Assembly (NCBI GenBank): GCA_015069165.1
Contig: SVJD01000003.1
Span: 1-64,000 of the forward strand
Source: Oscillospiraceae bacterium
Lineage (GTDB): Bacteria; Bacillota; Clostridia; UBA1212; UBA1255
Direction of reading: 5' to 3'
DNA: 64,000 nucleotides
Shown here: positions 1-64,000 of the stretch, one piece after another
Position numbering within the stretch: the first letter of the stretch is position 1
How the letters are laid out: each line of letters opens with the position of its first letter
The notes under the pieces: model-generated
Databases searched by the model: none
What the model was told of the DNA's origin: nothing
What the model saw: the letters and a program-made list of their open reading frames with translations, nothing else
Program-made: the position numbers and the translations under genes

Positions 1-13
1 CGAGGTGAAACAT

Positions 14-799
14 ATGTCATTATTCAAATTCTTTCACTCAACCAAAACGCTCGAAGAAGATATTCAAAGAGAAAAAGATTGTATTTTAAGAATTAAGCAA
101 GCAGTTAGCCAAAAATGTGGCATTGATGAGTTTATAGATTATGATGAGTTTACTGTCGCTTTTGCAGGCTCAAAAGATAATATGGAGTTGTTGCTTGAAA
201 TTTGCACGCAAAAATGTGACGGCAAAAAGTATTTATATGCTTCACTAGACGACGAGGTGTCGTGGCAAGAGTGGGATTTCGACAACCTAGATGAATTTGA
301 AAACAATATTATTGACCATATCGCAAATAGAGTAAATCGTACAATTAAAACAGTAACAGAAGTTAAAAATAAAAGCTTTAGAATTGCGTCCTATTATTTA
401 GATGAAAATGGCGAATGGATATGTTTTGAAGACCATAGTTCAGATAGTAAATGGTTTTGTTTTATTACTTCTCACTTGACCGAAACGAACGAAACAATAA
501 AGACATACAAGCTGCAAACAAGTGTTTCTTGGGATGACAAATACAAAAAATTGGATTTAGCACAGGGTAAACTGCAAACCATTTGTGATGATGACCAAGA
601 TATGTTGCTCATCACTTATGAAGACGGTATGCAAATAGATGTCGGCTATATTAAAGAGGATAAAACATACTACATCACAGTTGTGAAAGATGATACAATT
701 GAATCTTGGAACAATCCACTTGGAGAATTTGCAACTACCGAAAAATCTAAATTGTCAACCGAATTGCAAAAAGCAATCTACAAATTCCGTAATATCTAA
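14..799 (+). CDS. Hypothetical soluble protein
   Basis: I do not recognise this protein. It has about 261 residues, is hydrophilic and acidic, and shows no signal peptide, membrane segment or catalytic motif I can name. The ATG at 14 is chosen because a GAGGTG ribosome site lies at 2-7; the in-frame GTG at 5 would overlap that site. The gene touches the window edge, so upstream partners are unseen. Downstream on the opposite strand lie a decayed helicase fragment and an AbiE locus, so it may belong to accessory DNA, but that rests on context only. Confidence 0.6.
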   Translation: MSLFKFFHSTKTLEEDIQREKDCILRIKQAVSQKCGIDEFIDYDEFTVAFAGSKDNMELLLEICTQKCDGKKYLYASLDDEVSWQEWDFDNLDEFENNIIDHIANRVNRTIKTVTEVKNKSFRIASYYLDENGEWICFEDHSSDSKWFCFITSHLTETNETIKTYKLQTSVSWDDKYKKLDLAQGKLQTICDDDQDMLLITYEDGMQIDVGYIKEDKTYYITVVKDDTIESWNNPLGEFATTEKSKLSTELQKAIYKFRNI

Positions 800-931
800 C
801 CACAAAAGCGAGGAGTCTGTGAAAAAAAGTCTGTAAAAGTTTAAAAGAAATGTCTTCTGTGATAAAATAAAAAACATAGGAGGCCTTTAATTTTAGAAAG
901 TTTTCTTTCAACCTTTTGAACATATTTATCA
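800..931. other. Gene-free stretch after the first gene
   Basis: AT-rich DNA between the first gene and the decayed helicase fragment. A 61-codon minus-strand frame starting at 932 (ATG overlapping the TAA stop of the helicase fragment) runs back into the end of the first gene. It reads like frame-shifted continuation of the same relic rather than a gene. I see no promoter or terminator I would defend. Confidence 0.3.
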
Positions 932-1243
932 TTATCTATCACCTTTTAAAAAACGTTTAATCAATTCAATGACTGCCGTAGTCTTTCCAAAACCCGCAGG
1001 AGGATCTAACAAAAACAATCCACGTTTTACCTCGTTTATTATCAAACTTTTATCTTATTTATTATACTTGTTTCTTGTAAGCATATTAGCTTTTCTATTG
1101 GTACTACTGTTGTCTTTCTTATATCCAGATGCAATATACTGTTTAATTGCAGAAATTGATTCTGCTGTTTCTGTATTGATCACATTATGTTTCTCTTTTC
1201 TCTTATTTTTTTGTTTACTGCGTACCAAATATCGACTTAACGC
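932..1243 (-). pseudogene. Decayed helicase-like P-loop fragment
   Basis: On the minus strand a 40-codon stretch (1054 down to 932) encodes a Walker A signature, PAGFGKTTA, in the context LFLLDPP before and VIELIKR after, as seen near the start of DEAD/DEAH-type helicases. It ends at TAA after KGDR. The same frame is open upstream from 1243 to 1058, with a lysine-rich stretch, but is interrupted by a TAA at 1055-1057. There is no good start codon or ribosome site. I read it as the remains of the 5' part of a helicase-like gene broken by at least one in-frame stop. The ATPase identity is fairly clear; the family is a guess. Confidence 0.45.
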
Positions 1244-1756
1244 TTACTCACCAATATCATTTAGTATCTCGCTGATTTGAGAGAACACACTCAGTGCATC
1301 ATCAAAGCTCTGCTGTTCGTCAGTATATAGCAATTCTTTGTGTAAGTTCTCATATGTCGAGCGAACCTGATCGTTGAGATAATGTTTCCAGACACCGAAA
1401 TTATAAGTACCTGTCGGATCGTATTCTTGGCTTATATTACGCTTTTCAAGGTAATAAGAGTCTGTCTGCTTGGTAATATCAATTAAGCGTTTGAGCTCGT
1501 CCTTGTCAGTTTCATCAATGCCCAAGAATGTCAAATCAATATCCTCGGAAAAACGTTCAATGGAACCGGGATAACATTTACTTAGTGATGTACCACCTTT
1601 GAACACGCATTTCTCTACATATTCGCTGTCTGCCAAGTTCTTCAAAAGCAAAACGATATAGTAATCACGCTCGATGGCAGACTCCGGCAAATGCTTATCT
1701 GCTGCAACTATGGATATTAAATCTCTAAACTCAGTTGTAAATTCGTGTAGCCTCAT
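1244..1756 (-). CDS. abiEii: AbiEii/AbiGii-type nucleotidyltransferase toxin, short form
   Basis: This is the toxin half of an AbiE (type IV) toxin-antitoxin system. AbiEii proteins are nucleotidyltransferase-fold toxins; characterised relatives modify tRNA. The family signature is present at about residues 52-80: FKGGTSLSK followed by RFSEDIDL, the metal-binding nucleotidyltransferase motif. The protein is only 170 residues, whereas AbiEii proteins are usually around 250-300. The start and the C-terminal helices look family-like, so the missing part seems to be internal, after residue ~115. The start overlaps the end of abiEi by 26 bp, as expected for a coupled pair. It may be inactive. Confidence 0.8.
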   Translation of the reverse strand: MRLHEFTTEFRDLISIVAADKHLPESAIERDYYIVLLLKNLADSEYVEKCVFKGGTSLSKCYPGSIERFSEDIDLTFLGIDETDKDELKRLIDITKQTDSYYLEKRNISQEYDPTGTYNFGVWKHYLNDQVRSTYENLHKELLYTDEQQSFDDALSVFSQISEILNDIGE

Positions 1757-2438
1757 ACAGCTCCTCCATCATGGGATGTTTATATTCTGACAGGGATGAC
1801 AAATATTCGTTGAGATTATTATCTACATTGTAATAGTTCAAAATTTCCCTAAAAAAAGAAATGGTCGATTTCTTGTACTTTTTAGCAGAAACGATTTTCT
1901 CAAATGCACCGGCATTAAAAGATTCTGCCAACTGTTCCGTATATGCAAGAAATGCAGAATAGTTGATATCTTGTATCTCATTAAAGTTTTGCAAAACTTC
2001 TAATCCGTGAATCATACTTGTAATTTCTTTGGAGAATTCCAACGGCACCTGGTGAACAACAACGTTTCGAATTGACTTTGTTAATCCCTCAAGAGCAGAC
2101 GACATAACGGTTATATTTTTCGATATCTGTGTTGTTAAATTCAAAGCATTGTACAGTGAATAGCCGACTACCGTGCCTGATTCATTTTCGGTAAAGGCAG
2201 ATATGATTTCTTTTTCCGATGGCGGAACGATTCCGTACTTGTTCACCTTAGGCAAGTGATACGTACCTTTCGCAATTTTAACGAGTTCTCCCGATTCACA
2301 CAGTCTCTGAAGTGTTTTATAATACGCTGCCTCACCTATCTGTCCGGATAATTTTTCTCTATATAGTTTACTAGCAACAATCAACTCATTTTCTTTAAAC
2401 TCGGCAAGAGCATTTTTTACAATCGGATTGCTTTTCAT
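1731..2438 (-). CDS. abiEi: AbiEi-type antitoxin / transcriptional regulator
   Basis: This is the antitoxin partner of AbiEii, 235 residues. The N-terminal ~70 residues form a winged-helix-like segment (YYKTLQRLCESGEL followed by KGTYHLP), as in AbiEi/DUF6088-type regulators. The C-terminal domain is typical of the family. Family members neutralise the toxin and repress their own operon by binding inverted repeats. A strong ribosome site (AGGGAGGTG) sits just before the ATG at 2438. Upstream are a consensus promoter and a perfect 13-bp inverted repeat, which fits autoregulation. It overlaps the downstream toxin gene by 26 bp. Confidence 0.82.
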   Translation of the reverse strand: MKSNPIVKNALAEFKENELIVASKLYREKLSGQIGEAAYYKTLQRLCESGELVKIAKGTYHLPKVNKYGIVPPSEKEIISAFTENESGTVVGYSLYNALNLTTQISKNITVMSSALEGLTKSIRNVVVHQVPLEFSKEITSMIHGLEVLQNFNEIQDINYSAFLAYTEQLAESFNAGAFEKIVSAKKYKKSTISFFREILNYYNVDNNLNEYLSSLSEYKHPMMEELYEATRIYN

Positions 2439-2475
2439 TTGTTCCGCACCTCCCTTACAAAACTCCTTCGTTATT

Positions 2476-2504
2476 ATCTTATTAAAAGAACTTCATTTTG
2501 TCAA
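2476..2504 (-). promoter_or_regulatory. Promoter of the abiE operon
   Basis: On the minus strand, TTGACA (2504-2499) and TAAGAT (2481-2476) are separated by 17 bp, a near-consensus sigma-A promoter. It lies about 37 bp before the abiEi start codon. The -35 box is embedded in one arm of the palindrome at 2498-2528, so a bound repressor would occlude it. Confidence 0.8.
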
Positions 2505-2528
2505 GTAAAATCAATTTTTACTTGACAA
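2498..2528. promoter_or_regulatory. Perfect 13-bp inverted repeat, likely AbiEi operator
   Basis: The arms TTGTCAAGTAAAA (2498-2510) and its exact reverse complement (2516-2528) flank a 5-bp loop. A further half-site, ACTTGACAA, lies at 2571-2579. The arm overlaps the -35 element of the abiE promoter. AbiEi proteins are known to bind inverted repeats upstream of their operon, so this is the expected operator. It is not followed by a T-run and is not a terminator. Confidence 0.7.
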
Positions 2529-2607
2529 TAATTAATGATTACTTTGTTATAATACCCAAAACAAAACAAAACTTGACAATCTACGTATTTCTTTATCTAC
2601 AACAACG

Positions 2608-2698
2608 CAGAATGTGCACTTTACGCACATTATAAAACAGTTCACTTTTTTCACACTGCAAAAATTGCCCGTGTTAAAGCAAAATTAACTCAATCAAT
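2608..2698. repeat. Direct repeat copy A flanking the ATPase gene
   Basis: About 91 bp, beginning CAGAATGTGCACTTTACGCA, which aligns without gaps to 4253-4343 at roughly three-quarters identity by eye. It contains the short palindromic core GTGC-ACTTTAC-GCAC. It overlaps the last codons of the ATPase gene, while copy B lies upstream of that gene in the same orientation. Confidence 0.65.
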
Positions 2699-4085
2699 AC
2701 ATATCCTCTAAGGCAATCAATTTCACTTCGCCTTTTTTCTCTAATGCCTTTAGACCTTCTGTAAATCCACCTTTAGAGAAAATATAATAATGATATGTTT
2801 TTCCTTTTCCAAATACAGCAGCATATTTTTTCAGTAGCTCGAATTCGTCTACACCGATTGCTTCGTTTCTAAATTTACATGAACCTATCAAATATTCATT
2901 TTTATTGTCAGTACTACCTACTAAATCAATCTGAACTTGCTTTTTTTCTACGGAATCTGTTCCCCACCATTGTCCGATATCTACTATTTGAAAACCAAGT
3001 TCGTCTGCATAATAAAGCAAATAATCACTACACATTTTTTCAAAAATCAGACCCATATAGTCATTTAGACATGCTTTCACTGCTTTATCATATATCTTTT
3101 CCATTCTACCTGATGCAATCGGTGTCATGTTATTAGGCACAAATCTATACCAAAATCTAAAGAATGGGTCTGCAATGCTATATATGGTTTTCTTTCCCGG
3201 CTTTTCAGTCATAGGTGTTTCCTTCTTCAGAATACCTAAATTGATAAGCACACTCAAATACTTCGAGCACGGTCCGGTTTCAATTCCGGTTTTAGTGCTA
3301 ATCTCATTCATATGAGAAGCACCTTCTGCTATTGCAGTAATTACGGAATTATATACGGCTGGTTCTCTAAGCTCCTGTTTCAACAAATTTGCCGGCTCTT
3401 CAAACAAATATGCCGATCGATCAAAGAAGTTTTCTAACAATGCATTATCAAAATCACCTTGTACATTCAGCTTATTAATATAGTGCGGGATTCCGCCTGT
3501 TACTCCATAAACAAATGCATTTGTTACATTATCCAATTCCGGATTAAAAACCGCTGTTTCTTTATATGTGAGAGGTTCTATCTTAAACTGCCCTGTTCTT
3601 CTTCCATAAAGCGGACTTTGATAACCGAGCACCTGATTTTCCATAAAACTCATAGACGAACCACATAAAATCAAAAACAACTTACTGTCTTTCCAAGTAT
3701 GGTCAATCAAATGTTGTATCCTTGAAGAAATAGATGGATATGACTTAGCTAAATATGGATATTCATCAATAACAAATACAATTCTCTCATTCTCTGCCAA
3801 TCGTGTAATTTCATTCAACGCACTATCAAACGAATTGTATTCAGGAGCGTCTGTCGCATCCGGTTGATTATACGTATAGATGGCTCTGGAAAGAGTCTTT
3901 AAGTTATCTTTTGCGGTTCCCTCCAAAAGAGCCGAAAAAAACACTGTAGGCTTACCTTTACAAAATTCATTTATTATTGTTGTCTTACCCACACGACGTC
4001 TTCCATAAATAACAATACATTCAAAATTCCCGGCGTCATATCTTTTATTTAATTTACGAAGCTCTTCATTTCTACAATAAAACAT
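2694..4085 (-). CDS. P-loop ATPase of the archaeal-ATPase/DUF234 type
   Basis: A STAND-like AAA ATPase of 463 residues. Walker A GRRRVGKTT is at about residues 28-36 and Walker B VFVIDEYP near 105. A winged-helix segment (residues ~240-290) and a C-terminal nuclease-like or DUF234-type domain follow (LVGSTDNKNEYLIGSCKF resembles the D...E.K core of the PD-(D/E)XK fold). Function is not established for these proteins; many sit in mobile or defence DNA. The ATG at 4085 is preferred over an upstream TTG because GGAGGG lies at 4090-4095. A consensus promoter and tandem 15-bp repeats lie just upstream. Confidence 0.8.
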   Translation of the reverse strand: MFYCRNEELRKLNKRYDAGNFECIVIYGRRRVGKTTIINEFCKGKPTVFFSALLEGTAKDNLKTLSRAIYTYNQPDATDAPEYNSFDSALNEITRLAENERIVFVIDEYPYLAKSYPSISSRIQHLIDHTWKDSKLFLILCGSSMSFMENQVLGYQSPLYGRRTGQFKIEPLTYKETAVFNPELDNVTNAFVYGVTGGIPHYINKLNVQGDFDNALLENFFDRSAYLFEEPANLLKQELREPAVYNSVITAIAEGASHMNEISTKTGIETGPCSKYLSVLINLGILKKETPMTEKPGKKTIYSIADPFFRFWYRFVPNNMTPIASGRMEKIYDKAVKACLNDYMGLIFEKMCSDYLLYYADELGFQIVDIGQWWGTDSVEKKQVQIDLVGSTDNKNEYLIGSCKFRNEAIGVDEFELLKKYAAVFGKGKTYHYYIFSKGGFTEGLKALEKKGEVKLIALEDMY

Positions 4086-4110
4086 AATTCCCTCCAAGTA
4101 AGCCTTATTT

Positions 4111-4140
4111 TACTATCTCGCGAGTTACTATCTTACGAGT
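4111..4140. promoter_or_regulatory. Two tandem 15-bp repeats between promoter and ATPase gene
   Basis: TACTATCTCGCGAGT (4111-4125) is followed directly by TACTATCTTACGAGT (4126-4140), differing at two positions. The pair lies immediately downstream of the -10 box at 4144-4149, in the transcribed leader, where a bound protein would block initiation or early elongation. Likely an operator; the binding protein is unknown, possibly the ATPase itself through its winged helix. Confidence 0.55.
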
Positions 4141-4143
4141 ATA

Positions 4144-4172
4144 ATTATATTTTTATTATATCCAAATGTCAA
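4144..4172 (-). promoter_or_regulatory. Consensus promoter for the ATPase gene
   Basis: TTGACA (4172-4167) and TATAAT (4149-4144) on the minus strand with an exact 17-bp spacer, a perfect sigma-A consensus. It lies about 60 bp before the ATG at 4085. Confidence 0.8.
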
Positions 4173-4649
4173 TAATATATTGTTATTGTCATTAAAATAA
4201 GTCTACGGAATCCCGGCACGCTACCCCACTACAGCATAAATTTACAGCAATACAGAATGTGCACTTTGCGCACATAATAAAGTAACCCATTTTGCCCATA
4301 GTGCAAAATTTGCCTGTGTTAAAGGAAATTTAAATCAATCACAAAACAAATACTGTTTAAAAAATTATATTCTTACTATCTTTACATGAAAAGTATTCCG
4401 TACAAACAGCCCCCTTTCACTGTGACAGAGCCATAAGTACCCAAAGTAAGAGATATACTAACTGAAGGAGTAATTACTATTATACAGGCGACTTTGAAAT
4501 TTCATTCTTATATCATTGCTTGAAAGCCTGCTTCCCTATTGTTGTCAAACGGAAGATGCTGCGAAGCTCATACTTATAATGTTATACAGAGAATAATGAA
4601 AAAAACAATTATTAATCTATTACATCCGACACAGCATACTTATTTTTTC
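4173..4649. other. Gene-free stretch between ATPase promoter and DUF4238 gene
   Basis: Nearly 480 bp with no open frame that looks real on either strand. It contains repeat copy B (4253-4343). The rest is AT-rich without a recognisable terminator for the restriction-modification operon that ends at 4650. It may be a junction between two separately acquired cassettes. Confidence 0.4.
4253..4343. repeat. Direct repeat copy B flanking the ATPase gene
   Basis: Second copy of the ~91-bp repeat at 2608-2698, same orientation, ungapped by eye. The most conserved parts are the first 29 bp around GTGCACTTTGCGCAC and the stretch TGTGTTAAAG near the end. The two copies bracket the ATPase gene and its promoter. 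Confidence 0.65.
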
Positions 4650-5501
4650 CTATATTTTTTTCATCAACATTTGTATATCATCTTTTGATTTAGCAATTAT
4701 CAGTTGTGGAATATCCCAATTAAAGTAGTCTTGGTTTATTTTCTTTACAAATCGATCTTCAATTAAAAGTGATTTGTTTTTAAATTGTCGTGAAAACTCA
4801 CTATTTGAATAAACAGCTGTAATTCGAGGCGTCAACGGAATCCGTGCCATAAAAAACTCTTCTGTACTACAATTGTATCCTACTGGACAATCGCTAGTCA
4901 CAAAATTTCTTGATTTTGTGACAAAGAAAGAGAGATTCAAATTCAATAAATTACCTGTAATTTTTTTAGTTATCCCATCTTCAGTAGGAGACAAAAATAT
5001 TTTTTGCTGAGACAATTCTACAAGTGGCCGAATATTACCCAAATTCATTTCCCTTAACAAATTATCGATCTCTATTATTTCTTTATTTTGTAATAAATCT
5101 AAAGTTTCATCTTCGTCGATAAAACTATTGACTACAAAAAAATTCCTTGATATAAAATTAGCCACCATAGATGCCAATACTTCTTTTTCTTTTAAAGTAC
5201 ATATCAAAGCTGTTTTGTCTAAATTAATTAGACATTTATCTACAATACTACGCAAAACAGTACTGTATTCTCTTTCTATCATAGAAAACATTTTCTCAAT
5301 TTCATTTGGAAGTATAAATTTATTTTTTCCATGCGAAGCTTGCACTTCATATCCATAATCTTTAAAGCAAATGTCCTTAGGATGCGCAGAAAATTGTTTA
5401 CCATCGTTTTTTCTATAACAACATAGCATACCATTTTCACCTGCAAACTGTTTCAAGTAAAATTGCGGAACAAAATGCTGTTTTTTAGTGATGTTTATCA
5501 T
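4650..5501 (-). CDS. DUF4238 family protein
   Basis: 283 residues beginning with the family hallmark KKQHFVPQFYLKQFA at residues 6-20, which identifies DUF4238. The biochemical role is not established, although such proteins are frequent in defence-rich accessory DNA. No membrane segments are visible. A GGGGGTGATG ribosome site precedes the ATG. It is the last gene of the restriction-modification operon, 77 bp after the membrane protein gene, so it could also be a separate passenger. Confidence 0.75.
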   Translation of the reverse strand: MINITKKQHFVPQFYLKQFAGENGMLCCYRKNDGKQFSAHPKDICFKDYGYEVQASHGKNKFILPNEIEKMFSMIEREYSTVLRSIVDKCLINLDKTALICTLKEKEVLASMVANFISRNFFVVNSFIDEDETLDLLQNKEIIEIDNLLREMNLGNIRPLVELSQQKIFLSPTEDGITKKITGNLLNLNLSFFVTKSRNFVTSDCPVGYNCSTEEFFMARIPLTPRITAVYSNSEFSRQFKNKSLLIEDRFVKKINQDYFNWDIPQLIIAKSKDDIQMLMKKI

Positions 5502-5578
5502 ATAATTGCATCACCCCCTTATACAAGCGTCACAACTTCAATGTTTTATCAACTGGTTGATATTTTAATGTATTTCAA

Positions 5579-6964
5579 TCATTTATTCTCTCGTTCACCA
5601 AAATATGCAGGAAGAAAAAGCTCTTCTACAACAAAAGAATGCTCAATAATAATATATTTCTCCCCATCCGATGTTTCTTCCTCTTCTATTTTAGTTTTGT
5701 AATTAGGATTAGTATTAAATTTACATTTTACACTATAACTATTTCCTTTCATATCTTGCAGAATTAACTGAATCGAATCAAGTGGTGCAATCAACGTTAT
5801 GTATGAGTTATTACGAATCTCAATTTGACATGTTTTTCCTTTTTCAATTAATTTTCCGGGGAAAGAATAAACATTATTATTCACATTCACACTACTGAAA
5901 ATAATATTTGTTTCAGATACGTTTTTTATTCCGAAAGAAGAAATTCGAACAGCATATGATTTATTATCTTTAAAATACTGTCTATCACTCAATTTATTGA
6001 AATCAAAATATTTTATAAATGGTATTTCTACATATTCATCATATAAAACTTCAGAGACTAATTTTATATATGGTACATTCTTTATCCGTTCTTCCTCTTT
6101 ACGTTCAGATTTAATACGTTTTAAATCCTCTTGTCGTTTATCATTTGAGTCTTTTATAGTCCATGCAACACCAGCAAGGGTAATTCCTCCACCAAGCAAA
6201 GCAGAATATACAGATACAAAAGCTTCAAAAGCTTTCCCTTTCAAACCGCACCAATTAATATAGTATGGAAATGTAATTGTAATAACTGAGCCCCAAAATA
6301 TAATGCCTATAATACTACTAACTATTTTTTCCGGTTTCTTAGGTTTATACACAAACTGATGTATATACAGTGCAATTGCAACTAAATAGGTAAGCCCAAA
6401 GCAGAATGCATAACACAAACTTGCAGGTTCAATGTTCCCAATACTCTCATTTAACGCCGAAAGTATAAAAGAAAGAACTGCAAGAGAAGTCAATACTACG
6501 GGAGTATTTTCTTGTCCAAATGATTTTTTAAAGAGTACTCTTATGCTCGCAAAAAGTTCAACAAATATAGTTATAAACAATGCTCGTCCTATAAAAAAAG
6601 CTTTAAATCCCCAAAGCTTATAGTCAAAAATTGCTAAAACATTGATTATTTCAGTAACAATCAACGGGGAAATATACAAAATATCATAATAATACTTTTT
6701 CTCATTTTTGCTTTTTTTTATAGAGTTGACAATAACTAATACATATAAAGCAACACCACATAGCATCGAACCACAAACCATTATTATTTTTAACCATGAC
6801 AAGTCAAAAAAAGCATTGGATATAGGAAGTGTTAAAGAATAAATACTAAACAAGAACAATGTAACAACAAATATTAGCTCCAAATACTTTTTATTTATCT
6901 TTTCCCAATGCTTCAACCGCCTTCCCATACAATGATTACGTTTCGACCAATCTTTATTAGGCAT
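5579..6964 (-). CDS. Membrane protein with cytoplasmic C-terminal domain, possible defence accessory
   Basis: 461 residues with about seven hydrophobic segments in the first ~270 residues, then a charged coiled region rich in K, R and E (about 270-295) and a soluble C-terminal domain of ~165 residues. The segment ending LLGGGITLAGVAWTIK before the coiled part recalls a common layout in bacterial membrane proteins of unknown function. I do not recognise a named family for the whole protein. It starts 2 bp after the DUF262 gene ends, so it is very likely cotranscribed with the type I restriction system. A membrane effector role is only inference. Confidence 0.6.
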   Translation of the reverse strand: MPNKDWSKRNHCMGRRLKHWEKINKKYLELIFVVTLFLFSIYSLTLPISNAFFDLSWLKIIMVCGSMLCGVALYVLVIVNSIKKSKNEKKYYYDILYISPLIVTEIINVLAIFDYKLWGFKAFFIGRALFITIFVELFASIRVLFKKSFGQENTPVVLTSLAVLSFILSALNESIGNIEPASLCYAFCFGLTYLVAIALYIHQFVYKPKKPEKIVSSIIGIIFWGSVITITFPYYINWCGLKGKAFEAFVSVYSALLGGGITLAGVAWTIKDSNDKRQEDLKRIKSERKEEERIKNVPYIKLVSEVLYDEYVEIPFIKYFDFNKLSDRQYFKDNKSYAVRISSFGIKNVSETNIIFSSVNVNNNVYSFPGKLIEKGKTCQIEIRNNSYITLIAPLDSIQLILQDMKGNSYSVKCKFNTNPNYKTKIEEEETSDGEKYIIIEHSFVVEELFLPAYFGERENK

Positions 6965-6966
6965 AA

Positions 6967-8739
6967 TTACAACCTCATAAACGCTTTCTTAATAATCTGT
7001 GCCATCAAAACTCTTCTCTTGCTCAAAAATTCCAAATAATCCATTGATTCAAAATTTTCAGGCAAAGCGTGATTTTCACAATGAGTTTTAAACTCTTCTC
7101 CAAGTTTCTCTTTATATCTCTCAATATATTTTATTGGTGCATCATCCGAAATATCAATGTTTGTCACATAATCCAGATACGTAAAGTTCGCTGCTTGATT
7201 TCTGTCACGGTCAGAATTATATCCAATTTGTGACAAATAGTTTTTCGGAAAGATATGGTGCTTATCAATAGCATTTTTTGTTCCACTTGTCCCCGGCAAC
7301 AAATGTGTAGTTAAAGCACTGGTACTGAAAAGCATTGGATTATTAAGCACTATTTGAGAAGCGATATACCCATTCCAAACAGGCGAAATTGCCGAAGAAG
7401 TATTCAACTCATTAGGCAATGTCACATTAAAATAATCATCAGTAAATCTACCTGAAATAATTCTCTCCAGATAATCAATAAAATCATCAGCCGTATGTAT
7501 ACTTCTTAAATCCGCAAATTGTTTTTCTACCTCTGATTCCGTAGAACCTGTATAGAAATATGTAATAGCTGACATAAAAAACCATTTACTGATAATCTGA
7601 TTTAATCGAACAGAATCCACATTGTATTCTAACTTACCAATCAAATAAAGAACATAACTAAACACTACAGCATTTGAAGAAGCAACAATCTTGTTACTTA
7701 CATATCCAGCATTAGAAACACAGTTCAAAAATCCGTGCCAATTATTAAGATTCATTACATTTTCAAGCGCATTTTTGAATATTGTAAGATTTTGTGTTCT
7801 GGTTTCATCTGAATACTTACCTGTTTCCAAATTTTTACCACGCAGAAGCATATATGCATATCTAAGCCTTGCTCTGTGAAAACCGACACCAACGGCCATA
7901 CGAACTAAATGTTGTGGATCAATTTCCATAATATTGTTGTAAGATGTACCATCCTTCGGAATTCTTGACTCAAGACAAAACTCTGTTATTTTATCATGCA
8001 CATCCTTCTCATAGACAGCAATCAAAGTTTGAATAAAGTTATTCTCATTCAAATTCTGTCCACCGGAATTTACACGAACAAAAATATCTGCCACATCTTG
8101 TTCATCTGCATTTACAGAAATTTCTAAAGTAGGAAGTGAAAAATCTTCTAAACCGAGAAGATCATTAAGACTATCTTCAATCAAATCTTGTTCTTCGTCA
8201 GTCAATTCAGATTCACCTTTTTTTATTCTTGCATCATTCAAATCATTGATATATGCACGACGAAATTTTGTGAAAGAGTTGTTTTCCTTTGCCAAAAACA
8301 CATCACTAATTTTGGTTACCCATTCCTTATCACGGTCAATCGCAGTTGTCCAAACAGCAAATTCTCTGTTCAATGGATTATAACTAATTTTTATTTCTCT
8401 TTCAGAATAACTTTTATCTTTTACCTTGACTCCATACATCGCTGCAACAAGAGCTGTCAATCTCTGTTGACCATCAATAACTAATTCTTTAGGTTCTTCA
8501 TAAATTTTCTTATTACCGCCAATAGAATTTTTCTTCTCATCATAATCAGCCGGAGACTCCCACAACATCACATATCCAATAGGATAACCGCGAAGCATAG
8601 AATCAAAAAGATCTCTAACCTTATTATCTTGCCATACAAAAGGCCTCTGCAAGTCAGGTAAACCGATTTTTCCAATTCTAACATCGTCAACAAGATTCTT
8701 AACTTTACTTGGAATATTGGTAAATAACTCTTTTCCCAT
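6967..8739 (-). CDS. DUF262/HNH GmrSD-like DNA-targeting protein
   Basis: A single-chain DUF262 protein of 590 residues. The N-terminal half has LPDLQRPFVW (~28-37) and VIDGQQRLTAL (~87-97), the DGQQR nucleotide-binding motif of the ParB/Srx-like DUF262 domain. The C-terminal part has DKHHIFPKNYL (~479-489) and RDRNQAANFTYLD, typical of the HNH/DUF1524-type nuclease partner. Related proteins (GmrSD, SspE, BrxU) are nucleotide-dependent, modification-sensitive restriction factors. Located 18 bp after hsdR and 2 bp before the membrane gene, it probably supplies a second restriction activity within the same operon. Confidence 0.8.
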   Translation of the reverse strand: MGKELFTNIPSKVKNLVDDVRIGKIGLPDLQRPFVWQDNKVRDLFDSMLRGYPIGYVMLWESPADYDEKKNSIGGNKKIYEEPKELVIDGQQRLTALVAAMYGVKVKDKSYSEREIKISYNPLNREFAVWTTAIDRDKEWVTKISDVFLAKENNSFTKFRRAYINDLNDARIKKGESELTDEEQDLIEDSLNDLLGLEDFSLPTLEISVNADEQDVADIFVRVNSGGQNLNENNFIQTLIAVYEKDVHDKITEFCLESRIPKDGTSYNNIMEIDPQHLVRMAVGVGFHRARLRYAYMLLRGKNLETGKYSDETRTQNLTIFKNALENVMNLNNWHGFLNCVSNAGYVSNKIVASSNAVVFSYVLYLIGKLEYNVDSVRLNQIISKWFFMSAITYFYTGSTESEVEKQFADLRSIHTADDFIDYLERIISGRFTDDYFNVTLPNELNTSSAISPVWNGYIASQIVLNNPMLFSTSALTTHLLPGTSGTKNAIDKHHIFPKNYLSQIGYNSDRDRNQAANFTYLDYVTNIDISDDAPIKYIERYKEKLGEEFKTHCENHALPENFESMDYLEFLSKRRVLMAQIIKKAFMRL

Positions 8740-8757
8740 AATGTATCCTTTCGCCCA

Positions 8758-11721
8758 TTATTTCCTATTAAGCTCTCTATAAAGCATACTTGCCAATGCA
8801 AACATAATCGCATTGTACTTGCTCTTGTTTTGGAACAAAGAAGTAAATGCTTCCGTTTGTTCCACATAACTGTCTTGTGCAACCTCATCAAAAATTTTCG
8901 GAAAAATACTTTCCACAAAAACTTGAGGATCAGAAGTTTGTGCAACTTTTTGTAATTTTTTATTTACTTTCAACTTATCATGCAGAGCATAGAGAAGAAC
9001 CCTGTCCGCGTCACTAAAATCACCTGCAAAAAGTTCATTTATTTTTTTGATTACTTCCTCTAAAGGTTCTTTTTGCTCTGGAACTGCCCTTCCTTTGCTT
9101 TCCGCAGGTTCATAAACACCTGACTGATTTTGCAAAACGATGTCGCCCTTAAATGTTTGTTTTAATTTATAAAACTCCAATTTCAAAGCACCTTCAAGAT
9201 CAATCATCTGCACTGTTTCAGGAGGTATTAACTTCAAAAGATACGAACAGAATACATATTCTTTTTGCATATCAGCATCAAACATACGGCATACCTGAGA
9301 AATATAGCCATACCACTTGATAAACGAACGAAGCTGTCTTCTGAAATTATATCGCTCATCTGGTGCCAAATTATTGTATCTGTCAGAAACAGGTTTTAAT
9401 GCAGATGTCATCTTACCCATCATTGTAGCATCTTGTTTTTTATCCGAATAATAAACATTGCAGAAAGATTCAATATCATTAAAAGAATAAATGTTATAAT
9501 CATGAATTTCTTTCTGTAGTTTATAAATCAAATCAACATTAACTTCTTGAGAAAGAGATGTTTCCTGATAGAAAGGTTGGAACGCTTCTCGTATATCATC
9601 TGCTGTATTTACAAAATCCAATATAAAAGTATCGTTCTTTCCTGTACAAATTCGATTTAATCTCGAAAGAGTTTGTACACACTTCACACCACGAAGTTTT
9701 TTATCAACAATCATTGTGTGAAGCAGAGGTTCATCAAACCCTGTCTGATATTTTTCCGCAACGATAAGTACATTAAAATTGTCATGAAACTCTCCCTTGG
9801 TTTGTTCTTCAGAAATATGAGAACCATCTTTACGAACATTCAGACTTGTCTCTGTATGTTCAGCCCCACCATCTTTAATAGAACCTGAGAACGCTACTAA
9901 AATATCAACATCATTATAACCTTTTTCTTCAATATATCTCTTCACCTCATGGTAATATCTAACGGCCGCCAAACGAGAAGAAGTAACGACCATCATCTTA
10001 CCTTTGCCACCTATCGCTTTTGAGGTAGTAGAACGGAATGTTTCAACAATAATCTGGGACTTCTGCGAAATATTATATGGGTGTAACTCTTCAAAACGAC
10101 GAATCACTTTTGCAGCACGAGAAGCCGGCACTTCTGGGTTATCCGGAATAGTCTTTGCAATCTTAAAACACGTATGATATGTCATATAATTTTGCAAAAC
10201 ATCCATTATAAACCCTTCTTCGATAGCCTGTTTCATAGAATACACATGAAATGGGTGAAAAGAACCATCTGCGTATTCTGTACCAAACATCTCCAAAGTT
10301 TGTCCTTTAGGTGTTGCTGTAAAGGCTAAGAAAGAAAGATTTTTATGTCTACCCTGTACAATCATTTCCTGTATAAGCCTATCAGTTTTATCAAATTCTT
10401 CTAACTTTCCTTCTATTTCAGCGTACTCTCTAAGAGCTTCTTCTGTATCAGCTAAAGCCGTTTTTAGTTTTATAGCAGATTTACCGGTTTGTGATGAATG
10501 TGCCTCATCAACAATAACAGCAAAACCCTTACCCTTCGTATCCTCAACTTCAGAGTAAATCACAGGGAATTTCTGCAATGTGGTAACAATGATTCTGCTA
10601 CCGTTATTGATAGCATCTCTAAGGTCTTTGGATGTCTTACCTTCGCCAATGGTTTCAACCGTACCAAGGGTATGGTCAAAGGAAGAAATGGTATCCTGCA
10701 ACTGTCTGTCAAGCACGGTACGGTCAGTAACGATGATTACAGATGAAAACACGGGTTTGTTATTCTCGTCATGAAGCGAAGCTAAACGATAAGACGTCCA
10801 TGCAATGGAGTTGGACTTGCCCGAGCCTGCACTATGCTGAATCAAGTAATTAATACCCGTTCCATGCTCGCGCACATCGGCAATGAGCTTGCGCACAACG
10901 TCGAGCTGATGAAAACGTGGAAAAATAAGTATCTTATTATCTTTGCAATGGATGAACTTTTGAATGATATCCAGAGCACTGTCCTTTTGCAGTACATTTT
11001 CCCACAGATATGCGGTGGGATAGCCGTTGGGGTTAGCAGGGTTGCCCTTGCCGCCGTCATTGCCTGCACCATTAGAGCCTTGGTTAAAGGGCAGGAAGTA
11101 TGTATCACCCTTTGCCAGCTTCGTGGTCATAAACACGTCGGTGTGGTCAACGCAGAAATAGGCAAGGATACGCTTATTAAACTGGAAGCAAAGTTCTCTC
11201 GGGTCACGGTCGTACATCCATTGTGTCTTGGCGTTGTCCACGTTCTGACCAGTGTACTGGTTTTTTAATTCCAGAGCAAAGACAGGAATACCGTTGAACA
11301 CAAGAATCATATCAACCGACTTTTTGTTGTCTGCCGAGTAATGCCACTGACGAACAACGTTACAAACGTTCTGCTCGTAAAGAGCGGAAGCGGTCTTGTT
11401 CAGGTGGGATTCCGGCTTGAAATAGCACACACGGAATGAAATGCCCCTGTGCTTGAAGCCGTGGCGCAGTACCGATATCAGACCGTTTGAGTCGCAGGCG
11501 TTGTTAAACGCGACGCAGAACTTTTTTACAGGGTCGCTCTGGCAGGTGTTCTCAAAGCGAGCCCACTCCCTCGGCTGAGTCGCCTTGATAAAACCTATAA
11601 AGGTATTGACGTAAAGCCCCACGCTCGGGTCGTATGTATCTGTTGTCTTTGTATAACCTCCTTGCTCGTTTAGTAAGAAGGACTCTATGTCCTCTTCAAA
11701 GCGTTTTTCGGTTGTAATCAT
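8758..11721 (-). CDS. hsdR: Type I restriction endonuclease subunit R (HsdR)
   Basis: The 987-residue motor and nuclease subunit of a type I restriction enzyme. The N-terminal nuclease core is visible near residues 136-155 (VDMILVFNG then FALELKNQ, the D...ExK signature). Helicase motifs follow: SAGSGKS Walker A (~297), VTDRTVLD, VDEAH (~410), FTATPKG (~470) and TLSRLNR motif VI. A helical C-terminal region of ~270 residues should contact HsdM/HsdS. It overlaps hsdS by 4 bp. By eye the coding DNA for the N-terminal third (about 10,500-11,700) is richer in G+C than the rest, which hints at mosaic origin. Confidence 0.93.
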   Translation of the reverse strand: MITTEKRFEEDIESFLLNEQGGYTKTTDTYDPSVGLYVNTFIGFIKATQPREWARFENTCQSDPVKKFCVAFNNACDSNGLISVLRHGFKHRGISFRVCYFKPESHLNKTASALYEQNVCNVVRQWHYSADNKKSVDMILVFNGIPVFALELKNQYTGQNVDNAKTQWMYDRDPRELCFQFNKRILAYFCVDHTDVFMTTKLAKGDTYFLPFNQGSNGAGNDGGKGNPANPNGYPTAYLWENVLQKDSALDIIQKFIHCKDNKILIFPRFHQLDVVRKLIADVREHGTGINYLIQHSAGSGKSNSIAWTSYRLASLHDENNKPVFSSVIIVTDRTVLDRQLQDTISSFDHTLGTVETIGEGKTSKDLRDAINNGSRIIVTTLQKFPVIYSEVEDTKGKGFAVIVDEAHSSQTGKSAIKLKTALADTEEALREYAEIEGKLEEFDKTDRLIQEMIVQGRHKNLSFLAFTATPKGQTLEMFGTEYADGSFHPFHVYSMKQAIEEGFIMDVLQNYMTYHTCFKIAKTIPDNPEVPASRAAKVIRRFEELHPYNISQKSQIIVETFRSTTSKAIGGKGKMMVVTSSRLAAVRYYHEVKRYIEEKGYNDVDILVAFSGSIKDGGAEHTETSLNVRKDGSHISEEQTKGEFHDNFNVLIVAEKYQTGFDEPLLHTMIVDKKLRGVKCVQTLSRLNRICTGKNDTFILDFVNTADDIREAFQPFYQETSLSQEVNVDLIYKLQKEIHDYNIYSFNDIESFCNVYYSDKKQDATMMGKMTSALKPVSDRYNNLAPDERYNFRRQLRSFIKWYGYISQVCRMFDADMQKEYVFCSYLLKLIPPETVQMIDLEGALKLEFYKLKQTFKGDIVLQNQSGVYEPAESKGRAVPEQKEPLEEVIKKINELFAGDFSDADRVLLYALHDKLKVNKKLQKVAQTSDPQVFVESIFPKIFDEVAQDSYVEQTEAFTSLFQNKSKYNAIMFALASMLYRELNRK

Positions 11722-13610
11722 TGGTCAACCTCCTTGATAATTGTGTGCTTGCCATAACCTTTTGGAACAATATTATTTTTTTTCATGCTTTCGATTGCTC
11801 GAAGCCAAACTTCTTTAGAGAATCGTTTCTTGCTATCATTCCAGTTAGTCAGCACCTCGACAACGATATCCTCATCAGTAAACTGTTTTTTATCAATGAT
11901 AAAATCATTCCATGCGCCATATAGCGTTGCAATTATTTCTGCTTTCTCAAGAGAATAGTTTTTAAAGACATCGATAATTCTTTCAATTTCCTCGTTGTAA
12001 TCGGAGAAATAACGCTCATAGTATTTCTTATACTTGCTCATATCTTTTTGAGGCTTGTAAGAAACACCGTAGCTTGAAGTATTGACATAAAACCATTTGT
12101 TAGCATGGCTGATAATCTTTTCACATTCATAGATAGAACTATCAAGAGGTCCAGCAGCTTCACGATGATACTCTGTGTCAAAGTCAAATCCAAGACTATA
12201 CTCAATGGTAAAAAGCATCTTTTCCAATTTGACACGCCCCATAAAACTTACATTGGAATCCAAAATCTTAGACATCAATATAGCTTGTGCAAAACGAGCC
12301 TTGTTTGTAGTAAGGACTGCTGGGAAATACGGATAAACGACAGTAACTGTTTGTTCTGACTCCGTAGTAATATCTTTCTTCCCTGTAACATATTCATAAA
12401 TCACGGACTTTTTGTAAGTTTCCATTTCAGCGAGAAGAGCAGTTTTCTTTTCAATCAATGCATCAATCTCAGAACATTTCTTTTCAAGATATTCTGTTAT
12501 CTCCATTTGTTCTTCCACGGAAGGAAGGGCAAACTTCAACAGTTTAAGTCCGTCCCAGTTTAAGCCTTGACGAACACCTGCACCCATTCCATAAAAACCT
12601 TTGCACAAATCAAAAGAATGTAAATAGTAGTATAAATACAGCGGTGTATTTGCACTCTGGTTTCTAAGTGTGAGATAAGCAGATGTCACAATTCCTCGCT
12701 CGTTAGCAAGTCCTACTCTCAAACTGGTCTGGTCGTTTTGTAAGTCAGTTAATCTGAGGACAATATCATCTTTCTCAATGATGTTGTAACTGTCAAAACT
12801 TTCAGGGAGTAGACCACCAACAGCATCTATGTTTCTTCTTTTAATCTTGCCATAACTAAGAGAAAGTAAGTTTTGCTCAACAAGACCTTCGTTTTTCTTC
12901 TTAACTTGTTTGAACATTTGGAATGCAACTTTAATATTCCAATCAGCAGGAATCTCGCCAATCCACTCAATACCTGAATCCTTCATAAGCCTATCACCAC
13001 GGATTCCTTTGGTGATTGCATCAACTACAATTGATTGTTTGAGTTTTGTATATTCTTCTATTGTCGCTTTAGTCTTTGCGATAACAGAGTCAATTTCAGC
13101 ACATACCTTAGTTAGGTATTTTGCTATTCTTGCTTGCTCTTCAAGTGTGGGTTCAGGAATAGAAATTCTTTTCATATCCTGCCAATTTGTAGTCCAAAGG
13201 TCATCTACAATACCGTGTCCCCATTTATAGAATTCATCAGAGAACATTGTGGAATGAAATAACCAGTCATAATATTCAGGGTTCATTTCATCCCTCGGAC
13301 ACATGATTGTGTTGATAAGTGATACTGAACCATCATAAGCGGATATTCCGCAAGAACCTCTTCTGTCAGAACGACTATTGATTGCGAAATCTCCTTTACA
13401 CACTAACTTTCTATCATCGTGAGCATCGGTTTTCGCTGCTGTTGCCAACTGAGGAACAATGCCTTTCATTGTAACAGATAGTGGTGGATATTCTGTATCA
13501 CTAACTTTTGTTTTTCGCTCTGTATATTGAGTACCGATTCGCACGATATTCCAATCAGCAGGAATCTCGCCAATCCACTCAATACCTGAATCTTTCATTT
13601 CTCTTGCCAT
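11718..13610 (-). CDS. hsdS: Type I restriction specificity subunit S (HsdS) with extra C-terminal domain
   Basis: About 630 residues. Two target recognition half-units each open with the same 18-residue sequence, MKDSGIEWIGEIPADWNI (about residues 4 and 209), and end with the usual coiled conserved regions (LEEQARIAKYL; VEEQMEITEYL). From about residue 425 there is an additional ~200-residue domain (GRVKLEKMLF, then REAAGPLDSSIY) resembling a C-terminal extension found in some HsdS proteins, with a distant look of Panacea-type antitoxin domains. The ATG at 13610 is chosen for the AAGGGGG site at 13618-13624; an in-frame TTG lies at 13616. HsdS sets the DNA target for HsdM and HsdR. Confidence 0.9.
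   Translation of the reverse strand: MAREMKDSGIEWIGEIPADWNIVRIGTQYTERKTKVSDTEYPPLSVTMKGIVPQLATAAKTDAHDDRKLVCKGDFAINSRSDRRGSCGISAYDGSVSLINTIMCPRDEMNPEYYDWLFHSTMFSDEFYKWGHGIVDDLWTTNWQDMKRISIPEPTLEEQARIAKYLTKVCAEIDSVIAKTKATIEEYTKLKQSIVVDAITKGIRGDRLMKDSGIEWIGEIPADWNIKVAFQMFKQVKKKNEGLVEQNLLSLSYGKIKRRNIDAVGGLLPESFDSYNIIEKDDIVLRLTDLQNDQTSLRVGLANERGIVTSAYLTLRNQSANTPLYLYYYLHSFDLCKGFYGMGAGVRQGLNWDGLKLLKFALPSVEEQMEITEYLEKKCSEIDALIEKKTALLAEMETYKKSVIYEYVTGKKDITTESEQTVTVVYPYFPAVLTTNKARFAQAILMSKILDSNVSFMGRVKLEKMLFTIEYSLGFDFDTEYHREAAGPLDSSIYECEKIISHANKWFYVNTSSYGVSYKPQKDMSKYKKYYERYFSDYNEEIERIIDVFKNYSLEKAEIIATLYGAWNDFIIDKKQFTDEDIVVEVLTNWNDSKKRFSKEVWLRAIESMKKNNIVPKGYGKHTIIKEVDQ
12934..12986. repeat. Internal direct repeat of hsdS, second copy
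   Basis: 53 bp matching 13546-13598 at 52 of 53 positions, in frame, encoding the shared start of both target recognition half-units. Recombination between the copies would delete the first half-unit (612 bp, in frame). Confidence 0.9.
13546..13598. repeat. Internal direct repeat of hsdS, first copy
   Basis: 53 bp at the 5' end of hsdS, a near-perfect copy of 12934-12986 with a single mismatch. Such repeats at half-unit starts are points where specificity subunits exchange recognition domains. Confidence 0.9.
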
Positions 13611-13612
13611 AA

Positions 13613-15361
13613 TCAATCCCCCTTATGCAACAGTGTTTTAAGGGAAACCGCAATTTCATCTTCCAAACCAATAATTCTGGAAAGAATATCATCAGCAACT
13701 TCGGGTGTCTGATATTCATAGAAATATCTGGTCATCGGAATTTCGTATCCAACCTTGGTCTTAGTCTTATCAATCCAAGCATCAGGAGCATAAGGAAGAA
13801 TCTCGCGAGTAAAATAAGCATCAATATCTTCTTCAATCGGAACATTCTCTGTATCACGGAGAGAAGCATCTGCAACCTTCTTGCCCTTTTTCAAAACAGG
13901 TTTACCGTTTTCGTCAAGTAAAGGTTGTTCAATCACGATTTTGTTGTAACCGAATTCAACTGCATCAAAAATCTTAGATTCGCAGTAGATGCCGTTCTTA
14001 TCGCCAAAGATACCTTCGGTAAACTCACCGTATGCCTTTACGATAAGCTCACGGCAATAGTCAGTGATATCGTTTCTCTTTGTTCCGATGGATTTTCTGC
14101 GCGCCTCGTAGCAGTGGGAAGCATCAATAAGCTGAACTTTGCCTGCACGATAGCCGGGCTTGTCCTTGGAAAGCACCCAGATATATGTACTGATACCCGT
14201 GTTCATAAACTGGTCGGTGGAAAGCTGAATAATGGCATCAAGCCAGTCGTTTTCAAGAATATACTGACGAATGTTAGAAGGACCCGAGCCTGCGTCACCT
14301 GAGAACAAGGGAGAACCGTTCTGAATAATTGCCATTTTGCCATCATCAGCAAGTTTTGCCAGACCGTTAAGAACAAACAACTGCTGACCATCAGAAATCT
14401 TAGGAAGTCCTGGTGCAAAGCGACCTGCTTCACCGAGTTTCGCTTCTGCTTCAACTGCCTTTTGTTCTCTCTTCCAGTCAATGCCGAAAGGCGGGTTGGA
14501 GATGATACGGTCAAACTTGTATCCCTTAAACTGGTCTTCGGAAAGGGTATCACCGAATCGCATATTGTTAGGGTCGCCACCACGAATCATCATATCTGCC
14601 TTTGCGATAGCAAAAGTGGAAGGGTTGAATTCCTGACCGAAGCAAGTAACGGTTGCATCTTCATCAAGTGCATGGATTCTCTCTTCCATACAAGACAGCA
14701 TCTGAGAAGTTCCCATTGCCATATCGTAAACGGTAAAGTTCTGACCGTTGAAATTTGTATCAGACAGCAGAATGTCGGTCATCAGATAGATAATGTCTCT
14801 GGATGTGAAGTGTGCTCCTGCTTCTTCGCCATAGGATTCGTTGAATCTGCGAACAAGGTCTTCAAACACATAACCGCAGTCAACAGCAGAAACCTTATCT
14901 GCACCGAGGTATCCCTTAGGTGAATTGAATTCTTTAATTACAAGGTAGAGGGTGTTGCTCTCCACCATTCTTTTGATAATATTGTCAAAGTCAAACTTGG
15001 ACAGAACATCCTGAACATTGCCGGAGAAACCTGCAAGGTAGTCCTTGAAGTTTGCTTCAATGTTCTCAGGGTCTGCAAGCAGAGTTTCAAATGTGTATTT
15101 GGATGTGTTGTAGAACTGGTATCCAGATGCACGAGTCAGGAAACCGTCAACGACTTCCAGATTCTTGACCTTCTCATAGGTTTCCAGAACCTTACTATGG
15201 GTCGGAAGCAGACAGTCGTGGAATCTCTTAACTACAGTCATCGGAAGGATGACCAGACCGTATTCGTGGGGTTTGAAAGGTCCGGCAAGGTGATTCGCCA
15301 CATTCCAAATGACGGTTGACTTCTCTGATATATTGGTACCAACATTAGTAATTGCACTCAT
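13613..15361 (-). CDS. hsdM: Type I restriction methyltransferase subunit M (HsdM)
   Basis: N6-adenine DNA methyltransferase subunit, about 582 residues. The catalytic motif IV NPPFG is clear near residue 294, with the family helix AHFTSRDIIYLM upstream. The SAM-binding motif I reads VYDMAMGTSQML instead of the usual D-P-x-x-G-T-G-G, which marks an unusual HsdM subgroup. The start at 15361 (MSAITN...) is preferred over the in-frame ATG at 15394 because GGAAAGCGGGAA lies just before it; this is not certain. First gene of the operon, 2 bp before hsdS. Confidence 0.9.
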   Translation of the reverse strand: MSAITNVGTNISEKSTVIWNVANHLAGPFKPHEYGLVILPMTVVKRFHDCLLPTHSKVLETYEKVKNLEVVDGFLTRASGYQFYNTSKYTFETLLADPENIEANFKDYLAGFSGNVQDVLSKFDFDNIIKRMVESNTLYLVIKEFNSPKGYLGADKVSAVDCGYVFEDLVRRFNESYGEEAGAHFTSRDIIYLMTDILLSDTNFNGQNFTVYDMAMGTSQMLSCMEERIHALDEDATVTCFGQEFNPSTFAIAKADMMIRGGDPNNMRFGDTLSEDQFKGYKFDRIISNPPFGIDWKREQKAVEAEAKLGEAGRFAPGLPKISDGQQLFVLNGLAKLADDGKMAIIQNGSPLFSGDAGSGPSNIRQYILENDWLDAIIQLSTDQFMNTGISTYIWVLSKDKPGYRAGKVQLIDASHCYEARRKSIGTKRNDITDYCRELIVKAYGEFTEGIFGDKNGIYCESKIFDAVEFGYNKIVIEQPLLDENGKPVLKKGKKVADASLRDTENVPIEEDIDAYFTREILPYAPDAWIDKTKTKVGYEIPMTRYFYEYQTPEVADDILSRIIGLEDEIAVSLKTLLHKGD

Positions 15362-15757
15362 AATTAATGTTTCCCGCTTTCCTGTATTATGCATCGTGTT
15401 ATGTAAATCAGTAACAATTCAAATAATTGTTGCAATTCTGTTTATATAAATTTTATATTTAAATATCTTTATCAAAATTATTCTATCACATTTTTCCACT
15501 TTTTCCAATATTTTCTAACTTTCCCACACTTCCATCCATTCGCCCCTTCACAACTCCTTCTCAACGCCCATTCCCGCCTTTTCCGCCATTCGCCCTGTTT
15601 GGCCGCCTGTGGAGCGAAAATCAGGCTTTTAATTCCGAAACGTCAGCTTTCTTTCGAATATTTTGTAAGCAATCAACTTTTTCACAAAAACACCTTGGAT
15701 TTTCCCCCTCTTAAAATACATATAAGCGTAAAGTCTTTTTGAAAGGAGAATTTAATA
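15362..15757. other. Gene-free stretch upstream of hsdM
   Basis: Contains a 7-bp inverted repeat AACAATT-CAAAT-AATTGTT near 15413-15431, upstream of hsdM, that could be an operator. The middle (about 15,500-15,610) is markedly pyrimidine-rich on the plus strand. I cannot point to a convincing -35/-10 pair for hsdM. No gene is visible apart from the small plus-strand relic that begins at 15758. Confidence 0.4.
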
Positions 15758-15901
15758 TTGTCAACAGAAAACTTAAAAACCGTTAGCAAAGCCCAGCTCT
15801 TGGAGCTAAACTTGTCACCAACAAACTACATAATCAAAGGATTGATTCCCCAAAGCTTCCACATTTTAGCCTTACTACCAAAGAACCGGAAAATCAAATA
15901 A
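15758..15901 (+). pseudogene. 5' relic of a RepA-like AAA ATPase gene of a mobile element
   Basis: A 47-codon plus-strand frame with a TTG start and a good ribosome site (AAAGGAG, 9 bp away). The product reads MSTENLKTVSKAQLLELNLS, then YIIKGLIPQSFHILALLPKN. This matches, from memory, the opening of RepA-like AAA ATPases of integrative elements, where GLIPxGLHILA leads into a Walker A of the form GxPKxGKS. Here the Walker A has decayed (LLPKNRK) and the frame stops. I read it as a truncated relic left by a lost mobile element. Its end overlaps the convergent gene at 15894 by 8 bp. Confidence 0.45.
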
Positions 15902-16442
15902 TATTTTTAACCAACACAACCGCAGCCGCTATCAATGCTGAAATAATCACTATACCCACTGCCGTTACACAGCCTTTGGGCATTCCGGATTTTTTCTTAC
16001 TGTCCCTTTTAGCTTTTGTCGCTCTCCTTGCAGGTGTTTTTGCACCGGTTTTAGCCGCTGCTTTCGATGAAACTTTTGTCGGAATTTTAGATAACGTCTT
16101 ACGCGAAGCAGTTGCTTTTTGTACGGAACGTCTTCTGACTGCCTTATGATACATTGTTAAAGGGTCTTTTTGATGCATGATGCGAATATAAAAATCGTCA
16201 ATCCATTTAACGTCGGTGGAAGTAGTCATGTTTTTTTCAGTAGCATCAGGATTGTGGGCAATTTGATTTCGTACCCAGCGATAATGCTTAAGCTTCTTTA
16301 AATCTTCATTCCATGTACTTACATGAAGCGATCCCATAGGAGTATTATTCATTTCATCTATGTATGCAGTGATGCGTTTATCGTCATTCATGACCTCGCC
16401 GCAAAGCTTTTCAAGTCGCTTGTATGAATCTAAAAATCCCAT
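15894..16442 (-). CDS. Tail-anchored protein of unknown function (DUF6548-like)
   Basis: 182 residues in three parts. Residues 1-105 form a helical soluble domain (LKHYRWVRNQIAHNP) that I recall as DUF6548-like. Residues ~105-150 are a basic, alanine- and lysine-rich linker. Residues ~157-178 form one hydrophobic segment, so the protein is probably tail-anchored with the domain in the cytoplasm. The start has a clear GAGGAGGG site and overlaps the previous gene by 13 bp, so translation is coupled. Function unknown. Confidence 0.7.
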   Translation of the reverse strand: MGFLDSYKRLEKLCGEVMNDDKRITAYIDEMNNTPMGSLHVSTWNEDLKKLKHYRWVRNQIAHNPDATEKNMTTSTDVKWIDDFYIRIMHQKDPLTMYHKAVRRRSVQKATASRKTLSKIPTKVSSKAAAKTGAKTPARRATKAKRDSKKKSGMPKGCVTAVGIVIISALIAAAVVLVKNII

Positions 16443-16891
16443 AAAACACCCTCCTCAAAACAAGAAGTCGCAAGGCTTTCCAGAATTTTTATAACATCTG
16501 CATCATCAAGGGAAATTTCACATTCTCCGTTTTTCATCAAAATCATCACCTGAAACGTTGCACCGTCATGGGTTGACTCCAACATTGTATAGGGATAGCC
16601 CAAGCTGGTGCAGGTATATCCTTTCCATAAATTCCCTCTCAATTCAAAGGACTCTATCTCACAAACATTATCGTAAAATGACCTTGTAGAAATATAAATC
16701 TCATTTTTTCCGTAAAAGCAAATGGTAATTCCTGCTTTTGTGAAAATGTCCATTTCCGTTTGAGCACCCTTATAGATATGCAACTTTTTCGAAGTCACTT
16801 TTCCTCCGGAATCGCTACCACAAAAAAGCTTCCAACCAAACGGCACAAACACGTGGAGAACTCCGTTATCAAAAAATTCGCCGTTCATCAT
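16430..16891 (-). CDS. Hypothetical protein, coupled to the preceding gene
   Basis: 153 residues with no membrane segment and no recognised family. The ATG at 16891 overlaps the TGA of the preceding gene in an ATGA junction, which decides the start; an upstream in-frame start at 16936 would add 15 residues reading through the neighbour. The sequence looks beta-rich (VLHVFVPFGWKLF; GKNEIYISTR). The arrangement implies a stoichiometric partner of the genes on either side. Confidence 0.65.
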   Translation of the reverse strand: MMNGEFFDNGVLHVFVPFGWKLFCGSDSGGKVTSKKLHIYKGAQTEMDIFTKAGITICFYGKNEIYISTRSFYDNVCEIESFELRGNLWKGYTCTSLGYPYTMLESTHDGATFQVMILMKNGECEISLDDADVIKILESLATSCFEEGVLWDF

Positions 16892-17487
16892 GCCCAAGGG
16901 TCTTCTGAAACGGGCACACGAATATCTGAAAGACATTGAATTTCATTCATAAACCATTGTCCCGTCGAAGGTTTTTTACGTAACTTTATCTGTCGCATAT
17001 TATCGGCGCCGCCACTCTTAAGCCAAAGAACTGCCCAACCGTCATTATCAAAAGAATAAGGATTCTCGTGAACAACAATAGTATAGGGCAACGAGGGTGT
17101 ATAACCATTTTCAGGCGTTGCTCCGTTAAAGAAGGAAAACGGTTTGTAATATTTGTCGGTCAATCTTTCATTTATAAACTGTTTTTCATAAGGACTGACA
17201 TCAACAGGCCCTTTCAAGAAGTTCAGCATTTCGATAACTGCATCGGGGTTTTTCTCGTACTGACAAAGTGCAAGGATAGTCAACGCCGTTGTTTTAAAAG
17301 GAGTATCCAACGATGCTTCGGGCAATGCCTGAAGTTCGGAAACATTTGTAGGAAGTGAAGCAAAAGTGAAAGTTTCGCTTCTGTTTTTTCCTTTTCCAAT
17401 CGCCGCAACACCATCATTTATTACCTTTGATGTTTCTTTCTTTAATGTAGATTCTGCTGCTCTTTTTAGAGAATCAAATATACCCAT
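16888..17487 (-). CDS. DUF6935-like protein
   Basis: 199 residues. After a short N-terminal helix (MGIFDSLKRAAES) comes a domain with LPEASLDTPFKTTALTILAL and GATPENGYTPSLPYTI, which I recall as the DUF6935 family; this is from memory. It ends SEDPWA, also family-like. Function not known. Soluble, no signal peptide. It is 15 bp after the previous gene and overlaps the next by 4 bp. Confidence 0.65.
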   Translation of the reverse strand: MGIFDSLKRAAESTLKKETSKVINDGVAAIGKGKNRSETFTFASLPTNVSELQALPEASLDTPFKTTALTILALCQYEKNPDAVIEMLNFLKGPVDVSPYEKQFINERLTDKYYKPFSFFNGATPENGYTPSLPYTIVVHENPYSFDNDGWAVLWLKSGGADNMRQIKLRKKPSTGQWFMNEIQCLSDIRVPVSEDPWA

Positions 17488-17502
17488 CTTTATACCTCCT
17501 GT

Positions 17503-17946
17503 TTATTCCGCTTTTACATATCTGACAGTAATAAAATTAATGAAGCTGTCATCATCGGCAACCTTAGCCCAACCGTCGTCACTCATATCCGTGCCGACTT
17601 CGATCCAAAGCTCCCCGTTTCTTTCTTCCCAAGTCTTCGGGTCGTCGATTATCATACCGTCACAGAGCTTAATCTCCCCCGCCGATACCGCTTCATCAAT
17701 TTCCGCTTGAGTAACTCCGTCGGGCAAAGGCATAAGCATATACAGTGCACCGTCGGCACAAACTTCTATTTGCATTCCCACCATCTGTCTGCGTTCGCGA
17801 CGCTCATCTGCAACAGCTTCTTCGTCCGATTCATCGACATAGGTCATAGGTGAGTTCAGGTATTCCTCAGCATTCAAATAGACCAATTCGTTTTCATCAT
17901 TAAGTGTTCCTATGGAATGAAACTTCCATCTGCCTACGTAGTTCAT
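17503..17946 (-). CDS. Hypothetical acidic protein
   Basis: 147 residues, strongly acidic. The start at 17946 is set by an AGGAGG site in the leader; an in-frame start at 17982 would ignore it. The sequence begins MNYVGRWKFHSIG and later has SDDGWAKVADDD, the layout of small lipocalin-like 'copper-homeostasis' or extracellular-binding folds, but I would not assign a family. Part of the five-gene cluster between the restriction locus and tRNA-Ser. Confidence 0.6.
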   Translation of the reverse strand: MNYVGRWKFHSIGTLNDENELVYLNAEEYLNSPMTYVDESDEEAVADERRERRQMVGMQIEVCADGALYMLMPLPDGVTQAEIDEAVSAGEIKLCDGMIIDDPKTWEERNGELWIEVGTDMSDDGWAKVADDDSFINFITVRYVKAE

Positions 17947-17982
17947 ATTATCGCCTCCTGATAAATATATTATTTTAAACAT

Positions 17983-18519
17983 TCATAAAAACTGCACTCC
18001 GCGATTAAAAAGCTTAACAAGCTCTTGTATAGCCTCTTCAGTCAAAAAATTATCCTGATTGTTGTAAGCATAAATACTTTCCCCTGAAGCGTACCGCACA
18101 TTCAAATGTATCCCGTAATCACCGGGAAGCCCTTCAACCTTATAACTCATGCCGTTATACCGGACAATGTCATATTTATTTACAATGCACTGCAGAGTGT
18201 TCATAAAGCTATGGTCTGCCCGAAAAACACGTTTTTCTCCGGTATCCAAAACATGATAAGTCCCTTTTACTGCTCCGTTCTCAAGATTTGCCCAAAGCTG
18301 ATAAATATGGTTTCCTATCTCGTCCCAACCGTCGGCATCTAATGTAGAAAACCAACAATTAAAGGAAACAATCTGTGTCGAACCGATAGTTTTAGGTGCA
18401 TCGTAGTTTGTATTATCCCGAACTCCTCCGTCTTCTTCAATCTCGTCGGACGCTGCTTTTTCGGTACGACGAGAGAGCCGAAAAAGCGGACATCGAAGCC
18501 TACATTTCTTATATCTCAC
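17983..18519 (-). CDS. Hypothetical protein, first gene of a five-gene cluster
   Basis: About 178 residues. The first ~35 residues are basic and of doubtful reality; the well-formed part starts near KTIGSTQIVSF and ends KLFNRGVQFL. GESIYAYNNQDNFL near the C-terminus looks like a conserved patch. The start is uncertain: GTG at 18519 has GGGGG upstream, while the frame stays open to 18591. No family recognised. It heads a minus-strand cluster that reads away from tRNA-Ser. Confidence 0.5.
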   Translation of the reverse strand: MRYKKCRLRCPLFRLSRRTEKAASDEIEEDGGVRDNTNYDAPKTIGSTQIVSFNCWFSTLDADGWDEIGNHIYQLWANLENGAVKGTYHVLDTGEKRVFRADHSFMNTLQCIVNKYDIVRYNGMSYKVEGLPGDYGIHLNVRYASGESIYAYNNQDNFLTEEAIQELVKLFNRGVQFL

Positions 18520-18726
18520 AAAAATACCCCCAAGCAAATCTTTAACATCAGCTCGATTTCGAACTAAATCCAAACAGTAACTTTTCAACACCTATAATTA
18601 AACTTGATTGTAACATATCATAACTGTAAACGCAAGATATTATATGTAGCCTCTGCTTTTTTGAATTTTTAACAACAAATAAATCATAACAATTTCCGAA
18701 AAACGGACAGAAAATACATAAAAAAA

Positions 18727-18761
18727 CTGCCCGAAAACCCAAAATCCGGATTTTCGGACAG
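18727..18761 (-). terminator. Intrinsic terminator after tRNA-Ser
   Basis: On the minus strand an 11-bp stem, CTGTCCGAAAA paired with TTTTCGGGCAG (one G-U), is followed by a T7 run. It lies directly after the tRNA 3' end. Confidence 0.8.
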
Positions 18762-18765
18762 AATA

Positions 18766-18857
18766 TGGCGGAGACGGTGGGATTCGAACCCACGGACGGT
18801 TTTAGGCCGTCAAACGATTTCGAGTCGTTCTCGTTATGACCACTTCGATACGTCTCC
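18766..18857 (-). tRNA. tRNA-Ser (CGA)
   Basis: A 92-nt class II tRNA: acceptor stem GGAGACG pairing with CGTCTCC, anticodon stem AACGA/TCGTT around loop CTCGAAA (anticodon CGA), a long variable arm (GACGGCC...), TPsiC loop GGTTCGAATCC and an encoded CCA end. An intrinsic terminator follows. tRNA-Ser genes are frequent integration sites, and the accessory region lies on this side. Confidence 0.95.
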
Positions 18858-18960
18858 GTAACTTATATACCGACGGCGATTATATCATGATAACTGCCTT
18901 TTATCAAGCAGATTTTAATCGACCGTCGGCACTTTTAATCTGTAACAAAACACTTATATG

Positions 18961-19413
18961 TTAAAAAATCAACTGAATTGTCGAAATGGCCGCATAAGAT
19001 GTTTTCCCATAAAGATCTAATGTTGCTCCGGACAAACCCATAAAAAAGCCAACAAGAAATGAAAGAACATAAAACACAGTCAATGCGATACCAAGCCAAA
19101 GACCTGCAATCGAAAGCCCTCTGCCGATTTTAGCTTTTCCTTCCAAAACACCATTATTAAGCATTTTAAAATTCTTAGCTTTGCTAAAACCTATGCAAGC
19201 AAAAATAATACCCAAAAATCCCGTCAAATATGCACATACAAGACTGATTATACCCCAAGACAAAGCAGAACTTGCAGCTCTGTTTATTAATTCTTTATTC
19301 GCCGAATCAACAACAGGCTCTGCTGCTTGGCAAACTTCCTGAGTTTGCGTACCGCACGCACTGCAAACTTGCTCTCCATCATCAATATTTGCTCCGCAAT
19401 TATTACAAAACAT
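18961..19413 (-). CDS. Zinc-ribbon membrane protein, paralogue 2
   Basis: 150 residues. It starts with a zinc ribbon (MFCNNCGANIDDGEQVCSAC, residues 1-20). A short linker and a DUF4190-like membrane domain follow, with two to three hydrophobic segments and the conserved piece GVLEGKAKIGRGLSIAGLWLG. The gene directly upstream encodes a paralogue with the same layout, so this is a tandem duplication. The ribbon should be cytoplasmic. Function unknown. Confidence 0.75.
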   Translation of the reverse strand: MFCNNCGANIDDGEQVCSACGTQTQEVCQAAEPVVDSANKELINRAASSALSWGIISLVCAYLTGFLGIIFACIGFSKAKNFKMLNNGVLEGKAKIGRGLSIAGLWLGIALTVFYVLSFLVGFFMGLSGATLDLYGKTSYAAISTIQLIF

Positions 19414-19457
19414 AATTTTCCCTCCTACATATATACCAAGAATTTATCATTTACAAA

Positions 19458-19958
19458 TTAAAATAACATTTTAACAGCAGTCATTGCAGTATAATAATAT
19501 TCATCATACAAATCATACTCCACAGGCTCGCCGAAAACAGCAGCAAGCACGATAATTCCGATATATAAAGCCAAAATTATTGTCATTCCGATACCAAACC
19601 AAAGACCGCCGATTGAAAGACCTCTGCCAACTTTAGCCTTGCCTTCCAAAACACCGTTGTTTAAATATTTAAACTTATTTGCTTTGCTGATTCCGACACA
19701 GCCGAAAATGATACCCAAAAATCCTGTTCCATACGCAAACACAAGACTAAGTATACCCCAAGTCAAAGCTGAACCGGCAACTTCATCAGCCATCGCCTTG
19801 CGCACGGGGTCAACCTCAGGCTCTGCCTGATATACCACTTGCCCCATTACAGGCTGTTGTACCGCATCTTGAGAATTTTCTTGCAAAATTTGAGTGCCGC
19901 ACACACCGCAAAATCTCGCATCGCCAACAATTTGTGTTCCGCAATTACTACAAAACAT
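19458..19958 (-). CDS. Zinc-ribbon membrane protein, paralogue 1
   Basis: 166 residues. It has an N-terminal zinc ribbon (CSNCGTQIVGDARFCGVCG), a variable linker and a DUF4190-like membrane domain with the shared stretch VLEGKAKVGRGLSIGGLW. Paralogue of the next gene 44 bp downstream. Follows the lipid operon by 19 bp, so it could be read as part of that transcript. Confidence 0.75.
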   Translation of the reverse strand: MFCSNCGTQIVGDARFCGVCGTQILQENSQDAVQQPVMGQVVYQAEPEVDPVRKAMADEVAGSALTWGILSLVFAYGTGFLGIIFGCVGISKANKFKYLNNGVLEGKAKVGRGLSIGGLWFGIGMTIILALYIGIIVLAAVFGEPVEYDLYDEYYYTAMTAVKMLF

Positions 19959-19977
19959 AATTCTTCCCTCCTAAAAA

Positions 19978-20994
19978 TTATACTGATTCACACAAAAGAC
20001 ACTGCTGACCTATTTCAAAATTCTCCCAAAGGAAATTTTTAATAACAGCATCATACTTTTGCGTGTCAAGAGACCTCAACATAGAATGAGTTCCCTCATC
20101 AAACCAAACAAAAGTTTTTTTATCACTTCCGCAAATATTATACATCTTTTCCGCATATTCAGGCAAGGAAAAAATATCTCGCCTGCCGTGCATCATAAGA
20201 ATCGGCTTATCAAGGCTGCCTATAACATCAATAGGACCGTATTTCATAGAGTGATTCGTGTAACGCTTCATCCACATATCAATCAAATCCAACATAAACA
20301 CAGTCGGCTTCTTTCTCTCCACAAGATGTGCTTTCATTATATTGTTAAAATTAGAAAACATTCCGTCTGTCACTATAGCCGAAATATATTCGGGACAATC
20401 CGCAGACGTAATCGCGTGCATTCCGCCGGCAGCACCGATGCAAATACCATGCAAAATTATGTTTTTAACACCGTATTTCACGTGCACAAACTCCGCCCAC
20501 GCAATTATATCCTTACTTTCTTCAAAACCGCACGTACTGAATTCTCCGTCACTCAAACCGTGAGAACGCGGATCAATCACAAGCACATCACAGCCGCTTT
20601 CCGCATACGGAGGCGCGAAATAATATGAATAGCACAAACTTTCCGACCTGCCCGGTAAAATAATAACGCACTGCTCACCGCCAAATTTATAATACTCTCC
20701 GTAAAGGTTGAGTCCATCGTTCATAATATGTACCGGCTCCATTCTTGCCACATTTTCACGGTGCCAATTCATCCCTTCGGAATAAAGCTCGATGTAATCC
20801 AGTTCGTCCGTTGACGGCGCTCTTCCCCACTTGCCTGTTTTATTGCGGCTCAACACCGAAACATATACGCAATACGAGGCTACAAAAAACGACAAAACTC
20901 CCACAAACAAGCCGAAAGCCGTAGCAAAAACTGCAATTTTAAGCCCCAGATCTATCGAATATTCAGAAAATTCCCAAATATTTGTAAAAAACAT
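19978..20994 (-). CDS. Membrane-anchored alpha/beta hydrolase with Cys nucleophile
   Basis: 338 residues. One N-terminal membrane segment (~15-45) is followed by an alpha/beta hydrolase domain: oxyanion region ILPGRSES, VIDPRSHGLSDG, nucleophile elbow HGICIGAAGG (about 181-190), acid in MMHGRRDIF and histidine in DEGTHSM. The elbow carries Cys where most esterases have Ser, so it may be a thioesterase-like or dienelactone-type enzyme, or a weak lipase. It is the last gene of the lipid operon, 14 bp after plsC, suggesting an acyl-ester or thioester substrate. Confidence 0.8.
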   Translation of the reverse strand: MFFTNIWEFSEYSIDLGLKIAVFATAFGLFVGVLSFFVASYCVYVSVLSRNKTGKWGRAPSTDELDYIELYSEGMNWHRENVARMEPVHIMNDGLNLYGEYYKFGGEQCVIILPGRSESLCYSYYFAPPYAESGCDVLVIDPRSHGLSDGEFSTCGFEESKDIIAWAEFVHVKYGVKNIILHGICIGAAGGMHAITSADCPEYISAIVTDGMFSNFNNIMKAHLVERKKPTVFMLDLIDMWMKRYTNHSMKYGPIDVIGSLDKPILMMHGRRDIFSLPEYAEKMYNICGSDKKTFVWFDEGTHSMLRSLDTQKYDAVIKNFLWENFEIGQQCLLCESV

Positions 20995-21008
20995 TGCGTC
21001 CCCCTTTA

Positions 21009-21641
21009 TTATTTGCCGCCAAGCTCTTTAAGCTGTTTTCTTAAAGACAATGCTTTATTATAAACTATTTCATTTAACGCCACAATCTCTTCTTTTGTGG
21101 GATTTTTTGACGAACAATAATCTGATAAATTTATTGGCTTTCCTATGATTATATGCGCCTGCTTAAAAAAACCGTAATTTCCGTCTGTGATTATCGGCAC
21201 AATCGGCGCTCCCGCACGAAGCGCAATCATAATATAGCTCGGTTTAAATTTATCCATTTCCCCGTCATCGGTGTTATGTCCTTCCGGGAAAATCTGAACT
21301 AATTCTCCCCTTTTTATGACCTCTGCGCTTTCATCAATAAAACGCATACTTTTCATTATACGGTCGCACTTTATTCCTCCGAAACACTTCATGCCCCACG
21401 CCACAAACTTGTTGCTGTATGCCATTTCGGAAGCAACTACGTTCAATCTTCTGGGCAGCAGCAAAAACATATTAAGCACATAATCAAACATATTATAGTG
21501 ATTCGAAATTACCAGCGCGCCGCCTTTAATTTTTTTGCCTTGCACCGCTCTATCCTCATAATATGTTTTGCGCTTAAACAAAAGCCACTGTATGGGGTAT
21601 GCATTTATAATCGCGTACCATCTGAAAAAGTCATATATCAT
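21009..21641 (-). CDS. plsC: PlsC-type lysophospholipid acyltransferase
   Basis: 210 residues of the glycerol-3-phosphate/lysophosphatidate acyltransferase family. The catalytic HX4D motif is SNHYNMFD (about 46-53), and motif III is FPEGHNT (about 117-123). GAPIVPI is motif IV-like. The fold sits at the inner face of the membrane and transfers acyl chains from acyl-ACP or acyl-CoA to a lysolipid. The start overlaps the end of the acyl-ligase/ACP gene by 4 bp, so acyl-ACP made by that protein is the likely donor. Confidence 0.85.
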   Translation of the reverse strand: MIYDFFRWYAIINAYPIQWLLFKRKTYYEDRAVQGKKIKGGALVISNHYNMFDYVLNMFLLLPRRLNVVASEMAYSNKFVAWGMKCFGGIKCDRIMKSMRFIDESAEVIKRGELVQIFPEGHNTDDGEMDKFKPSYIMIALRAGAPIVPIITDGNYGFFKQAHIIIGKPINLSDYCSSKNPTKEEIVALNEIVYNKALSLRKQLKELGGK

Positions 21642-23599
21642 TTAAGTTTTTCTCCTACAATTCTTTCCAGGTCATTCAAATTATACGCAAACTCATCTGT
21701 TTCAAACTCCAAGGTAACTCCGAGTTGCTCGTCGATTTCGCTTACAACTGTAAAGTAATCAAGGCTTGTGCCGCCTAAATCTTTTATAAAATGTCCTGTA
21801 TTGGTAATTTTTTCCTCAGGAAGATTTAACGCCTCAGAAAGAATTCTTCTTAACTGTTTTTTTAATTCGGAATCGTTTTCAAATCCCTCGTTTTTAATTT
21901 CCTCAATAGACTCAAACAATTTCACATTGCCGTTTTCAATGTTTCTTTTTACCCTTGCGCGACTTACTTTTATGTCATTTTCTGCCATAACCGCATCCGT
22001 TGTGTAATATACTCTTTGTATTTTATACGCCCCCGGAAGCTTTTTCTCGCAAAGTTTTATCTCTTTTTCCAAAATTTCTCTGTCATCACGAATCATATTC
22101 TCATCAATTTGAACAACAAGAAGCAGATTCTCCATTTTTTCATCGCCTATAACGCAGAAACATTTCGCTCCCGGCAATTCAAAAAAGCTTTCCGCAAAAT
22201 CAGGATTAAGATTCTCACCGTTTTCACTTATAACTATATCTGATTTTCTTCCTTGCAAATAGTATTTGCCGTCAGAACTTACACTCACCACATCGCCTGT
22301 ATTAAACCATTCTTCATTTTCAATAAGCGTTCCGTCAACAATCATCTTTTTGCAAATAGAATCACCCTTTACCAAAAGTACATTGCTGTTATCAACTTTT
22401 AACTCTATGGATTCAAACGGTTTTCCTACTGAAACAGGCACTTTTTCTTTAGGTTTTTTAGCAAAATCCGCCGTAACAATACCGATTTCACTCATTCCGT
22501 AACCGCTCACCAAGTGATATCCCAACGCATTTATCATATTCATCGAAGATTCTTTCAAGGCGCTGCCGCCGGAAATGCAGAATTTAACGCTATCTCCAAA
22601 AACTTTCTCGCGAACTTCTTTAAAAATCTTTGCAGCAAAATGCTCTCCCAACTTCGGGAATAAGTTCTGAACTTTAAGTGAAAGAGCCATACCTTTCGAA
22701 AATTTCTGCTGAGTTTTTTCATCTCTTTGAGCAACTTCACGCAAAACGGTTTTCTCTATGGTATGCCACAAAAGAGGCACCGCGAAAACATGAGTCACGC
22801 CGTGAACTCTGACTGTTCGCATAAGCGTTTCGGGTGCAAGATTTTCAGAAAAAACTATGATTGCTCCAAAGAAAGAAAGCCACAAATACATAGCTTCAAA
22901 ACCGAAAATATGATAAAGCGGCAACATTGCAAAAGACTTAATTTTGCCGTTAAAAGACCTGCCTATTGCATTATTCCATGAAAGTGCTTGCCAACTGTTA
23001 AATATTTGCATTGAAATTTCCAACCCCGTATATATGCAAATTTTTTCTTTAAGCGTTGTGCCGCTGGTTGTAAGCGCAATTTCATTTCCGAAAGAAGAAA
23101 AATTTACCGACGAAATATTTTGTCCGCTCTTTTCAAGTTCCCCATAAAATAATATTGAAAGTCCCTCGTAATCAGCACTTTTTTTGGTGCAAATAACTTG
23201 TTCCACACCTAAAGTTTTCATCATTGACACGCTTGCCGTTGTCGGCTGAAGTAAATTAACAAGAAAAGGTTTATTTCCGCTCATGAGTATAGCCCAAAAA
23301 GTTATAAGCCACTCTACACTGTTTTCGCCCGAAAGACCTATAAATTCCCCCGTACATTTTGCCTCACAGGAAATAGCCTTCGCCACGCAATTAACTTTTT
23401 CTCTTATTTCATCATAAGTAAACTCTTTAATTTCAATACCGTTTGATGTCATAAAAGATGTTTCTGCCATTACCATATCTCTGAAAAATACAATATTGTA
23501 AATATCTTCAAAAGTCTTGTTGCTCTCTTGAAGCTTTTTACACTCGTTTTTTACAAATTTTTTCAGCAAATGTATATTCTCGTAAGGGTTTTTACTCAT
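21638..23599 (-). CDS. Acyl-AMP ligase fused to an acyl carrier domain
   Basis: 653 residues. Residues ~1-560 are an ANL-family adenylating enzyme: TTSGTTLKEK (A3 region), SGYGMSEIG (A5), WFNTGDV (A7), GRKSDIV (A8) and the C-terminal lysine in NDIKVSR. Residues ~575-653 are an acyl carrier domain with the phosphopantetheine serine in DLGGTSLDYF. It should activate a free fatty acid with ATP and load it on its own carrier arm, like the ligase half of Aas. Neighbours are plsC (4-bp overlap) and an MFS transporter (14 bp upstream). Confidence 0.85.
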   Translation of the reverse strand: MSKNPYENIHLLKKFVKNECKKLQESNKTFEDIYNIVFFRDMVMAETSFMTSNGIEIKEFTYDEIREKVNCVAKAISCEAKCTGEFIGLSGENSVEWLITFWAILMSGNKPFLVNLLQPTTASVSMMKTLGVEQVICTKKSADYEGLSILFYGELEKSGQNISSVNFSSFGNEIALTTSGTTLKEKICIYTGLEISMQIFNSWQALSWNNAIGRSFNGKIKSFAMLPLYHIFGFEAMYLWLSFFGAIIVFSENLAPETLMRTVRVHGVTHVFAVPLLWHTIEKTVLREVAQRDEKTQQKFSKGMALSLKVQNLFPKLGEHFAAKIFKEVREKVFGDSVKFCISGGSALKESSMNMINALGYHLVSGYGMSEIGIVTADFAKKPKEKVPVSVGKPFESIELKVDNSNVLLVKGDSICKKMIVDGTLIENEEWFNTGDVVSVSSDGKYYLQGRKSDIVISENGENLNPDFAESFFELPGAKCFCVIGDEKMENLLLVVQIDENMIRDDREILEKEIKLCEKKLPGAYKIQRVYYTTDAVMAENDIKVSRARVKRNIENGNVKLFESIEEIKNEGFENDSELKKQLRRILSEALNLPEEKITNTGHFIKDLGGTSLDYFTVVSEIDEQLGVTLEFETDEFAYNLNDLERIVGEKLK

Positions 23600-23613
23600 A
23601 TAGAATCCTCTTT

Positions 23614-24963
23614 TTACTTTTTATCTGTTTTCTCTTCCTTGCCCATCATAATGACTTTCTTAGGTAAAAAGAAAGTTAAAACGAATGCTAACATACACGC
23701 TGCTGCCACAATAATCGTCATATATGAAATGTATCCTTTTCTTTTCAAATACACCAAAATTACACTGGAAGCAAGACCCGTTGCCACTCCTTCAAAAAGT
23801 CCCTGTACCGCAAAATACATCGACGCAATATTACGTCCGATTTTTTTACTTTCTTCTGCAGCCAAGAAAGAAGGCACAGTATATGACACCGAGAAGAACG
23901 CACCAATTGAGAAAGAAACCAATAGTCCGCAGAACATTGCAAGAGGAAGCAAAATACTTTTCGGAACATTATTACAGAAAAACATTATTGACATTCCCAC
24001 AGAAAATACCAAAAGAACGTATCTGTAACCGAATCCCAATCCCTTTTTTTGTACCACTTTACTGTAAAGGGGCATTGTAAACGGAACAGGAGCAAAAGCA
24101 GAAGCCATTACAAAAGTCATATTTATGCCTGCGGTTGAGAAAAATTCATTTATTCCGCTTAAAAAGAGTTGTAAACCAACATTCATTATAGCCGCAACAA
24201 ACATCCAGAATATAAGAGTTTTATTCTTGAAAGAGCATGACAAAGCTGTGGCAAGCGTAAGTTTATCTTTAACTTTATTTTCTGTTTGTTCTTCCGGCAC
24301 TTCGCCTTTTTTGTAAGCTTTTTCCTTTAATAATACCATCGGAATCATCATAGTCAAAGACAGCGGCATAAATATCAAAGCTACTGTTCTTATATTCATT
24401 TTCAAACTTATGAAAACAGGCAACAAAGCAAATCCCAATATAAAATAAATAACATCACATACAGATTTTACATTTGATAAAAACAGCAAATCACTTTCTG
24501 TTTCCGTAACTTCGGAAAAAGTAGCATAATATGCAAGCATTGTCATCGTATAAAAAAGATAAAACAAGCCAAGTAAAACCGCAAACCAAACAGTATTTCT
24601 TACCGTTGCCCCATCATCGGGAATAAATAAAAACAACACATAAGTTATAAGCATCGGTATAAATCCCATAAGAATGGCAGGTTTTCTTCTTCCCCATTTT
24701 GTTCTTAAATTGTCAATAAACGGTGACATAGGAACATCTATCAAGCCATCAAAAACTTTTGTTGCAAAAGCAAGAATACTCCAAAGTGCCGCAATTACTA
24801 ATGTTTTGTCACTATAGGTCCAAAATCCGACATCTACTTTTTTAAAACCCTCTATGATAAGCGCACTGCACAAGTATGTACCTACTATCAAGTTAAGCAT
24901 ATTAACGCCTACACCCGAGCAACCATACAACAAAAGACGGCTTCTTTTTGTGATTTTTTCCAT
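23614..24963 (-). CDS. MFS_2/GPH-type transporter
   Basis: 449 residues with about twelve hydrophobic segments. The loop DGLIDVPMSPFIDNLRTKWG followed by RRKPAILMG is the MelB-like GPH/MFS_2 signature. The superfamily includes sugar symporters and also lysophospholipid carriers (Mfsd2a type; the bacterial functional analogue LplT is a different MFS branch). Placed between fakA and the acyl ligase, a lysolipid or acylated substrate is more likely than a sugar, but this is inferred from context. Confidence 0.8.
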   Translation of the reverse strand: MEKITKRSRLLLYGCSGVGVNMLNLIVGTYLCSALIIEGFKKVDVGFWTYSDKTLVIAALWSILAFATKVFDGLIDVPMSPFIDNLRTKWGRRKPAILMGFIPMLITYVLFLFIPDDGATVRNTVWFAVLLGLFYLFYTMTMLAYYATFSEVTETESDLLFLSNVKSVCDVIYFILGFALLPVFISLKMNIRTVALIFMPLSLTMMIPMVLLKEKAYKKGEVPEEQTENKVKDKLTLATALSCSFKNKTLIFWMFVAAIMNVGLQLFLSGINEFFSTAGINMTFVMASAFAPVPFTMPLYSKVVQKKGLGFGYRYVLLVFSVGMSIMFFCNNVPKSILLPLAMFCGLLVSFSIGAFFSVSYTVPSFLAAEESKKIGRNIASMYFAVQGLFEGVATGLASSVILVYLKRKGYISYMTIIVAAACMLAFVLTFFLPKKVIMMGKEEKTDKK

Positions 24964-24997
24964 AATACTCTTTCTCCTTTTTCAATTACAATCTCGA

Positions 24998-26632
24998 TTA
25001 TTCCAAAGATACGGATAAATCGTAAATAGTTTCCTCTGTAGGTATTTTACATACCTCTGTATAAATGTATTTTTCTCGTATTGATTCTTCAATGTATTCC
25101 AATTGCTTTGCAGAAACATTTAAGCCGTAAAACAAATTGACTATGCTCTTTTCGTCCTTTTTCATAGCTTCGTCAATTGCGTTCCATGCAGTTTCTTCCA
25201 AAATTTTACCTGCCGCCAAAATACCGTTATCATCTATTACGATATAGTCGTTGGCTTGTATTTTTACATCTGAGTATGTCATGGTTTTTACAGATTTGGC
25301 AATTTTTACTGTATAAACCTCTGAAATGGCATCATTTACAGCTTCGATCAAAGCTTCGATATTTTCCTCGTCATAATCAATTATCGCCAATGCAGAATAA
25401 CATTTGGCAATGTCTTTACAACCAATTACCGTTACTTTAGCTTTCTCATAAAGTTTTGCCGCCTGCATTGCCGCCAAAACAGTATTGGCATTATTGGGAA
25501 ATACAAATATTTCCGTGGCGGAAACTTTTTCCATCGCTCTTATATAATCCTCTGACGAAACATTTTCATTGCTTATAAGTACCGCATCTGCGCCCATTTC
25601 GATGAAAGTTCTGCCCAAAAGTCTGTCAGGTGCCACTGCAACTACGGCAAAACTGTATTCTCCCCTTTTTGCCGCAACTAAAATTTCTTTTTGCTTTTCT
25701 GTATGTTGAACTGACATATTTTCAATCTTCACAGACAAAAACTCACCGAATTTATGGCAAAACTCCAATACTTTTTCAGGTGTGATACTGTGTATGTGAA
25801 CTCTTACTTTGCTGTCATCAAAAGAAGTTACCACAGAATCTCCCAATTTTGACAATTCTTCTTTAAAACCATCTTTGTCAAAATCTTCCATAATACCCAA
25901 CTTGTCATCGGTAAGCTGTATGAGGCACTCCGTACAATAACCGTAAAAAATACTCTGCCTGTTAAAGTCAGCATAATTTACATAATTGCCTTTTATTTCC
26001 TCTTTTGCCAAATCCAATTCTTCTCCGTCCAGGTATTTTTTTACACCTTCAAAGAAATAAACAATTCCTGCTCCGCCGCTGTCCACAACACCGGCATCTT
26101 TTAAAACGGGTAATAATTCAGGAGTGTTTTCAAGTGAAATTTTCGCTTGTTTCAAAAAAACATCGACTATATCATTTATGCTCTCTATTTCAGGCAAATT
26201 TTCTTTAACTGCCTGCGTAGCTTCTCTTATAACTGTTAAAATAGTACCCTCAGACGGCACCGCAACTGCTTCATACGCTGCATTTACACCTTTTTCCAAT
26301 GCGCATGAAAACAACTCAATATCAACATTCTCGGAAGTGGAAAAATATTCCGAAATGCCCTTAAAAAATTGCGACGAGATAACACCCGAATTTCCTCTTG
26401 CCCCGAAAACTATTGCTTGTGCAAATTTTTTCGCCACGGGAGCAATATCCTCTCCCGCATCTTCAATCGCCTTCAAGCCGTTTTTTACGGTCATAACAAG
26501 ATTTGTTCCCGTATCACCATCAGGCACCGGGAAAACATTAAGGCTGTTTAACAAGTCGCAATGTATTTCAAGATTACGAACGCCGTAATCTATCATATTT
26601 TTATAACAAATACCGTTTATTCTCTCTATCAT
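24998..26632 (-). CDS. fakA: Fatty acid kinase catalytic subunit FakA (DAK2/YloV type)
   Basis: 544 residues. The N-terminal DhaL-like kinase domain begins MIERINGICYKNMIDYG and has VFPVPDGDTGTNLVMT (metal and ATP binding) and GARGNSGVISSQ. The middle and C-terminal domains follow the YloV/FakA plan with DAGVVDSGGAGIVYFFEG. FakA phosphorylates fatty acids held by FakB to acyl-phosphate, which feeds PlsX/PlsY or acyl-ACP. It is 15 bp downstream of fakB, so they form one unit. Confidence 0.9.
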   Translation of the reverse strand: MIERINGICYKNMIDYGVRNLEIHCDLLNSLNVFPVPDGDTGTNLVMTVKNGLKAIEDAGEDIAPVAKKFAQAIVFGARGNSGVISSQFFKGISEYFSTSENVDIELFSCALEKGVNAAYEAVAVPSEGTILTVIREATQAVKENLPEIESINDIVDVFLKQAKISLENTPELLPVLKDAGVVDSGGAGIVYFFEGVKKYLDGEELDLAKEEIKGNYVNYADFNRQSIFYGYCTECLIQLTDDKLGIMEDFDKDGFKEELSKLGDSVVTSFDDSKVRVHIHSITPEKVLEFCHKFGEFLSVKIENMSVQHTEKQKEILVAAKRGEYSFAVVAVAPDRLLGRTFIEMGADAVLISNENVSSEDYIRAMEKVSATEIFVFPNNANTVLAAMQAAKLYEKAKVTVIGCKDIAKCYSALAIIDYDEENIEALIEAVNDAISEVYTVKIAKSVKTMTYSDVKIQANDYIVIDDNGILAAGKILEETAWNAIDEAMKKDEKSIVNLFYGLNVSAKQLEYIEESIREKYIYTEVCKIPTEETIYDLSVSLE

Positions 26633-26647
26633 GTGTTTATATCGCTA

Positions 26648-27592
26648 TTATTTTCCTACAATTTTGTTCATTACTTCTTTCTCAGCAACAAGATCCTCGG
26701 AAATTTCGTCGCCCAAATAATATGCGCAAACCATTCCGGGGCCTATGTTCGTTCCGCTGCCGCAAAATACATCTCCAACAAACACTTTTTTAGGTTTCAA
26801 CTGCTCTTCTATCATCTGTCCCAAAGTTTGTGCATACATTTCTCTACCGCTGTGCGTTACAATTATGTATGAATTTTCGATGTCCTTTGCTGTTTCTTTT
26901 ATATATTTCACTGTTATATCAAGAGCTTTTTTGATTCCTTTTGCCTTGGTAAGAACTGTTACGTATCCGTTACTGTTGCAATCTCCCATAGGTTTCACGC
27001 CTGCAAAACTTCCCATGATTGCCTTGCCCGTAGATATGCGTCCCCTTCTTGCAACAAACATAAGGTCATCAATGGGGCCCATCTGATGAACTGTATTCTT
27101 GTTTGCTTCAAGCCAATCTATAATCTCTTTGAATGATTTGCCGTTTTTTCGCATTTCTGCCGCCTGACACACGAGCATTCCGAAGCCGCCTGATGTTCTG
27201 TATGAGTCAAACGCATAAATTTCGCTGTCGGGATAATCTTTTTTTATTCTCTCACACGCAGTGTGCGCACTGTTAAAAGTAGAGCTTACTTTGGAAGAAA
27301 CCGACATACTGAGAACTTTGCGTCCTTCTTTTATGTGTTTTTCAAAAATAACATAATATTCGTCAGGGCTCAAAGGCGATGTTGATATTTTAACTTTCGT
27401 TCCCGAAAGGTCTTTATAAAAGCTTTCGCGGTCAATGTTTGACCAATCAAGCTTCGACATTATTTCTCTGCCGTCACTGAAATGTACGTGACCTTGAATG
27501 TACTCCTCAATTCCGAAATACGCTCTTAATTCCGGAGAAAGGTCACAATTTATATCTGCTAAAATTACCATTTTTTCTGCGCTATTTTCCAT
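26648..27592 (-). CDS. fakB: Fatty acid-binding DegV protein FakB
   Basis: 314 residues of the DegV/FakB family. It carries the N-terminal strand VILADINCDLSPE, the lipid-pocket segment STSPLSPDEY (~60-70), SSKVSSTFNSA and RTSGGFGMLV. The usual DSxxD at the start reads DINCD here. FakB binds a free fatty acid and presents its carboxylate to FakA. GGGTGAG precedes the ATG. First gene of the six-gene lipid operon; 80 bp separate it from the upstream CHR gene. Confidence 0.9.
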   Translation of the reverse strand: MENSAEKMVILADINCDLSPELRAYFGIEEYIQGHVHFSDGREIMSKLDWSNIDRESFYKDLSGTKVKISTSPLSPDEYYVIFEKHIKEGRKVLSMSVSSKVSSTFNSAHTACERIKKDYPDSEIYAFDSYRTSGGFGMLVCQAAEMRKNGKSFKEIIDWLEANKNTVHQMGPIDDLMFVARRGRISTGKAIMGSFAGVKPMGDCNSNGYVTVLTKAKGIKKALDITVKYIKETAKDIENSYIIVTHSGREMYAQTLGQMIEEQLKPKKVFVGDVFCGSGTNIGPGMVCAYYLGDEISEDLVAEKEVMNKIVGK

Positions 27593-27672
27593 AAAATCTC
27601 ACCCTATATAAAAGAACTTTATACGGCGAAATTCTACCATATCAGAGCTTATAAATCAACCCTGCACAAAGT

Positions 27673-28248
27673 TCAACCTTTGAATATACTGCAAAAAACA
27701 ATACCCAATCCTGCTGAAATCAGTATAATTTGTATAGCAGAAAGTTTCTTTTTTAACACTTTTAAAGATACAATATAAACTGCCGCTACCAGCGCAAAAA
27801 GAGCTGCGGCAACCCAATCAAAGCTAAATGACACAATGCCCGCAAAGCCTATATTTTTAAATAAAAGAGATACTCCTGTTGCCAAAATAAGCGCTGCAAT
27901 TACAGGTTTTACTCCCCTTATAAAACCTTTAAAGAATTTATTTTCTGTAAGATTTTTAAGCACTGCGGCAATTAAAAGTATTATTAAAAACGAAGGTAAA
28001 ACCACTGCGAGTGTTGCACAAAAACTTCCGAAAATGCCACCTTGCAGTGAACCTATATATGTTGCCATATTTACTGCAATCGGTCCCGGTGTAGACTCAC
28101 ACACACCGATAAGCTCATAAAATTCCGCAGAAGTAAGCCAACCGTTATTTACAGCAGCATCCTCTACAAGGGGAATCATTGCAAATCCGCCGCCGAAAGT
28201 AAACAATCCTATCTTGAAAAACTCGAAAAATAATTCCAAATAAATCAT
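27673..28248 (-). CDS. CHR (chromate transporter) half protein 2
   Basis: 191 residues, a single CHR domain with about six hydrophobic segments. Family motifs are FTFGGGFAMIP near the N-terminus and ESTPGPIAVNMATYIG (~50-65). Short CHR proteins act as pairs encoded side by side; this one overlaps its partner by 4 bp. Known members export chromate, probably in exchange with sulfate-like anions; the natural substrate here is unknown. Linked to a cysteine synthase gene upstream. Confidence 0.88.
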   Translation of the reverse strand: MIYLELFFEFFKIGLFTFGGGFAMIPLVEDAAVNNGWLTSAEFYELIGVCESTPGPIAVNMATYIGSLQGGIFGSFCATLAVVLPSFLIILLIAAVLKNLTENKFFKGFIRGVKPVIAALILATGVSLLFKNIGFAGIVSFSFDWVAAALFALVAAVYIVSLKVLKKKLSAIQIILISAGLGIVFCSIFKG

Positions 28249-28811
28249 TGTTTACCTCCATTTTTGCCAATACCGATTAAAGCGTAAGCAACAATTCCGA
28301 CAATGCCACCGATTATGATATAGAAAACAGAACTAAACGAAACGGCTAACACATCAAAAAGTATCATCGTCACAAAAACTGCTCCAAAACAAATCAAAGG
28401 AAGCGGTTTCTTTTCAACTTTTTTAAGCAAATCAACACCTGCTCTTAAAATTAAAAAAGCAACTGCCGCTTTGATTCCCACAAAAGCATAAGCCACATAT
28501 TTATTATTCATAAATCCTTCCAAGAAAAGGGAGATTATGAAAATTATTACAAACGAGGGTAATACCACTCCGCAAGTAGCCGCAACGCTTCCCAAAACGC
28601 CTCTTTTTTTATATCCCACATACGTTGCCATATTTATGGCAATAGGTCCGGGGGTAGACTCAGCGATAGCAATTATTTCGGTAAGCTCATCATCGGTAAG
28701 CCATCCCTCTTTTGCCACAATATACTCTTTAATCTGCACAATCATGGCATATCCGCCGCCAAACGTAAACAAACCTATCTTAAAAAAAGTCAAAAAAAGC
28801 TTAAAAATCAT
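28245..28811 (-). CDS. CHR (chromate transporter) half protein 1
   Basis: 188 residues with the CHR motifs FTFGGGYAMIVQ and ESTPGPIAINMATYVG. Paralogue of the next gene, with which it overlaps by 4 bp, giving the usual antiparallel pair. Its start overlaps the end of the cysteine synthase gene by 4 bp, so all three proteins are translationally coupled. A sulfur oxyanion substrate would make sense beside cysteine synthesis, but that is inference. Confidence 0.88.
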   Translation of the reverse strand: MIFKLFLTFFKIGLFTFGGGYAMIVQIKEYIVAKEGWLTDDELTEIIAIAESTPGPIAINMATYVGYKKRGVLGSVAATCGVVLPSFVIIFIISLFLEGFMNNKYVAYAFVGIKAAVAFLILRAGVDLLKKVEKKPLPLICFGAVFVTMILFDVLAVSFSSVFYIIIGGIVGIVAYALIGIGKNGGKQ

Positions 28812-30214
28812 ACTTTATATAACTCCGTTGACAAATATCTGTCCCCTGTATCAGGAAGTAATACAACTATTTTTTTATTGGCATTTTCAGGTCTTTTTGC
28901 CACTTCAATAGCTGCCCAAAGAGCCGCACCCGAAGATATTCCCACTAAAAAGCCTTCTTTTTTACCAATCAATCTTGCTGCCTCAAATGAAGCTTCGTCT
29001 GAAACTGTAATAATTTCATCATAAATTCCTGTATTTAACACTTTTGGTATAAATCCTGCTCCGATTCCCTGTATTTTATGAGCACCTGCCACACCTTTAG
29101 AAAGGAACGCAGAAGATTCAGGCTCTACAGCTATAATTTTAACTTCCGGCTTTTTTGACTTCAAATATTCTCCTACACCTGTAATAGTGCCGCCGGTACC
29201 CACTCCCGCAACAAAAACATCCACTTCGCCGGCAGTGTCTCTGTAAATTTCCGGCCCTGTGGTTTCAAAATGAGCTTTCGCATTTGCCGGGTTGTCAAAC
29301 TGTCCGGGAATAAATGCATTCGGAATTTCTTTTGCCAATTCTTCCGCTTTTTCGATTGCTCCTTTCATGCCCTTTGCGCCCGGTGTAAGCACAAGTTCCG
29401 CACCGTACGCTTTCATCAAAGTGCACCTTTCCTCCGACATACTGTCAGGCATAACAATTATAACTCTGTAACCCTTAGCTCCTGCCACAGCCGCAAGGCC
29501 GATACCTGTATTTCCGCTTGTAGGCTCTATTATGACGGAATTTTCGTTTATAACTCCGCGTTCTTCTGCATCTTGTATCATTTTAAGTGCAACTCTGTCT
29601 TTTGCCGAACCTGCAGGATTAAAATATTCCGGCTTTGCATAAATTTCAGCACTTAAATTGTATTCTTTTTCAATTTTTGTAAGCTCGACCAAAGGAGTAT
29701 TTCCTACAAGCTGTTCTATTGAAGTATAAATTTTACCGTTTTTTGTTTTTTCTTCTGCTCCGTATTTGACAACCATAGCCACAAATAAAATAACAACTCC
29801 CAAAAGTATTCCTATGTAATTGCTTTCTGTGAAAAACGACGGAAACTCTTTCCCGCAAAGAACGTAAATTATAGTAATAACAGAAGCTGTAATTATGGGA
29901 TGTAACAAAGCGTGTACACCCAGCTCTTTAAGCTCTTTCGCACCTTCTTCTGTATACGGCGTGCCTTCGTGAATTTCATGGCTTAAATATTTCGAAACAA
30001 ACAAAAGCAATATTCCGTTTGCCGCAAAATGTACCAAATGCTCCAGTGCGTGGGTAATAAGTTCCATATCAATGGCCTTAGAACCATGTGTAAACACCTC
30101 TTTACCCACAACAAACAGCTCGTATGCCGCACCTAAGAAAAACATACTTATTACAACTAAAACAACGACTTTTGCAACTTTAATAACCTTTTGTATTATA
30201 TTCAGAAATTTCAT
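28808..30214 (-). CDS. cysK: Cysteine synthase (CysK) with N-terminal membrane domain
   Basis: About 468 residues. Residues ~1-155 contain four hydrophobic segments. Part of this region (LSHEIHEGTPYTEEGAKELK) resembles DUF2975-type membrane proteins. Residues ~165-468 are a complete O-acetylserine sulfhydrylase: GNTPLVEL, PLP lysine in NPAGSAKDR, EPTSGNTGIG, GVGTGGTITG and GISSGAA. It makes cysteine from O-acetylserine and sulfide, here tied to the membrane. The ATG at 30214 is chosen because GGAG sits 7 bp upstream and a promoter at 30252-30280 excludes the longer frame to 30337. Couples to two CHR genes. Confidence 0.85.
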   Translation of the reverse strand: MKFLNIIQKVIKVAKVVVLVVISMFFLGAAYELFVVGKEVFTHGSKAIDMELITHALEHLVHFAANGILLLFVSKYLSHEIHEGTPYTEEGAKELKELGVHALLHPIITASVITIIYVLCGKEFPSFFTESNYIGILLGVVILFVAMVVKYGAEEKTKNGKIYTSIEQLVGNTPLVELTKIEKEYNLSAEIYAKPEYFNPAGSAKDRVALKMIQDAEERGVINENSVIIEPTSGNTGIGLAAVAGAKGYRVIIVMPDSMSEERCTLMKAYGAELVLTPGAKGMKGAIEKAEELAKEIPNAFIPGQFDNPANAKAHFETTGPEIYRDTAGEVDVFVAGVGTGGTITGVGEYLKSKKPEVKIIAVEPESSAFLSKGVAGAHKIQGIGAGFIPKVLNTGIYDEIITVSDEASFEAARLIGKKEGFLVGISSGAALWAAIEVAKRPENANKKIVVLLPDTGDRYLSTELYKV

Positions 30215-30251
30215 ATCCATGCTCCATAATTTTTTGATAAAATACGGTGCA

Positions 30252-30280
30252 ATTATATTCTTTTTTAATACCGTTGTAAA
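30252..30280 (-). promoter_or_regulatory. Promoter of the cysK-CHR operon
   Basis: Minus-strand TTTACA (30280-30275) and TATAAT (30257-30252) with a 17-bp spacer. The expected transcript start is near 30245, about 30 nt before the cysK ATG at 30214. Confidence 0.75.
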
Positions 30281-30360
30281 GTTGTATAAACAGCAAGACA
30301 GCATCAAATCAGTCTTGGGGTTTCGAAAATCTACCACACACCTTTCTTATAGAAAAAAAC

Positions 30361-30727
30361 AATCAGCGGCGCGGTGCCTTTTGTCTCGTTTTTCGTTTTG
30401 AGACAAAACCCCCAACCAGCGACGCGGTACTTTTTGTCTCGTTTTTCGTTTTGAGACAAAACCCTCAATCAGCGACGCGGTTTTTTTGTCTCGTTTTTCA
30501 TTTTGAGACAAAACCCCCAACCAGCGGCGCGGTGCTTTTTGTCTCGTTTTTCATTTTGAGACAAAACCCCCAATCAGCGGCGCGGTGCTTTTTGTCTCGT
30601 TTTTCATTTTGAGACAAAACCCCCAATCAGCGACGCGGTTTTTTTGTCTCGTTTTTCATTTTGAGACAAAACCCCCAATCAGCGACGCGGTTTTTTTGTC
30701 TCGTTTTTCATTTTGAGACAAAACCCC
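30361..30727. repeat. Seven tandem 52/53-bp hairpin repeats
   Basis: Units begin at 30361, 30414, 30467, 30519, 30572, 30625 and 30677. Each has a GC-rich head (CAGCGRCGCGGT) and a 9-bp inverted repeat TTTTGTCTC/GAGACAAAA around a 12-nt AT-rich loop, then a C-run. Two head variants occur, GCGGCGCGGTGC and GCGACGCGGTTT, which accounts for the 52/53 difference. There are no unique spacers, so it is not a CRISPR array. It separates the cysK promoter from the sigma factor gene. Confidence 0.9.
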
Positions 30728-30775
30728 GCTCCATCTACTGCTTTTTACAATTATTACTTTATCACTTTTAGGAGA

Positions 30776-30793
30776 GACGGGAGGGCTCCCGTC
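30776..30793. terminator. Perfect 8-bp hairpin
   Basis: GACGGGAG-GG-CTCCCGTC, followed on the plus strand by CTTATTTT and lying between the tandem repeats and the sigma factor terminator. It may be a terminator for a plus-strand transcript through the repeats, but no such transcript is known. Confidence 0.4.
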
Positions 30794-30838
30794 CTTATTT
30801 TAAAAATCCTAAGATTTATTTTACACTATCAAACAGCA

Positions 30839-30879
30839 AAACCCACGCCGCATTAAAGTAGTATGCCGTGGCGTGGGTT
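30839..30879 (-). terminator. Intrinsic terminator of the sigma factor gene
   Basis: Minus-strand stem AACCCACGCC paired with GGCGTGGGTT, a 20-nt loop, then TTGCTGTTT. It lies about 30 bp after the sigma factor stop codon. Confidence 0.7.
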
Positions 30880-30907
30880 TCACTAATGAAAGAAGAGAGA
30901 AAAAGTA

Positions 30908-31807
30908 TTATCTATAGGCTCTGAGAGCCTCTGCTTTTACTGAAGTACGCAATTTTTTCATTGCAAGTGTTTCTATTTGACGCACTCTTTCTCTTGTAAT
31001 GCCCAAATCCTTGCCGATTTCCTCAAGAGTTTTCGCAGGCATTCCGTCAAGTCCAAAGCGCGCTTTTATAATGTATGATTCCCTTTCTTCAAGCCTTGCA
31101 AGAACATCATTTACAGTTTCGCAAAGCATTTTTTGATTCGTTTCTTCATACACAGGGTCAGCAGATTCGCCGAAAGGAATGAAATCCATAATTTCCGTAT
31201 CACTGTCATCATTCACAACAGTATTTAACGAAACAACATTTCTGTCCAGCGATTTAAATACATCGTATTCTTTTTTCGAAATATTCACACGCTGCGCAAC
31301 TTCCTCAAAAGAAGGTTCTCTGCCGTTTTCCTCGCAAAAAATTCTTATAGCCCTTGAAAGCGAAACAAAACGCTCACTCATATGAACCGGAACACGAATA
31401 GAACTTTCGTTATCGAAAATGTGGCGTATTATGCTTTGCTTGATCCACCAACTGGCATACGTGCTGAAAGCATAACCTTTGTCAACCTCGAATTTATCAA
31501 CGGCTCTCATAAGACCGATATTCCCCGCTTGCACCAAATCCATAATCGGTTCTTCTGCCCTGTATGCTTTCTTTATACTTTTTGCATATTTAACAACAAG
31601 ACGAAGATTATGTTCAACAACAACATCATGTGCGGCTTTATCACCTGATTCTATTCTCTTAAAAAGCGTTTTGATCTCATCGTCAGTAAGAAGCTCATAT
31701 CTGCCGATTTCACGAAGATACTGTTTTAAAGAATCGGTATCTCCCATACTCTGCATGGCATCTGCCTCCGGAATATCACTGTTTGAGTAAGAATATTCAT
31801 TCAACAT
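30908..31807 (-). CDS. RpoD-family sigma factor without region 1.1
   Basis: 299 residues. Regions 1.2 to 4.2 are visible: LKQYLREIGRYELLT (1.2), the region 2 core HNLRLVVKYAKS and STYASWWIKQSIIRHI (2.3-2.4), region 3 starting FVSLSRAIR, and region 4.2 TLEEIGKDLGITRERVRQIE. The short N-terminus and variant -10 recognition helix suggest a group 2 or sigma-38-like factor rather than the housekeeping SigA, though SigA cannot be fully excluded. The ATG at 31807 has a strong AGGAGG site; the upstream in-frame start at 31834 does not. Confidence 0.85.
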   Translation of the reverse strand: MLNEYSYSNSDIPEADAMQSMGDTDSLKQYLREIGRYELLTDDEIKTLFKRIESGDKAAHDVVVEHNLRLVVKYAKSIKKAYRAEEPIMDLVQAGNIGLMRAVDKFEVDKGYAFSTYASWWIKQSIIRHIFDNESSIRVPVHMSERFVSLSRAIRIFCEENGREPSFEEVAQRVNISKKEYDVFKSLDRNVVSLNTVVNDDSDTEIMDFIPFGESADPVYEETNQKMLCETVNDVLARLEERESYIIKARFGLDGMPAKTLEEIGKDLGITRERVRQIETLAMKKLRTSVKAEALRAYR

Positions 31808-31918
31808 ATAAAATCCTCCTTTGTTAAAGTACACGACTATTATATTATGAACCTAATAAAAAAATCATATTCATGTCCTTAACTCTTTAATAAATAAATA
31901 TAAAAAATTTATAAAAAA

Positions 31919-31944
31919 AAGCTGCCTTTTACTAAAGACAGCTT
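31919..31944 (-). terminator. Intrinsic terminator of the double-OB gene
   Basis: Minus-strand stem AAGCTGTCTTT-AGT-AAAAGGCAGCTT followed by a T-run of eight or more, about 30 bp after the stop codon at 31973. Confidence 0.85.
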
Positions 31945-31972
31945 CAAATTATCAACATTTGTCCGATTTATT

Positions 31973-32671
31973 TTATTCTTGCACCGCAGTCACCGCAAAC
32001 TCTTCACTTGGAGTTTCCTGCTCCGATGCCATTTCGTTTTCTCTGTTAATTTCTATCTGCGACACCGAAACCTCGTATGCCACTTTTTCTATTACCGTAC
32101 CATCCTCAAATTTTTTCTCGTACTTACGGCTCTGCATCCTTCCCGTCACTCTCACATTTTCTCCGACGGAACGCTTGCCGCAAAATCTGGCATTTCGTCC
32201 CCATGATATGCACGGAATGTAATCTGATTTATTATATGAGCGGTTTACCGCCAACAAAAAGTCCGTTATTTCTCTGTTAAAAGGAGTCTTGCGATATACC
32301 GGCTTTTTGCAAATGAATCCGTCAAGTACCACAATATTTTTATCCGATTCAAGCGACTGTCCGTCTTCAAAGAATATTATATCTCGCGCAAAAACAGTAA
32401 GCATTAACTTTGTGGAGCCGTCAGGCTGCATTGCGTTATATGAACGAAATTGACCATCAACTTCTATGTATCTGCCGATTTCGTATTCAGAAAAATCAGC
32501 AAGTCTTTCTGATACCGTAACAGGAATAACATCATAACTGTTACTTAATCTATCGACTTTTATGTCAAAATAATAAAAAGCCTCGCCATATATTTCGTGC
32601 CCGAAAACGGGTTTATTTACGATGACACCCGACACAGTTGCCACATTGCTTTCGCCTCTGCCGTTTACCAC
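31973..32671 (-). CDS. Single-strand DNA-binding-like protein with two OB folds
   Basis: 232 residues. Residues ~10-105 and ~110-212 each read like an OB fold of the SSB type (FYYFDIKVDRLSN... then a second strand set with YIPCISWGRNARF and VRVTGRMQSRKYEKK). The second unit has the clearer SSB signature (WGRNA, VxGRMQSRxY). The C-terminus is acidic but lacks the classical DDDIPF tip. Probably binds single-stranded DNA, perhaps as an accessory SSB. It is a single gene with its own terminator. Confidence 0.75.
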   Translation of the reverse strand: MVNGRGESNVATVSGVIVNKPVFGHEIYGEAFYYFDIKVDRLSNSYDVIPVTVSERLADFSEYEIGRYIEVDGQFRSYNAMQPDGSTKLMLTVFARDIIFFEDGQSLESDKNIVVLDGFICKKPVYRKTPFNREITDFLLAVNRSYNKSDYIPCISWGRNARFCGKRSVGENVRVTGRMQSRKYEKKFEDGTVIEKVAYEVSVSQIEINRENEMASEQETPSEEFAVTAVQE

Positions 32672-32822
32672 AATCTACACCTCTTGCATTTCATAAGTAT
32701 CTTGCGCACGATTTACTTTTTGTAAATACTGCGTTTACACTAAAGTATATGTGTGTTATATACCATATATAACCACCGTCCGCAAATTATATTATATAAA
32801 AACGATTATTGCAACAAAAAAG

Positions 32823-33596
32823 TTATTTTTTTCGCTGTACTCCGTTATTATCTATATAAAAATCATCTGTATAAATGAGTTCTGACACCTTTATAAATTT
32901 ATAATCTTGCTTGAGCAGTGTTTCAATCACTTCCGGCAAAACCTTTGCTGTGTGTTTCGTATCGTTGTGAAAAAGCAGTATACTGCCGGATTCCGTTCTG
33001 CCGATAACACGATTTAAAATATTGTCGTAAGTCATTGTATCTTTCCAATCAATGGAATCTACCGACCATTTTATATTGTACATTCCGCGTTCCCGGGCAA
33101 GGTCAAGAACCGTTTCCGTAATATCGCCCGACGGTGCTCTGTAAAGCTGCGGCTTAACACCTATGACTTTTTCAACTGCATCATTACATTTATCTATTTC
33201 CTCTGCCAATTGCGTTTTAGAAGATTTCGAAGGCAATTTGTGTGAATACGAGTGATTTCCTATTTCGTGTCCTCGGTCGTAAATCATTTTAAGCTCTTTC
33301 GGGTTCTTTTCTGCCCACGTTCCGAGAACGAAAAAGCTTGCTTTTATTTTATAATAATCAAGCGTATCGAGAATTTCTTCTATATCATCTGCTCCCCACG
33401 CGCAATTTATGGTGAGCGCAATTTCCCTGTTTTCATTATCGGTACAATAAATCGGAAGCTTTGCCGACGATAAAGCCGCGGCATTTTGCGCTACGGAATC
33501 ACTTATGTGCAAGAGTCCCATGACTACCGCAATCAAAATAAGAACTGCCAATATAAACAACTTACTCCTTGCATGGCGTATGTATGTAACTTTCAT
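32823..33596 (-). CDS. pdaB: PdaB-like polysaccharide deacetylase
   Basis: 257 residues: an N-terminal membrane anchor (~13-33), then a NodB deacetylase domain. Metal-binding HSYSH (HxxxH) is in GHEIGNHSYSHKL. Motif 1 reads INCAWGADD, close to the FDxAWGxxD form of the PdaB clade but with Asn at the first acidic position. Motif 3 YRAPSGD and motif 5 LFHND are present. PdaB proteins act on spore peptidoglycan in spore formers. Divergent from the HtrA gene. Confidence 0.82.
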   Translation of the reverse strand: MKVTYIRHARSKLFILAVLILIAVVMGLLHISDSVAQNAAALSSAKLPIYCTDNENREIALTINCAWGADDIEEILDTLDYYKIKASFFVLGTWAEKNPKELKMIYDRGHEIGNHSYSHKLPSKSSKTQLAEEIDKCNDAVEKVIGVKPQLYRAPSGDITETVLDLARERGMYNIKWSVDSIDWKDTMTYDNILNRVIGRTESGSILLFHNDTKHTAKVLPEVIETLLKQDYKFIKVSELIYTDDFYIDNNGVQRKK

Positions 33597-34048
33597 AGTA
33601 TCACCTACTGCGTTTTTGTAATAAATATGTATATTGGCAGTAAATTATGTATGATTAATATTTCATATAAAGCCCCCTCGTAATGAAAATTTTCGCTATA
33701 TATAGTTATTCCTTGTATATAGTTATTCCTTTTAAAAGAATTATCATATTATTAAACCCGTGTCAAATGTCAACATAAGCCGGACGGTGTCAAGTTATTC
33801 TTGGGATTTCGGAAATTTTTTTGCACGCCCTATTTTTACACGAGAACTCCCTTAGCAGCACTTTCTGTCCCGTTTTTAATTTCGAGACGAAAATCCGAAA
33901 TGGCGAGTGACATTTTCTGTCCCGTTTTCATTTTTCAACTTAATTTACAATAACAAAATACAAAAAAGCAACACACATGTCGCAAAGTTGTCACATAATC
34001 CGTGTATAATGTTTAATGCAAAAACAAAAAACGAAAGAAGGTTTTTTT
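33597..34048. other. Divergent intergenic region with two degenerate hairpin repeats
   Basis: About 450 bp between pdaB and htrA. Two stretches, 33861-33897 and 33911-33938 (CTTTCTGTCCCGTTTT...), are degenerate relatives of the tandem repeats at 30361-30727: the TGTCyCGTTTTTmATTT core is shared, and only the first keeps a recognisable GAGAC arm. Two copies of TATATAGTTATTCCTT lie near 33698-33732. I see no gene here. Confidence 0.5.
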
Positions 34049-35419
34049 ATGATAGATAATAATACAGAAATACAACAAACTTCTTTACAACAAGATAACC
34101 TTGAAAAAACATATCCTTCATATTATGAAAGTAAAAGTATAAACGAAGAAGTAAATATAACCAACAATATAAACGAAGATAAATCTAAAGACAAAAAACA
34201 ATGGAGTACGGTTAAAATAATAGTACTTTGCTTAGTATGTTCTCTTTTAAGCGCTGCTGTCTCGGCAGGCGTTTTTGCAATTTCTCAAAACAAAAACAAC
34301 AATAACGGCTTCGAATATTATCCTATAGGTAATACCGATGATAATACCGATGATGACAAAGAAAATAATTCTGCCAACGAAAGCAATACCGGAACATCAC
34401 AAGATATTACAATTAATGTAGAAAACGTTTCCTCTCCGGCTACTGCTGTGGCAAAAAAAGTCAGTCCTTCAATTGTGGGAATACGTGTTACTACCATAAC
34501 GAATTACGGCCCATACGGTAATTACGAATCAAGCGGAGAAGGTTCGGGAGTAATTTATACGAATGATGGTTATATCATAACAAATTACCATGTAATAGAA
34601 GAAATGGTTACTTCTTCCGGAGAAAACAATCCTAATTCAACACTTACGGTGTATCTCAATCAAGATACATCAAAAAGTTACGAAGCAAAAGTCATCGGTT
34701 ACGAGCAAAGTGCCGACCTTGCCGTAATAAAAATCGAAGCTACAGGACTTACTGCAGTAGAAATAGGAGATTCAGACAGTATAAGTGTCGGTGATATTGC
34801 AATTGCCATAGGCAACCCGGGCGGACTTGATTTCATGGGTTCAATAAGCCAAGGAATAATAAGCGGTTTGGACAGAAGCCTTCAATCAGAAGACTCTTAC
34901 GAGAATTTGGATTTAATACAAACGGATGCCGCAATAAATCCCGGAAATTCCGGCGGTGCACTTTGCGATAAAAACGGCAAATTAATAGGAATCAACAGCG
35001 TAAAACTTGTTGAAACAGGTTATGAAAGTATGGGTTTTGCAATACCGTCAAATGATGTAGTCAGAATTTGCAACGATGTTATACAAAACGGAAATTCAGC
35101 AAGCGTGTATTTGGGGTTGGAATTTAACGAAAACTTTACTGCCGAGAGCTTGGAAAGACAAGGTTATCCCGGCGGAATCGTTGTCAGCAGTGTTTCAAAA
35201 GACAGTCCTGCGTATGTTGCCGGATTCGAGACAGATGATATTCTCGTAAGTTTTAACGATCAAGAAATAAGAACCACAAGTGACTTGATTCTCGCTAAAA
35301 AGCAATGCAAACCGGGAGATACGGTTAATGCAAAAGTATACCGTTTAACATTGGAAAGATATGGTTTTAGCCAAAAATGGGTAGGAAACTATATTGATAT
35401 CACCATCACTTTTGATTAA
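34049..35419 (+). CDS. htrA: HtrA/DegP-type serine protease with PDZ domain
   Basis: 456 residues. A cytoplasmic N-terminus rich in N, E and K is followed by one membrane segment (about 65-87), an acidic linker, the trypsin-like domain and one PDZ domain. The triad is visible as His in TNYHVIEE, Asp in SADLAVIKI and Ser in NPGNSGGAL. The PDZ part starts near YLGLEF and contains DDILVSFNDQEI. It is an envelope quality-control protease outside the membrane. The ATG at 34049 has AAAGAAGG upstream; the in-frame ATG at 34016 lacks a site. Confidence 0.92.
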   Translation: MIDNNTEIQQTSLQQDNLEKTYPSYYESKSINEEVNITNNINEDKSKDKKQWSTVKIIVLCLVCSLLSAAVSAGVFAISQNKNNNNGFEYYPIGNTDDNTDDDKENNSANESNTGTSQDITINVENVSSPATAVAKKVSPSIVGIRVTTITNYGPYGNYESSGEGSGVIYTNDGYIITNYHVIEEMVTSSGENNPNSTLTVYLNQDTSKSYEAKVIGYEQSADLAVIKIEATGLTAVEIGDSDSISVGDIAIAIGNPGGLDFMGSISQGIISGLDRSLQSEDSYENLDLIQTDAAINPGNSGGALCDKNGKLIGINSVKLVETGYESMGFAIPSNDVVRICNDVIQNGNSASVYLGLEFNENFTAESLERQGYPGGIVVSSVSKDSPAYVAGFETDDILVSFNDQEIRTTSDLILAKKQCKPGDTVNAKVYRLTLERYGFSQKWVGNYIDITITFD

Positions 35420-35456
35420 AAGTTTAATTTTATTTTGATTTGAAATTAAATTTTCA

Positions 35457-35485
35457 TTGCTATAAACAACGCAGAGTGGTATACT
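35457..35485 (+). promoter_or_regulatory. Promoter of the usp-tmk unit
   Basis: TTGCTA (35457-35462) and TATACT (35480-35485) with a 17-bp spacer, 40 bp before the TTG start at 35526. The -10 box lies in an imperfect inverted repeat (GGTATACTC...GAGTACC). Confidence 0.65.
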
Positions 35486-35525
35486 CTCTCTACGGGAGTA
35501 CCGTTTTATATAAGGAGAGATTATT

Positions 35526-35927
35526 TTGGAAAAAACAGTTCTCGTATGGATAACAAATCCTGCGGCGTGTGAACTTATAGTAAGAGCCGGAAAGAAGATT
35601 TCAGACGAGCTTGAAGCTGAGCTTATGGTTGCCAGTATTCAACGTAAAATCAGAGACGATTGGGAATCAACCGTAACAGATTTAGAAGCACTCAGTAATG
35701 CTTCACGAAAAGTAAACGCAGAGCTTACGGTTATATATTCCGACAATACATTTGAAGCCGCAGTGAAAACTGTCCGCGACGTTAAACCTATCGCAATGGT
35801 AACGGGTGTACCCGGTAATTTAAATAAAAACCTTTTCATAGAGCAACTGCAAAAATTTGACAACACAGTGCCTATTTACACTATTGATTCTCGCGGAAAC
35901 GCGTTAAAATTATCCCAAAATACATAA
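35526..35927 (+). CDS. Usp-like nucleotide-binding-fold protein
   Basis: 133 residues with the alternating strand-helix pattern of universal stress proteins and the Usp part of KdpD (VLVWITNPAACELIVRAG at the start, then VTGVPGN near residue 94). A complete ATP-binding GxxGxxxxG motif is not obvious. The TTG start has AGGAGA in front. It is 9 bp upstream of the thymidylate kinase gene, so the two are cotranscribed. Role unknown. Confidence 0.65.
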   Translation: MEKTVLVWITNPAACELIVRAGKKISDELEAELMVASIQRKIRDDWESTVTDLEALSNASRKVNAELTVIYSDNTFEAAVKTVRDVKPIAMVTGVPGNLNKNLFIEQLQKFDNTVPIYTIDSRGNALKLSQNT

Positions 35928-35936
35928 GGTGGATTT

Positions 35937-36617
35937 ATGATGAACAAACCGATTTACATTGCTTTCGAAGGAATTGACGGCAGCGGTAAGAGCGTACAAT
36001 TCAATTTGTTAAAAGATTTATTATTAAAGAAGAACAAAGCCGTAGGTGTTCTCGATTTTCCCGACTACGACTCTTTTATCGGCAAAGAAATAGGCCGTTT
36101 ACTCTCCGGCAAAGACAAAGTAACAGCGGCAGATTTGGACCCTCGTTCCATGTCTTTATGGTACGCAGTAGACAGATTGAATGCTTTTAAAAAATTTGAC
36201 GAATCACAATATGAAATCGTCCTCATGAATCGCTCCACAATGGCAAATGCCGCATATCAAGGCACAAGAAGTGACGATGCAAAAGAATTGGCACAATGGG
36301 TTTACGACCTTGAATTTACAACTTTGGGAATTCCGAAACCCGATGTATTCTTTATATTTGACATACCCACTTCCCTCTCCCGTAAAAATGTGGCAAAAAA
36401 GGGTTTTCGCGGTTATGTTGGCGACGATGCCGATGTATACGAAAAAGACGTTGCATTCCTCGAAAATGTCCGTAAAGGTTATCTTACCTGCGCCGAATTT
36501 TACCCCGGCAGCGTAGTTCTCAATTGTGCCGATGAAAACGAAGAAATGCGACCCATAGCAGAAATTTCCGCCGATGTGGTTCGCATTTTAAAAGACCGAT
36601 TCAATATAGAGTTTTAA
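35937..36617 (+). CDS. tmk: Thymidylate kinase
   Basis: 226 residues. P-loop FEGIDGSGKS at about 9-18, DRLNAF as the DR-like nucleotide motif and the LID region around SLSRKNVAKKGFRG. It phosphorylates dTMP to dTDP. The sequence is somewhat longer and more divergent than the ~210-residue standard type, so it may be a second thymidylate kinase-like enzyme. AAGGTGG precedes the ATG. Confidence 0.85.
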   Translation: MMNKPIYIAFEGIDGSGKSVQFNLLKDLLLKKNKAVGVLDFPDYDSFIGKEIGRLLSGKDKVTAADLDPRSMSLWYAVDRLNAFKKFDESQYEIVLMNRSTMANAAYQGTRSDDAKELAQWVYDLEFTTLGIPKPDVFFIFDIPTSLSRKNVAKKGFRGYVGDDADVYEKDVAFLENVRKGYLTCAEFYPGSVVLNCADENEEMRPIAEISADVVRILKDRFNIEF

Positions 36618-36629
36618 TAATTATAAATT

Positions 36630-37604
36630 TTATTTATCAAACGAATATTTAGCAGCCAACAACGTAGCCTCAATCATACTTATGTTTGAGGCTTTTCCTG
36701 TCCACGCAATGTCAAAAGCAGTACCGTGGTCAACGGAAGTTCTCAAATACGGCATAGAATGAGTAAGAGCTATCGTTCTTTCAAAATCAAGCGTTTTTGT
36801 AGCAATGTGGCCTTGGTCGTGGTACAAAGAAAGCACCGCACGGTATTTTCCCATATACGCTTGATAAAATACGGAATCCGCACTTATGGGGCCTGCTACG
36901 TCAAAACCCTCTTTTTTCATTTCTTCCACTGCAGGCGCAATAATTTCCGTTTCTTCATTTCCGAAAAGTCCGTGCTCGCCGCTGTGAGGATTTAAACCTG
37001 CAACAGCTAAAATGCCCTTAGGTGCATTTATTTTATCAAGTGCCTCACTGCATCTTATTATATAATCTTTGATTTTTTCTGCCGTAATTGCAGAAATAGC
37101 ATTCGATAACGAAAGATGGCGCGTTAAAAAGAACACTCTCAATCCCCTTGTTTCAAACATAGTAAGAGGATCTTTTGTGCCGGTAAGTGCCGCATAAATC
37201 TCTGTATGACCTATAAAAGGTACTCCTGCCGCCTTTAATGCTTCTTTATTTATAGGAGCTGTAGCAACACTGTCGGCTTTTCCCTGCGTGCAAAGCTGAT
37301 GAGAAACTTTTATGCAATCAAAAGCCGCCTGACCTGCAAAATCACAAACCTTGCCGGCCGTTTTCGGAGTAATTTTGCCGTTACAAGGCACATGATATAT
37401 AAACTCCGCATATTTGCCCATAAAATGTTTAATCCCCATCTTAATCGCAGCCTGCTCCAAAATGTCTGCATCACCAATAAGAATCGGTCTGCATTTTGAG
37501 TGAACATTTCTGTCAGTGAGGGTTTTTACCGTTATCTCAGGGCCAATGCCGCAAGGGTCACCCATTGTCATTGCAATTACTTTTTTGTCGGAATTTTTCG
37601 CCAT
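36630..37604 (-). CDS. pdxA: 4-hydroxythreonine-4-phosphate dehydrogenase-like PdxA
   Basis: 324 residues. Signatures: TMGDPCGIGPEI at the start, TAPINKEALKAAG, PFIGHTE and the metal-binding histidines in LYHDQGHI and DHGTAFDIA. PdxA oxidises 4-phosphohydroxythreonine in vitamin B6 synthesis; related PdxA2/DenD-type enzymes act on sugar acids, and no pdx partner is nearby, so the substrate is not certain. The ATG at 37604 has GGAG 9 bp upstream. It overlaps spoVB by 28 bp. Confidence 0.88.
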   Translation of the reverse strand: MAKNSDKKVIAMTMGDPCGIGPEITVKTLTDRNVHSKCRPILIGDADILEQAAIKMGIKHFMGKYAEFIYHVPCNGKITPKTAGKVCDFAGQAAFDCIKVSHQLCTQGKADSVATAPINKEALKAAGVPFIGHTEIYAALTGTKDPLTMFETRGLRVFFLTRHLSLSNAISAITAEKIKDYIIRCSEALDKINAPKGILAVAGLNPHSGEHGLFGNEETEIIAPAVEEMKKEGFDVAGPISADSVFYQAYMGKYRAVLSLYHDQGHIATKTLDFERTIALTHSMPYLRTSVDHGTAFDIAWTGKASNISMIEATLLAAKYSFDK

Positions 37605-39100
37605 AACATTTCGCTCCATTTTTGATTCCTGAACATTGTAACAATCAAAATTAAAACAGTCAAGCAAACAAAAGAGCCGCTTAGTAATAAATGTAAAAAA
37701 CTGTTATTTATAGGAAAATATTTTGTAAATTCAACCGCCGGAATACAAGCAAGTGCTATGACTGTCGGTTTTAAAATCCAATTACGTAAATTTACGGCAA
37801 GACCGGTAATTTTTATTATAAAACAAAGGTTCATTATAACTGTTACCGCCATGCTGATAATACTTCCCCAAATGTACGCATCTATTCCGTAAATCGGCAC
37901 ACCAAACCATATAAAACCGATTGTAATTATGTATCCGGCAACAGCCGTAACAAGCGAAAAAGTCTGTTTACCGAGTCCGTTTATAATTCCTATCATAATT
38001 TGCTCTACATACATAAAAATGCAGCAATATGACATTTTTTTGAGTATTATGCCTACCCCCTGGTTAGGATAAAGAAAATCTCCGCCTTGAACTCCCAACG
38101 TAAAATACAATCCAAAAAATACAAAACCTAACAAAAAGCCTATATTAAGGCATTTAGATATTCTGTGATTTGCCAATTTGTAATTTTTTACAGAAATGGC
38201 ACCTGAAACGGCAGGCACAAGAGTCGTTGCAACAGATGAAGTAATAAGTGTGGGAAAAGCAATCAAAGGCATAGCCATTCCCGATATTCTTCCCAATGTT
38301 TCTATTCCTTGCGTATAATTTAAACCTCCTGCAATAAAACGCATAGGTAAAATTACTGTTTCTATCATTCCCAAAAAAGATATTGCCAAACGATTTACAG
38401 AAATGGGAAGAGAGCTTTTAACTATGTATTTAGCCGCATCTGATTTTGAAAGAGTGGGTTTTTCTTTTGATTTTTCACGCAAAAACGCAATACCAACCAC
38501 TACCAGATTTGCCATTTCACCAAACGCTGCAGAAGTGGTTGCTATTGCACAGGCATAAGCAAGATTACTTCCGGCGATTCTGTTTGCAACAAAGAAAATC
38601 ACACCTATTCTGACGATTTGTTCCGCAATTTGAGAAAAAGCAGTAGGAGTTACATTCGAAGAACCATAGAAATAGCCTTTTATTGCTGAAGCAGAAGCAA
38701 CAATCGGTATACACGGTGCCAGCATTATAAGAGAATAATAAGCTCTTTCATCACCCAAAAGTTTTACTGAGATAACTTTTGCGAAAATCGACAAAAACAC
38801 CGCACATATCGTGCCTGCAATCAAAAGTATTAAAAATGCAGTTTTAGCTGCAACAAGAGCGTTTTTATTACGTCCCCTTGCCTTTTCTTTAGCCGTAAGT
38901 CCGGAAACGCTGATAGATACGCCGGCTGTCAAAGTGAGTATTATAAGGCTGTATACAGGCGATGCGAGCTGAAAAAGTCCCATGCCCTCCGCGCCTAAAA
39001 TGTTAGACATATATATTCTGTTTGCAAAACCTAAAATACGTACTATAAATGCGGCGGCCATAAGTTTAAATGCGCCGGCTTGATATGTTTCTTTTTTCAA
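37577..39100 (-). CDS. spoVB: SpoVB/MurJ-like lipid flippase family protein
   Basis: About 507 residues and 13-14 hydrophobic segments of the MOP flippase superfamily. The start KKETYQAGAFKLMAAAFIVR and GAEGMGLFQLASPVYSL match the SpoVB subgroup, which handles lipid-linked precursors in spore cortex synthesis. The TTG at 39100 gives the family-like N-terminus; the frame stays open to a TTG at 39136. Its end overlaps pdxA. Confidence 0.85.
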   Translation of the reverse strand: MKKETYQAGAFKLMAAAFIVRILGFANRIYMSNILGAEGMGLFQLASPVYSLIILTLTAGVSISVSGLTAKEKARGRNKNALVAAKTAFLILLIAGTICAVFLSIFAKVISVKLLGDERAYYSLIMLAPCIPIVASASAIKGYFYGSSNVTPTAFSQIAEQIVRIGVIFFVANRIAGSNLAYACAIATTSAAFGEMANLVVVGIAFLREKSKEKPTLSKSDAAKYIVKSSLPISVNRLAISFLGMIETVILPMRFIAGGLNYTQGIETLGRISGMAMPLIAFPTLITSSVATTLVPAVSGAISVKNYKLANHRISKCLNIGFLLGFVFFGLYFTLGVQGGDFLYPNQGVGIILKKMSYCCIFMYVEQIMIGIINGLGKQTFSLVTAVAGYIITIGFIWFGVPIYGIDAYIWGSIISMAVTVIMNLCFIIKITGLAVNLRNWILKPTVIALACIPAVEFTKYFPINNSFLHLLLSGSFVCLTVLILIVTMFRNQKWSEMLWRKIPTKK

Positions 39101-39138
39101 AAAACAAAACCATCTTCCATAACTCGTTATATACAAGT

Positions 39139-40362
39139 TTATGCAGATTCTTGGTTGTTATTCTCTTCTTTTGTTTTTTGTATGAGTTCTGATATCCACG
39201 CCATTGCAAAGCCTACTATAAAGCCTCCGAAATGCGCCCAGTTGTTTATATCCGGCATTGTAAGGCCCACAAGCAGGTTATATCCTACTATAGCAATAAT
39301 TGTTATACAGTTGGCAGTTCTGCGGAAAAATTTGGAATTTTTGCCAATGAACATTCTGTAGCAAAGTACACCGCCGATTCCCATTATTGCGCCGGAAGCA
39401 CCTAACGACATAATGCTTATATCCATACATAAATATGTCAGCAAGCTGCCCACAAAACCGGTAACCAAATAAATCAAACAATAATGAAATTTCGAATAAA
39501 AACCGCGCAATATACGGCTTATTAAAACAAGCATAACCATATTTCCCGCCAAATGGCTGAAATCTGCATGAAGAAATGTTGAAATAATCATTCTCCACCA
39601 TTCGCCCTGCGCTACAAGCTCGTTATATTGAGCCCCGAAATTTTCAATTGGTTTTATGTCCGCTATTAACCAAAACAGTAAATCAATTACAAATATGGTA
39701 ACATTAATTGCCACAATTGCAATCATGGGCACAAGGAGTCCAAATCTTTCCTTTTTTGTTCTCAGGTCATTGAGATTGGTTTTAACAGAAGACCTCTTAA
39801 TATTTGTCCATTCTTTGCGCTTGTCTTTGTCCATTTTTATGGCAACGGAAGTACTGTCGAGCAACTTTTTCAGACTCTTGTCCTGTACCTTTCCGCCGCC
39901 TACTTTAAAGTAAACACTTCTGTTGAAATCTACGATTATGAATTCCGTCAGAACTCTTGCACGCATATTTTCATCCAACTGCTCTTTGAGAAAAAGACCG
40001 AAATCGCTGTTTTGCGGGTCGGAAAAATCCACCACAAAAATGAATGTTTTTAACCCGCCGTGCATAACATTTGTACCTGCAGGTGCTTCACGGAGCCCAT
40101 TCATCATAGCTGAAATCGTCTCTCTGTCGGAGCTCGGAATTACATACAAAAACTGAACGGCATTCATGTCGCGTTTATAGAGCCATCCTTGCGGATGAAG
40201 GGTATAAAACGCATCATGGGAAGCAGAAACCGCCAGCCATTCAGCATAACTTGAAATATTTTCTTTTATATTTTGAGCATTATTGGAATCAACCACGTCT
40301 AACGTATCCACCGCCGCGTTTATTTTCACTTTGTCTTTTAACGTCAATAAGGCGTTCTTCAC
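39139..40362 (-). CDS. Rhomboid intramembrane serine protease with N-terminal domain
   Basis: 407 residues. The first ~200 form a soluble domain I do not recognise; the rhomboid core follows with six hydrophobic segments. FLHADFSHLAGNMVML holds the conserved HxxxN-type loop, GASGAIMG the catalytic Ser, and WAHFGGFIVG the catalytic His. It cleaves membrane proteins within the bilayer. The start is uncertain: GTG at 40362 overlaps the S1 gene by 74 bp without a clear ribosome site, while GTG at 40296 would overlap by 8 bp. Confidence 0.85.
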   Translation of the reverse strand: MKNALLTLKDKVKINAAVDTLDVVDSNNAQNIKENISSYAEWLAVSASHDAFYTLHPQGWLYKRDMNAVQFLYVIPSSDRETISAMMNGLREAPAGTNVMHGGLKTFIFVVDFSDPQNSDFGLFLKEQLDENMRARVLTEFIIVDFNRSVYFKVGGGKVQDKSLKKLLDSTSVAIKMDKDKRKEWTNIKRSSVKTNLNDLRTKKERFGLLVPMIAIVAINVTIFVIDLLFWLIADIKPIENFGAQYNELVAQGEWWRMIISTFLHADFSHLAGNMVMLVLISRILRGFYSKFHYCLIYLVTGFVGSLLTYLCMDISIMSLGASGAIMGIGGVLCYRMFIGKNSKFFRRTANCITIIAIVGYNLLVGLTMPDINNWAHFGGFIVGFAMAWISELIQKTKEENNNQESA

Positions 40363-40828
40363 TAAGTTTCATATATTTTGAAAGTCTGTCTTCAAAATTA
40401 TCCGAAGAAGCTCCTTTGAGAGAATCGAATTCCGGAGGCGGTTGCATAAACAAATCTTGTTTTGAAGCTTTCGGTTCTTCAAATCTTTGAGCTTTGTGCT
40501 TTTTTGGTTTGTCGGAATTTTTTTCCTGCTGCTTTGTGTTTTCCTTTGAAGGAGTTTTAAGTACGTTGATATTTGTGTCTCCGTTTTCGAGCAATATCTC
40601 GTCTGCTTTCTTCATGGACAATCTTTTTTTGCCATCATGATCTGTTGCCAAAGCAACTACGCGAACTTGCTGTCCGACCGTTAAAAATTCATTGACATCT
40701 TTTACAAAATTTTTGGAAATCTCAGAAATATGTACAAGACCTGTTGAGCCATCCTCTAAAGAAACAAAAGCTCCGAAACTCATAATAGCGGAAACTGAGC
40801 CGCTTACAACTTCATTTACACCCGACAT
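40289..40828 (-). CDS. yabR: S1-domain RNA-binding protein (YabR-like)
   Basis: 179 residues. Residues ~5-75 are an S1 domain (GSVSAIMSFGAFVSLEDGST then GLVHISEIS and KRLSMKKA); the remainder is a charged, low-complexity tail rich in K, E, P and Q. Position directly after divIC and yabQ/yabP matches the Bacillus order yabP-yabQ-divIC-yabR. Probably a translation or RNA-decay accessory. Confidence 0.85.
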   Translation of the reverse strand: MSGVNEVVSGSVSAIMSFGAFVSLEDGSTGLVHISEISKNFVKDVNEFLTVGQQVRVVALATDHDGKKRLSMKKADEILLENGDTNINVLKTPSKENTKQQEKNSDKPKKHKAQRFEEPKASKQDLFMQPPPEFDSLKGASSDNFEDRLSKYMKLSEERLIDVKRQSENKRGGGYVRRG

Positions 40829-40871
40829 AAAAAAACGGATTCATCCTCTCTTACTAAATATGTGATTTATT

Positions 40872-41153
40872 TCATTCGTTTTTCACGAATACAGTTTCAT
40901 CACTTTTTACATATCCAAGCCTCTCACGAGCTTTTTCCTCTATATACTCGTCTGTACCCATCATAGACTTTTCTTCTTCAAGCATAGCTATTTGTTGCTC
41001 AACTTGTTTTATGTCTTCTTTCAAGTCGGAATTTTTTTCTATGTTGCGGTCAAGCAAACTCTGTTGCGCCACTATCAAAGCAATAAGCGCTACAGCCAAG
41101 GCTGCAAATATTAAATTGTGTAAATTAAATATTTTCTTCACAGTATACACCAC
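40872..41153 (-). CDS. divIC: Septum formation initiator (DivIC/FtsL-like)
   Basis: 93 residues: a short cytoplasmic start, one membrane segment (~12-30), then a coiled coil (EKNSDLKEDIKQVEQQI) and the typical ending YIEEKARERLGYVKSDE. It belongs to the divisome core with FtsL and FtsB/DivIB. Its neighbours in the yab cluster support DivIC over FtsL. Confidence 0.88.
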   Translation of the reverse strand: MVYTVKKIFNLHNLIFAALAVALIALIVAQQSLLDRNIEKNSDLKEDIKQVEQQIAMLEEEKSMMGTDEYIEEKARERLGYVKSDETVFVKNE

Positions 41154-41191
41154 TTATCTTTTGTAATAAAAAACACAATAATTATATACGA

Positions 41192-41554
41192 TTATTTGAA
41201 TTTCGTAAATACTTTTTTGGGTATTTCTACAAATATTTTATAAAGAATTTTGAAAAAAATATGTAAAATTATGCCAATTACCCGCCCGGGGAGCAAAAAG
41301 TATATAAAAACGCCCGCAAGCGTTCCGAGAAAACAATAACTGCGCACTTCTCCGCCGGCGAATACGTATATTCCGACTGTAAAAATACAAAAAGCAGCAA
41401 CGGCAAAAAGCACATCTGTTATTTGCGCCACGATAAAATCAAACCTATTGCCCGTATTTTTGAATGCAATTCTAAAGGCGCGAAACACGCTGAAAATAAA
41501 GCCGATGACAATTCCAACTGCCCCCATAAGTAAGAATACTTTGCCTTGTATCAC
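41192..41554 (-). CDS. yabQ: Spore cortex protein YabQ
   Basis: 120 residues with three to four hydrophobic segments. The layout and its place between yabP and divIC identify YabQ, needed for spore cortex formation. The start overlaps yabP by 4 bp. Evidence of a spore-forming lineage. Confidence 0.82.
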   Translation of the reverse strand: MIQGKVFLLMGAVGIVIGFIFSVFRAFRIAFKNTGNRFDFIVAQITDVLFAVAAFCIFTVGIYVFAGGEVRSYCFLGTLAGVFIYFLLPGRVIGIILHIFFKILYKIFVEIPKKVFTKFK

Positions 41555-41838
41555 CTGAATATTCTCCCAACAATTCCTTTTTTTGCCTTAACTGTATCTT
41601 CGTACTCACAACTGTAAATATAACCATTAACTACCAGTTCATGCTGTTCGAGGCTGAGGCGCGCTATTTTAAGTCCCTCTCCCCTTATTAGCATCTTCCC
41701 AAGCTCCGTATCAATGTCCACAAACGTCTCATCAAAACCGATTATGTCGTTTACTCCCGTCACTCTGATTTTTTCTCTGTTCTGAATATTTAAATCCTGC
41801 CCGTTAAGTTTTGCGGGAACTTTGCCTATTTCACCCAT
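41551..41838 (-). CDS. yabP: Sporulation protein YabP
   Basis: 95 residues with the YabP/YqfC pattern: NREKIRVTGVNDIIGFDE, then LIRGEGLKIARLSLEQHEL and VNGYIYSCEY. Expressed in the mother cell during sporulation in known species. First gene of the yabP-yabQ-divIC-S1-rhomboid unit; a divergent methyltransferase gene lies upstream. Confidence 0.88.
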   Translation of the reverse strand: MGEIGKVPAKLNGQDLNIQNREKIRVTGVNDIIGFDETFVDIDTELGKMLIRGEGLKIARLSLEQHELVVNGYIYSCEYEDTVKAKKGIVGRIFR

Positions 41839-41933
41839 AAAATTGCTCCAAAAAAGCTTCGTTACAATATTTATATAGCTGTAAGGCTCGTTTTATGCTA
41901 TACTTTATGGGCATTTGTTTTGCGGAGGATATT

Positions 41934-43472
41934 ATGAAAAAAAATGACATTATTCATATTACAATAACAGATTTGGCAGAAGATGGCAGCGGTATCGGCA
42001 GGCACGAAAACATGGTGGTATTTTGCCGCGGAATGCTTATAGGCGAATCCGGCGAAGTGCGTATTATTAAAGTTACCAAGTCGTATTGCGTTGCGAAACT
42101 TTTGAAATTAACTTCTGCTTCTTCGCAAAGAATAGAGCCCCCCTGCTGTGAAAATTTCGCTAAAGGTTGCGGCGGTTGCACATTTTGTCATTTAAGTTAT
42201 GCAGGACAGTTGATGTACAAAGAAAGGCGTGTTGTCGATTGCATCGAGAGAATCGGAGGTTTTGATAATGTTGCGGAAATTTTGAAGCCTATTATACCTG
42301 CAGAAAATACCCAACATTACAGAAATAAGTCAATTTATCCTTTTGCAATAAACGAAAAGAACAAAAAAGAAGTCATTTGCGGCTTCTATGCCCCCGCTTC
42401 TCACAGAGTTATTCCGATTCCGCCGGATTCCAAATGCGGTCTGGAAAATGATTTAAGCGCCGAAATTCGTCGTTTTACAACTAAATTCGCAAATCTGCAT
42501 AAAATCAGTGTATACAATGAAGAAACCGGCAGCGGAATTTTGCGTGCTTTGATGGTTCGAACAAACCGCACAGCTACAGAAGCAATGACCATACTCGTTT
42601 TAAATTGCCAAAAAGCTCCCTATTGGGCTGATAAATACGCCGCCGAGCTTACTGAAATGTTGCCCGATGTGATTTCTGTTTATTTGTCTTTTAATACCAG
42701 AAATACCAATGTAGTTTTAAGTAATGATATGCAATTAGTATTGGGAAAAGAGACAATTTCTGACAAAATAGGAAATTTCGACGGTGCACCTGTTTTTGAA
42801 ATTTCCCCCTTATCTTTTTACCAAGTAAATCCAAATCAAACAGAACGTTTATATAATGCGGTGTATAATGTTTTTCCTAAAGATATTTTGACAAGCAAGC
42901 CAAATCAAGGAAAATGTTTGATATACGATATTTACTGCGGCATAGGAACTATAGGCCTTTATTTAATGTCACGCATTAAAAACAAAAACACATTCCTCGT
43001 AGGAGTTGAATATGTAGATTCCGCCGTAAAAAATGCACGCAAAAATGCAAAATCAAACGGATTCGATTCAAACTCAGAATTCTTCTGCGGAGATGCCTCA
43101 TTGGTAACTCCGGAAGTTCTTTCCAAATATGGAAAACCCTCCGTGATAATACTTGACCCTCCCCGAAAAGGCTGTGATTCATCTTTAATCGAAACTGTAC
43201 TCTCTGCCGGTGCTGATTACATCATATACGTTTCTTGCAACCCTGCCACGCTCGCCCGTGATATGAAGTTGCTGTGCAGTGAAAAAGAAATTGAAAGCGA
43301 AAGCGAAAATGGCAACAACAAAAGCTGTTACGTATGTGAAAGTATTCAGCCGGTAGATATGTTTCCGCAAAGCAGCCATGTTGAGACGGTAGTCTGTTTA
43401 AGTCGGAAAGATGTCCACGAGCGAATTAAGTTCGATGTGAATGTTGAGGAATTGATGGAAAATTCGAATTGA
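41934..43472 (+). CDS. rlmD: 23S rRNA uracil-5 methyltransferase (RlmD/RlmCD family)
   Basis: 512 residues. An N-terminal TRAM domain (ITDLAEDGSGIGR) is followed by an iron-sulfur cluster motif CCENFAKGCGGCTFCHL, and a SAM-dependent core with FYQVNPNQTERLY, DIYCGIGTIGLYL, DPPRKGCD and the catalytic Cys in VSCNPATLARD. It makes m5U in RNA. The ATG at 41934 has CGGAGGAT before it; the frame remains open to 41895. Confidence 0.9.
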   Translation: MKKNDIIHITITDLAEDGSGIGRHENMVVFCRGMLIGESGEVRIIKVTKSYCVAKLLKLTSASSQRIEPPCCENFAKGCGGCTFCHLSYAGQLMYKERRVVDCIERIGGFDNVAEILKPIIPAENTQHYRNKSIYPFAINEKNKKEVICGFYAPASHRVIPIPPDSKCGLENDLSAEIRRFTTKFANLHKISVYNEETGSGILRALMVRTNRTATEAMTILVLNCQKAPYWADKYAAELTEMLPDVISVYLSFNTRNTNVVLSNDMQLVLGKETISDKIGNFDGAPVFEISPLSFYQVNPNQTERLYNAVYNVFPKDILTSKPNQGKCLIYDIYCGIGTIGLYLMSRIKNKNTFLVGVEYVDSAVKNARKNAKSNGFDSNSEFFCGDASLVTPEVLSKYGKPSVIILDPPRKGCDSSLIETVLSAGADYIIYVSCNPATLARDMKLLCSEKEIESESENGNNKSCYVCESIQPVDMFPQSSHVETVVCLSRKDVHERIKFDVNVEELMENSN

Positions 43473-43500
43473 TAAACTGAATTCAACAGAGGAATGTTTT

Positions 43501-43986
43501 ATGATAAGAAAAGTAAACGAACAAGAACTTTCTAACTGCGTAAACGTAATAAAAGAAAGCTTTATTACAGTTGCAAATGATTTTGGTTTTACTATTGAGA
43601 ATGCACCAAGATTTACCGCATTTGCAACAACAGAAGATAGATTAAAGTGGCATTTTTTAGGAGAACACAGACCCATGTATGCATTTTTTGATAAGGACAC
43701 TATCGTGGGGTACTATTCTTTGCTATTACAAGAAAACAACGAATGTGAGTTGAATAATTTATGTGTAATCCCTTCGCATAGACATCAAAAGATAGGGGCA
43801 GAGCTTTTGAAACATGCTTTTGATGTTGCAAAAGAATTGGGATGCAAAACAATGAATATTGGCATTGTGGAGGAAAATCAGGTATTGAGAAAGTGGTATG
43901 AGACATTTGGTTTTGTTCATACCGGAACCCAAAAATTTGATTTTTTCCCTTTCACGTGCGGATATATGAAAAAAAGTTTAGTATGA
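43501..43986 (+). CDS. GNAT N-acetyltransferase
   Basis: 161 residues with the GNAT core: ELNNLCVIPSHRHQKIGAEL contains the acetyl-CoA pyrophosphate loop (H-R-H-Q-K-I-G), and GIVEENQVLRKWYETFGF is the usual C-terminal motif B region. Substrate unknown. AGAGGAATG lies before the start. It opens a small accessory island and is translationally coupled to a 49-codon frame. Confidence 0.85.
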   Translation: MIRKVNEQELSNCVNVIKESFITVANDFGFTIENAPRFTAFATTEDRLKWHFLGEHRPMYAFFDKDTIVGYYSLLLQENNECELNNLCVIPSHRHQKIGAELLKHAFDVAKELGCKTMNIGIVEENQVLRKWYETFGFVHTGTQKFDFFPFTCGYMKKSLV

Positions 43987-44132
43987 CAAATTTAACATAT
44001 CGAATTCTTGCGGTGGATATCTCATCTAAAGGCATTACAGACGAGACGGTTGTCAAGTTGGTTAGAAAAAAGCCGGACGCATATATCAATATTACTGTTG
44101 ATATGGACGAACTGGATTTGACTGTTTCGTAG
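43983..44132 (+). CDS. Small coupled ORF, 49 residues
   Basis: Its ATG overlaps the TGA of the GNAT gene (ATGA), the classical coupling junction. The product is hydrophilic, with DISSKGITDETVVKLVRKKP then AYINITVDMDELDLTV, and has a normal amino acid balance. It is not similar to anything I can name. It could be a small partner of the acetyltransferase or the stump of a longer gene lost at this junction. Confidence 0.4.
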   Translation: MTNLTYRILAVDISSKGITDETVVKLVRKKPDAYINITVDMDELDLTVS

Positions 44133-44189
44133 GCAAATGACATTTTACTATAGCCTTCGCGCCAGCAGTTACTATTATAGTGGGTCAGC

Positions 44190-44419
44190 TTATTTTTTGT
44201 ATCGTGTAATTCTTGCCCAATTCTTCGGAAAGCCCATTTCTTTTAGCAACTGTTCTTCCGTAAGATGAGGGCATTTTTGAAGAACATCTTTTATTAGAGA
44301 TAGTAGTAACTAATTTCTTCCAACATTTTTCGTGCGAAGTCGGAATCAGGAATATTCAATCCCTTATCGGCTTGCAGTTTATGTAGTTGTTGCTCGTATG
44401 TCATAAATTTCTGTGCCAT
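44190..44419 (-). pseudogene. Abi_2-family (AbiD/AbiF-like) gene with internal deletion
   Basis: The N-terminal frame (44419 down) reads MAQKFMTYEQQLHKLQADKG and ISYYYL, typical of the start of Abi_2 proteins. It stops after about 41 codons. In another frame the segment ending at 44190 reads LTEEQLLKEMGFPKNWARI, matching the family's C-terminal MGFPxNW motif. Intact members are around 300 residues, so some 220 residues have been lost and the frame shifted. A GAGGT ribosome site survives. A promoter and a structured RNA with a terminator lie directly upstream. Confidence 0.7.
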
Positions 44420-44451
44420 TTAATGACCTCGCTTTCTTTGGTTATAGGGGT

Positions 44452-44519
44452 AAAAAAAAGGAGCCCACGCATGGACTCCTCCGGCTGTGGGCCCCTCGAG
44501 CATCCACAGCACAACCACT
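44452..44519 (-). ncRNA. Compact structured RNA upstream of the Abi_2 gene
   Basis: A ~68-nt transcript is bounded by a near-consensus promoter (44526-44554) and an intrinsic terminator (GGAGTCCA-TGCG-TGGGCTCC plus T8). It can form a 5' hairpin CTGTGG/CCACAG (44509-44504 with 44490-44485) and the terminator hairpin. Alternatively, GGGGCCCAC (44495-44487) can pair with GTGGGCTCC (44468-44460), excluding both. It is either an attenuating leader or a stable small RNA, possibly an RNA antitoxin. No protein is evident within it. Confidence 0.65.
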
Positions 44520-44525
44520 AAGGAT

Positions 44526-44554
44526 AATATACATTATGGACTAATGAAAGTCAA
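44526..44554 (-). promoter_or_regulatory. Promoter of the structured RNA / Abi_2 locus
   Basis: Minus-strand TTGACT (44554-44549) and TATATT (44531-44526) with a 17-bp spacer. Confidence 0.75.
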
Positions 44555-44688
44555 ATGAAATTTTTCAATAGTGGCAATGTTATTATATGCGTTGGAAGAG
44601 TGGGTTATACGAAAACAAATTCGCACATTCGTCTTAATTTCGATTCTGATTTATAGTGTAGTTATCAAAAATCAAGGAGGAAATAGTG

Positions 44689-44919
44689 ATGACTACATTA
44701 TTTGAACAACAAGGCGGACAATACGAAATGAAGGGAGATTACAAATTACCTTGTGTTACGCTTTTGCAAGATACAAACGATGATATCGGTGTATGGGGAG
44801 AGCGACACAGACGATACCTAAAAGCAAATCATAGGGTACGATATTACAATTTGCTTACTGCTGGAAAACTTAATCATTATCTTTCGGACATCAAGCAACA
44901 AGCCGAGAAGCAGAAGTGA
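44689..44919 (+). pseudogene. tnpV: Truncated TnpV transposon protein
   Basis: 76 residues beginning MTTLFEQQGGQYEMKGDY and continuing IGVWGERHRRYLKANHR, then LLTAGKLNHYLSDI, which matches TnpV of clostridial transposons. Full-length TnpV has about 120 residues; this one stops after KQQAEKQK, so the C-terminal third is missing. No transposase or recombinase is nearby. AAGGAGG precedes the start (an in-frame GTG at 44686 is also possible). It is a leftover of a mobile element rather than a working one. Confidence 0.7.
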
Positions 44920-45021
44920 TTTATATGTGAGATAGAAATATAAAATGCTTAATTCTAGTCATTTTGTTTTATGACTATGAGCAAGCAGACGGAATAGAGA
45001 TAGAACATTTTTCTTTTCTAG

Positions 45022-45051
45022 TTGGTAAAGATTACACTTTTATGTTATAAT
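45022..45051 (+). promoter_or_regulatory. Promoter of the ASCH-nucleotidyltransferase unit
   Basis: TTGGTA (45022-45027) and TATAAT (45046-45051) with an 18-bp spacer, about 95 bp before the ASCH gene. Confidence 0.6.
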
Positions 45052-45144
45052 ATCTAAAAATAAGTGTAGATGAAGCAAAGACAGATTAACGAGCCTATTT
45101 AGAAAGCATCAAGGAGCTCAAATTTTTCGCACTTGGAGACAATA

Positions 45145-45495
45145 ATGACTAATTCTATTCACAACATGAATCTTAACCCTTCCCCTTTTGAAATGATTAA
45201 AAGCGGCAAAAAAACAATAGAGCTTCGTTTATTCGATGAAAAACGCCAGCAAATTAAAGTAAATGACACAATCGTTTTTACTGATACAAAAAGCAAAGAA
45301 AAGCTTACCGCCAAAGTTACAAATTTGTATAAATTTGACAATTTTGAAAAATTGTACAAAACATTGCCACTTTTAAAATGTGGTTATACACCTGACAATG
45401 TAGGCAAAGCGCACTTTTCCGATATGCAGGAATATTATTCTGTGGAAGAACAGGAAAAATATGGTGTAATTGGAATTGAACTTTGTTTGATATAA
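45145..45495 (+). CDS. ASCH-domain protein
   Basis: 116 residues. The ASCH (PUA-like) fold is shown by NMNLNPSPFEMIKSGKKTIE followed by LRLFDEKRQQIKVNDTI and later YGVIGIEL. ASCH domains bind RNA or modified nucleosides; some are hydrolases of acetylated cytidine. The ATG at 45145 has TTGGAG in front. Cotranscribed with the nucleotidyltransferase gene 18 bp downstream. Confidence 0.85.
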   Translation: MTNSIHNMNLNPSPFEMIKSGKKTIELRLFDEKRQQIKVNDTIVFTDTKSKEKLTAKVTNLYKFDNFEKLYKTLPLLKCGYTPDNVGKAHFSDMQEYYSVEEQEKYGVIGIELCLI

Positions 45496-45513
45496 AACAC
45501 GGAGGAAAACAAA

Positions 45514-46164
45514 GTGATAGAAATTACTTCATGGATTAATAATTTTTTACAAGCATTAACTAAAAACTTCGGAAAGCGCGTATATTTCGTCGGACTTCAA
45601 GGAAGTTACGCCAGAGGCGAAGCAACAGGAAAAAGCGATATTGATGTTGTAGTAATACTTGACGAATTGTCTTTTTCGGATATTCATGCATATAATTCTA
45701 TGTTAGATACTCTGCCTCAAAGAGAGCTTATTTGCGGTTTCCTTGCTGGAAAGAAAGAGCTTTTGAATTGGGAACCATCAGATCTTTTCCAGTTTTATTA
45801 CGATACAAAACCAATCAAAGGTAGTCTTGACGAATTGCTCACGCTCATCAAAGAGGATGATATTGAAAGAGCCATAAAAATCGGTGCGTGCAATATATTC
45901 CACGCTTGTGTCCACAATATGCTCTACGAAAAGAACGACGAAATTCTGAAAGGCTTGTATAAATCTGCTTCTTTTGTTATTCAGGCAATCTGTTTTACAC
46001 AAACAGGAAAATATATCAGGCATCAAAAAGAATTGCGCGAACTTGTTTCGCAAGAAGAACAAGTTATTATAGACACTTTCTTAGCTTTAAAAAGCGGCGC
46101 AACGATTAAATTCGACGAAATGTCTGAGAGTTTGTTTAATTGGGTTAAGAATCAAATTTCATAA
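45514..46164 (+). CDS. Nucleotidyltransferase with C-terminal helical domain
   Basis: 216 residues. The MNT-type nucleotidyltransferase motif GSYARGEATGKSDIDVVV (about 31-48) supplies the metal-binding GS...DxD. The C-terminal ~100 residues are helical, similar in layout to HEPN or kanamycin-nucleotidyltransferase C-domains, so it resembles an antibiotic- or RNA-modifying enzyme in one chain. GTG start with GGAGG upstream. Substrate unknown. Confidence 0.75.
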   Translation: MIEITSWINNFLQALTKNFGKRVYFVGLQGSYARGEATGKSDIDVVVILDELSFSDIHAYNSMLDTLPQRELICGFLAGKKELLNWEPSDLFQFYYDTKPIKGSLDELLTLIKEDDIERAIKIGACNIFHACVHNMLYEKNDEILKGLYKSASFVIQAICFTQTGKYIRHQKELRELVSQEEQVIIDTFLALKSGATIKFDEMSESLFNWVKNQIS

Positions 46165-46173
46165 CTATACAAA

Positions 46174-46202
46174 ACAGCCTCCGATATCTCTTCGGAGGCT
46201 GT
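46174..46202. terminator. Bidirectional terminator
   Basis: ACAGCCTCCGA-tatctct-TCGGAGGCTGT with CATTTTTTAT on the plus side and a short T/A stretch on the minus side, between convergent genes. Confidence 0.85.
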
Positions 46203-46211
46203 CATTTTTTA

Positions 46212-47255
46212 TCAAATATTTACTTCAATCATCTGTTTCTTCTCGTCCGACAAGAACGCGGCTTCGATTACCTGCATTACGCGGCGAACCTCGGCGTGCG
46301 TTACAATCTGCTGTGCTTTGCCATCCATTGCAAGACAGAAATTTCTGTAAAAATCATGCGCATCGCTATTCGGAATTTCCAAATCATACTCATCCAATGT
46401 AAGCGAATCACGAGGAGCCATTGTTTTTGTAATACCGGCAGCGTTTTGCACGGGAGTAACATCTTTCTCTACCCACTTTGTGAGTTTTGCAACGTGGCAT
46501 TTGTGCTTCCAATCAGAAATTATAGCCGAGCCGTTCTCTGCTTGTACATAAAAACGAGGCATTGCAATAAAGTTGTATGTTCCCAATTCTACGCGAGCCG
46601 TTGCACCATCTTCAAAAAATAAATCAAGTTTAAATCCGTCGTCAACTTCTTTGTTTGTAATATGAGAGCATATACAATTAAGGCGAATAATCTTTTGTTT
46701 ATATATCTGAAGCATTTGGTCAATCAAGTGAACACCCCAGTCGAAAATCATTCCGCCGCCGTACGCTTTTTCACATCTCCAGTCACTGGGAATTCCGCGT
46801 GAACCATGCACACGTGATTCTATGGAGAACACTTTGCCAATTTCTCCGCTTTCTGCCAATTGCTTCACAGCAAGGAAATCAACGTCCCAACGTCTGTTTT
46901 GGTGAACAGTAAACAACTTTCCTGACTCATTTGCAGCCGCAATCATTCTGTCAAGAGAAGCCACAGACATTTCCACAGGTTTTTCGCATATAACGTTCTT
47001 ACCTGCCTTCAAAGCCGCTATAACAAGTTCTTCGTGAGAATCATTCGGTGTTGCAATTACAACCGCATCTACTGTAGGGTCAGCAAAAATCGCTTCGTTT
47101 GAAGCATAAACATTTATGCCCTTCTCAGCTGCAGCTTTATTTCTGATATCTCTTATATCATACGTACCTTTAAGGTTACAAACATCACTTGTAAAAATAC
47201 GGTCACAGTGCCAAGCACCCTGACCGCCGTAACCTATTACCGCAATATCTTTCAT
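46212..47255 (-). CDS. Gfo/Idh/MocA-family oxidoreductase
   Basis: 347 residues. The N-terminal Rossmann start is IAVIGYGGQGAWH; IATPNDSHEELV and the EKP motif (GKNVICEKPVE) are the family hallmark, with the catalytic Lys in EKP. DWGVHLIDQM supplies the His-rich C-terminal motif. It is an NAD(P)-dependent sugar or inositol-type dehydrogenase; the substrate is unknown. The ATG at 47255 has TTGGAG upstream. Confidence 0.88.
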   Translation of the reverse strand: MKDIAVIGYGGQGAWHCDRIFTSDVCNLKGTYDIRDIRNKAAAEKGINVYASNEAIFADPTVDAVVIATPNDSHEELVIAALKAGKNVICEKPVEMSVASLDRMIAAANESGKLFTVHQNRRWDVDFLAVKQLAESGEIGKVFSIESRVHGSRGIPSDWRCEKAYGGGMIFDWGVHLIDQMLQIYKQKIIRLNCICSHITNKEVDDGFKLDLFFEDGATARVELGTYNFIAMPRFYVQAENGSAIISDWKHKCHVAKLTKWVEKDVTPVQNAAGITKTMAPRDSLTLDEYDLEIPNSDAHDFYRNFCLAMDGKAQQIVTHAEVRRVMQVIEAAFLSDEKKQMIEVNI

Positions 47256-47287
47256 ACTTGCTTGCTCCAATTTGTTACTTTTAATAA

Positions 47288-47971
47288 TTATCTGTTATTG
47301 ATCAATTTTGTAAGCTCAACAGGCTCAACAATTTTGCCGTCTTTGTAAACACGCATGTTGCCTGATGCAATTTCGTCAATAAGAATGACTTCTCCGTTAT
47401 TGTAGCCAAACTCAAATTTAATATCCCACAAATCAAGACCGATTGTTTTAAGGTCGTCAGCAACGATTTTTGTAATTTTCAAAGTTTGCTCTTTCATGCT
47501 TGCAAACATATCCAAAGACATAACGCCCAAAGCTTCGAGGCCTTCTGCTGTTACCAGCGGATCGCCCTTTTCATCATTTTTAAATGTACACTCAACGTAA
47601 CCGCCTTCTAAAACAGTTCCGTCAGCAATGTACTCACCGTATCTGCGAATGAAGCTTCCTGTTGCAACGAGACGGCATATAACTTCGAGTCCGTGTCCGA
47701 AAACTTTACCGGGAAGAACTTCCATTGTAGCTTCGTCAAGGTTAGCACCAACATAGTGAGTTTTGATGCCTGCTTTTTTAAGAAGCTCGAAATAATAAAT
47801 TGATGTTTGCAAATTAGCTTTGCCGATACCTTCTATTGTAAGACCTACTGAATTTTCGCCGGGATCAAAAACGCCGTCTTTTCCTGTACAGTCGTCTTTG
47901 AATTTAAGCATTACATTGCCATTGTCCAACTCGTAAACGTCTTTTGTTTTACCTTCATAAACCTTTTTCAT
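47288..47971 (-). CDS. purC: SAICAR synthetase
   Basis: 227 residues of Pur[14 protein letters not shown] at the start, [12 protein letters not shown], and the signature [17 protein letters not shown] and [10 protein letters not shown]. It ligates aspartate to CAIR in purine synthesis. The ATG at 47971 has AAAGGAG in front; the frame is open to 48022. No other pur gene is adjacent. Confidence 0.93.
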
Positions 47972-48038
47972 AATAAAAGCTCCTTTCAAGTTATACGCCT
48001 TTGCTGTATAAGTCAAATTCACCGTGATATTTTATCAC

Positions 48039-49217
48039 TTATTTGTTTTTTTGTATATCCTTTTTTTTAATAAATTTATCTTTTTTTGGTTCGTCGATTT
48101 TCTTAAAATATTGATACAAACAACATTCCAAACGACCGTTATAAAGTTTCCTGCGTTTGTCTGCATATCTGCCGAAATACTTTTCAAAAAATTTATTCGA
48201 AGTTATCACAAAAAAAGACCAATCCTCAAAAGTTTTAAAATGTTTACCCATGCCTTTGTACAGCTCTATTGCGTAATTTTCATCTTCAAGACGCTCGCCG
48301 TACGGAGGATTCGTCACTATAAAACCTTGCTGATACCTTGAAGCCGTCTTTGAATAATCCAATTTCTGGAAATGTATACATCCGGCAACACCTGCTTTTT
48401 CGGCATTTTCCTTGGCTTGTTTTAAAGCAAAATAATCAATATCCGAAGCATAAATACGTAAACTCGCTTCTTCGTCGGAAAGCACAGCTTCTTCCGCTTC
48501 TTTACGCACCTTTTTCATTATTGCAGAATCAAAACACGGCCACTTTTCGAAATCAAACTCACGCTTCAATCCCGGCGCAATACGCTTTCCTATCATAGCA
48601 GCTTCTATCGCAATCGTGCCCGAACCGCAAAAAGGATCAAGTAAAGGTCTGTCAGACTTCCATCTGCTTAAATCAATCAAAGAGCACGCCAAAGTTTCTT
48701 TTATAGGCGCTTTAACAGCAAGCTCCCTATAACCTCTTTTGTGAAGTCCCGTACCGGAAGTATCAACCGTAAGAAGCGCAATATCATTCAGAAGCGAAAT
48801 TTCTATTTTAAACAACGGGCCTGTTTCTTCAAACCATTCAACATTGTAAACGCTTTTAAGTCTTTCAACTATCGCTTTTTTTACAATTGCCTGACAATTG
48901 GGAACGCTGTGGAGCGTTGATTTTACAGATTTACCGGAAACCGGAAAACATGCATTCACAGGCAAAAGTTTTTCCCATTCAATAGATTTCGTTCCTTGGA
49001 AAAGTTCTTCAAAAGTTACTGCTTTAAACTCTCCCATATTTATAAACACGCGCTCTGCGCATCTTAAATGCATATTGGCTCTGGCAATCGTTTCAAAATC
49101 GCCCGTAAAATCAATTCTGCCGTTACGCACTTCAACATTCTCGGCACCTAATTTTTTTATCTCATAAGCAGCACAAGATTCAATTCCAAAGGCCGTAGAG
49201 GCGATCAAATTCATCAT
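48039..49217 (-). CDS. THUMP-domain RNA methyltransferase (RlmL/YpsC-like)
   Basis: 392 residues. The N-terminal ~160 residues form a ferredoxin-like and THUMP domain; the SAM domain has LLDPFCGSGTIAIEAA (motif I) and the catalytic VTNPPYGERL. It methylates guanosine N2 in 23S rRNA in known relatives. The ATG at 49217 has AAAGGA 7 bp away. A basic tail (PKKDKFIKKK) ends the protein. It overlaps the pseudouridine synthase gene by 38 bp. Confidence 0.88.
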   Translation of the reverse strand: MMNLIASTAFGIESCAAYEIKKLGAENVEVRNGRIDFTGDFETIARANMHLRCAERVFINMGEFKAVTFEELFQGTKSIEWEKLLPVNACFPVSGKSVKSTLHSVPNCQAIVKKAIVERLKSVYNVEWFEETGPLFKIEISLLNDIALLTVDTSGTGLHKRGYRELAVKAPIKETLACSLIDLSRWKSDRPLLDPFCGSGTIAIEAAMIGKRIAPGLKREFDFEKWPCFDSAIMKKVRKEAEEAVLSDEEASLRIYASDIDYFALKQAKENAEKAGVAGCIHFQKLDYSKTASRYQQGFIVTNPPYGERLEDENYAIELYKGMGKHFKTFEDWSFFVITSNKFFEKYFGRYADKRRKLYNGRLECCLYQYFKKIDEPKKDKFIKKKDIQKNK

Positions 49218-49944
49218 TTCCAAATCCTTTCAAATATTCCGCACACATTTCAGGCACTAAGCTTTCCCATTTACGCCACGTGTCGCTTACATTCTCCCCC
49301 TGCGGAATGCTTTTTAATATAACATTTTCAGGTTTTGTGGGATGTTTCACGGATATCACCGCCGACCACAATGCAGGATATGAAATTTCGCCGTTTGTGA
49401 TGCGTTTTCCGCCATATTTTACATCATCTGCCAACGGATGCGAACTGAATGCAAACTGCGCTCTAATCTGATGTGTGCGCCCCGTAACGGGAATCGCGAA
49501 AACCAAAGTATATTTACCGATTGTGCCGACAACCTCGTACACCAGCACGGATTTTTTACCTCGCGTGCGATCATCGATTACTATATTTTTTCTTTCATCT
49601 TTATAAAGATAATTGCACAAAACTCCGTTTTTTTTATCGATAAACCCTTCCACCAAAGCAAAGTAACCTTTTCGGAACGTTCCGTTTCTCATCTCCGCCG
49701 ATAGCCTTGATGCACCTTTAGATGTTTTTGCAAAAACCATTGTTCCGCCCACATTTCTGTCCAGTCTGTGAACAAGTCCCACAAACGCCTTACCCGGTTT
49801 TTCGTACTTTACACGCAAATACTCACCGATTATAGCGAGCATATCCTCGTCTCGAGCGCAATTTCCGTCTGATTGCGATAAAACGCCTGCAGGCTTTACA
49901 ACACCTATTATGTGATTATCTTCATAAAGAATTTCCAAACTCAT
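49180..49944 (-). CDS. RluA-family pseudouridine synthase
   Basis: 254 residues. The catalytic Asp lies in VGLVHRLDRNVGGTMVFAK (about 56-74), and VTGRTHQIRAQFA is the second family motif. No S4 domain is visible at the N-terminus. It converts uridine to pseudouridine in rRNA or tRNA. Sits between two RNA methyltransferase genes, suggesting an RNA-modification operon. Confidence 0.88.
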   Translation of the reverse strand: MSLEILYEDNHIIGVVKPAGVLSQSDGNCARDEDMLAIIGEYLRVKYEKPGKAFVGLVHRLDRNVGGTMVFAKTSKGASRLSAEMRNGTFRKGYFALVEGFIDKKNGVLCNYLYKDERKNIVIDDRTRGKKSVLVYEVVGTIGKYTLVFAIPVTGRTHQIRAQFAFSSHPLADDVKYGGKRITNGEISYPALWSAVISVKHPTKPENVILKSIPQGENVSDTWRKWESLVPEMCAEYLKGFGNDEFDRLYGLWN

Positions 49945-49953
49945 ACCAAAATT

Positions 49954-50847
49954 TTACTTTTCTGCCTTCCACGCAGCATAAGAACCACATGGCAAAAATG
50001 TTCCTTTCATGGAAGATATGGGCAAAAGTATATCACCGTGGTCAATATGACCTTTCTCCTCACTTTGAATATGTTCAGGCAAATGCATTTTTATGAGATT
50101 TGCCGTTACTGTTGATGAAAATCCCGTGGTATAAGAATTAAGCAAGAAGAACAGCGGATTATCGCTTAAAAGCTGCATACATTCTCCCACAAAATCATGG
50201 AGATTGTCTTCCAATTTCCAAACTTCTCCACCCGGTCCTCTGCCGTAAGACGGAGGATCCATCAAAAGCGCATCATATTTGTTACCTCTGCGAATTTCAC
50301 GGGCAACAAATTTAAACGCATCATCAACTATATATCTTATAACATTTCCGCCAAGACCTGAAAGCTCCGCATTTTCGCGCGCCCTTTGAACCATACCTTT
50401 AGATGCATCCACGTGACAAACTTCTGCGCCTGCAGAAGAAGCAGCAATCGTTGCACCGCCTGTATAACCGAAAAGATTTAAAACTTTTACTTTTTCTCCG
50501 CTTGCTGCTCTTTGAGAAATCATTTTTCTCATCCATTCCCAGTTTGCTGCCTGTTCAGGAAAAAGTCCAGTATGTTTAAAGCCTGTAGGCTCTATATAAA
50601 ACTTTAGGTTGTCGTATTCAATTGTCCACTTAGATGGCATATTCTTACAGAAATTCCAAGCACCGCCGCCCGTTTTGCTTCTGTTATACTTCGCGTTTGC
50701 TTTATTCCACAGCTCCGGCTTAACAGGTTTCCATATAACCTGCGGATCAGGGCGCGAAAGAATAACATTTTTCCATCTTTCAAGCTTCATACCGTCGCCG
50801 GCATCCAATATTTCATAATCTTTCCAAAGGTCTGCAATAATGTTCAT
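49954..50847 (-). CDS. RlmI/RlmK-like SAM-dependent methyltransferase
   Basis: 297 residues. The fold is that of class I methyltransferases acting on RNA: VLNLFGYTGGATIAASSAGA (motif I), VCHVDASKGMV and LLMDPPSYGRGP (motif IV). The N-terminal PUA domain of RlmI is absent, so this is a shorter relative. 9 bp upstream of the pseudouridine synthase gene. Confidence 0.85.
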   Translation of the reverse strand: MNIIADLWKDYEILDAGDGMKLERWKNVILSRPDPQVIWKPVKPELWNKANAKYNRSKTGGGAWNFCKNMPSKWTIEYDNLKFYIEPTGFKHTGLFPEQAANWEWMRKMISQRAASGEKVKVLNLFGYTGGATIAASSAGAEVCHVDASKGMVQRARENAELSGLGGNVIRYIVDDAFKFVAREIRRGNKYDALLMDPPSYGRGPGGEVWKLEDNLHDFVGECMQLLSDNPLFFLLNSYTTGFSSTVTANLIKMHLPEHIQSEEKGHIDHGDILLPISSMKGTFLPCGSYAAWKAEK

Positions 50848-50865
50848 AATATACCTGCTTTTAAT

Positions 50866-52149
50866 TTATTTACACATTCTGTTAGCAACTTCTTCCGCAA
50901 CTTCCTCAAGCATTCCGTGGTCTTTTGTGAAGTTAAAAATCGTATATCTCGGTCTTATTTTGTATCCGTTTTTAAGACTGGCTCTGAAAACTTCCTCAGA
51001 AACGCCCAATTCCGCCGGTGTAAGCGCACTGCCCGCTTTAGCGTAAATTTCACGAAGGAAATCAGGCTTTGGCGCTTTTACATCCGCAACAACTTCGAAA
51101 CGCTTACTCATTATGTCATACACTTCTGCAGAAGCAATCGAGGCAAGCCCTACGGAATTGCCGTGAAGCGGGTGCGGAATTCCTTTTTCCACTGCATCTA
51201 ATTCCCAATAATGGGAAAGATGGTGCTCACTTCCCGAGGCAGGTCTTGTGTAACCTGTAATTCCCATAGAAATACCTGTGAGTATCAAAGCTTCGTTCAT
51301 TCTCTCTATAGCGGATTCTTCCCTTTTAAAATAAGCTTCTGTATTATCTACGCAAATATTTACGGCGTTTTCAACAAGTTTTGCCGTAATTTCGCAGTAA
51401 TGCTCGTCATTCATGGCTTTTGTGAGCCGCCAGTCGGAAAGTGCTGTGTATTTTCCAACAATATCACCGTATCCCGCTCTGAAAAGCTCATCGGGAGCTG
51501 TCTGCATGATTTTTGTGTCTGCTACAATGCAAGTATGATAATGTGCGTTGTATGTTATTTTGTGTCCGTCAATTACAAAAGCCGCATTCATTGAAGCGTA
51601 ACCATCCATAGACGGAGCCGTGCCTACAACAATTGACTTTCTGCCTGTTTTATATGAAACCAATTTGGTAATATCGCTTATTACGCCGCTGCCCACGCCA
51701 ATCATAAATCCTATTTCGTCTGTAAGATTTACAAGAACAGTACCAAGTGCGTGTTCATTAGGCACAAGCATGTGGTAATTTTTTGTTTCCAATTTTATGA
51801 TTTTTGTTTTATATCCAGCATTTTCCAATACGGAAACTGTTTTCTCGCCGCCGACTTTCCATGTATTGTCATCACAAATCACAAGAATGGTTTTATTCTT
51901 ATTCTCAGGATAATGTTCTAATATTTCAGGAAGTCTTTCAACTGCACCGCTGCCTGACAAAAGGTGTTTCATATCTACACTGTGATGTTTACCGCACACA
52001 CAGTCAAAAGAATAACCGGGCATTTCCTCAATACCCATGTGCAATATTTTTTTTGCATTAGCACAAAATTCATCGGTTAATAAAGAAGGATCTACGGGAA
52101 CGGATTTTTGCCATTCCAAAACAACTTTTTCTTCTTTTTGTTTTTCCAT
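50866..52149 (-). CDS. egsA: sn-Glycerol-1-phosphate dehydrogenase (AraM/EgsA type)
   Basis: 427 residues. GVGSGVISDITKLVSYKTGR and GTAPSMDGYAS are the NAD- and metal-binding signatures of glycerol-1-phosphate dehydrogenases; SEHHLSHYWEL and HPLHGNSVG give the metal ligands. It reduces dihydroxyacetone phosphate to G1P, the stereoisomer used for archaeal-type ether lipids and, in some Bacillota, heptaprenylglyceryl lipids. The N-terminal ~65 residues include CVCGKHHSVD, a Cys/His segment common in the longer AraM subgroup. Confidence 0.85.
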   Translation of the reverse strand: MEKQKEEKVVLEWQKSVPVDPSLLTDEFCANAKKILHMGIEEMPGYSFDCVCGKHHSVDMKHLLSGSGAVERLPEILEHYPENKNKTILVICDDNTWKVGGEKTVSVLENAGYKTKIIKLETKNYHMLVPNEHALGTVLVNLTDEIGFMIGVGSGVISDITKLVSYKTGRKSIVVGTAPSMDGYASMNAAFVIDGHKITYNAHYHTCIVADTKIMQTAPDELFRAGYGDIVGKYTALSDWRLTKAMNDEHYCEITAKLVENAVNICVDNTEAYFKREESAIERMNEALILTGISMGITGYTRPASGSEHHLSHYWELDAVEKGIPHPLHGNSVGLASIASAEVYDIMSKRFEVVADVKAPKPDFLREIYAKAGSALTPAELGVSEEVFRASLKNGYKIRPRYTIFNFTKDHGMLEEVAEEVANRMCK

Positions 52150-52174
52150 GTCATCACACCTCTTTTAAAAACTA

Positions 52175-52214
52175 AAAAAGGCTTTTTGCGCCGTATGCGA
52201 CAAAAAGCCTTTTT
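52175..52214 (-). terminator. Intrinsic terminator after tRNA-Pro
   Basis: Minus-strand stem AAAAAGGCTTTTTG/CAAAAAGCCTTTTT with a 12-nt loop, directly after the tRNA. The arms are symmetrical enough to work in both directions. Confidence 0.8.
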
Positions 52215-52216
52215 GG

Positions 52217-52294
52217 TGGTCGGAGTGACCTGACTTGAACAGGCGACCTCTTGCACCCCAAGCAAGCACTCTAGCCAAACTGAGCTACACCCCG
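52217..52294 (-). tRNA. tRNA-Pro (GGG)
   Basis: Acceptor stem CGGGGTG with CACTCCG, D-arm TAGCTCAGTTTGGCTAGAG, anticodon loop TTGGGGT in stem CTTGC/GCAAG (anticodon GGG), TPsiC arm CCTGTTCAAGTCAGG, and encoded CCA. A discriminator A and the CGG-type first pairs fit proline. Confidence 0.95.
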
Positions 52295-52359
52295 AAAACG
52301 CTTGCTATAATATCATACTTTTTATCATCCGTCAATCAGAAATTTTAAATTTTTTCAAA

Positions 52360-53535
52360 TTAACACTGAACAACTTCAATTCCCTCAAAAGCCGCATTTT
52401 CCATTTCAAGGAAATCAGCTTTTGTTTCTTCTTCAAGCAACTCAGAAAGTGACGGTCTTGTTTTAGGATGTTTCGGTGTAAACACCGTACAGCAATCCTC
52501 ATAGGGCAAAATACTTGTATCAAATGTTCCTATTTTGCGCGCAATGGCAACAACTTCCATTTTATCCATTCCTATGAGCGGTCTGAAAACAGGAATATCT
52601 GCTGCATTATCCGTGCAATAAATAGCTTGCATTGTCTGGCTTGCAACCTGACCTACACTTTCCCCTGTTATCAACGCAGAGCAACCGCTTTTTCTTGCAA
52701 CTCTTTCAGCAATTCTCATCATTGATCTTCTCATAATTACCGTAGAAAGTTCTTCGCGGCACTTTTCGTCGATTGCCAACTGAATTTCCGTAAAAGGAAC
52801 AATAAACACTTTCATTCCGCCGCAATATCTGCCGACGATTTTAGCAAGCTCAAGCACCTTATCTTTTGCTCTTTCGCTGGTATAAGGATAGCTGTAAAAA
52901 TGCACAGCGCACAAACTAACGCCTCTTTTTGCAATCATATATCCTGCAACAGGGCTGTCTATTCCGCCGGAAATCAACAAACATCCTTTACCGTTAGAAC
53001 CCGTAGGCATTCCGCCGGGTGCTTCTATAATATCTGTATAAATGTATGTGCTTTCGCGCACTTCGATATACAAAATAAAATCGGGATTATTTACATCAAC
53101 TTTAAGTTTACCTCCGAAACTTTCCAACAAATCTCCGCCTATTTCAGCAGAAATTTGAGGCGACTTCATCGGGAAAGTTTTTAATCCTCTTTTTGTTTCG
53201 ATTTTAAATGTGTACTTATCTTTTCCCGTTGCCATTGCTTTTGCCGCAACTTCTTTTGCCAAAGCAGAAATGGAGTCATATTCTGAATTGGTGACATACG
53301 CAGGGCTTATTGATACAAGGCCGAAAACTCCCGAAAGCATCTCCATTGCTTTTTCAAATTGAAAATCGTCGCTCTCAGGCTCCACAAAATATCTTGACTG
53401 GGACCATCTTACTTTGCACGCACCGCAATCAGAAAGGGCCGCTTTCATATTTCTTGCCAATCTCTGCTCAAATGTACATCTATTGAGTCCTTTTAATGCT
53501 ATTTCGCCGATTCTTGCTAATATAATTCTTTCCAT
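52360..53535 (-). CDS. thiI: tRNA 4-thiouridine synthase
   Basis: 391 residues. The THUMP domain lies in the first ~165 residues, then the PP-loop LLISGGIDSPVAGYMIAKRG. The catalytic Cys of the PP-loop domain is expected in YEDCCTVF (about 344-351). There is no C-terminal rhodanese domain, as in many Bacillota where a dedicated cysteine desulfurase delivers sulfur directly. The gene starts 1 bp after the TrmD-desulfurase fusion ends, which fits that partner role. Product: s4U8 in tRNA. Confidence 0.93.
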   Translation of the reverse strand: MERIILARIGEIALKGLNRCTFEQRLARNMKAALSDCGACKVRWSQSRYFVEPESDDFQFEKAMEMLSGVFGLVSISPAYVTNSEYDSISALAKEVAAKAMATGKDKYTFKIETKRGLKTFPMKSPQISAEIGGDLLESFGGKLKVDVNNPDFILYIEVRESTYIYTDIIEAPGGMPTGSNGKGCLLISGGIDSPVAGYMIAKRGVSLCAVHFYSYPYTSERAKDKVLELAKIVGRYCGGMKVFIVPFTEIQLAIDEKCREELSTVIMRRSMMRIAERVARKSGCSALITGESVGQVASQTMQAIYCTDNAADIPVFRPLIGMDKMEVVAIARKIGTFDTSILPYEDCCTVFTPKHPKTRPSLSELLEEETKADFLEMENAAFEGIEVVQC

Positions 53536-53536
53536 T

Positions 53537-55417
53537 TTACCTCGATCCTTTTCTTCGTCCGTAAAGCTTTTTAACTTCAGCGCAGATTACTTTTGCAGCA
53601 AATTCTGCTTGTTCTTTTGTGTTTTGGTACGTAAAACTTATTCTTATCGCACCGTCTATCACGTTATTGTTGTACCCCATTGCTGTCAGTGTGGGGCTTC
53701 TGTCTTTTTTATGAGATGAGCACGCCGAGCCAACGGAAATATACACGCCTTTTTGCTCCACGCTGTGTTGAATCACTTCTGCTCTAAGTCCCGGAAATGC
53801 CACATTTAATACATACGGGCAAGTGTCTTCGCTCGAAATTATAACACACGCTCTTATTTCTTCTTGAAGTGTTTGTCTGAAAATATTATTTAATTCTCTG
53901 ACAGTATTTTCATTTTCTGCCAAATTGTGGCAAGCTTTTTCTGCTATCAACGCAAAACCTGCTATAGCCGGCAAATTTTCCGTACCTGAGCGCAAACCTT
54001 TTTCCTGACCGCCTCCGCAAAGCAGGGGCGCGATTCTGATTCCGCTCTTAATGTATAAGAAGCCTACACCTCTGGGACCGTGTATTTTGTGTGCGCTGGT
54101 GCTTATCATATCAACTCCCAGCTCTTTAATACGAACGGGGATTTTGCCGTAACTTTGCACGCAGTCGGAATGCACAATAACATTAGGATTTATTGTTCTC
54201 GCTATTGCCGAAATCTCTTTTAACGGCTGAATTGCGCCCGTTTCACTGTTTACGTGCATTACGGAAACTATTGCCGTATCAGCTGTTATTGCGCCTTTCA
54301 AAGCGTCTAAATCCACAATTCCCATATTATTTACAGGTAAGCGTTCAACCTGATAACCGCTTTTTTCAAGAAAAGCAGCCGTTTCGCCTACGGACGGATG
54401 CTCTGTAGATGATATTAAAATTTTCTTTCCTGCTCTAGGATTAGCTTCTAAATATCCCCTTAATGCCCAGTTATTGCTTTCTGTGGCACAAGCTGTAAAA
54501 TAAATTTCTTTATCTGTTGCACCTATTGTTTCTGCAATTTTTTTACGAGCCTCTGTAAGTTTTCTCTCAGCTTCAAGTCCCATGTGATGAAGAGACGAAG
54601 GGTTGCCGTAAAGGAATTTTACAATATCGCACATTTCTTCCGTAACGCTGTCGTCTTGCCTTGTAGTTGCGCTGTTATCGAAATAATACGTTTGGCTCTT
54701 AATTTTTTCTTCTTGGTATATTTTATACAAATCGGGGCGCTTTTGCATAGTGCGTTTTTCTGCCGTCGCGACTTGCCATTTTTCTATTTCGTCGTGTTTG
54801 CCCGAAAGCAATATCTCGGGAATCTTTTTCCCCTCAATCTCTGCCGGGCGTGTATATTGCGGATATTCCAAAAGCAAACCGGTGTGGGATTCTTTTTCTG
54901 CTGAACCTTCTGCCAAAACGCCGGGAATAAGTCTTGCTATACAGTCTGCCACCGCCATAGCAGGTATTTCGCCGCCTGTCAGCACGAAATCTCCCAAAGA
55001 TACTTCTTCATCCACAAATTCTTCCAATACTCTCTCGTCTACACCTTCATAATGTCCGCAGAGTATCATTATGTGTTCTTTTTGCACGAGTTGTTGTGCT
55101 TTTTTTTGATTAAAGGGTTTACCTTGCGGCGACATATATATTACGTATGGTTTTTCTGAATTGTCGCCTTGCGCAGATGCTTCTGCTGAAAGTGCACGAA
55201 TACAATCTGCTATAGGTTGATATGCCATAACCAAGCCCGGGCCGCCGCTGTACGGATAATCGTCAACTTTACCCTGCTTGTTGGTCGTATACTTTCTGAT
55301 TTGATGACAGTTAAGAGTTAAAAGTCCCTTTGAAACTGCTCTTGCTATTATGCTTTCTTGAAACGCAGCTCCCACCATATCGGGAAAAAGCGTCAAAATG
55401 TCAATTTTATTAGTCAC
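53537..55417 (-). CDS. trmD: TrmD tRNA m1G37 methyltransferase fused to a NifS/IscS-type cysteine desulfurase
   Basis: 626 residues in one uninterrupted frame. Residues ~1-238 are complete TrmD (DILTLFPDM, YSGGPGLVMAYQP, ILCGHYEGVDER, DFVLTGGE). Residues ~243-626 are a complete class V desulfurase: YFDNSATTRQ, ATESNNWAL, HSDCVQSYGK, PLP lysine in STSAHKIHGP and catalytic Cys in VGSACSSHKKDRSP. No ATG, GTG or TTG at the joint would allow separate translation. TrmD makes m1G37; the desulfurase should feed sulfur to ThiI, encoded 1 bp downstream. GTG start just after rimM. Confidence 0.92.
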   Translation of the reverse strand: MTNKIDILTLFPDMVGAAFQESIIARAVSKGLLTLNCHQIRKYTTNKQGKVDDYPYSGGPGLVMAYQPIADCIRALSAEASAQGDNSEKPYVIYMSPQGKPFNQKKAQQLVQKEHIMILCGHYEGVDERVLEEFVDEEVSLGDFVLTGGEIPAMAVADCIARLIPGVLAEGSAEKESHTGLLLEYPQYTRPAEIEGKKIPEILLSGKHDEIEKWQVATAEKRTMQKRPDLYKIYQEEKIKSQTYYFDNSATTRQDDSVTEEMCDIVKFLYGNPSSLHHMGLEAERKLTEARKKIAETIGATDKEIYFTACATESNNWALRGYLEANPRAGKKILISSTEHPSVGETAAFLEKSGYQVERLPVNNMGIVDLDALKGAITADTAIVSVMHVNSETGAIQPLKEISAIARTINPNVIVHSDCVQSYGKIPVRIKELGVDMISTSAHKIHGPRGVGFLYIKSGIRIAPLLCGGGQEKGLRSGTENLPAIAGFALIAEKACHNLAENENTVRELNNIFRQTLQEEIRACVIISSEDTCPYVLNVAFPGLRAEVIQHSVEQKGVYISVGSACSSHKKDRSPTLTAMGYNNNVIDGAIRISFTYQNTKEQAEFAAKVICAEVKKLYGRRKGSR

Positions 55418-55418
55418 G

Positions 55419-55994
55419 TTAATCTTCGCCTTCGATTTCTTGCGTGTTTGATTCGTAGATTTCTCTGAGTCCGGGTATTAAATTTACCGTAATCTCACCT
55501 TTTTCGATATCTACGTCTTTAATAACTTCACCGATTGCCGGCAACCACATTGATTTTTTTGAATCTGAATCTTTTGGCGTTACTTCGTATATATCATTAG
55601 CGCCTGTGAATTGAACTTCAGTTAATGTACCGAGAACTTCCCCGTCTTGTGTTTTTACCGTACAACCAACCAAATCACCTACAAAATATGAATCCTTAGG
55701 TAATTTAACTGCTTTTTCTCTCGGTATTTCTAAAAACATACCACGGAATTTCTCTGCTTTATCTCTGTCATCTACTCCGCAAAGCTTAAGCAATACTACA
55801 TTTCCCGCCGGTGTTGCGGATAAAACTTTATAATTAGTGACCTCGGCTCCTTTACGCCCGCCCCTTTTAGGTACAACATCTACCTCTGTCAGAGAGCAAA
55901 AACGAATGGGATTATCGGTCAAAGGCAACACCTTAAGTGCGCCCTTGACTCCATGAACACTAACAATTTCACCGATTCTTATTCTTTCCAGCAA
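55419..55994 (-). CDS. rimM: 16S rRNA processing factor RimM
   Basis: 191 residues. The N-terminal RimM domain (RIGEIVSVHGVKGALKVLPL) and C-terminal PRC-barrel (YFVGDLVGCTV then MWLPAIGEVIKDVDIEKGEI) are both complete. It helps 30S head assembly near S19. It sits 1 bp before the TrmD fusion and 25 bp after khpA. Confidence 0.92.
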   Translation of the reverse strand: MLERIRIGEIVSVHGVKGALKVLPLTDNPIRFCSLTEVDVVPKRGGRKGAEVTNYKVLSATPAGNVVLLKLCGVDDRDKAEKFRGMFLEIPREKAVKLPKDSYFVGDLVGCTVKTQDGEVLGTLTEVQFTGANDIYEVTPKDSDSKKSMWLPAIGEVIKDVDIEKGEITVNLIPGLREIYESNTQEIEGED

Positions 55995-56019
55995 AATTCA
56001 ATGCCCTCCCGAAAGTTGA

Positions 56020-56247
56020 TTATACAATATCAACAAAAACCATTTTCGGCATATTGCGCGAAGCTGCCTTTGTTACTGTACGAAGTGATTTTGCAATCTT
56101 TCCTTCTCTTCCTATAACTTGGCCTTTATCTTCTTCTGCAACCGTAACCTTATACGTAATACTCTTTTCAGTTTCTTCTTCCTCGACAACTACTTGCTCG
56201 GGATGATCAACCAATTGACGTACTACAATTTCCAAGAAATCTTTCAT
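56020..56247 (-). CDS. khpA: KH-domain RNA-binding protein KhpA
   Basis: 75 residues. One KH domain with GQVIGREGKIAKSLRTV as the GxxG loop. KhpA pairs with KhpB/Jag to bind RNA and affects envelope growth in known species. Position between rpsP and rimM is conserved. Confidence 0.92.
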   Translation of the reverse strand: MKDFLEIVVRQLVDHPEQVVVEEEETEKSITYKVTVAEEDKGQVIGREGKIAKSLRTVTKAASRNMPKMVFVDIV

Positions 56248-56282
56248 TGTAATGCTCCATTCCTTTAATTTATGCGATTACC

Positions 56283-56522
56283 TTAAGCTTCTTGAGCTTT
56301 CTTTATCAAAGCTTTAACGGTATCTGTAGGCTGTGCGCCGTTTTTAATCCAGTAATTTGCACGCTCGATATCAATTTTAATTTCAGCGGGATCTACCAAG
56401 GGATTGTATGTTCCGATTTCTTCGATAAATCTGCCATCTCTTGCGTATTTAGATTCTGCAACTACTACTCTGTAAAAAGGTGCTTTCTTTGCGCCGATTC
56501 TTCTAAGTCTGATTTTTACCAT
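56283..56522 (-). CDS. rpsP: Ribosomal protein S16
   Basis: 79 residues, beginning [20 protein letters not shown] and ending LIKKAQEA; full length. A GGAGGT-type site precedes the start. Part of the ylxM-ffh-rpsP-khpA-rimM-trmD operon. Confidence 0.97.
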
Positions 56523-56553
56523 TTTCCTTTCACCTCCGGTAATTTATCTATAT

Positions 56554-57900
56554 TTACATAAAAATATTTGGCATCTTGCCGCCGAACATTTTTCTGCCAA
56601 TACCTTTTCCGCCTTTGCCGCCAAGTTTTTTCATCATGACGCGCATATCAGCAAATTGCTTCATAAGTCTGTTTATATCTTGAACCGTTGTACCGCTGCC
56701 GGCAGCAATTCTTTTTCTTCTGCTGGCATCAAGTATATCGGGATTTCTGCGTTCTTTTTTTGTCATTGATCTGATGATAGCTTCAACTCTCACCATTTGT
56801 TTTTCGTCAATGTCGTCTTCGTTAATCTGGCCCACACCGGGAAGAAGCTTTAACAAGCCACCTATGCCGCCCATCTTTTTTATCTGTTGAAGCTGTTCAA
56901 GAAAATCATCCAGAGTAAATGTCTGTGTCATAATTTTCTTTTCCAAATCTTGGGCTTGCTTCTCGTCGTACATCTCAACGGCTTTATCTATAAGAGTAAG
57001 CACGTCGCCCATACCGAGAATTCTGTCTGCCATTCTTTTGGGATAAAATATCTCAAAATCGTTTATCTTTTCTCCGCTTGAAGCAAATTTTACAGGTTTT
57101 CCTGTTATTGCTCGTACGGAAAGTGCCGCACCGCCGCGAGTATCACTGTCTAATTTTGAAAGTATGATACCTGTTACATCAAGTCGGTCATTAAATGTTT
57201 GTGCAACATTTGCAGCTTCCTGACCTGTCATAGCATCTATTACAAGCATAATCTCTGCCGGATTAACTTCTGCTTTAATCTCGTCAAGCTCATCCATAAG
57301 ATCATCGTCAATTTGAAGTCGACCTGCCGTATCGACGATAACCACGTCATGCATATTTCTTATTGCATATTTAATAGCATTTTTCGCAATTGTTGCTGCT
57401 TTTACTTGTGAGCCTTCCTCATAAACGGGAATATCAATCTGCTTTCCGAGAACTTGGAGCTGTGTGATAGCTGCCGGTCTGTATATATCGCAGGCTACCA
57501 TCATAGGTTTTCTGCCTTGTTTTCTCAAATGTGCCGCAAGTTTAGCTGTTGCAGTCGTTTTACCTGTACCTTGAAGACCTACCATCATAACTACATTAGG
57601 CGGTGTCTTTGAAAGGTCGAGTTTATAGTCCTCCGCACCCAAAAGCTCTGTAAGCTCGTCATCAACGATTTTTACTATTTGCTGTCCGGGAGACAAACTC
57701 TCAAGAACTTCCTGACCTACTGCCTTTTCGGAAACTTTTGCAATAAAGTCTTTTACAACTTTATAGTTTACATCTGCTTCCAAAAGTGCCAAACGAATCT
57801 CGCGCATAAAGTCTTTAACGTCTTTTTCTGTAACGCGTGTTTGTCCTTTTAATTTTTTTATTGTAGCTTGCAGCTTTGCGGATAAGCTTTCAAATGCCAT
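56554..57900 (-). CDS. ffh: Signal recognition particle GTPase Ffh
   Basis: 448 residues with N, G and M domains: GLQGTGKTTATAKLA (G1), DTAGRLQ (G3), KLDSDTRGGAALS (G4), and a methionine-rich M domain with the SRP RNA-binding stretch RRKRIAAGSGTTVQDINRLM. Delivers membrane and secreted proteins to the translocon with 4.5S/6S-type SRP RNA. Confidence 0.97.
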   Translation of the reverse strand: MAFESLSAKLQATIKKLKGQTRVTEKDVKDFMREIRLALLEADVNYKVVKDFIAKVSEKAVGQEVLESLSPGQQIVKIVDDELTELLGAEDYKLDLSKTPPNVVMMVGLQGTGKTTATAKLAAHLRKQGRKPMMVACDIYRPAAITQLQVLGKQIDIPVYEEGSQVKAATIAKNAIKYAIRNMHDVVIVDTAGRLQIDDDLMDELDEIKAEVNPAEIMLVIDAMTGQEAANVAQTFNDRLDVTGIILSKLDSDTRGGAALSVRAITGKPVKFASSGEKINDFEIFYPKRMADRILGMGDVLTLIDKAVEMYDEKQAQDLEKKIMTQTFTLDDFLEQLQQIKKMGGIGGLLKLLPGVGQINEDDIDEKQMVRVEAIIRSMTKKERRNPDILDASRRKRIAAGSGTTVQDINRLMKQFADMRVMMKKLGGKGGKGIGRKMFGGKMPNIFM

Positions 57901-57914
57901 ATTCTTAACCTCGA

Positions 57915-58274
57915 TTAGATTTTTGTTATAACTTCTAACAGATTTTTATCAATCTGCTCCAACATGTAAAGATTTCCGTGTTTAAGCTCGCTTCTGTCTA
58001 TGAGCTGCAAATCTTCTTGTATGTTTTTTAATCCTTTTTTTATTTCACAAAATCGAGACATAAGCCCCAATTTTTCTTCATATTCCGTAAGCACTGCGCG
58101 TCCTCTTTTTATAAAGTCGTGAACGCCTTGTCTGCTTATACCGATTTCATCTGCAATTTCTGACAAACTCAAATCTTGGTTGTAGTGCAAATCCATGCAT
58201 TTATACTGACTATCAGTTAAAAGTTGTCCGTAAAAATCGAGCAACATACTAATTTCGTAAATATCTTCAGCCAT
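57915..58274 (-). CDS. ylxM: SRP-associated HTH protein YlxM
   Basis: 119 residues. A sigma-region-4-like helix-turn-helix (LSLSEIADEIGISRQGVHDF, ~38-57) and the position directly before ffh identify YlxM, which interacts with the SRP in streptococci. The ATG at 58274 is used; AAGGGA lies upstream. First gene of the operon. Confidence 0.9.
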   Translation of the reverse strand: MAEDIYEISMLLDFYGQLLTDSQYKCMDLHYNQDLSLSEIADEIGISRQGVHDFIKRGRAVLTEYEEKLGLMSRFCEIKKGLKNIQEDLQLIDRSELKHGNLYMLEQIDKNLLEVITKI

Positions 58275-58503
58275 GATTTTTCCCTTTCTCAAAAATTACC
58301 GGAACACCCGTTTTGATGTAAAGCAAATGTTCTTTACAGAGAATACAACAAACGGCCCTGCTTGTCAACATTTTTTTGTAAAATTTTATAAATTTTCTCA
58401 TTTTTTAAAGCGACAAAGTTAATCTCTTTTTTATACAAAACGCCTACGTAGACTTCATATCCGCAAGTCGTAGTTTTGCAATAGACATTATATAAAGTTG
58501 AAA

Positions 58504-58530
58504 GGAGACACTTCCTTACGTAGTGTCTCC
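58504..58530 (-). terminator. Terminator hairpin of the small membrane gene
   Basis: GGAGACACT/AGTGTCTCC, a perfect 9-bp stem with a 9-nt loop, followed on the minus strand by TTTCAACTTTAT. Just after the stop codon at 58544. Confidence 0.65.
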
Positions 58531-58543
58531 CTCTGGTCCCTTT

Positions 58544-58891
58544 TCATTGAATAAACTTAGCTCGGAAAGAATATACAAGATTCCTCCATCCATTTTGATC
58601 TACCATCAAACCTGCGATTCTTGCCAAAACAAATAACGAAAGGGTAATTACTTTTTCCGTTCTCGTCATTTTATTAGATTTAACAGTTTTTACAATAATT
58701 AATATATCTATTATAAAAATTGCCAATAAAAGTAAAATACCTAAAGGAATAAACATTATTCCATCGGGGTTATTTCCAACACCTTTTGTAACATTAAATG
58801 CAATCGCAATAAACACTGGTACGTAAACTCCGGAAAGCCACCCATACACTACACACAAAATAGTTCTAAGTATAATTTTAAGTTTCTGCAT
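58544..58891 (-). CDS. Small membrane protein of unknown function
   Basis: 115 residues with three hydrophobic segments (about 8-32, 45-67 and 80-98) and no recognised family. A hairpin terminator follows, so it is probably a single-gene unit. The N-terminal segment has VYGWLSGVYVPVF. It lies in a low-density patch between the SRP operon and the his operon. Confidence 0.55.
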   Translation of the reverse strand: MQKLKIILRTILCVVYGWLSGVYVPVFIAIAFNVTKGVGNNPDGIMFIPLGILLLLAIFIIDILIIVKTVKSNKMTRTEKVITLSLFVLARIAGLMVDQNGWRNLVYSFRAKFIQ

Positions 58892-58903
58892 AACTACCCC
58901 CTG

Positions 58904-59020
58904 TTAATTACCGGTATTTTTTAAAAATTTTGTAATACTCTCTGCACCGTTTATGCCTAATACCTTAGCTTCGGTAAGGTCACGAATAAACAAACCGATT
59001 TTGCAATCCTTTAAATGCAA
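58904..59020 (-). CDS. Possible small ORF, 38 residues
   Basis: TTG start with CGGAGG 9 bp upstream. The product reads MHLKDCKIGLFIRDLTEAKV then GINGAESITKFLKNTGN. The codon composition is unremarkable and the ribosome site good, but there is no homologue I recognise. It may be a real small protein or the tail of a lost gene. Confidence 0.3.
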   Translation of the reverse strand: MHLKDCKIGLFIRDLTEAKVLGINGAESITKFLKNTGN

Positions 59021-59162
59021 ACAAAGTTACCTCCGCTCATATCATGTTTAAATTATACCACAAAAGATGCTACATTCTTACCTTCTGTAGATATGTAACC
59101 TCTTTCTTCTCTGGCGGTTTTTTCACAGTCCTTATTTAGATTTTATTATCTGCTTATTTCAC

Positions 59163-59369
59163 TCAAACATTTTTTATAGCAAAATCTTTTTTTAATTCAG
59201 CCTCAACCATTTCTGCTGAATAAATTCTGCCGGCTTTTATATCGTCAATGCCTTTGTCTATAGCTTCATCAAATTGTTCTTTCGTAAGAGTTTTATACGC
59301 AACCAGCTCTGTTCCCGGCAATTTCATTTCAAACGGAATACCTCTTTGCAGCACAATCTGTTTACAATG
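59163..59369 (-). pseudogene. 5'-truncated RelB/DinJ-family antitoxin
   Basis: The open frame begins just after a TGA at 59370-59372 and reads CKQIVLQRGIPFEMKLPG, then LTKEQFDEAIDKGIDDIKAG and RIYSAEMVEAEL, the middle and C-terminal (toxin-binding) parts of RelB/DinJ antitoxins. The N-terminal ribbon-helix-helix DNA-binding part (roughly 35 residues) is missing, and no RelE/YafQ-like toxin follows. A GTG/ATG inside the frame could still yield a ~60-residue product, but it would lack DNA binding. Confidence 0.6.
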
Positions 59370-59374
59370 TCAAA

Positions 59375-60031
59375 TTATACCATTTTTTCCTGTTTAACTT
59401 TTTTGTCAATTACATGGCGAGATGCCAATTCAGTATGAATATCATCAAGTGAAATTCCCATTTCTACCATAAGTACCATTACATGATAAGCAAGGTCAGC
59501 AATTTCATAAATTGTCTCTTTTTTGTCATTTCCTTTACCTGCAACGATAACTTCCGTGCACTCCTCGCCTACTTTTTTCAAAATTTTATCAATGCCTTTT
59601 TCAAAAAGATATGTTGTATAAGAACCTTCTTTTTTATTAATTTTACGGCCAATAAGCATTTCCATAAGGCTGTTTAATGTAAACTCACTTATTTCGTCAC
59701 TTTCGCAAACATCTTTATGGAAGCAAGAATCCTCTCCCGTATGGCAGGCAGGTCCTTCCTTTTTTACCACTACTTGTAAAGCGTCCATATCACAATCAGC
59801 TGTAATTCTTACTATATTTTGGAAATTTCCGGAAGTTTCGCCTTTACGCCAAAGCTCTTGTCTTGATCTTGACCAGAAACAAGTACGGCCTTCTTTTATG
59901 CTGATTTCAAGGCTTTCTCTGTTCATATAAGCCAATGTAAGCAATTTACCTGTATCAGACTCCGTTACAACTGCCGGAATAAGTCCTTTTTCGTCAAATT
60001 TTAAATTATCCAAATTAAAATCACAAATCAT
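59375..60031 (-). CDS. hisIE: Phosphoribosyl-AMP cyclohydrolase / phosphoribosyl-ATP pyrophosphatase
   Basis: 218 residues, a fused HisI-HisE. HisI part: [35 protein letters not shown] and zinc ligands in DCDMDALQV and [10 protein letters not shown]. HisE part (~115-218): [18 protein letters not shown] and [14 protein letters not shown]. Two consecutive steps of histidine synthesis. Last gene of the his operon, 32 bp after hisF. Confidence 0.95.
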
Positions 60032-60063
60032 TTTTATTACCTCTCTATATAAAATTTTATTCT

Positions 60064-60825
60064 TTAAATTCTTCTTACATTTATTCCCTCTGCTGCCAAT
60101 TTATCTTTCAAGTCAGCAATTTTTATCTCTCCGAAATGGAAAACAGAAGCAGCCAAACCTGCATCAACTTTAGGCAATTTTTTGAACAACTCAACAAAAT
60201 CATCCATCGAGCCGGCTCCGCCGGATGCTATTACCGGCACCGATACAGTATTGCATACTTTTTCCAAAAGTTCCAAATCAAAACCTTCTTTTACGCCGTC
60301 AGTATCCATACTGTTTACAACAATTTCGCCTGCGCCTAAATCAACACATCTTTTTATCCAGTCAAGAGCTTCCATTCCTGTATTTTCTCTGCCGCCTTTG
60401 GCAAACACACGGAAAACTCCGTCAACTCTTTTCACATCTGCCGAAAGAACCACGCACTGGTCACCGTATCGTTTCGCCGCATCTTCTATAATCTGCGGAT
60501 TTCTTATCGCTCCTGAATTCACAGAAACTTTGTCAGCACCGCATTTGAGAACTCTGTCAAAATCTTCCACCGAATTTATAGCGCCGCCAACAGTAAGCGG
60601 TATAAAAATCTTGCTTGCAACTTCACGAAGTATGTCTGTAAAAAGGCCTCTGCCCTCTGCCGAAGCGGTAATATCATAAAAAACAAGCTCATCAGCTCCG
60701 CAATTGCTGTAATATTCCGCAAGCTCAACGGGAGAATTAACATCTCTGAGCCCTGCAAAATTTACACCTTTTACCACTCGGCCGTTTTTAACATCAAGGC
60801 ACGGAATGATTCTTTTTGTTATCAT
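60064..60825 (-). CDS. hisF: Imidazole glycerol phosphate synthase cyclase subunit
   Basis: 253 residues, (beta-alpha)8 barrel. Catalytic Asp in [17 protein letters not shown] and in VVLSADVKR; phosphate-binding DVNSPVELA and [10 protein letters not shown] are present. Works with HisH. Overlaps hisA by 4 bp. Confidence 0.96.
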
Positions 60826-61547
60826 AATTTGCCTCCTTTGGCAGCTTCAAGAGCTTCTTTAAGGTCAATAGCTCCGGTGTAAATCGCTTTGCCCAAAATT
60901 GCCCCGTAAACATCCAGTTTTGCCAATGCTTTTACATCATCAATCGTCGAAACGCCGCCTGACGCTATTATGTTCATTTTAAATTCTTTTTGAAGCTGTG
61001 CATAAAGTTCTCTGTTAGTTCCTTGCATTGCACCATCACGGCTTATGTCTGTGCAAATAATTGTCTGCACTCCCAAATCTTCCATTTTTTTGCAAAAGTC
61101 TCTAAAATCTACGTCAGAAATTTCTGTCCAGCCGTTTACAGCAACTTTACCTGCGTTAATATCTATTCCGACTGCGATTTTCTCTCTGTAAGCAGATACA
61201 GCTTTTTCCAAAAATACCGGATCTTTGAGTGCCGCCGTTCCCAATATAACACGGCTGACACCTATATCAAGATACTTTTTAACAACTTCCATCGAGCGAA
61301 TACCGCCGCCGAGTTCTGCTGTCAATCCTGTAGCTTTTACAATTTTTTCTACTGACGAAATGTTAACTGTTTCGCCTGTTTTTGCACCTTCCAAATCTAC
61401 AAGGTGTATATATTCTGCACCGCAATCCGCAAAATACTTTGCCACTTTCTCCGGTGCATCGGAATACTCTGTCATTTGCGCGTAATCACCTTTAAAAAGT
61501 CTGACTGCACAACCGTGATGTAAATCTATTGCCGGTAAAATTACCAT
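60822..61547 (-). CDS. hisA: ProFAR isomerase
   Basis: 241 residues, barrel with catalytic Asp in PAIDLHHGCAVRLFKGD and in CTDISRDGAMQGTN. GGGIRSMEVVKKYL holds a phosphate-binding loop. 40 bp after hisH. Confidence 0.96.
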   Translation of the reverse strand: MVILPAIDLHHGCAVRLFKGDYAQMTEYSDAPEKVAKYFADCGAEYIHLVDLEGAKTGETVNISSVEKIVKATGLTAELGGGIRSMEVVKKYLDIGVSRVILGTAALKDPVFLEKAVSAYREKIAVGIDINAGKVAVNGWTEISDVDFRDFCKKMEDLGVQTIICTDISRDGAMQGTNRELYAQLQKEFKMNIIASGGVSTIDDVKALAKLDVYGAILGKAIYTGAIDLKEALEAAKGGKL

Positions 61548-61587
61548 ATTTTTCCTCCGAATAAATTATTAATCCTCTTTAAATCTA

Positions 61588-62205
61588 TTAAAGCTCACAA
61601 AAAGCTTTTAAAATACTAAGTCCTGTTTTGCCGCTTTTTTCGGGATGGAACTGTGTTCCGTAAACATTTTCAAACTCCACCGAAGCCGTAATGTCAGCAC
61701 CATATTCCGTATAAGCACTCACATATTCAGCACAATCCGCACCGTAATACGAATGTACAAAATATACGTGTTCGCCGGGTTCTACATACTTATAGAGCTT
61801 GCTTTTTTCCTTATTTTCCGGAAATTGTAAAGAATTCCAGCCGATATGAGGAACTTTCAAATCACTGCCAATAACGGGTGCAAGCGGTTTCACGTTACCC
61901 GGAATAAGATTAAGGCCGTCATGTTCGCCGTATTCGTAGCTCTTTGTCAAAAGCATCTGCATTCCGAGGCAAATTCCCAAAAGCGGCTTGCCTTTTTTTG
62001 CTTCTTCTATGACAACTTTGTACATTCCGGTTTCTTTAAGGGCCTTTGCCGCATCGGAAAAAGCGCCTACACCGGGCAAAATAAGTCTGTCCGCATCTGC
62101 GATTTTTTGTTTATCCGAAGTCACTGTAACGTCCTGACCGATAAATTTGAAAGATGATGTGAGCGAAAACAAGTTTCCTACTCCGTAGTCGATAATTACG
62201 GGCAT
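61588..62205 (-). CDS. hisH: Imidazole glycerol phosphate synthase glutaminase subunit
   Basis: 205 residues, class I glutamine amidotransferase: catalytic Cys in PLLGICLGMQML, His-Glu in GTQFHPEKSGKTG. Supplies ammonia to HisF. Start and hisB stop share one base (position 62205). Confidence 0.96.
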   Translation of the reverse strand: MPVIIDYGVGNLFSLTSSFKFIGQDVTVTSDKQKIADADRLILPGVGAFSDAAKALKETGMYKVVIEEAKKGKPLLGICLGMQMLLTKSYEYGEHDGLNLIPGNVKPLAPVIGSDLKVPHIGWNSLQFPENKEKSKLYKYVEPGEHVYFVHSYYGADCAEYVSAYTEYGADITASVEFENVYGTQFHPEKSGKTGLSILKAFCEL

Positions 62206-62798
62206 TACAGCACCCCTTTCGTTGACGGAATTTCGTCCGGATTCTCGCTGTTGATTTTCAATGCTTCTTTTAATGTTCTTCCGAGAGCCTTGAACATTCC
62301 TTCCAAAATATGGTGACCGTTAGAGCCTGCAAGCTGTTTTATGTGAAGTGTAATCGGGAAATTTCTTACAAAAGCAAGCATAAACTCCTCTCCCAATTCT
62401 GTATCAAAACTGCCAACTTTTTCAGGCAAATTTTCAAGTTGGTAAGAAAGGTAACTTCTTCCTGAAATGTCAACTGCGGTCAAAATCAGAGCTTCGTCCA
62501 TAGGGAGAATTATGTGTGCGTATCTGTTTATACCCTTAAAATCCCCTGCGGCATCTGCAAAAGCTTTGCCCAAGCAAATTCCTATATCCTCTACGCTGTG
62601 GTGATCGTCAACATTTATGTCACCGTCACATTTAACATAAAGATTAAATCTTCCATGTTTGGCAAAAAGTGTCAACATATGATCCATAAAACCGCAACCT
62701 GTATTTACATCTGCCTCTCCTTTGCCGTCTATGCAAAGCTTAAGCTCTATTTTGGTTTCTGCTGTATTTCTTTTAATTTCTGATGTGCGAGTTTCCAT
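62205..62798 (-). CDS. hisB: Imidazoleglycerol-phosphate dehydratase
   Basis: 197 residues. The two metal-binding repeats are DDHHSVEDIGICLGKAF and GSNGHHILEGMFKALGR. No phosphatase domain, as usual in Bacillota. 141 bp after hisC; the gap holds a small inverted repeat (GTAAAG...CTTTAC) but no gene. Confidence 0.96.
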   Translation of the reverse strand: METRTSEIKRNTAETKIELKLCIDGKGEADVNTGCGFMDHMLTLFAKHGRFNLYVKCDGDINVDDHHSVEDIGICLGKAFADAAGDFKGINRYAHIILPMDEALILTAVDISGRSYLSYQLENLPEKVGSFDTELGEEFMLAFVRNFPITLHIKQLAGSNGHHILEGMFKALGRTLKEALKINSENPDEIPSTKGVL

Positions 62799-62939
62799 TT
62801 TCGCTTATCCTCCCATAAAATTCCTTTTCATTAAACTTTTGTAAAGTATCTTTGAAACTTTACCTGAATTTTTCTGAAAAGTCACCTGTTTTTTCTGAAT
62901 TGTCTATAAAACACTTCTGATACTTGTGTGAAATACCTC

Positions 62940-63995
62940 TTATAATATTTCTCTGACAGCATCTAAAAGCTTATCCATTTGCTCCTTTGTCCCCACTGTT
63001 ATTCTGACAAAATCTTTAATGCGTTCTTTTGAAAAGTGTCTGACAAGTATTCCTTTGTCTTTCAATTTTTTATAAAGAGTTTCACCATCGATTTTTCCAT
63101 TTTTGGCAAATATAAAATTGCTCTTTGAATCCGTAAAATCAAAACCAAGCTTTTCAAGCTCCGACTTTGTATATTCTCTGACTTCAACTATCTTTTTGCA
63201 ATTATCTGCGTAATAATCGTTATCTTTTATTGCGGCAATTCCTGCCAAATTTGTAAGTCTGTTTATGCTGTAAGGATTGGTTGAATATTTAATCTTGTTT
63301 AAATCCTCTATAATCGCTTCACTTGCAATTGCAAATCCCAATCTTGCACCTGCCATAGAGCGTGATTTTGAATACGTCATAACAGTTATCAAATTATCAT
63401 ATTTCTTCGTAAGATTTACACTGCTTTCGGCTCCGAAATCCACATACGCTTCATCTATAAGCACAATATTGTCCTTATTACTTTCGCAAATTTTGCTTAT
63501 TTGTTCAAGCGACAGTGTAAGTCCCGTCGGTGCATTTGGATTTGCTATGAATACATTTTTGTTTATACCGATATAGTCTTCTGCATTTACAGAAAAGTCA
63601 GATTTTAACGGAATTTCCACATACGGAACGCCGTGAAGCTCTGCGTAAACTCTATAAAATCCATAGCTTATATCGGGAAAAGCCGCATTGGAATTTTTAC
63701 CGCAAAATGCCATAAATGCAAATGAAAGTATATCATCAGAACCATTTCCTACAAATACATTTTTTGCCAAAACACCGTAATGCTTTGCTATAGTTTCTCT
63801 AAGCTCCTTACATTCCGGATCAGGGTATAAATTAAGCTGACTTACAGCATCTTGATTTACTGCTTCCAAAACACCTTTCGACGGCGGAAACGGAGACTCA
63901 TTTGTATTCAGTTTTATATACTTTTTATCCTGCGGTTGCTCTCCCGGCGTATACGCCTCCAACCGGCAAAATTTTTCATTCAAAAATCTACTCAT
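62940..63995 (-). CDS. hisC: Histidinol-phosphate aminotransferase
   Basis: 351 residues, complete. LNTNESPFPPS near the start, NPNAPTGL, LIDEAYVDFG and the PLP lysine in TYSKSRSMAGARLGF. The ATG is at 63995, so its ribosome site and any his-operon promoter or leader lie outside or at the very edge of the window. Confidence 0.95.
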   Translation of the reverse strand: MSRFLNEKFCRLEAYTPGEQPQDKKYIKLNTNESPFPPSKGVLEAVNQDAVSQLNLYPDPECKELRETIAKHYGVLAKNVFVGNGSDDILSFAFMAFCGKNSNAAFPDISYGFYRVYAELHGVPYVEIPLKSDFSVNAEDYIGINKNVFIANPNAPTGLTLSLEQISKICESNKDNIVLIDEAYVDFGAESSVNLTKKYDNLITVMTYSKSRSMAGARLGFAIASEAIIEDLNKIKYSTNPYSINRLTNLAGIAAIKDNDYYADNCKKIVEVREYTKSELEKLGFDFTDSKSNFIFAKNGKIDGETLYKKLKDKGILVRHFSKERIKDFVRITVGTKEQMDKLLDAVREIL

Positions 63996-64000
63996 TTTTT

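Follow-up and report, generated by a model that had tools for sequence, protein, structure and literature searches.

What does a bacterium gain from encoding a fatty acid kinase in a tight operon with a transporter, an acyl-AMP ligase that carries its own acyl carrier protein (ACP), a glycerolipid acyltransferase and an α/β-hydrolase-fold protein? We addressed this question for a locus of an Oscillospiraceae bacterium of the class Clostridia, contained in a stretch of 64,000 nucleotides (contig SVJD01000003.1; hereafter the window). A preliminary description of this DNA had proposed an operon for fatty acid or lysolipid salvage and knew of no described system with this gene set. None was found in the open-access literature either, and the combination appears to be new. 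With moderate confidence, we propose that the locus is a transferable operon that captures exogenous acyl chains and lysolipids and puts them onto membrane glycerolipids. Its interest is stronger than the preliminary description stated in two respects: the loss of fatty acid synthesis (FASII) in the lineage, and an α/β protein with a Cys nucleophile that is bound to the fatty acid kinase genes.

Locus organization

All six genes lie on one strand, with gaps of 15, 34, 14, −4 and 14 bp (Table 1). Their coordinates and spacing had been given exactly at the outset, and Pfam confirmed the family of each. A purine-rich stretch resembling a ribosome-binding site precedes each of the six starts except that of fakA. 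The end of the operon, by contrast, had been set too early. The hydrolase gene is closely followed by tandem paralogs encoding zinc-ribbon membrane proteins, and a zinc-ribbon homolog also follows the hydrolase gene in four further loci (L030, L068, L069, and L118). The operon therefore probably extends past the hydrolase into one or two of these genes, for a total of seven or eight. A strong terminator or promoter between fakA and the transporter was also considered: no terminator-like site was found at this junction, and promoter-like matches across the region were at chance level (40 observed vs 34.6 expected from shuffling). One promoter-like site falls inside the 80-bp gap upstream of fakB.

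Table 1. Features of the operon and its flanks in the window.
Feature	Coordinates	Strand	Evidence
fakB, DegV-family fatty-acid-binding subunit, 314 aa	26648..27592	-	PF02645, 169 bits
fakA, fatty acid kinase, 544 aa	24998..26632	-	Dak2 + FakA-like_M + FakA-like_C
MFS_2-family transporter, 449 aa, probably cation-coupled	23614..24963	-	PF13347, 94 bits
Acyl-AMP ligase with fused C-terminal acyl carrier protein, 653 aa	21638..23599	-	AMP-binding + PP-binding
plsC-like glycerolipid acyltransferase, 210 aa	21009..21641	-	PF01553, 76 bits
α/β-hydrolase-fold protein, Cys nucleophile and suggested N-terminal membrane helix, 338 aa	19978..20994	-	Hydrolase_4/Abhydrolase_1
Zinc-ribbon membrane protein, probable operon gene 7	19458..19958	-	Zn_Ribbon_1; 19-bp gap
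Zinc-ribbon/DUF4190-like membrane protein, possible operon gene 8	18961..19413	-	Zn_Ribbon_1; DUF4190 below cut-off; 44-bp gap
Promoter-like site TTGATT-17-TAGAAT, extended -10	27631..27659	-	Weak, consensus match only

Just downstream of the zinc-ribbon genes lies a tRNA-Ser(CGA) gene (18766–18857, minus strand), followed by a strong terminator-like hairpin (18727–18761). On the other flank, a gene for a cysteine-synthase-like PLP enzyme (28808–30337, minus strand) stands immediately before a pair of half-size chromate-transporter genes that overlap each other (28245–28811 and 27673–28248); the enzyme bears an apparently membrane-spanning N-terminal extension of ~200 aa.

Conservation and variants of the cluster

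Relatives keep fakAB linked to the other four genes. The six-gene order of the window recurred, with similarly tight junctions, in four other genomes: a metagenome-assembled genome labelled Oscillospiraceae (locus L004), a member of the window's genus (L030) and members of other families of the order (L031 and L032). Their ligases share 40–75% identity with that of the window, and a linkage that recurs in this way is not due to chance. Several Clostridia families carry rearranged, often larger versions of the cluster, whose extra members include a discrete ACP, an LRAT-family protein, a second PlsC, a second FakB, PlsX, a second adenylating ligase, a Ser-type α/β hydrolase, a monoglyceride-lipase-like protein and a GT2 glycosyltransferase. 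Polysaccharide deacetylase, FtsK and folate genes were rejected as cluster members, as they are neighbors in one genus.

A gene-neighborhood search, suggested in the preliminary description, located fakA or fakB near the ligase–ACP fusion in 20 of 22 loci (11–22 kb examined per locus); the other two (L042 and L060) are cut by contig ends. Around a ligase paralog without ACP, fakA or fakB was nearby in 0/10 loci. In one genus, this paralog sits in a conserved neighborhood of its own that is unrelated to fak (L045, L049, and L065–L067). The ligase and the fak trio of genome G330 are on different contigs, so that linkage is unproven there. A phylum-wide sample showed no ligase–ACP cluster beyond the class; the one further genome that matched there has a non-ACP-like ligase without fak.

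The composition of the cluster also varies within the class. Three genomes (G019, G020, and G130) encode fakB–fakA–MFS_2–plsC–Cys protein–zinc ribbon without the ligase–ACP, and the transporter gene is missing from many of the larger loci. The constant core thus consists of Fak, PlsC and the Cys protein, whereas the ligase–ACP is a dispensable module. Two parallel activation routes, via acyl-phosphate and via acyl-AMP/ACP, had been proposed for the operon; both gene sets are present in the window, but the second route is not obligatory, as three otherwise equal operons lack it. The more general reading of the genes as one unit for acyl-chain salvage (Fak, acyl-AMP/ACP route, and PlsC) is borne out by linkage conserved in many genomes, and the loss of FabF and FabH described below fits it.

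Fatty acid synthesis in the lineage

Among 31 genomes of the window's order (G000–G030), the ketoacyl-synthase FabF was found in five and FabH in five. Both were missing in 25, which looks like a wide loss of FASII. Each of the 17 genomes of the order that carry the cluster lacked both enzymes (15 with and 2 without the ligase–ACP; several 91–97% complete), as did the window's own genome, while among the 17 PlsX was present in 16/17 and PlsY in 16/17. FakA occurred in 25/26 FabF-negative vs 1/5 FabF-positive genomes (Fisher p = 0.0008, uncorrected for relatedness). Without FabF and FabH, the cluster-bearing genomes of the order look like fatty-acid auxotrophs, and the lineage probably depends on outside fatty acids. 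A little-studied Clostridia order would then rely on outside lipids, and our analysis suggests which genes would meet that need. Neither FabF nor FakA was detected in one 97% complete genome of the window's genus (G018; L083), which gave a weak 400-aa FabH-like match.

Outside the order, most of the cluster-bearing genomes found have FabF and FabH, and one genus has the cluster together with FASII. Several FASII-less genomes, in turn, do not carry the cluster. The cluster is therefore not simply a substitute for FASII, and we rejected the idea that the operon replaces this pathway.

A second fatty acid kinase

The operon FakA contains three Pfam domains (Dak2, middle, and C-terminal) above cut-off, passes the YloV subfamily cut-off (488 vs 396 bits) and matches the solved FakA structures 7rm7 and 8vip, with a full-length match to 7w7h. 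FakB yielded phmmer matches to the solved FakB chains 6dke and 6cng. Its segments STS, S-STFNSA and RRGRIS align with solved DegV proteins, and we take their conserved Thr, Ser and Arg to be ligand contacts. The NCBIfam equivalog cut-offs were not reached (FakA_VfrB, 358.7 vs 975 bits; FakB1, 72.7 vs 350 bits), whereas the broader YloV and DegV models were passed by FakA and FakB, respectively.

The window's genome encodes a separate housekeeping fakA–fakB besides the operon copy, which makes the operon fak a second, specialized copy. A separate housekeeping fakA is kept in most of the cluster-bearing genomes tested, and in other genomes it often lies near plsX or plsY. In a tree of 38 FakAs, a single branch separates the 23 operon copies from the 15 housekeeping ones, although its support (75/76) is not firm. 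Operon FakAs also group across families (L118 with L068, L119 with L036, and L059 with L033/L034). This separate, family-crossing grouping suggests that the cluster moves horizontally, as a unit.

A specialized fakA group that stands beside the housekeeping copy and crosses family lines, as accessory biosynthesis genes often do, would also suit an island that makes a special acylated lipid, e.g. a glycolipid or an acylated envelope molecule. Fak and the ligase–ACP would then each provide a different acyl chain for attachment by the PlsC-like and Cys proteins, and the transporter would export the product. The relatives with GT2 glycosyltransferases, two PlsC proteins and an additional ligase and ACP point in this direction, as does the genus in which the cluster co-occurs with FASII. 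However, head-group enzymes such as a glycosyltransferase are absent from the window operon, phospholipid supply is the standard role of PlsX, PlsC and Fak, and FASII is missing from the genomes of the order that carry the cluster. We regard the synthesis of a special lipid as conceivable but unlikely, and retain the capture of exogenous acyl chains and lysolipids for membrane glycerolipids as the preferred reading.

Ligase, acyltransferase and Cys protein

Across 14 homologs of the ligase–ACP, the phosphopantetheine Ser612 is invariant and the catalytic Lys544 nearly so, and the adenylation motifs E371, D436 and G461-E462-N463 are invariant. No curated ligase equivalog was matched at cut-off. 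The PlsC protein has a conserved HX4D motif and matches the solved PlsC 5kym. It remains below the cut-off of the bifunctional Aas model (23.8 vs 886 bits), and PlsC and the ligase are separate open reading frames.

The last of the six proteins had been described as a hydrolase that could trim acyl esters. The α/β fold stands, but the GxSxG serine nucleophile (S33/monoglyceride lipase) is absent, and every ortholog examined has Cys instead. At the nucleophile elbow the orthologs have HG[I/V/C]C[I/V]G (a single one has HCICVG), and the Asp and His are conserved. Paralogs, some of them in the same clusters, show G.SMG. Sampling 391 genomes of the class yielded 15 orthologs (E < 1e-60), of which 15/15 have the Cys and 15/15 lie in fak clusters; matches ranking below them (E > 1e-27) have Ser wherever the motif is readable. 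No other signature of the system is as regular as this Cys-for-Ser change, whose consistency ties a putative enzyme to the fatty acid kinase. The closest solved sequences, esterase 5g59 and monoglyceride lipases, are weak matches.

A Cys nucleophile often accompanies acyl transfer. PHA synthase and dienelactone hydrolase are α/β enzymes with such a nucleophile, and the window protein shares with them a Cys where the catalytic serine would otherwise sit. Because Cys replaces Ser in all orthologs and all are linked to fak, the so-called hydrolase may be an acyl transferase; it could also be a hydrolase or thioesterase, so that trimming of acyl esters is just one option. As a bolder and rather doubtful extension, it could be an undescribed, fak-dedicated acyltransferase that moves an acyl group from imported lysolipid or acyl-ACP to FakB or a lipid acceptor. 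The island would in that case constitute a new route of membrane-lipid assembly, through which lysolipids of the host or its diet go straight into the membranes of Clostridia without FASII.

The MFS_2 transporter

The transporter clearly exceeds the cut-off of PF13347 (94.2 vs 27 bits). Both MFSD2A, which transports lysolipids, and MelB, which transports sugars, belong to this family, MFS_2; across it cation-site residues are conserved while sugar-site residues are not (PMC8329300). The window protein has the MFS_2 domain and the cation-site aspartates, with residue roles assigned by motif (PMC8329300). K69, D72, D76, Y138 and T139 are invariant in nine orthologs, and the position of the sugar-binding Asp124 of MelB, placed by motif spacing, is Met in all nine. 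The retained cation-type residues and this Met are no more than suggestive. Searches of the PDB with the transporter, a nine-sequence profile and a paralog returned no solved homolog, including MelB, MFSD2A or any lysolipid transporter, so that residue equivalence with MelB and MFSD2A follows motif spacing only. AlphaFold models of the transporter and the Cys protein (two-sequence alignments) had a mean pLDDT of ~40, too poor for use.

Most commonly, MFS_2 members are sugar symporters of the GPH/MelB type, and the transporter gives weak matches to GPH models; it might thus carry a sugar or glycoside and be part of the operon for co-regulation rather than for lipid transport. We consider this improbable: the protein scores below the GPH cut-off (53 vs 231 bits), the Met at the Asp124 position (as placed above) comes with retained cation-site aspartates, and another family member adjoins genes for lipid acylation. 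The latter belongs to a second lipid module, apart from the fak operon, in which an MFS_2 paralog is followed by PlsC–PlsC–ligase–ACP–LRAT (G005:C2, locus L132, 10838–16715). With its more distant MFS_2, this module is an independent link of the transporter family to glycerolipid acylation. Genes of this type of module are merged into the fak cluster in G004 and G023.

Proposed route and comparison with known systems

From the observed gene set, conservation, catalytic residues, FASII loss and presence of PlsX and PlsY, we infer a possible route for acyl-chain and lysolipid capture, including its substrates, the sequence of its steps and which way transport runs. The MFS_2 protein would move a lysolipid or similar amphiphile inwards via cation symport. 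The membrane-anchored Cys protein would accept the acyl group of an ester or thioester, then pass it on or release it. As established for their families, FakB would hold a free fatty acid and FakA would phosphorylate it, the acyl-phosphate then going to PlsY, or through PlsX to acyl-ACP; both PlsX and PlsY are encoded in the window's genome, outside the operon. The ligase, where present, would adenylate a fatty acid and load its own ACP, judging from its domains and conserved residues, and PlsC, in keeping with its family, would pass the ligase-borne acyl group to a lysolipid. The operon would act beside the housekeeping Fak system, in bacteria mostly unable to make fatty acids. Lysolipid as a substrate is less certain than the preliminary description had it.

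That description compared the locus to the LplT–Aas system joined to Fak. LplT–Aas lysophospholipid remodelling is stated to have been identified only in Gram-negative bacteria (PMC11416262). It shares with the window a transporter, an acyl-AMP ligase and a PlsC-type acyltransferase encoded together, and the operon would work like such a joining. The window differs, however, in its MFS_2 transporter, separate ligase and acyltransferase, ligase-fused ACP, association with Fak and Bacillota host. The likeness does not extend to the proteins themselves: no LplT model match was listed for the transporter, which is an MFS_2 protein and is absent from many larger loci, and a fused Aas is likewise not present. 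The locus is thus not a member of the LplT–Aas system but offers a Bacillota counterpart to it.

Other systems resemble single parts of the operon. MFSD2A, a sodium-coupled lysophosphatidylcholine transporter, and MelB share the Pfam family and the K/D/D residues at a cation-site-like motif with the window transporter, which nevertheless has no sequence match to their solved chains. Like an AasS-type soluble acyl-ACP synthetase, the window ligase would make acyl-ACP from free fatty acid, but it carries its own C-terminal ACP. The FakA/FakB–PlsX–PlsY system of Bacillota (Staphylococcus aureus and Enterococcus faecalis) likewise binds fatty acids by FakB and phosphorylates them by FakA, with PlsX and PlsY encoded elsewhere in the window's genome; here, in contrast, fak is a second copy in an operon with a transporter, ligase–ACP, PlsC and Cys protein, in a lineage missing FASII. 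That the locus is merely the cell's ordinary fatty acid kinase operon with neighboring lipid genes would agree with FakA/FakB, PlsX and PlsY being standard in Bacillota and with the need of the lineage for exogenous fatty acids, but is very improbable given the separate fakA–fakB in the same genome, which groups apart from the operon fakA, and the Cys-type protein and ligase–ACP, both linked exclusively to the operon copy.

Follow-up and report, generated by a model that had tools for sequence, protein, structure and literature searches.

The RNA-targeting CRISPR effector Cas13 is reported to descend from AbiF, and to our knowledge only a few examples of AbiF RNA antitoxins are known. In the RCd22/AbiF system of C. 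difficile, a promoter, the ncRNA, a Rho-independent terminator and abiF follow each other in this order; RCd22 represses abiF in cis by reducing its transcription and neutralizes AbiF in trans through RNA-protein contact (PMC12373285). According to the papers that cite it, RNA and protein monomers occur in a 1:1 ratio in the PbAbiF complex (Zilberzwige-Tal et al., cited in PMC12373285, PMC12737573). Phage PhiTE encodes pseudo-ToxI, an RNA that imitates the antitoxin ToxI (PMC3475682). The combination of AbiF with an RNA antitoxin is already known as a kind of system.

We analyzed a stretch of 64,000 nucleotides from an Oscillospiraceae bacterium (contig SVJD01000003.1, positions 1 to 64,000), here called the window. 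The initial annotation had described a TTGACT-N17-TATATT promoter followed by about 68 nt, a terminator, a ribosome site and an Abi_2 reading frame, and all of these are present on the minus strand. The features of the locus are as follows.

44566..44575, minus strand: upstream arm (CCACTA) of an inverted repeat flanking the promoter; the arms covary in relatives
44526..44554, minus strand: sigma-70/SigA-type promoter TTGACT-N17-TATATT, 10/12 matches; it aligns in nearly all Abi_2-linked relatives
44515..44523, minus strand: other arm (TAGTGG) of this repeat, downstream of the promoter, where transcription is predicted to start and the RNA has its 5' end
44452..44519, minus strand: structured RNA of putative AbiF antitoxin type, 68 nt, captured by covariance models R1/R2; homologues precede intact Abi_2
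44484..44510, minus strand: hairpin 1, with a 7-bp P1 (GCUGUGG/CCACAGC), an internal loop and a short apical stem (CUC/GGG); P1 covaries
44460..44479, minus strand: hairpin 2, GGAGUCCA-UGCG-UGGGCUCC, a conserved, covarying stem with a UGCG loop, also the intrinsic terminator stem
44452..44459, minus strand: T run of the intrinsic terminator
44294..44419, minus strand: N-terminal piece of an abiF/Abi_2 remnant, 41 codons plus stop; blastp 61% identity to L036 AbiF, E 3e-12
44190..44297, minus strand: C-terminal piece of the remnant, 35 codons, out of frame; blastp 86% identity to the L025 AbiF C-terminus, E 3e-19; 84% at DNA level
44686-44916, plus strand: TnpV gene (PF14198), adjoining the element
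45148-45492, plus strand: neighbouring gene for an ASCH-domain protein
45514-46161, plus strand: neighbouring nucleotidyltransferase gene

Transcription is predicted to start at 44519, and the predicted transcript of the window RNA reads AGUGGUUG...UUUUUUUU. The terminator stem is called at 44482-44457 with the T run attached, and a ribosome-site-like GAGG at 44430-44427 precedes the ATG at 44419 (all minus strand). A noncoding RNA with its own promoter and intrinsic terminator thus lies 5' of the toxin gene, as in AbiF type III-like systems. The CCACTA...TAGTGG repeat flanks the promoter in Lachnospiraceae-type loci and occupies the same position in L023-L036, and its variable inner bases match between the arms more than in shuffled arms (p about 0.00025, 8 lineages). 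With one of its arms located 5' of the -35 box, this repeat cannot form within the RNA.

The two local hairpins that had been proposed for the RNA are identical to its minimum-free-energy fold (-30.7 kcal/mol, z -2.5). Among 16 sequences, double-sided changes were found in 4/7 pairs of P1 and 3/8 pairs of hairpin 2. A covariance model was then scanned over 391 Clostridia-class genomes and its matches were added, which gave an alignment of 37 sequences. Here, 95.3% of the cells are paired and 15 of the 18 pairs show double-sided compensatory changes (103 cells), while none of 500 shuffles scored as high and slid versions were at most 53% paired; fitting this alignment to the structure biases it towards the structure, but the effect goes far beyond both controls and was already seen with MAFFT. 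Double-sided changes affect 6/7 pairs of P1, with 98.5% of the cells paired, and 8/8 pairs of hairpin 2. Such a conserved secondary structure is what an AbiF type III-like system would show. The family consensus reads NAGUGRUYGNG-P1-AANCYYGNGRNG-P1'-ACC, followed by hairpin 2, in which the UGCG loop is frequent. Models R1 and R2 recover the window RNA in its own genome with E about 1e-24, the window copy being part of the training set. Two other pairings were rejected: a shifted register suggested by RNAalifold (GGUUGYG/CRCAGCC) is broken in L039/L040, where P1 is intact, and a pseudoknot of the 5' AGUGAUCG with the apical loop, noticed by eye on the alignment, fails in many rows.

It had also been claimed that the RNA adopts mutually exclusive folds, with the logic of an attenuator. 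The underlying 9-bp complementarity between GGGGCCCAC and GTGGGCTCC does exist (44487-44496 / 44459-44468), but the pairing is not conserved: 0/9 pairs are compensated among the 16 sequences, and pairing reaches 78.5% compared to 78.9% in shuffles. This leaves the exclusive folds, and the attenuator logic derived from them, without support. The alternative pairing does not occur in the predicted ensemble structures either, and folding predicts the two local hairpins instead. Nevertheless, a terminator does lie between promoter and gene, as a cis-acting attenuator or riboswitch-like abiF leader would require, and RCd22 also lowers abiF transcription in cis (PMC12373285). Against such a leader, both hairpins are kept in orphan copies that have no abiF downstream. 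Moreover, the stem of hairpin 2, and mostly its loop as well, is kept in phage copies that lack the T run, including those between phage tRNA genes, and hairpin 2 must therefore be more than a terminator. We consider a switching leader very improbable; the terminator probably limits read-through into the gene, as described for RCd22, with no visible switch.

When 58 related genomes were searched at the DNA level, the one significant match beyond the window lay in G028 (83% identity, E 1.2e-12), directly upstream of an intact Abi_2 gene. The encoded protein, P0001, matches PF07751 (E 1.6e-45) as well as PDB 8vz6, an Abi family protein solved together with its ncRNA. Using this protein as a query, we detected 15 further loci, 14 of which carry the element between promoter and start codon, L037 being the only one without it. 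Two further copies, diverged in sequence, precede intact Abi_2 genes in G006 and G009, which belong to the window's own family. The element is thus conserved near other Abi_2 genes, the point on which the initial annotation had let its reading stand or fall, and lies directly upstream of intact Abi_2/AbiF genes at more than 20 loci overall. All 20 Abi_2 proteins checked contain the HEPN motif RN(V/I)CAH. The RNA-only covariance model yielded 20 matches at E<=1e-5 in the 391 genomes, weak matches (L063, L064, L065, L069, L080-L086) being left out; the next gene is Abi_2 in 7 (one truncated), one match is the window itself, and 12 (about 60%) have no Abi_2 within 1.5 kb. The reading of the element as a type III-like antitoxin, which had been offered beside the attenuator, gains strong comparative support from these sequences, since a heavily covarying element lies directly upstream of intact Abi_2 and the AbiF system of PMC12373285 works in this way. 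Some intact loci carry a second copy of the RNA downstream of Abi_2 (L023 1248-1317, L034 2958-3028; weakly L030 and L031 3965-4033), and in L023 and L034 its apical-loop type differs from that of the upstream copy.

Rfam searches of the window at gathering and relaxed thresholds gave only low-scoring chance matches to sbrA and Atu_C8, driven by the terminator. The model of RF03085, the abiF RNA family, finds nothing in the window at E<=10, nor in L003 and 14 further loci at the cut-offs used, and the window RNA falls short of its gathering score of 37 bits; conversely, model R1 does not match RF03085-like loci. Other Abi_2 genes (L043, L044) have sub-threshold RF03085 matches in front of them, again in this order, showing that several RNA classes serve the Abi_2 protein family. 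Judged by these sequence models, the 68-nt RNA is a separate structural class, distinct from RF03085 and from other Rfam families, and it is absent from Rfam 15. We found no description of this RNA class or of its phage copies in the literature searched, and an earlier listing is possible. L042 and L045 have promoter-RNA-terminator leaders before Abi_2 that match neither R1 nor RF03085 and are possibly more AbiF RNA classes.

A PF07751 HEPN toxin with the RNxxxH motif lies directly 3' of the RNA in the relatives, whereas the window gene is a remnant without this motif. The HEPN RNxxAH region is deleted between the two remnant pieces, and the catalytic core is gone. Neither piece has an additional stop, so that one deletion within the gene is enough to account for the lesion. 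A Pfam search with the short N-terminal piece alone gave no match. The adjoining TnpV gene suggests a mobile background. Elsewhere in the source genome, an intact Abi_2 gene (L001) has no RNA of the 68-nt family upstream.

Of 31 columns with conservation of 90% or more among Abi_2-linked relatives, the window RNA keeps 28, and two of its three departures form one compensated base pair. The RNA had been said to be better preserved than the gene, which is accurate as a description; as the gene has one lesion only, it is no proof of selection on the window RNA. Compared to L025, identity is 88% in the flanks, 94% in the promoter, 81% in the RNA and 45% in the leader, then 57% in the N-terminal and 82% in the C-terminal coding part. 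This profile implies that the middle of the locus was exchanged relative to L025. The apical loop of the window RNA is of the L033 type. The simplest history, and the most likely one, is that the module was inactivated recently and the window RNA is the antitoxin that survived. It may be a dead relic, and recent toxin loss would leave the same traces here as active retention as an orphan antitoxin.

Taken together, we hold it to be very likely that the element is the RNA-antitoxin gene of a type III-like toxin-antitoxin module whose toxin, the HEPN ribonuclease AbiF (Abi_2), was lost here, leaving a solitary antitoxin. This builds on what we observed: a conserved, structured RNA that is linked to intact Abi_2 and differs from the Rfam abiF family, and a broken toxin gene. 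From studied AbiF systems we infer expression, read-through, binding and neutralization. By this analogy, a strong promoter in the intact relatives would drive a two-hairpin RNA of about 70 nt, and hairpin 2 would end most transcription, so that the RNA would be in large excess and abiF would be expressed by read-through, yielding little toxin mRNA. The RNA would bind and silence the AbiF ribonuclease, and in this way it probably neutralizes AbiF. In the window, one internal deletion would have removed the catalytic core of the toxin and left promoter, RNA and terminator intact. What counts against an antitoxin is that RF03085, present in the tested RCd22, is unmatched. Tandem antitoxin repeats are a classic type III hallmark, and direct repeats like those of ToxIN, CptIN and TenpIN were sought in 44440-44600 with none found. 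In addition, many family members lack Abi_2, so the RNA may have an additional role.

Among 11 genomes with such orphan copies, 6 lack any Abi_2 gene at E<=1e-5. An alignment of orphans only still shows double changes in 14/18 pairs (79 cells), with 95% pairing. Several unrelated viral contigs carry orphan copies as well: scanning such contigs by pattern and then with model R2 yielded solid matches in L074/L077, L075, L078, L090/L114, L104/L108/L109, L105 and L115. Abi_2 was found in 0/11 viral records carrying the RNA, records that may be fragments, and a search for AbiF proteins across the viral contigs gave no match. BLAST searches with the RNA against phage and plasmid collections left the RNA itself unmatched; matches to an L104 query were rejected as RNA homologues, the best among those listed covering only the tRNA-Met part. 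Phage hallmark genes, namely terminase, major head protein and integrase genes, lie close to orphan copies. L060 has its copy shortly upstream of terminase genes, and G101, a genome without Abi_2 at E<=1e-5, harbors two prophages (L060, L067; L074, L077), each with an orphan RNA.

In four phage contigs the RNA is wedged between tRNA-Met and tRNA-Arg.

L104, 2395-2617: tRNA-Met, RNA and tRNA-Arg
L109, 4015-4237: the same arrangement
L114, 5520-5742: the same arrangement
L090: the same arrangement

In L104/L109 and L090/L114, the RNA fills the gap between the two tRNAs with almost no spacing, and on contigs of sufficient length the arrays comprise about eight tRNAs. Between these two groups, the RNA is identical at 64/70 positions and the adjacent tRNAs at only 44/71 and 54/74, with 50-75% identity in neighbouring coding DNA and 60/129 at fourfold sites. 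The RNA differences include one compensated A-U to G-C change in P1. Together with the covariation among orphans, this conservation suggests that the RNA is under selection even where its toxin is absent. A second tRNA-sized gap in the arrays, between tRNA-Ala and tRNA-Asp (L104 2946-3017, matching L114 5104-5184), contains no RNA of the 68-nt family and could hold another small RNA.

An antitoxin-like RNA encoded by phages that lack the toxin gene recalls pseudo-ToxI, and this holds for the phage copies and not for the window copy. The natural reading would be that the phage copies serve as AbiF antidotes, like pseudo-ToxI; alternatively, phages may have exchanged the RNA recently, or it may have a second role. 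We tentatively propose a distinct, widespread family of AbiF antitoxin RNAs that unrelated phages and mobile elements may have captured as stand-alone anti-AbiF RNAs; in some large phages they would sit between tRNA genes, probably be freed by tRNA processing enzymes, and be under stronger purifying selection than the surrounding tRNAs. A broader version holds that solitary copies in phages and mobile elements are RNA decoys that mimic the antitoxin, and that the copy in the window is likewise retained as an orphan antitoxin, protecting its host from the AbiF of elements that come in. We regard this version as a serious possibility that stops short of being probable. The orphan share, the genomes and viral records lacking Abi_2, the orphan-only covariation, the RNA conservation between diverged phages and the PhiTE precedent (PMC3475682) all speak for it. 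However, the single deletion in the window toxin gene fits recent decay equally well, the orphan covariation may partly come from functional ancestors, and the RNA may have moved recently between phages.

The high orphan share could also mean that an independent small RNA, for example of tRNA arrays or mobile elements, was secondarily recruited beside abiF. The RNA lies in tRNA arrays, beside recombinases and, in three genomes, beside a zeta-toxin-like gene. In the latter (L047, L049, L055), the conserved orphan precedes a small ORF and a zeta-toxin-like kinase gene (PF06414), while the genes upstream differ; the RNA may here be part of a mobile toxin cassette. Yet Abi_2 is by far the commonest partner across lineages and lies immediately 3', with terminator and ribosome site in between, which makes such recruitment improbable.

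A large covarying RNA family with several apical-loop types and matched toxin genes makes RNA-protein specificity testable. Should the phage copies be functional, phages would possess a natural, full-length RNA counter-defence against a relative of Cas13, and the presence of non-tRNA RNAs within phage tRNA arrays would be explained.

With ToxIN and pseudo-ToxI, the family described here shares an RNA antitoxin of an endoribonuclease and a phage-borne RNA of the antitoxin kind. ToxI, however, is a repeated pseudoknot, whereas our RNA forms one unrepeated unit of two hairpins, and its toxin is unrelated. Unlike pseudo-ToxI, the phage copies are full-length and some lie in tRNA arrays; they are candidate mimics by their sequence. 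The RF03085 abiF RNA is likewise a small structured RNA upstream of abiF, but, at the cut-offs used, neither model matches the loci of the other. PbAbiF with its ncRNA (PDB 8vz6) is an Abi_2 homologue of the G028 protein (phmmer E 4e-10), compared at the protein level. RCd22 consists of two RF03085 motifs and a separate terminator in 98-132 nt (PMC12373285), whereas our family, about 68 nt long and unmatched by RF03085, combines a single covarying hairpin, whose internal loop differs, with a terminator hairpin that is conserved. The large excess of RNA over read-through mRNA was shown for RCd22 (PMC12373285), and the toxin gene, intact there, is broken in the window. Both systems share a SigA promoter, a short hairpin ncRNA, a Rho-independent terminator, a ribosome site and an Abi_2/AbiD/F HEPN gene.
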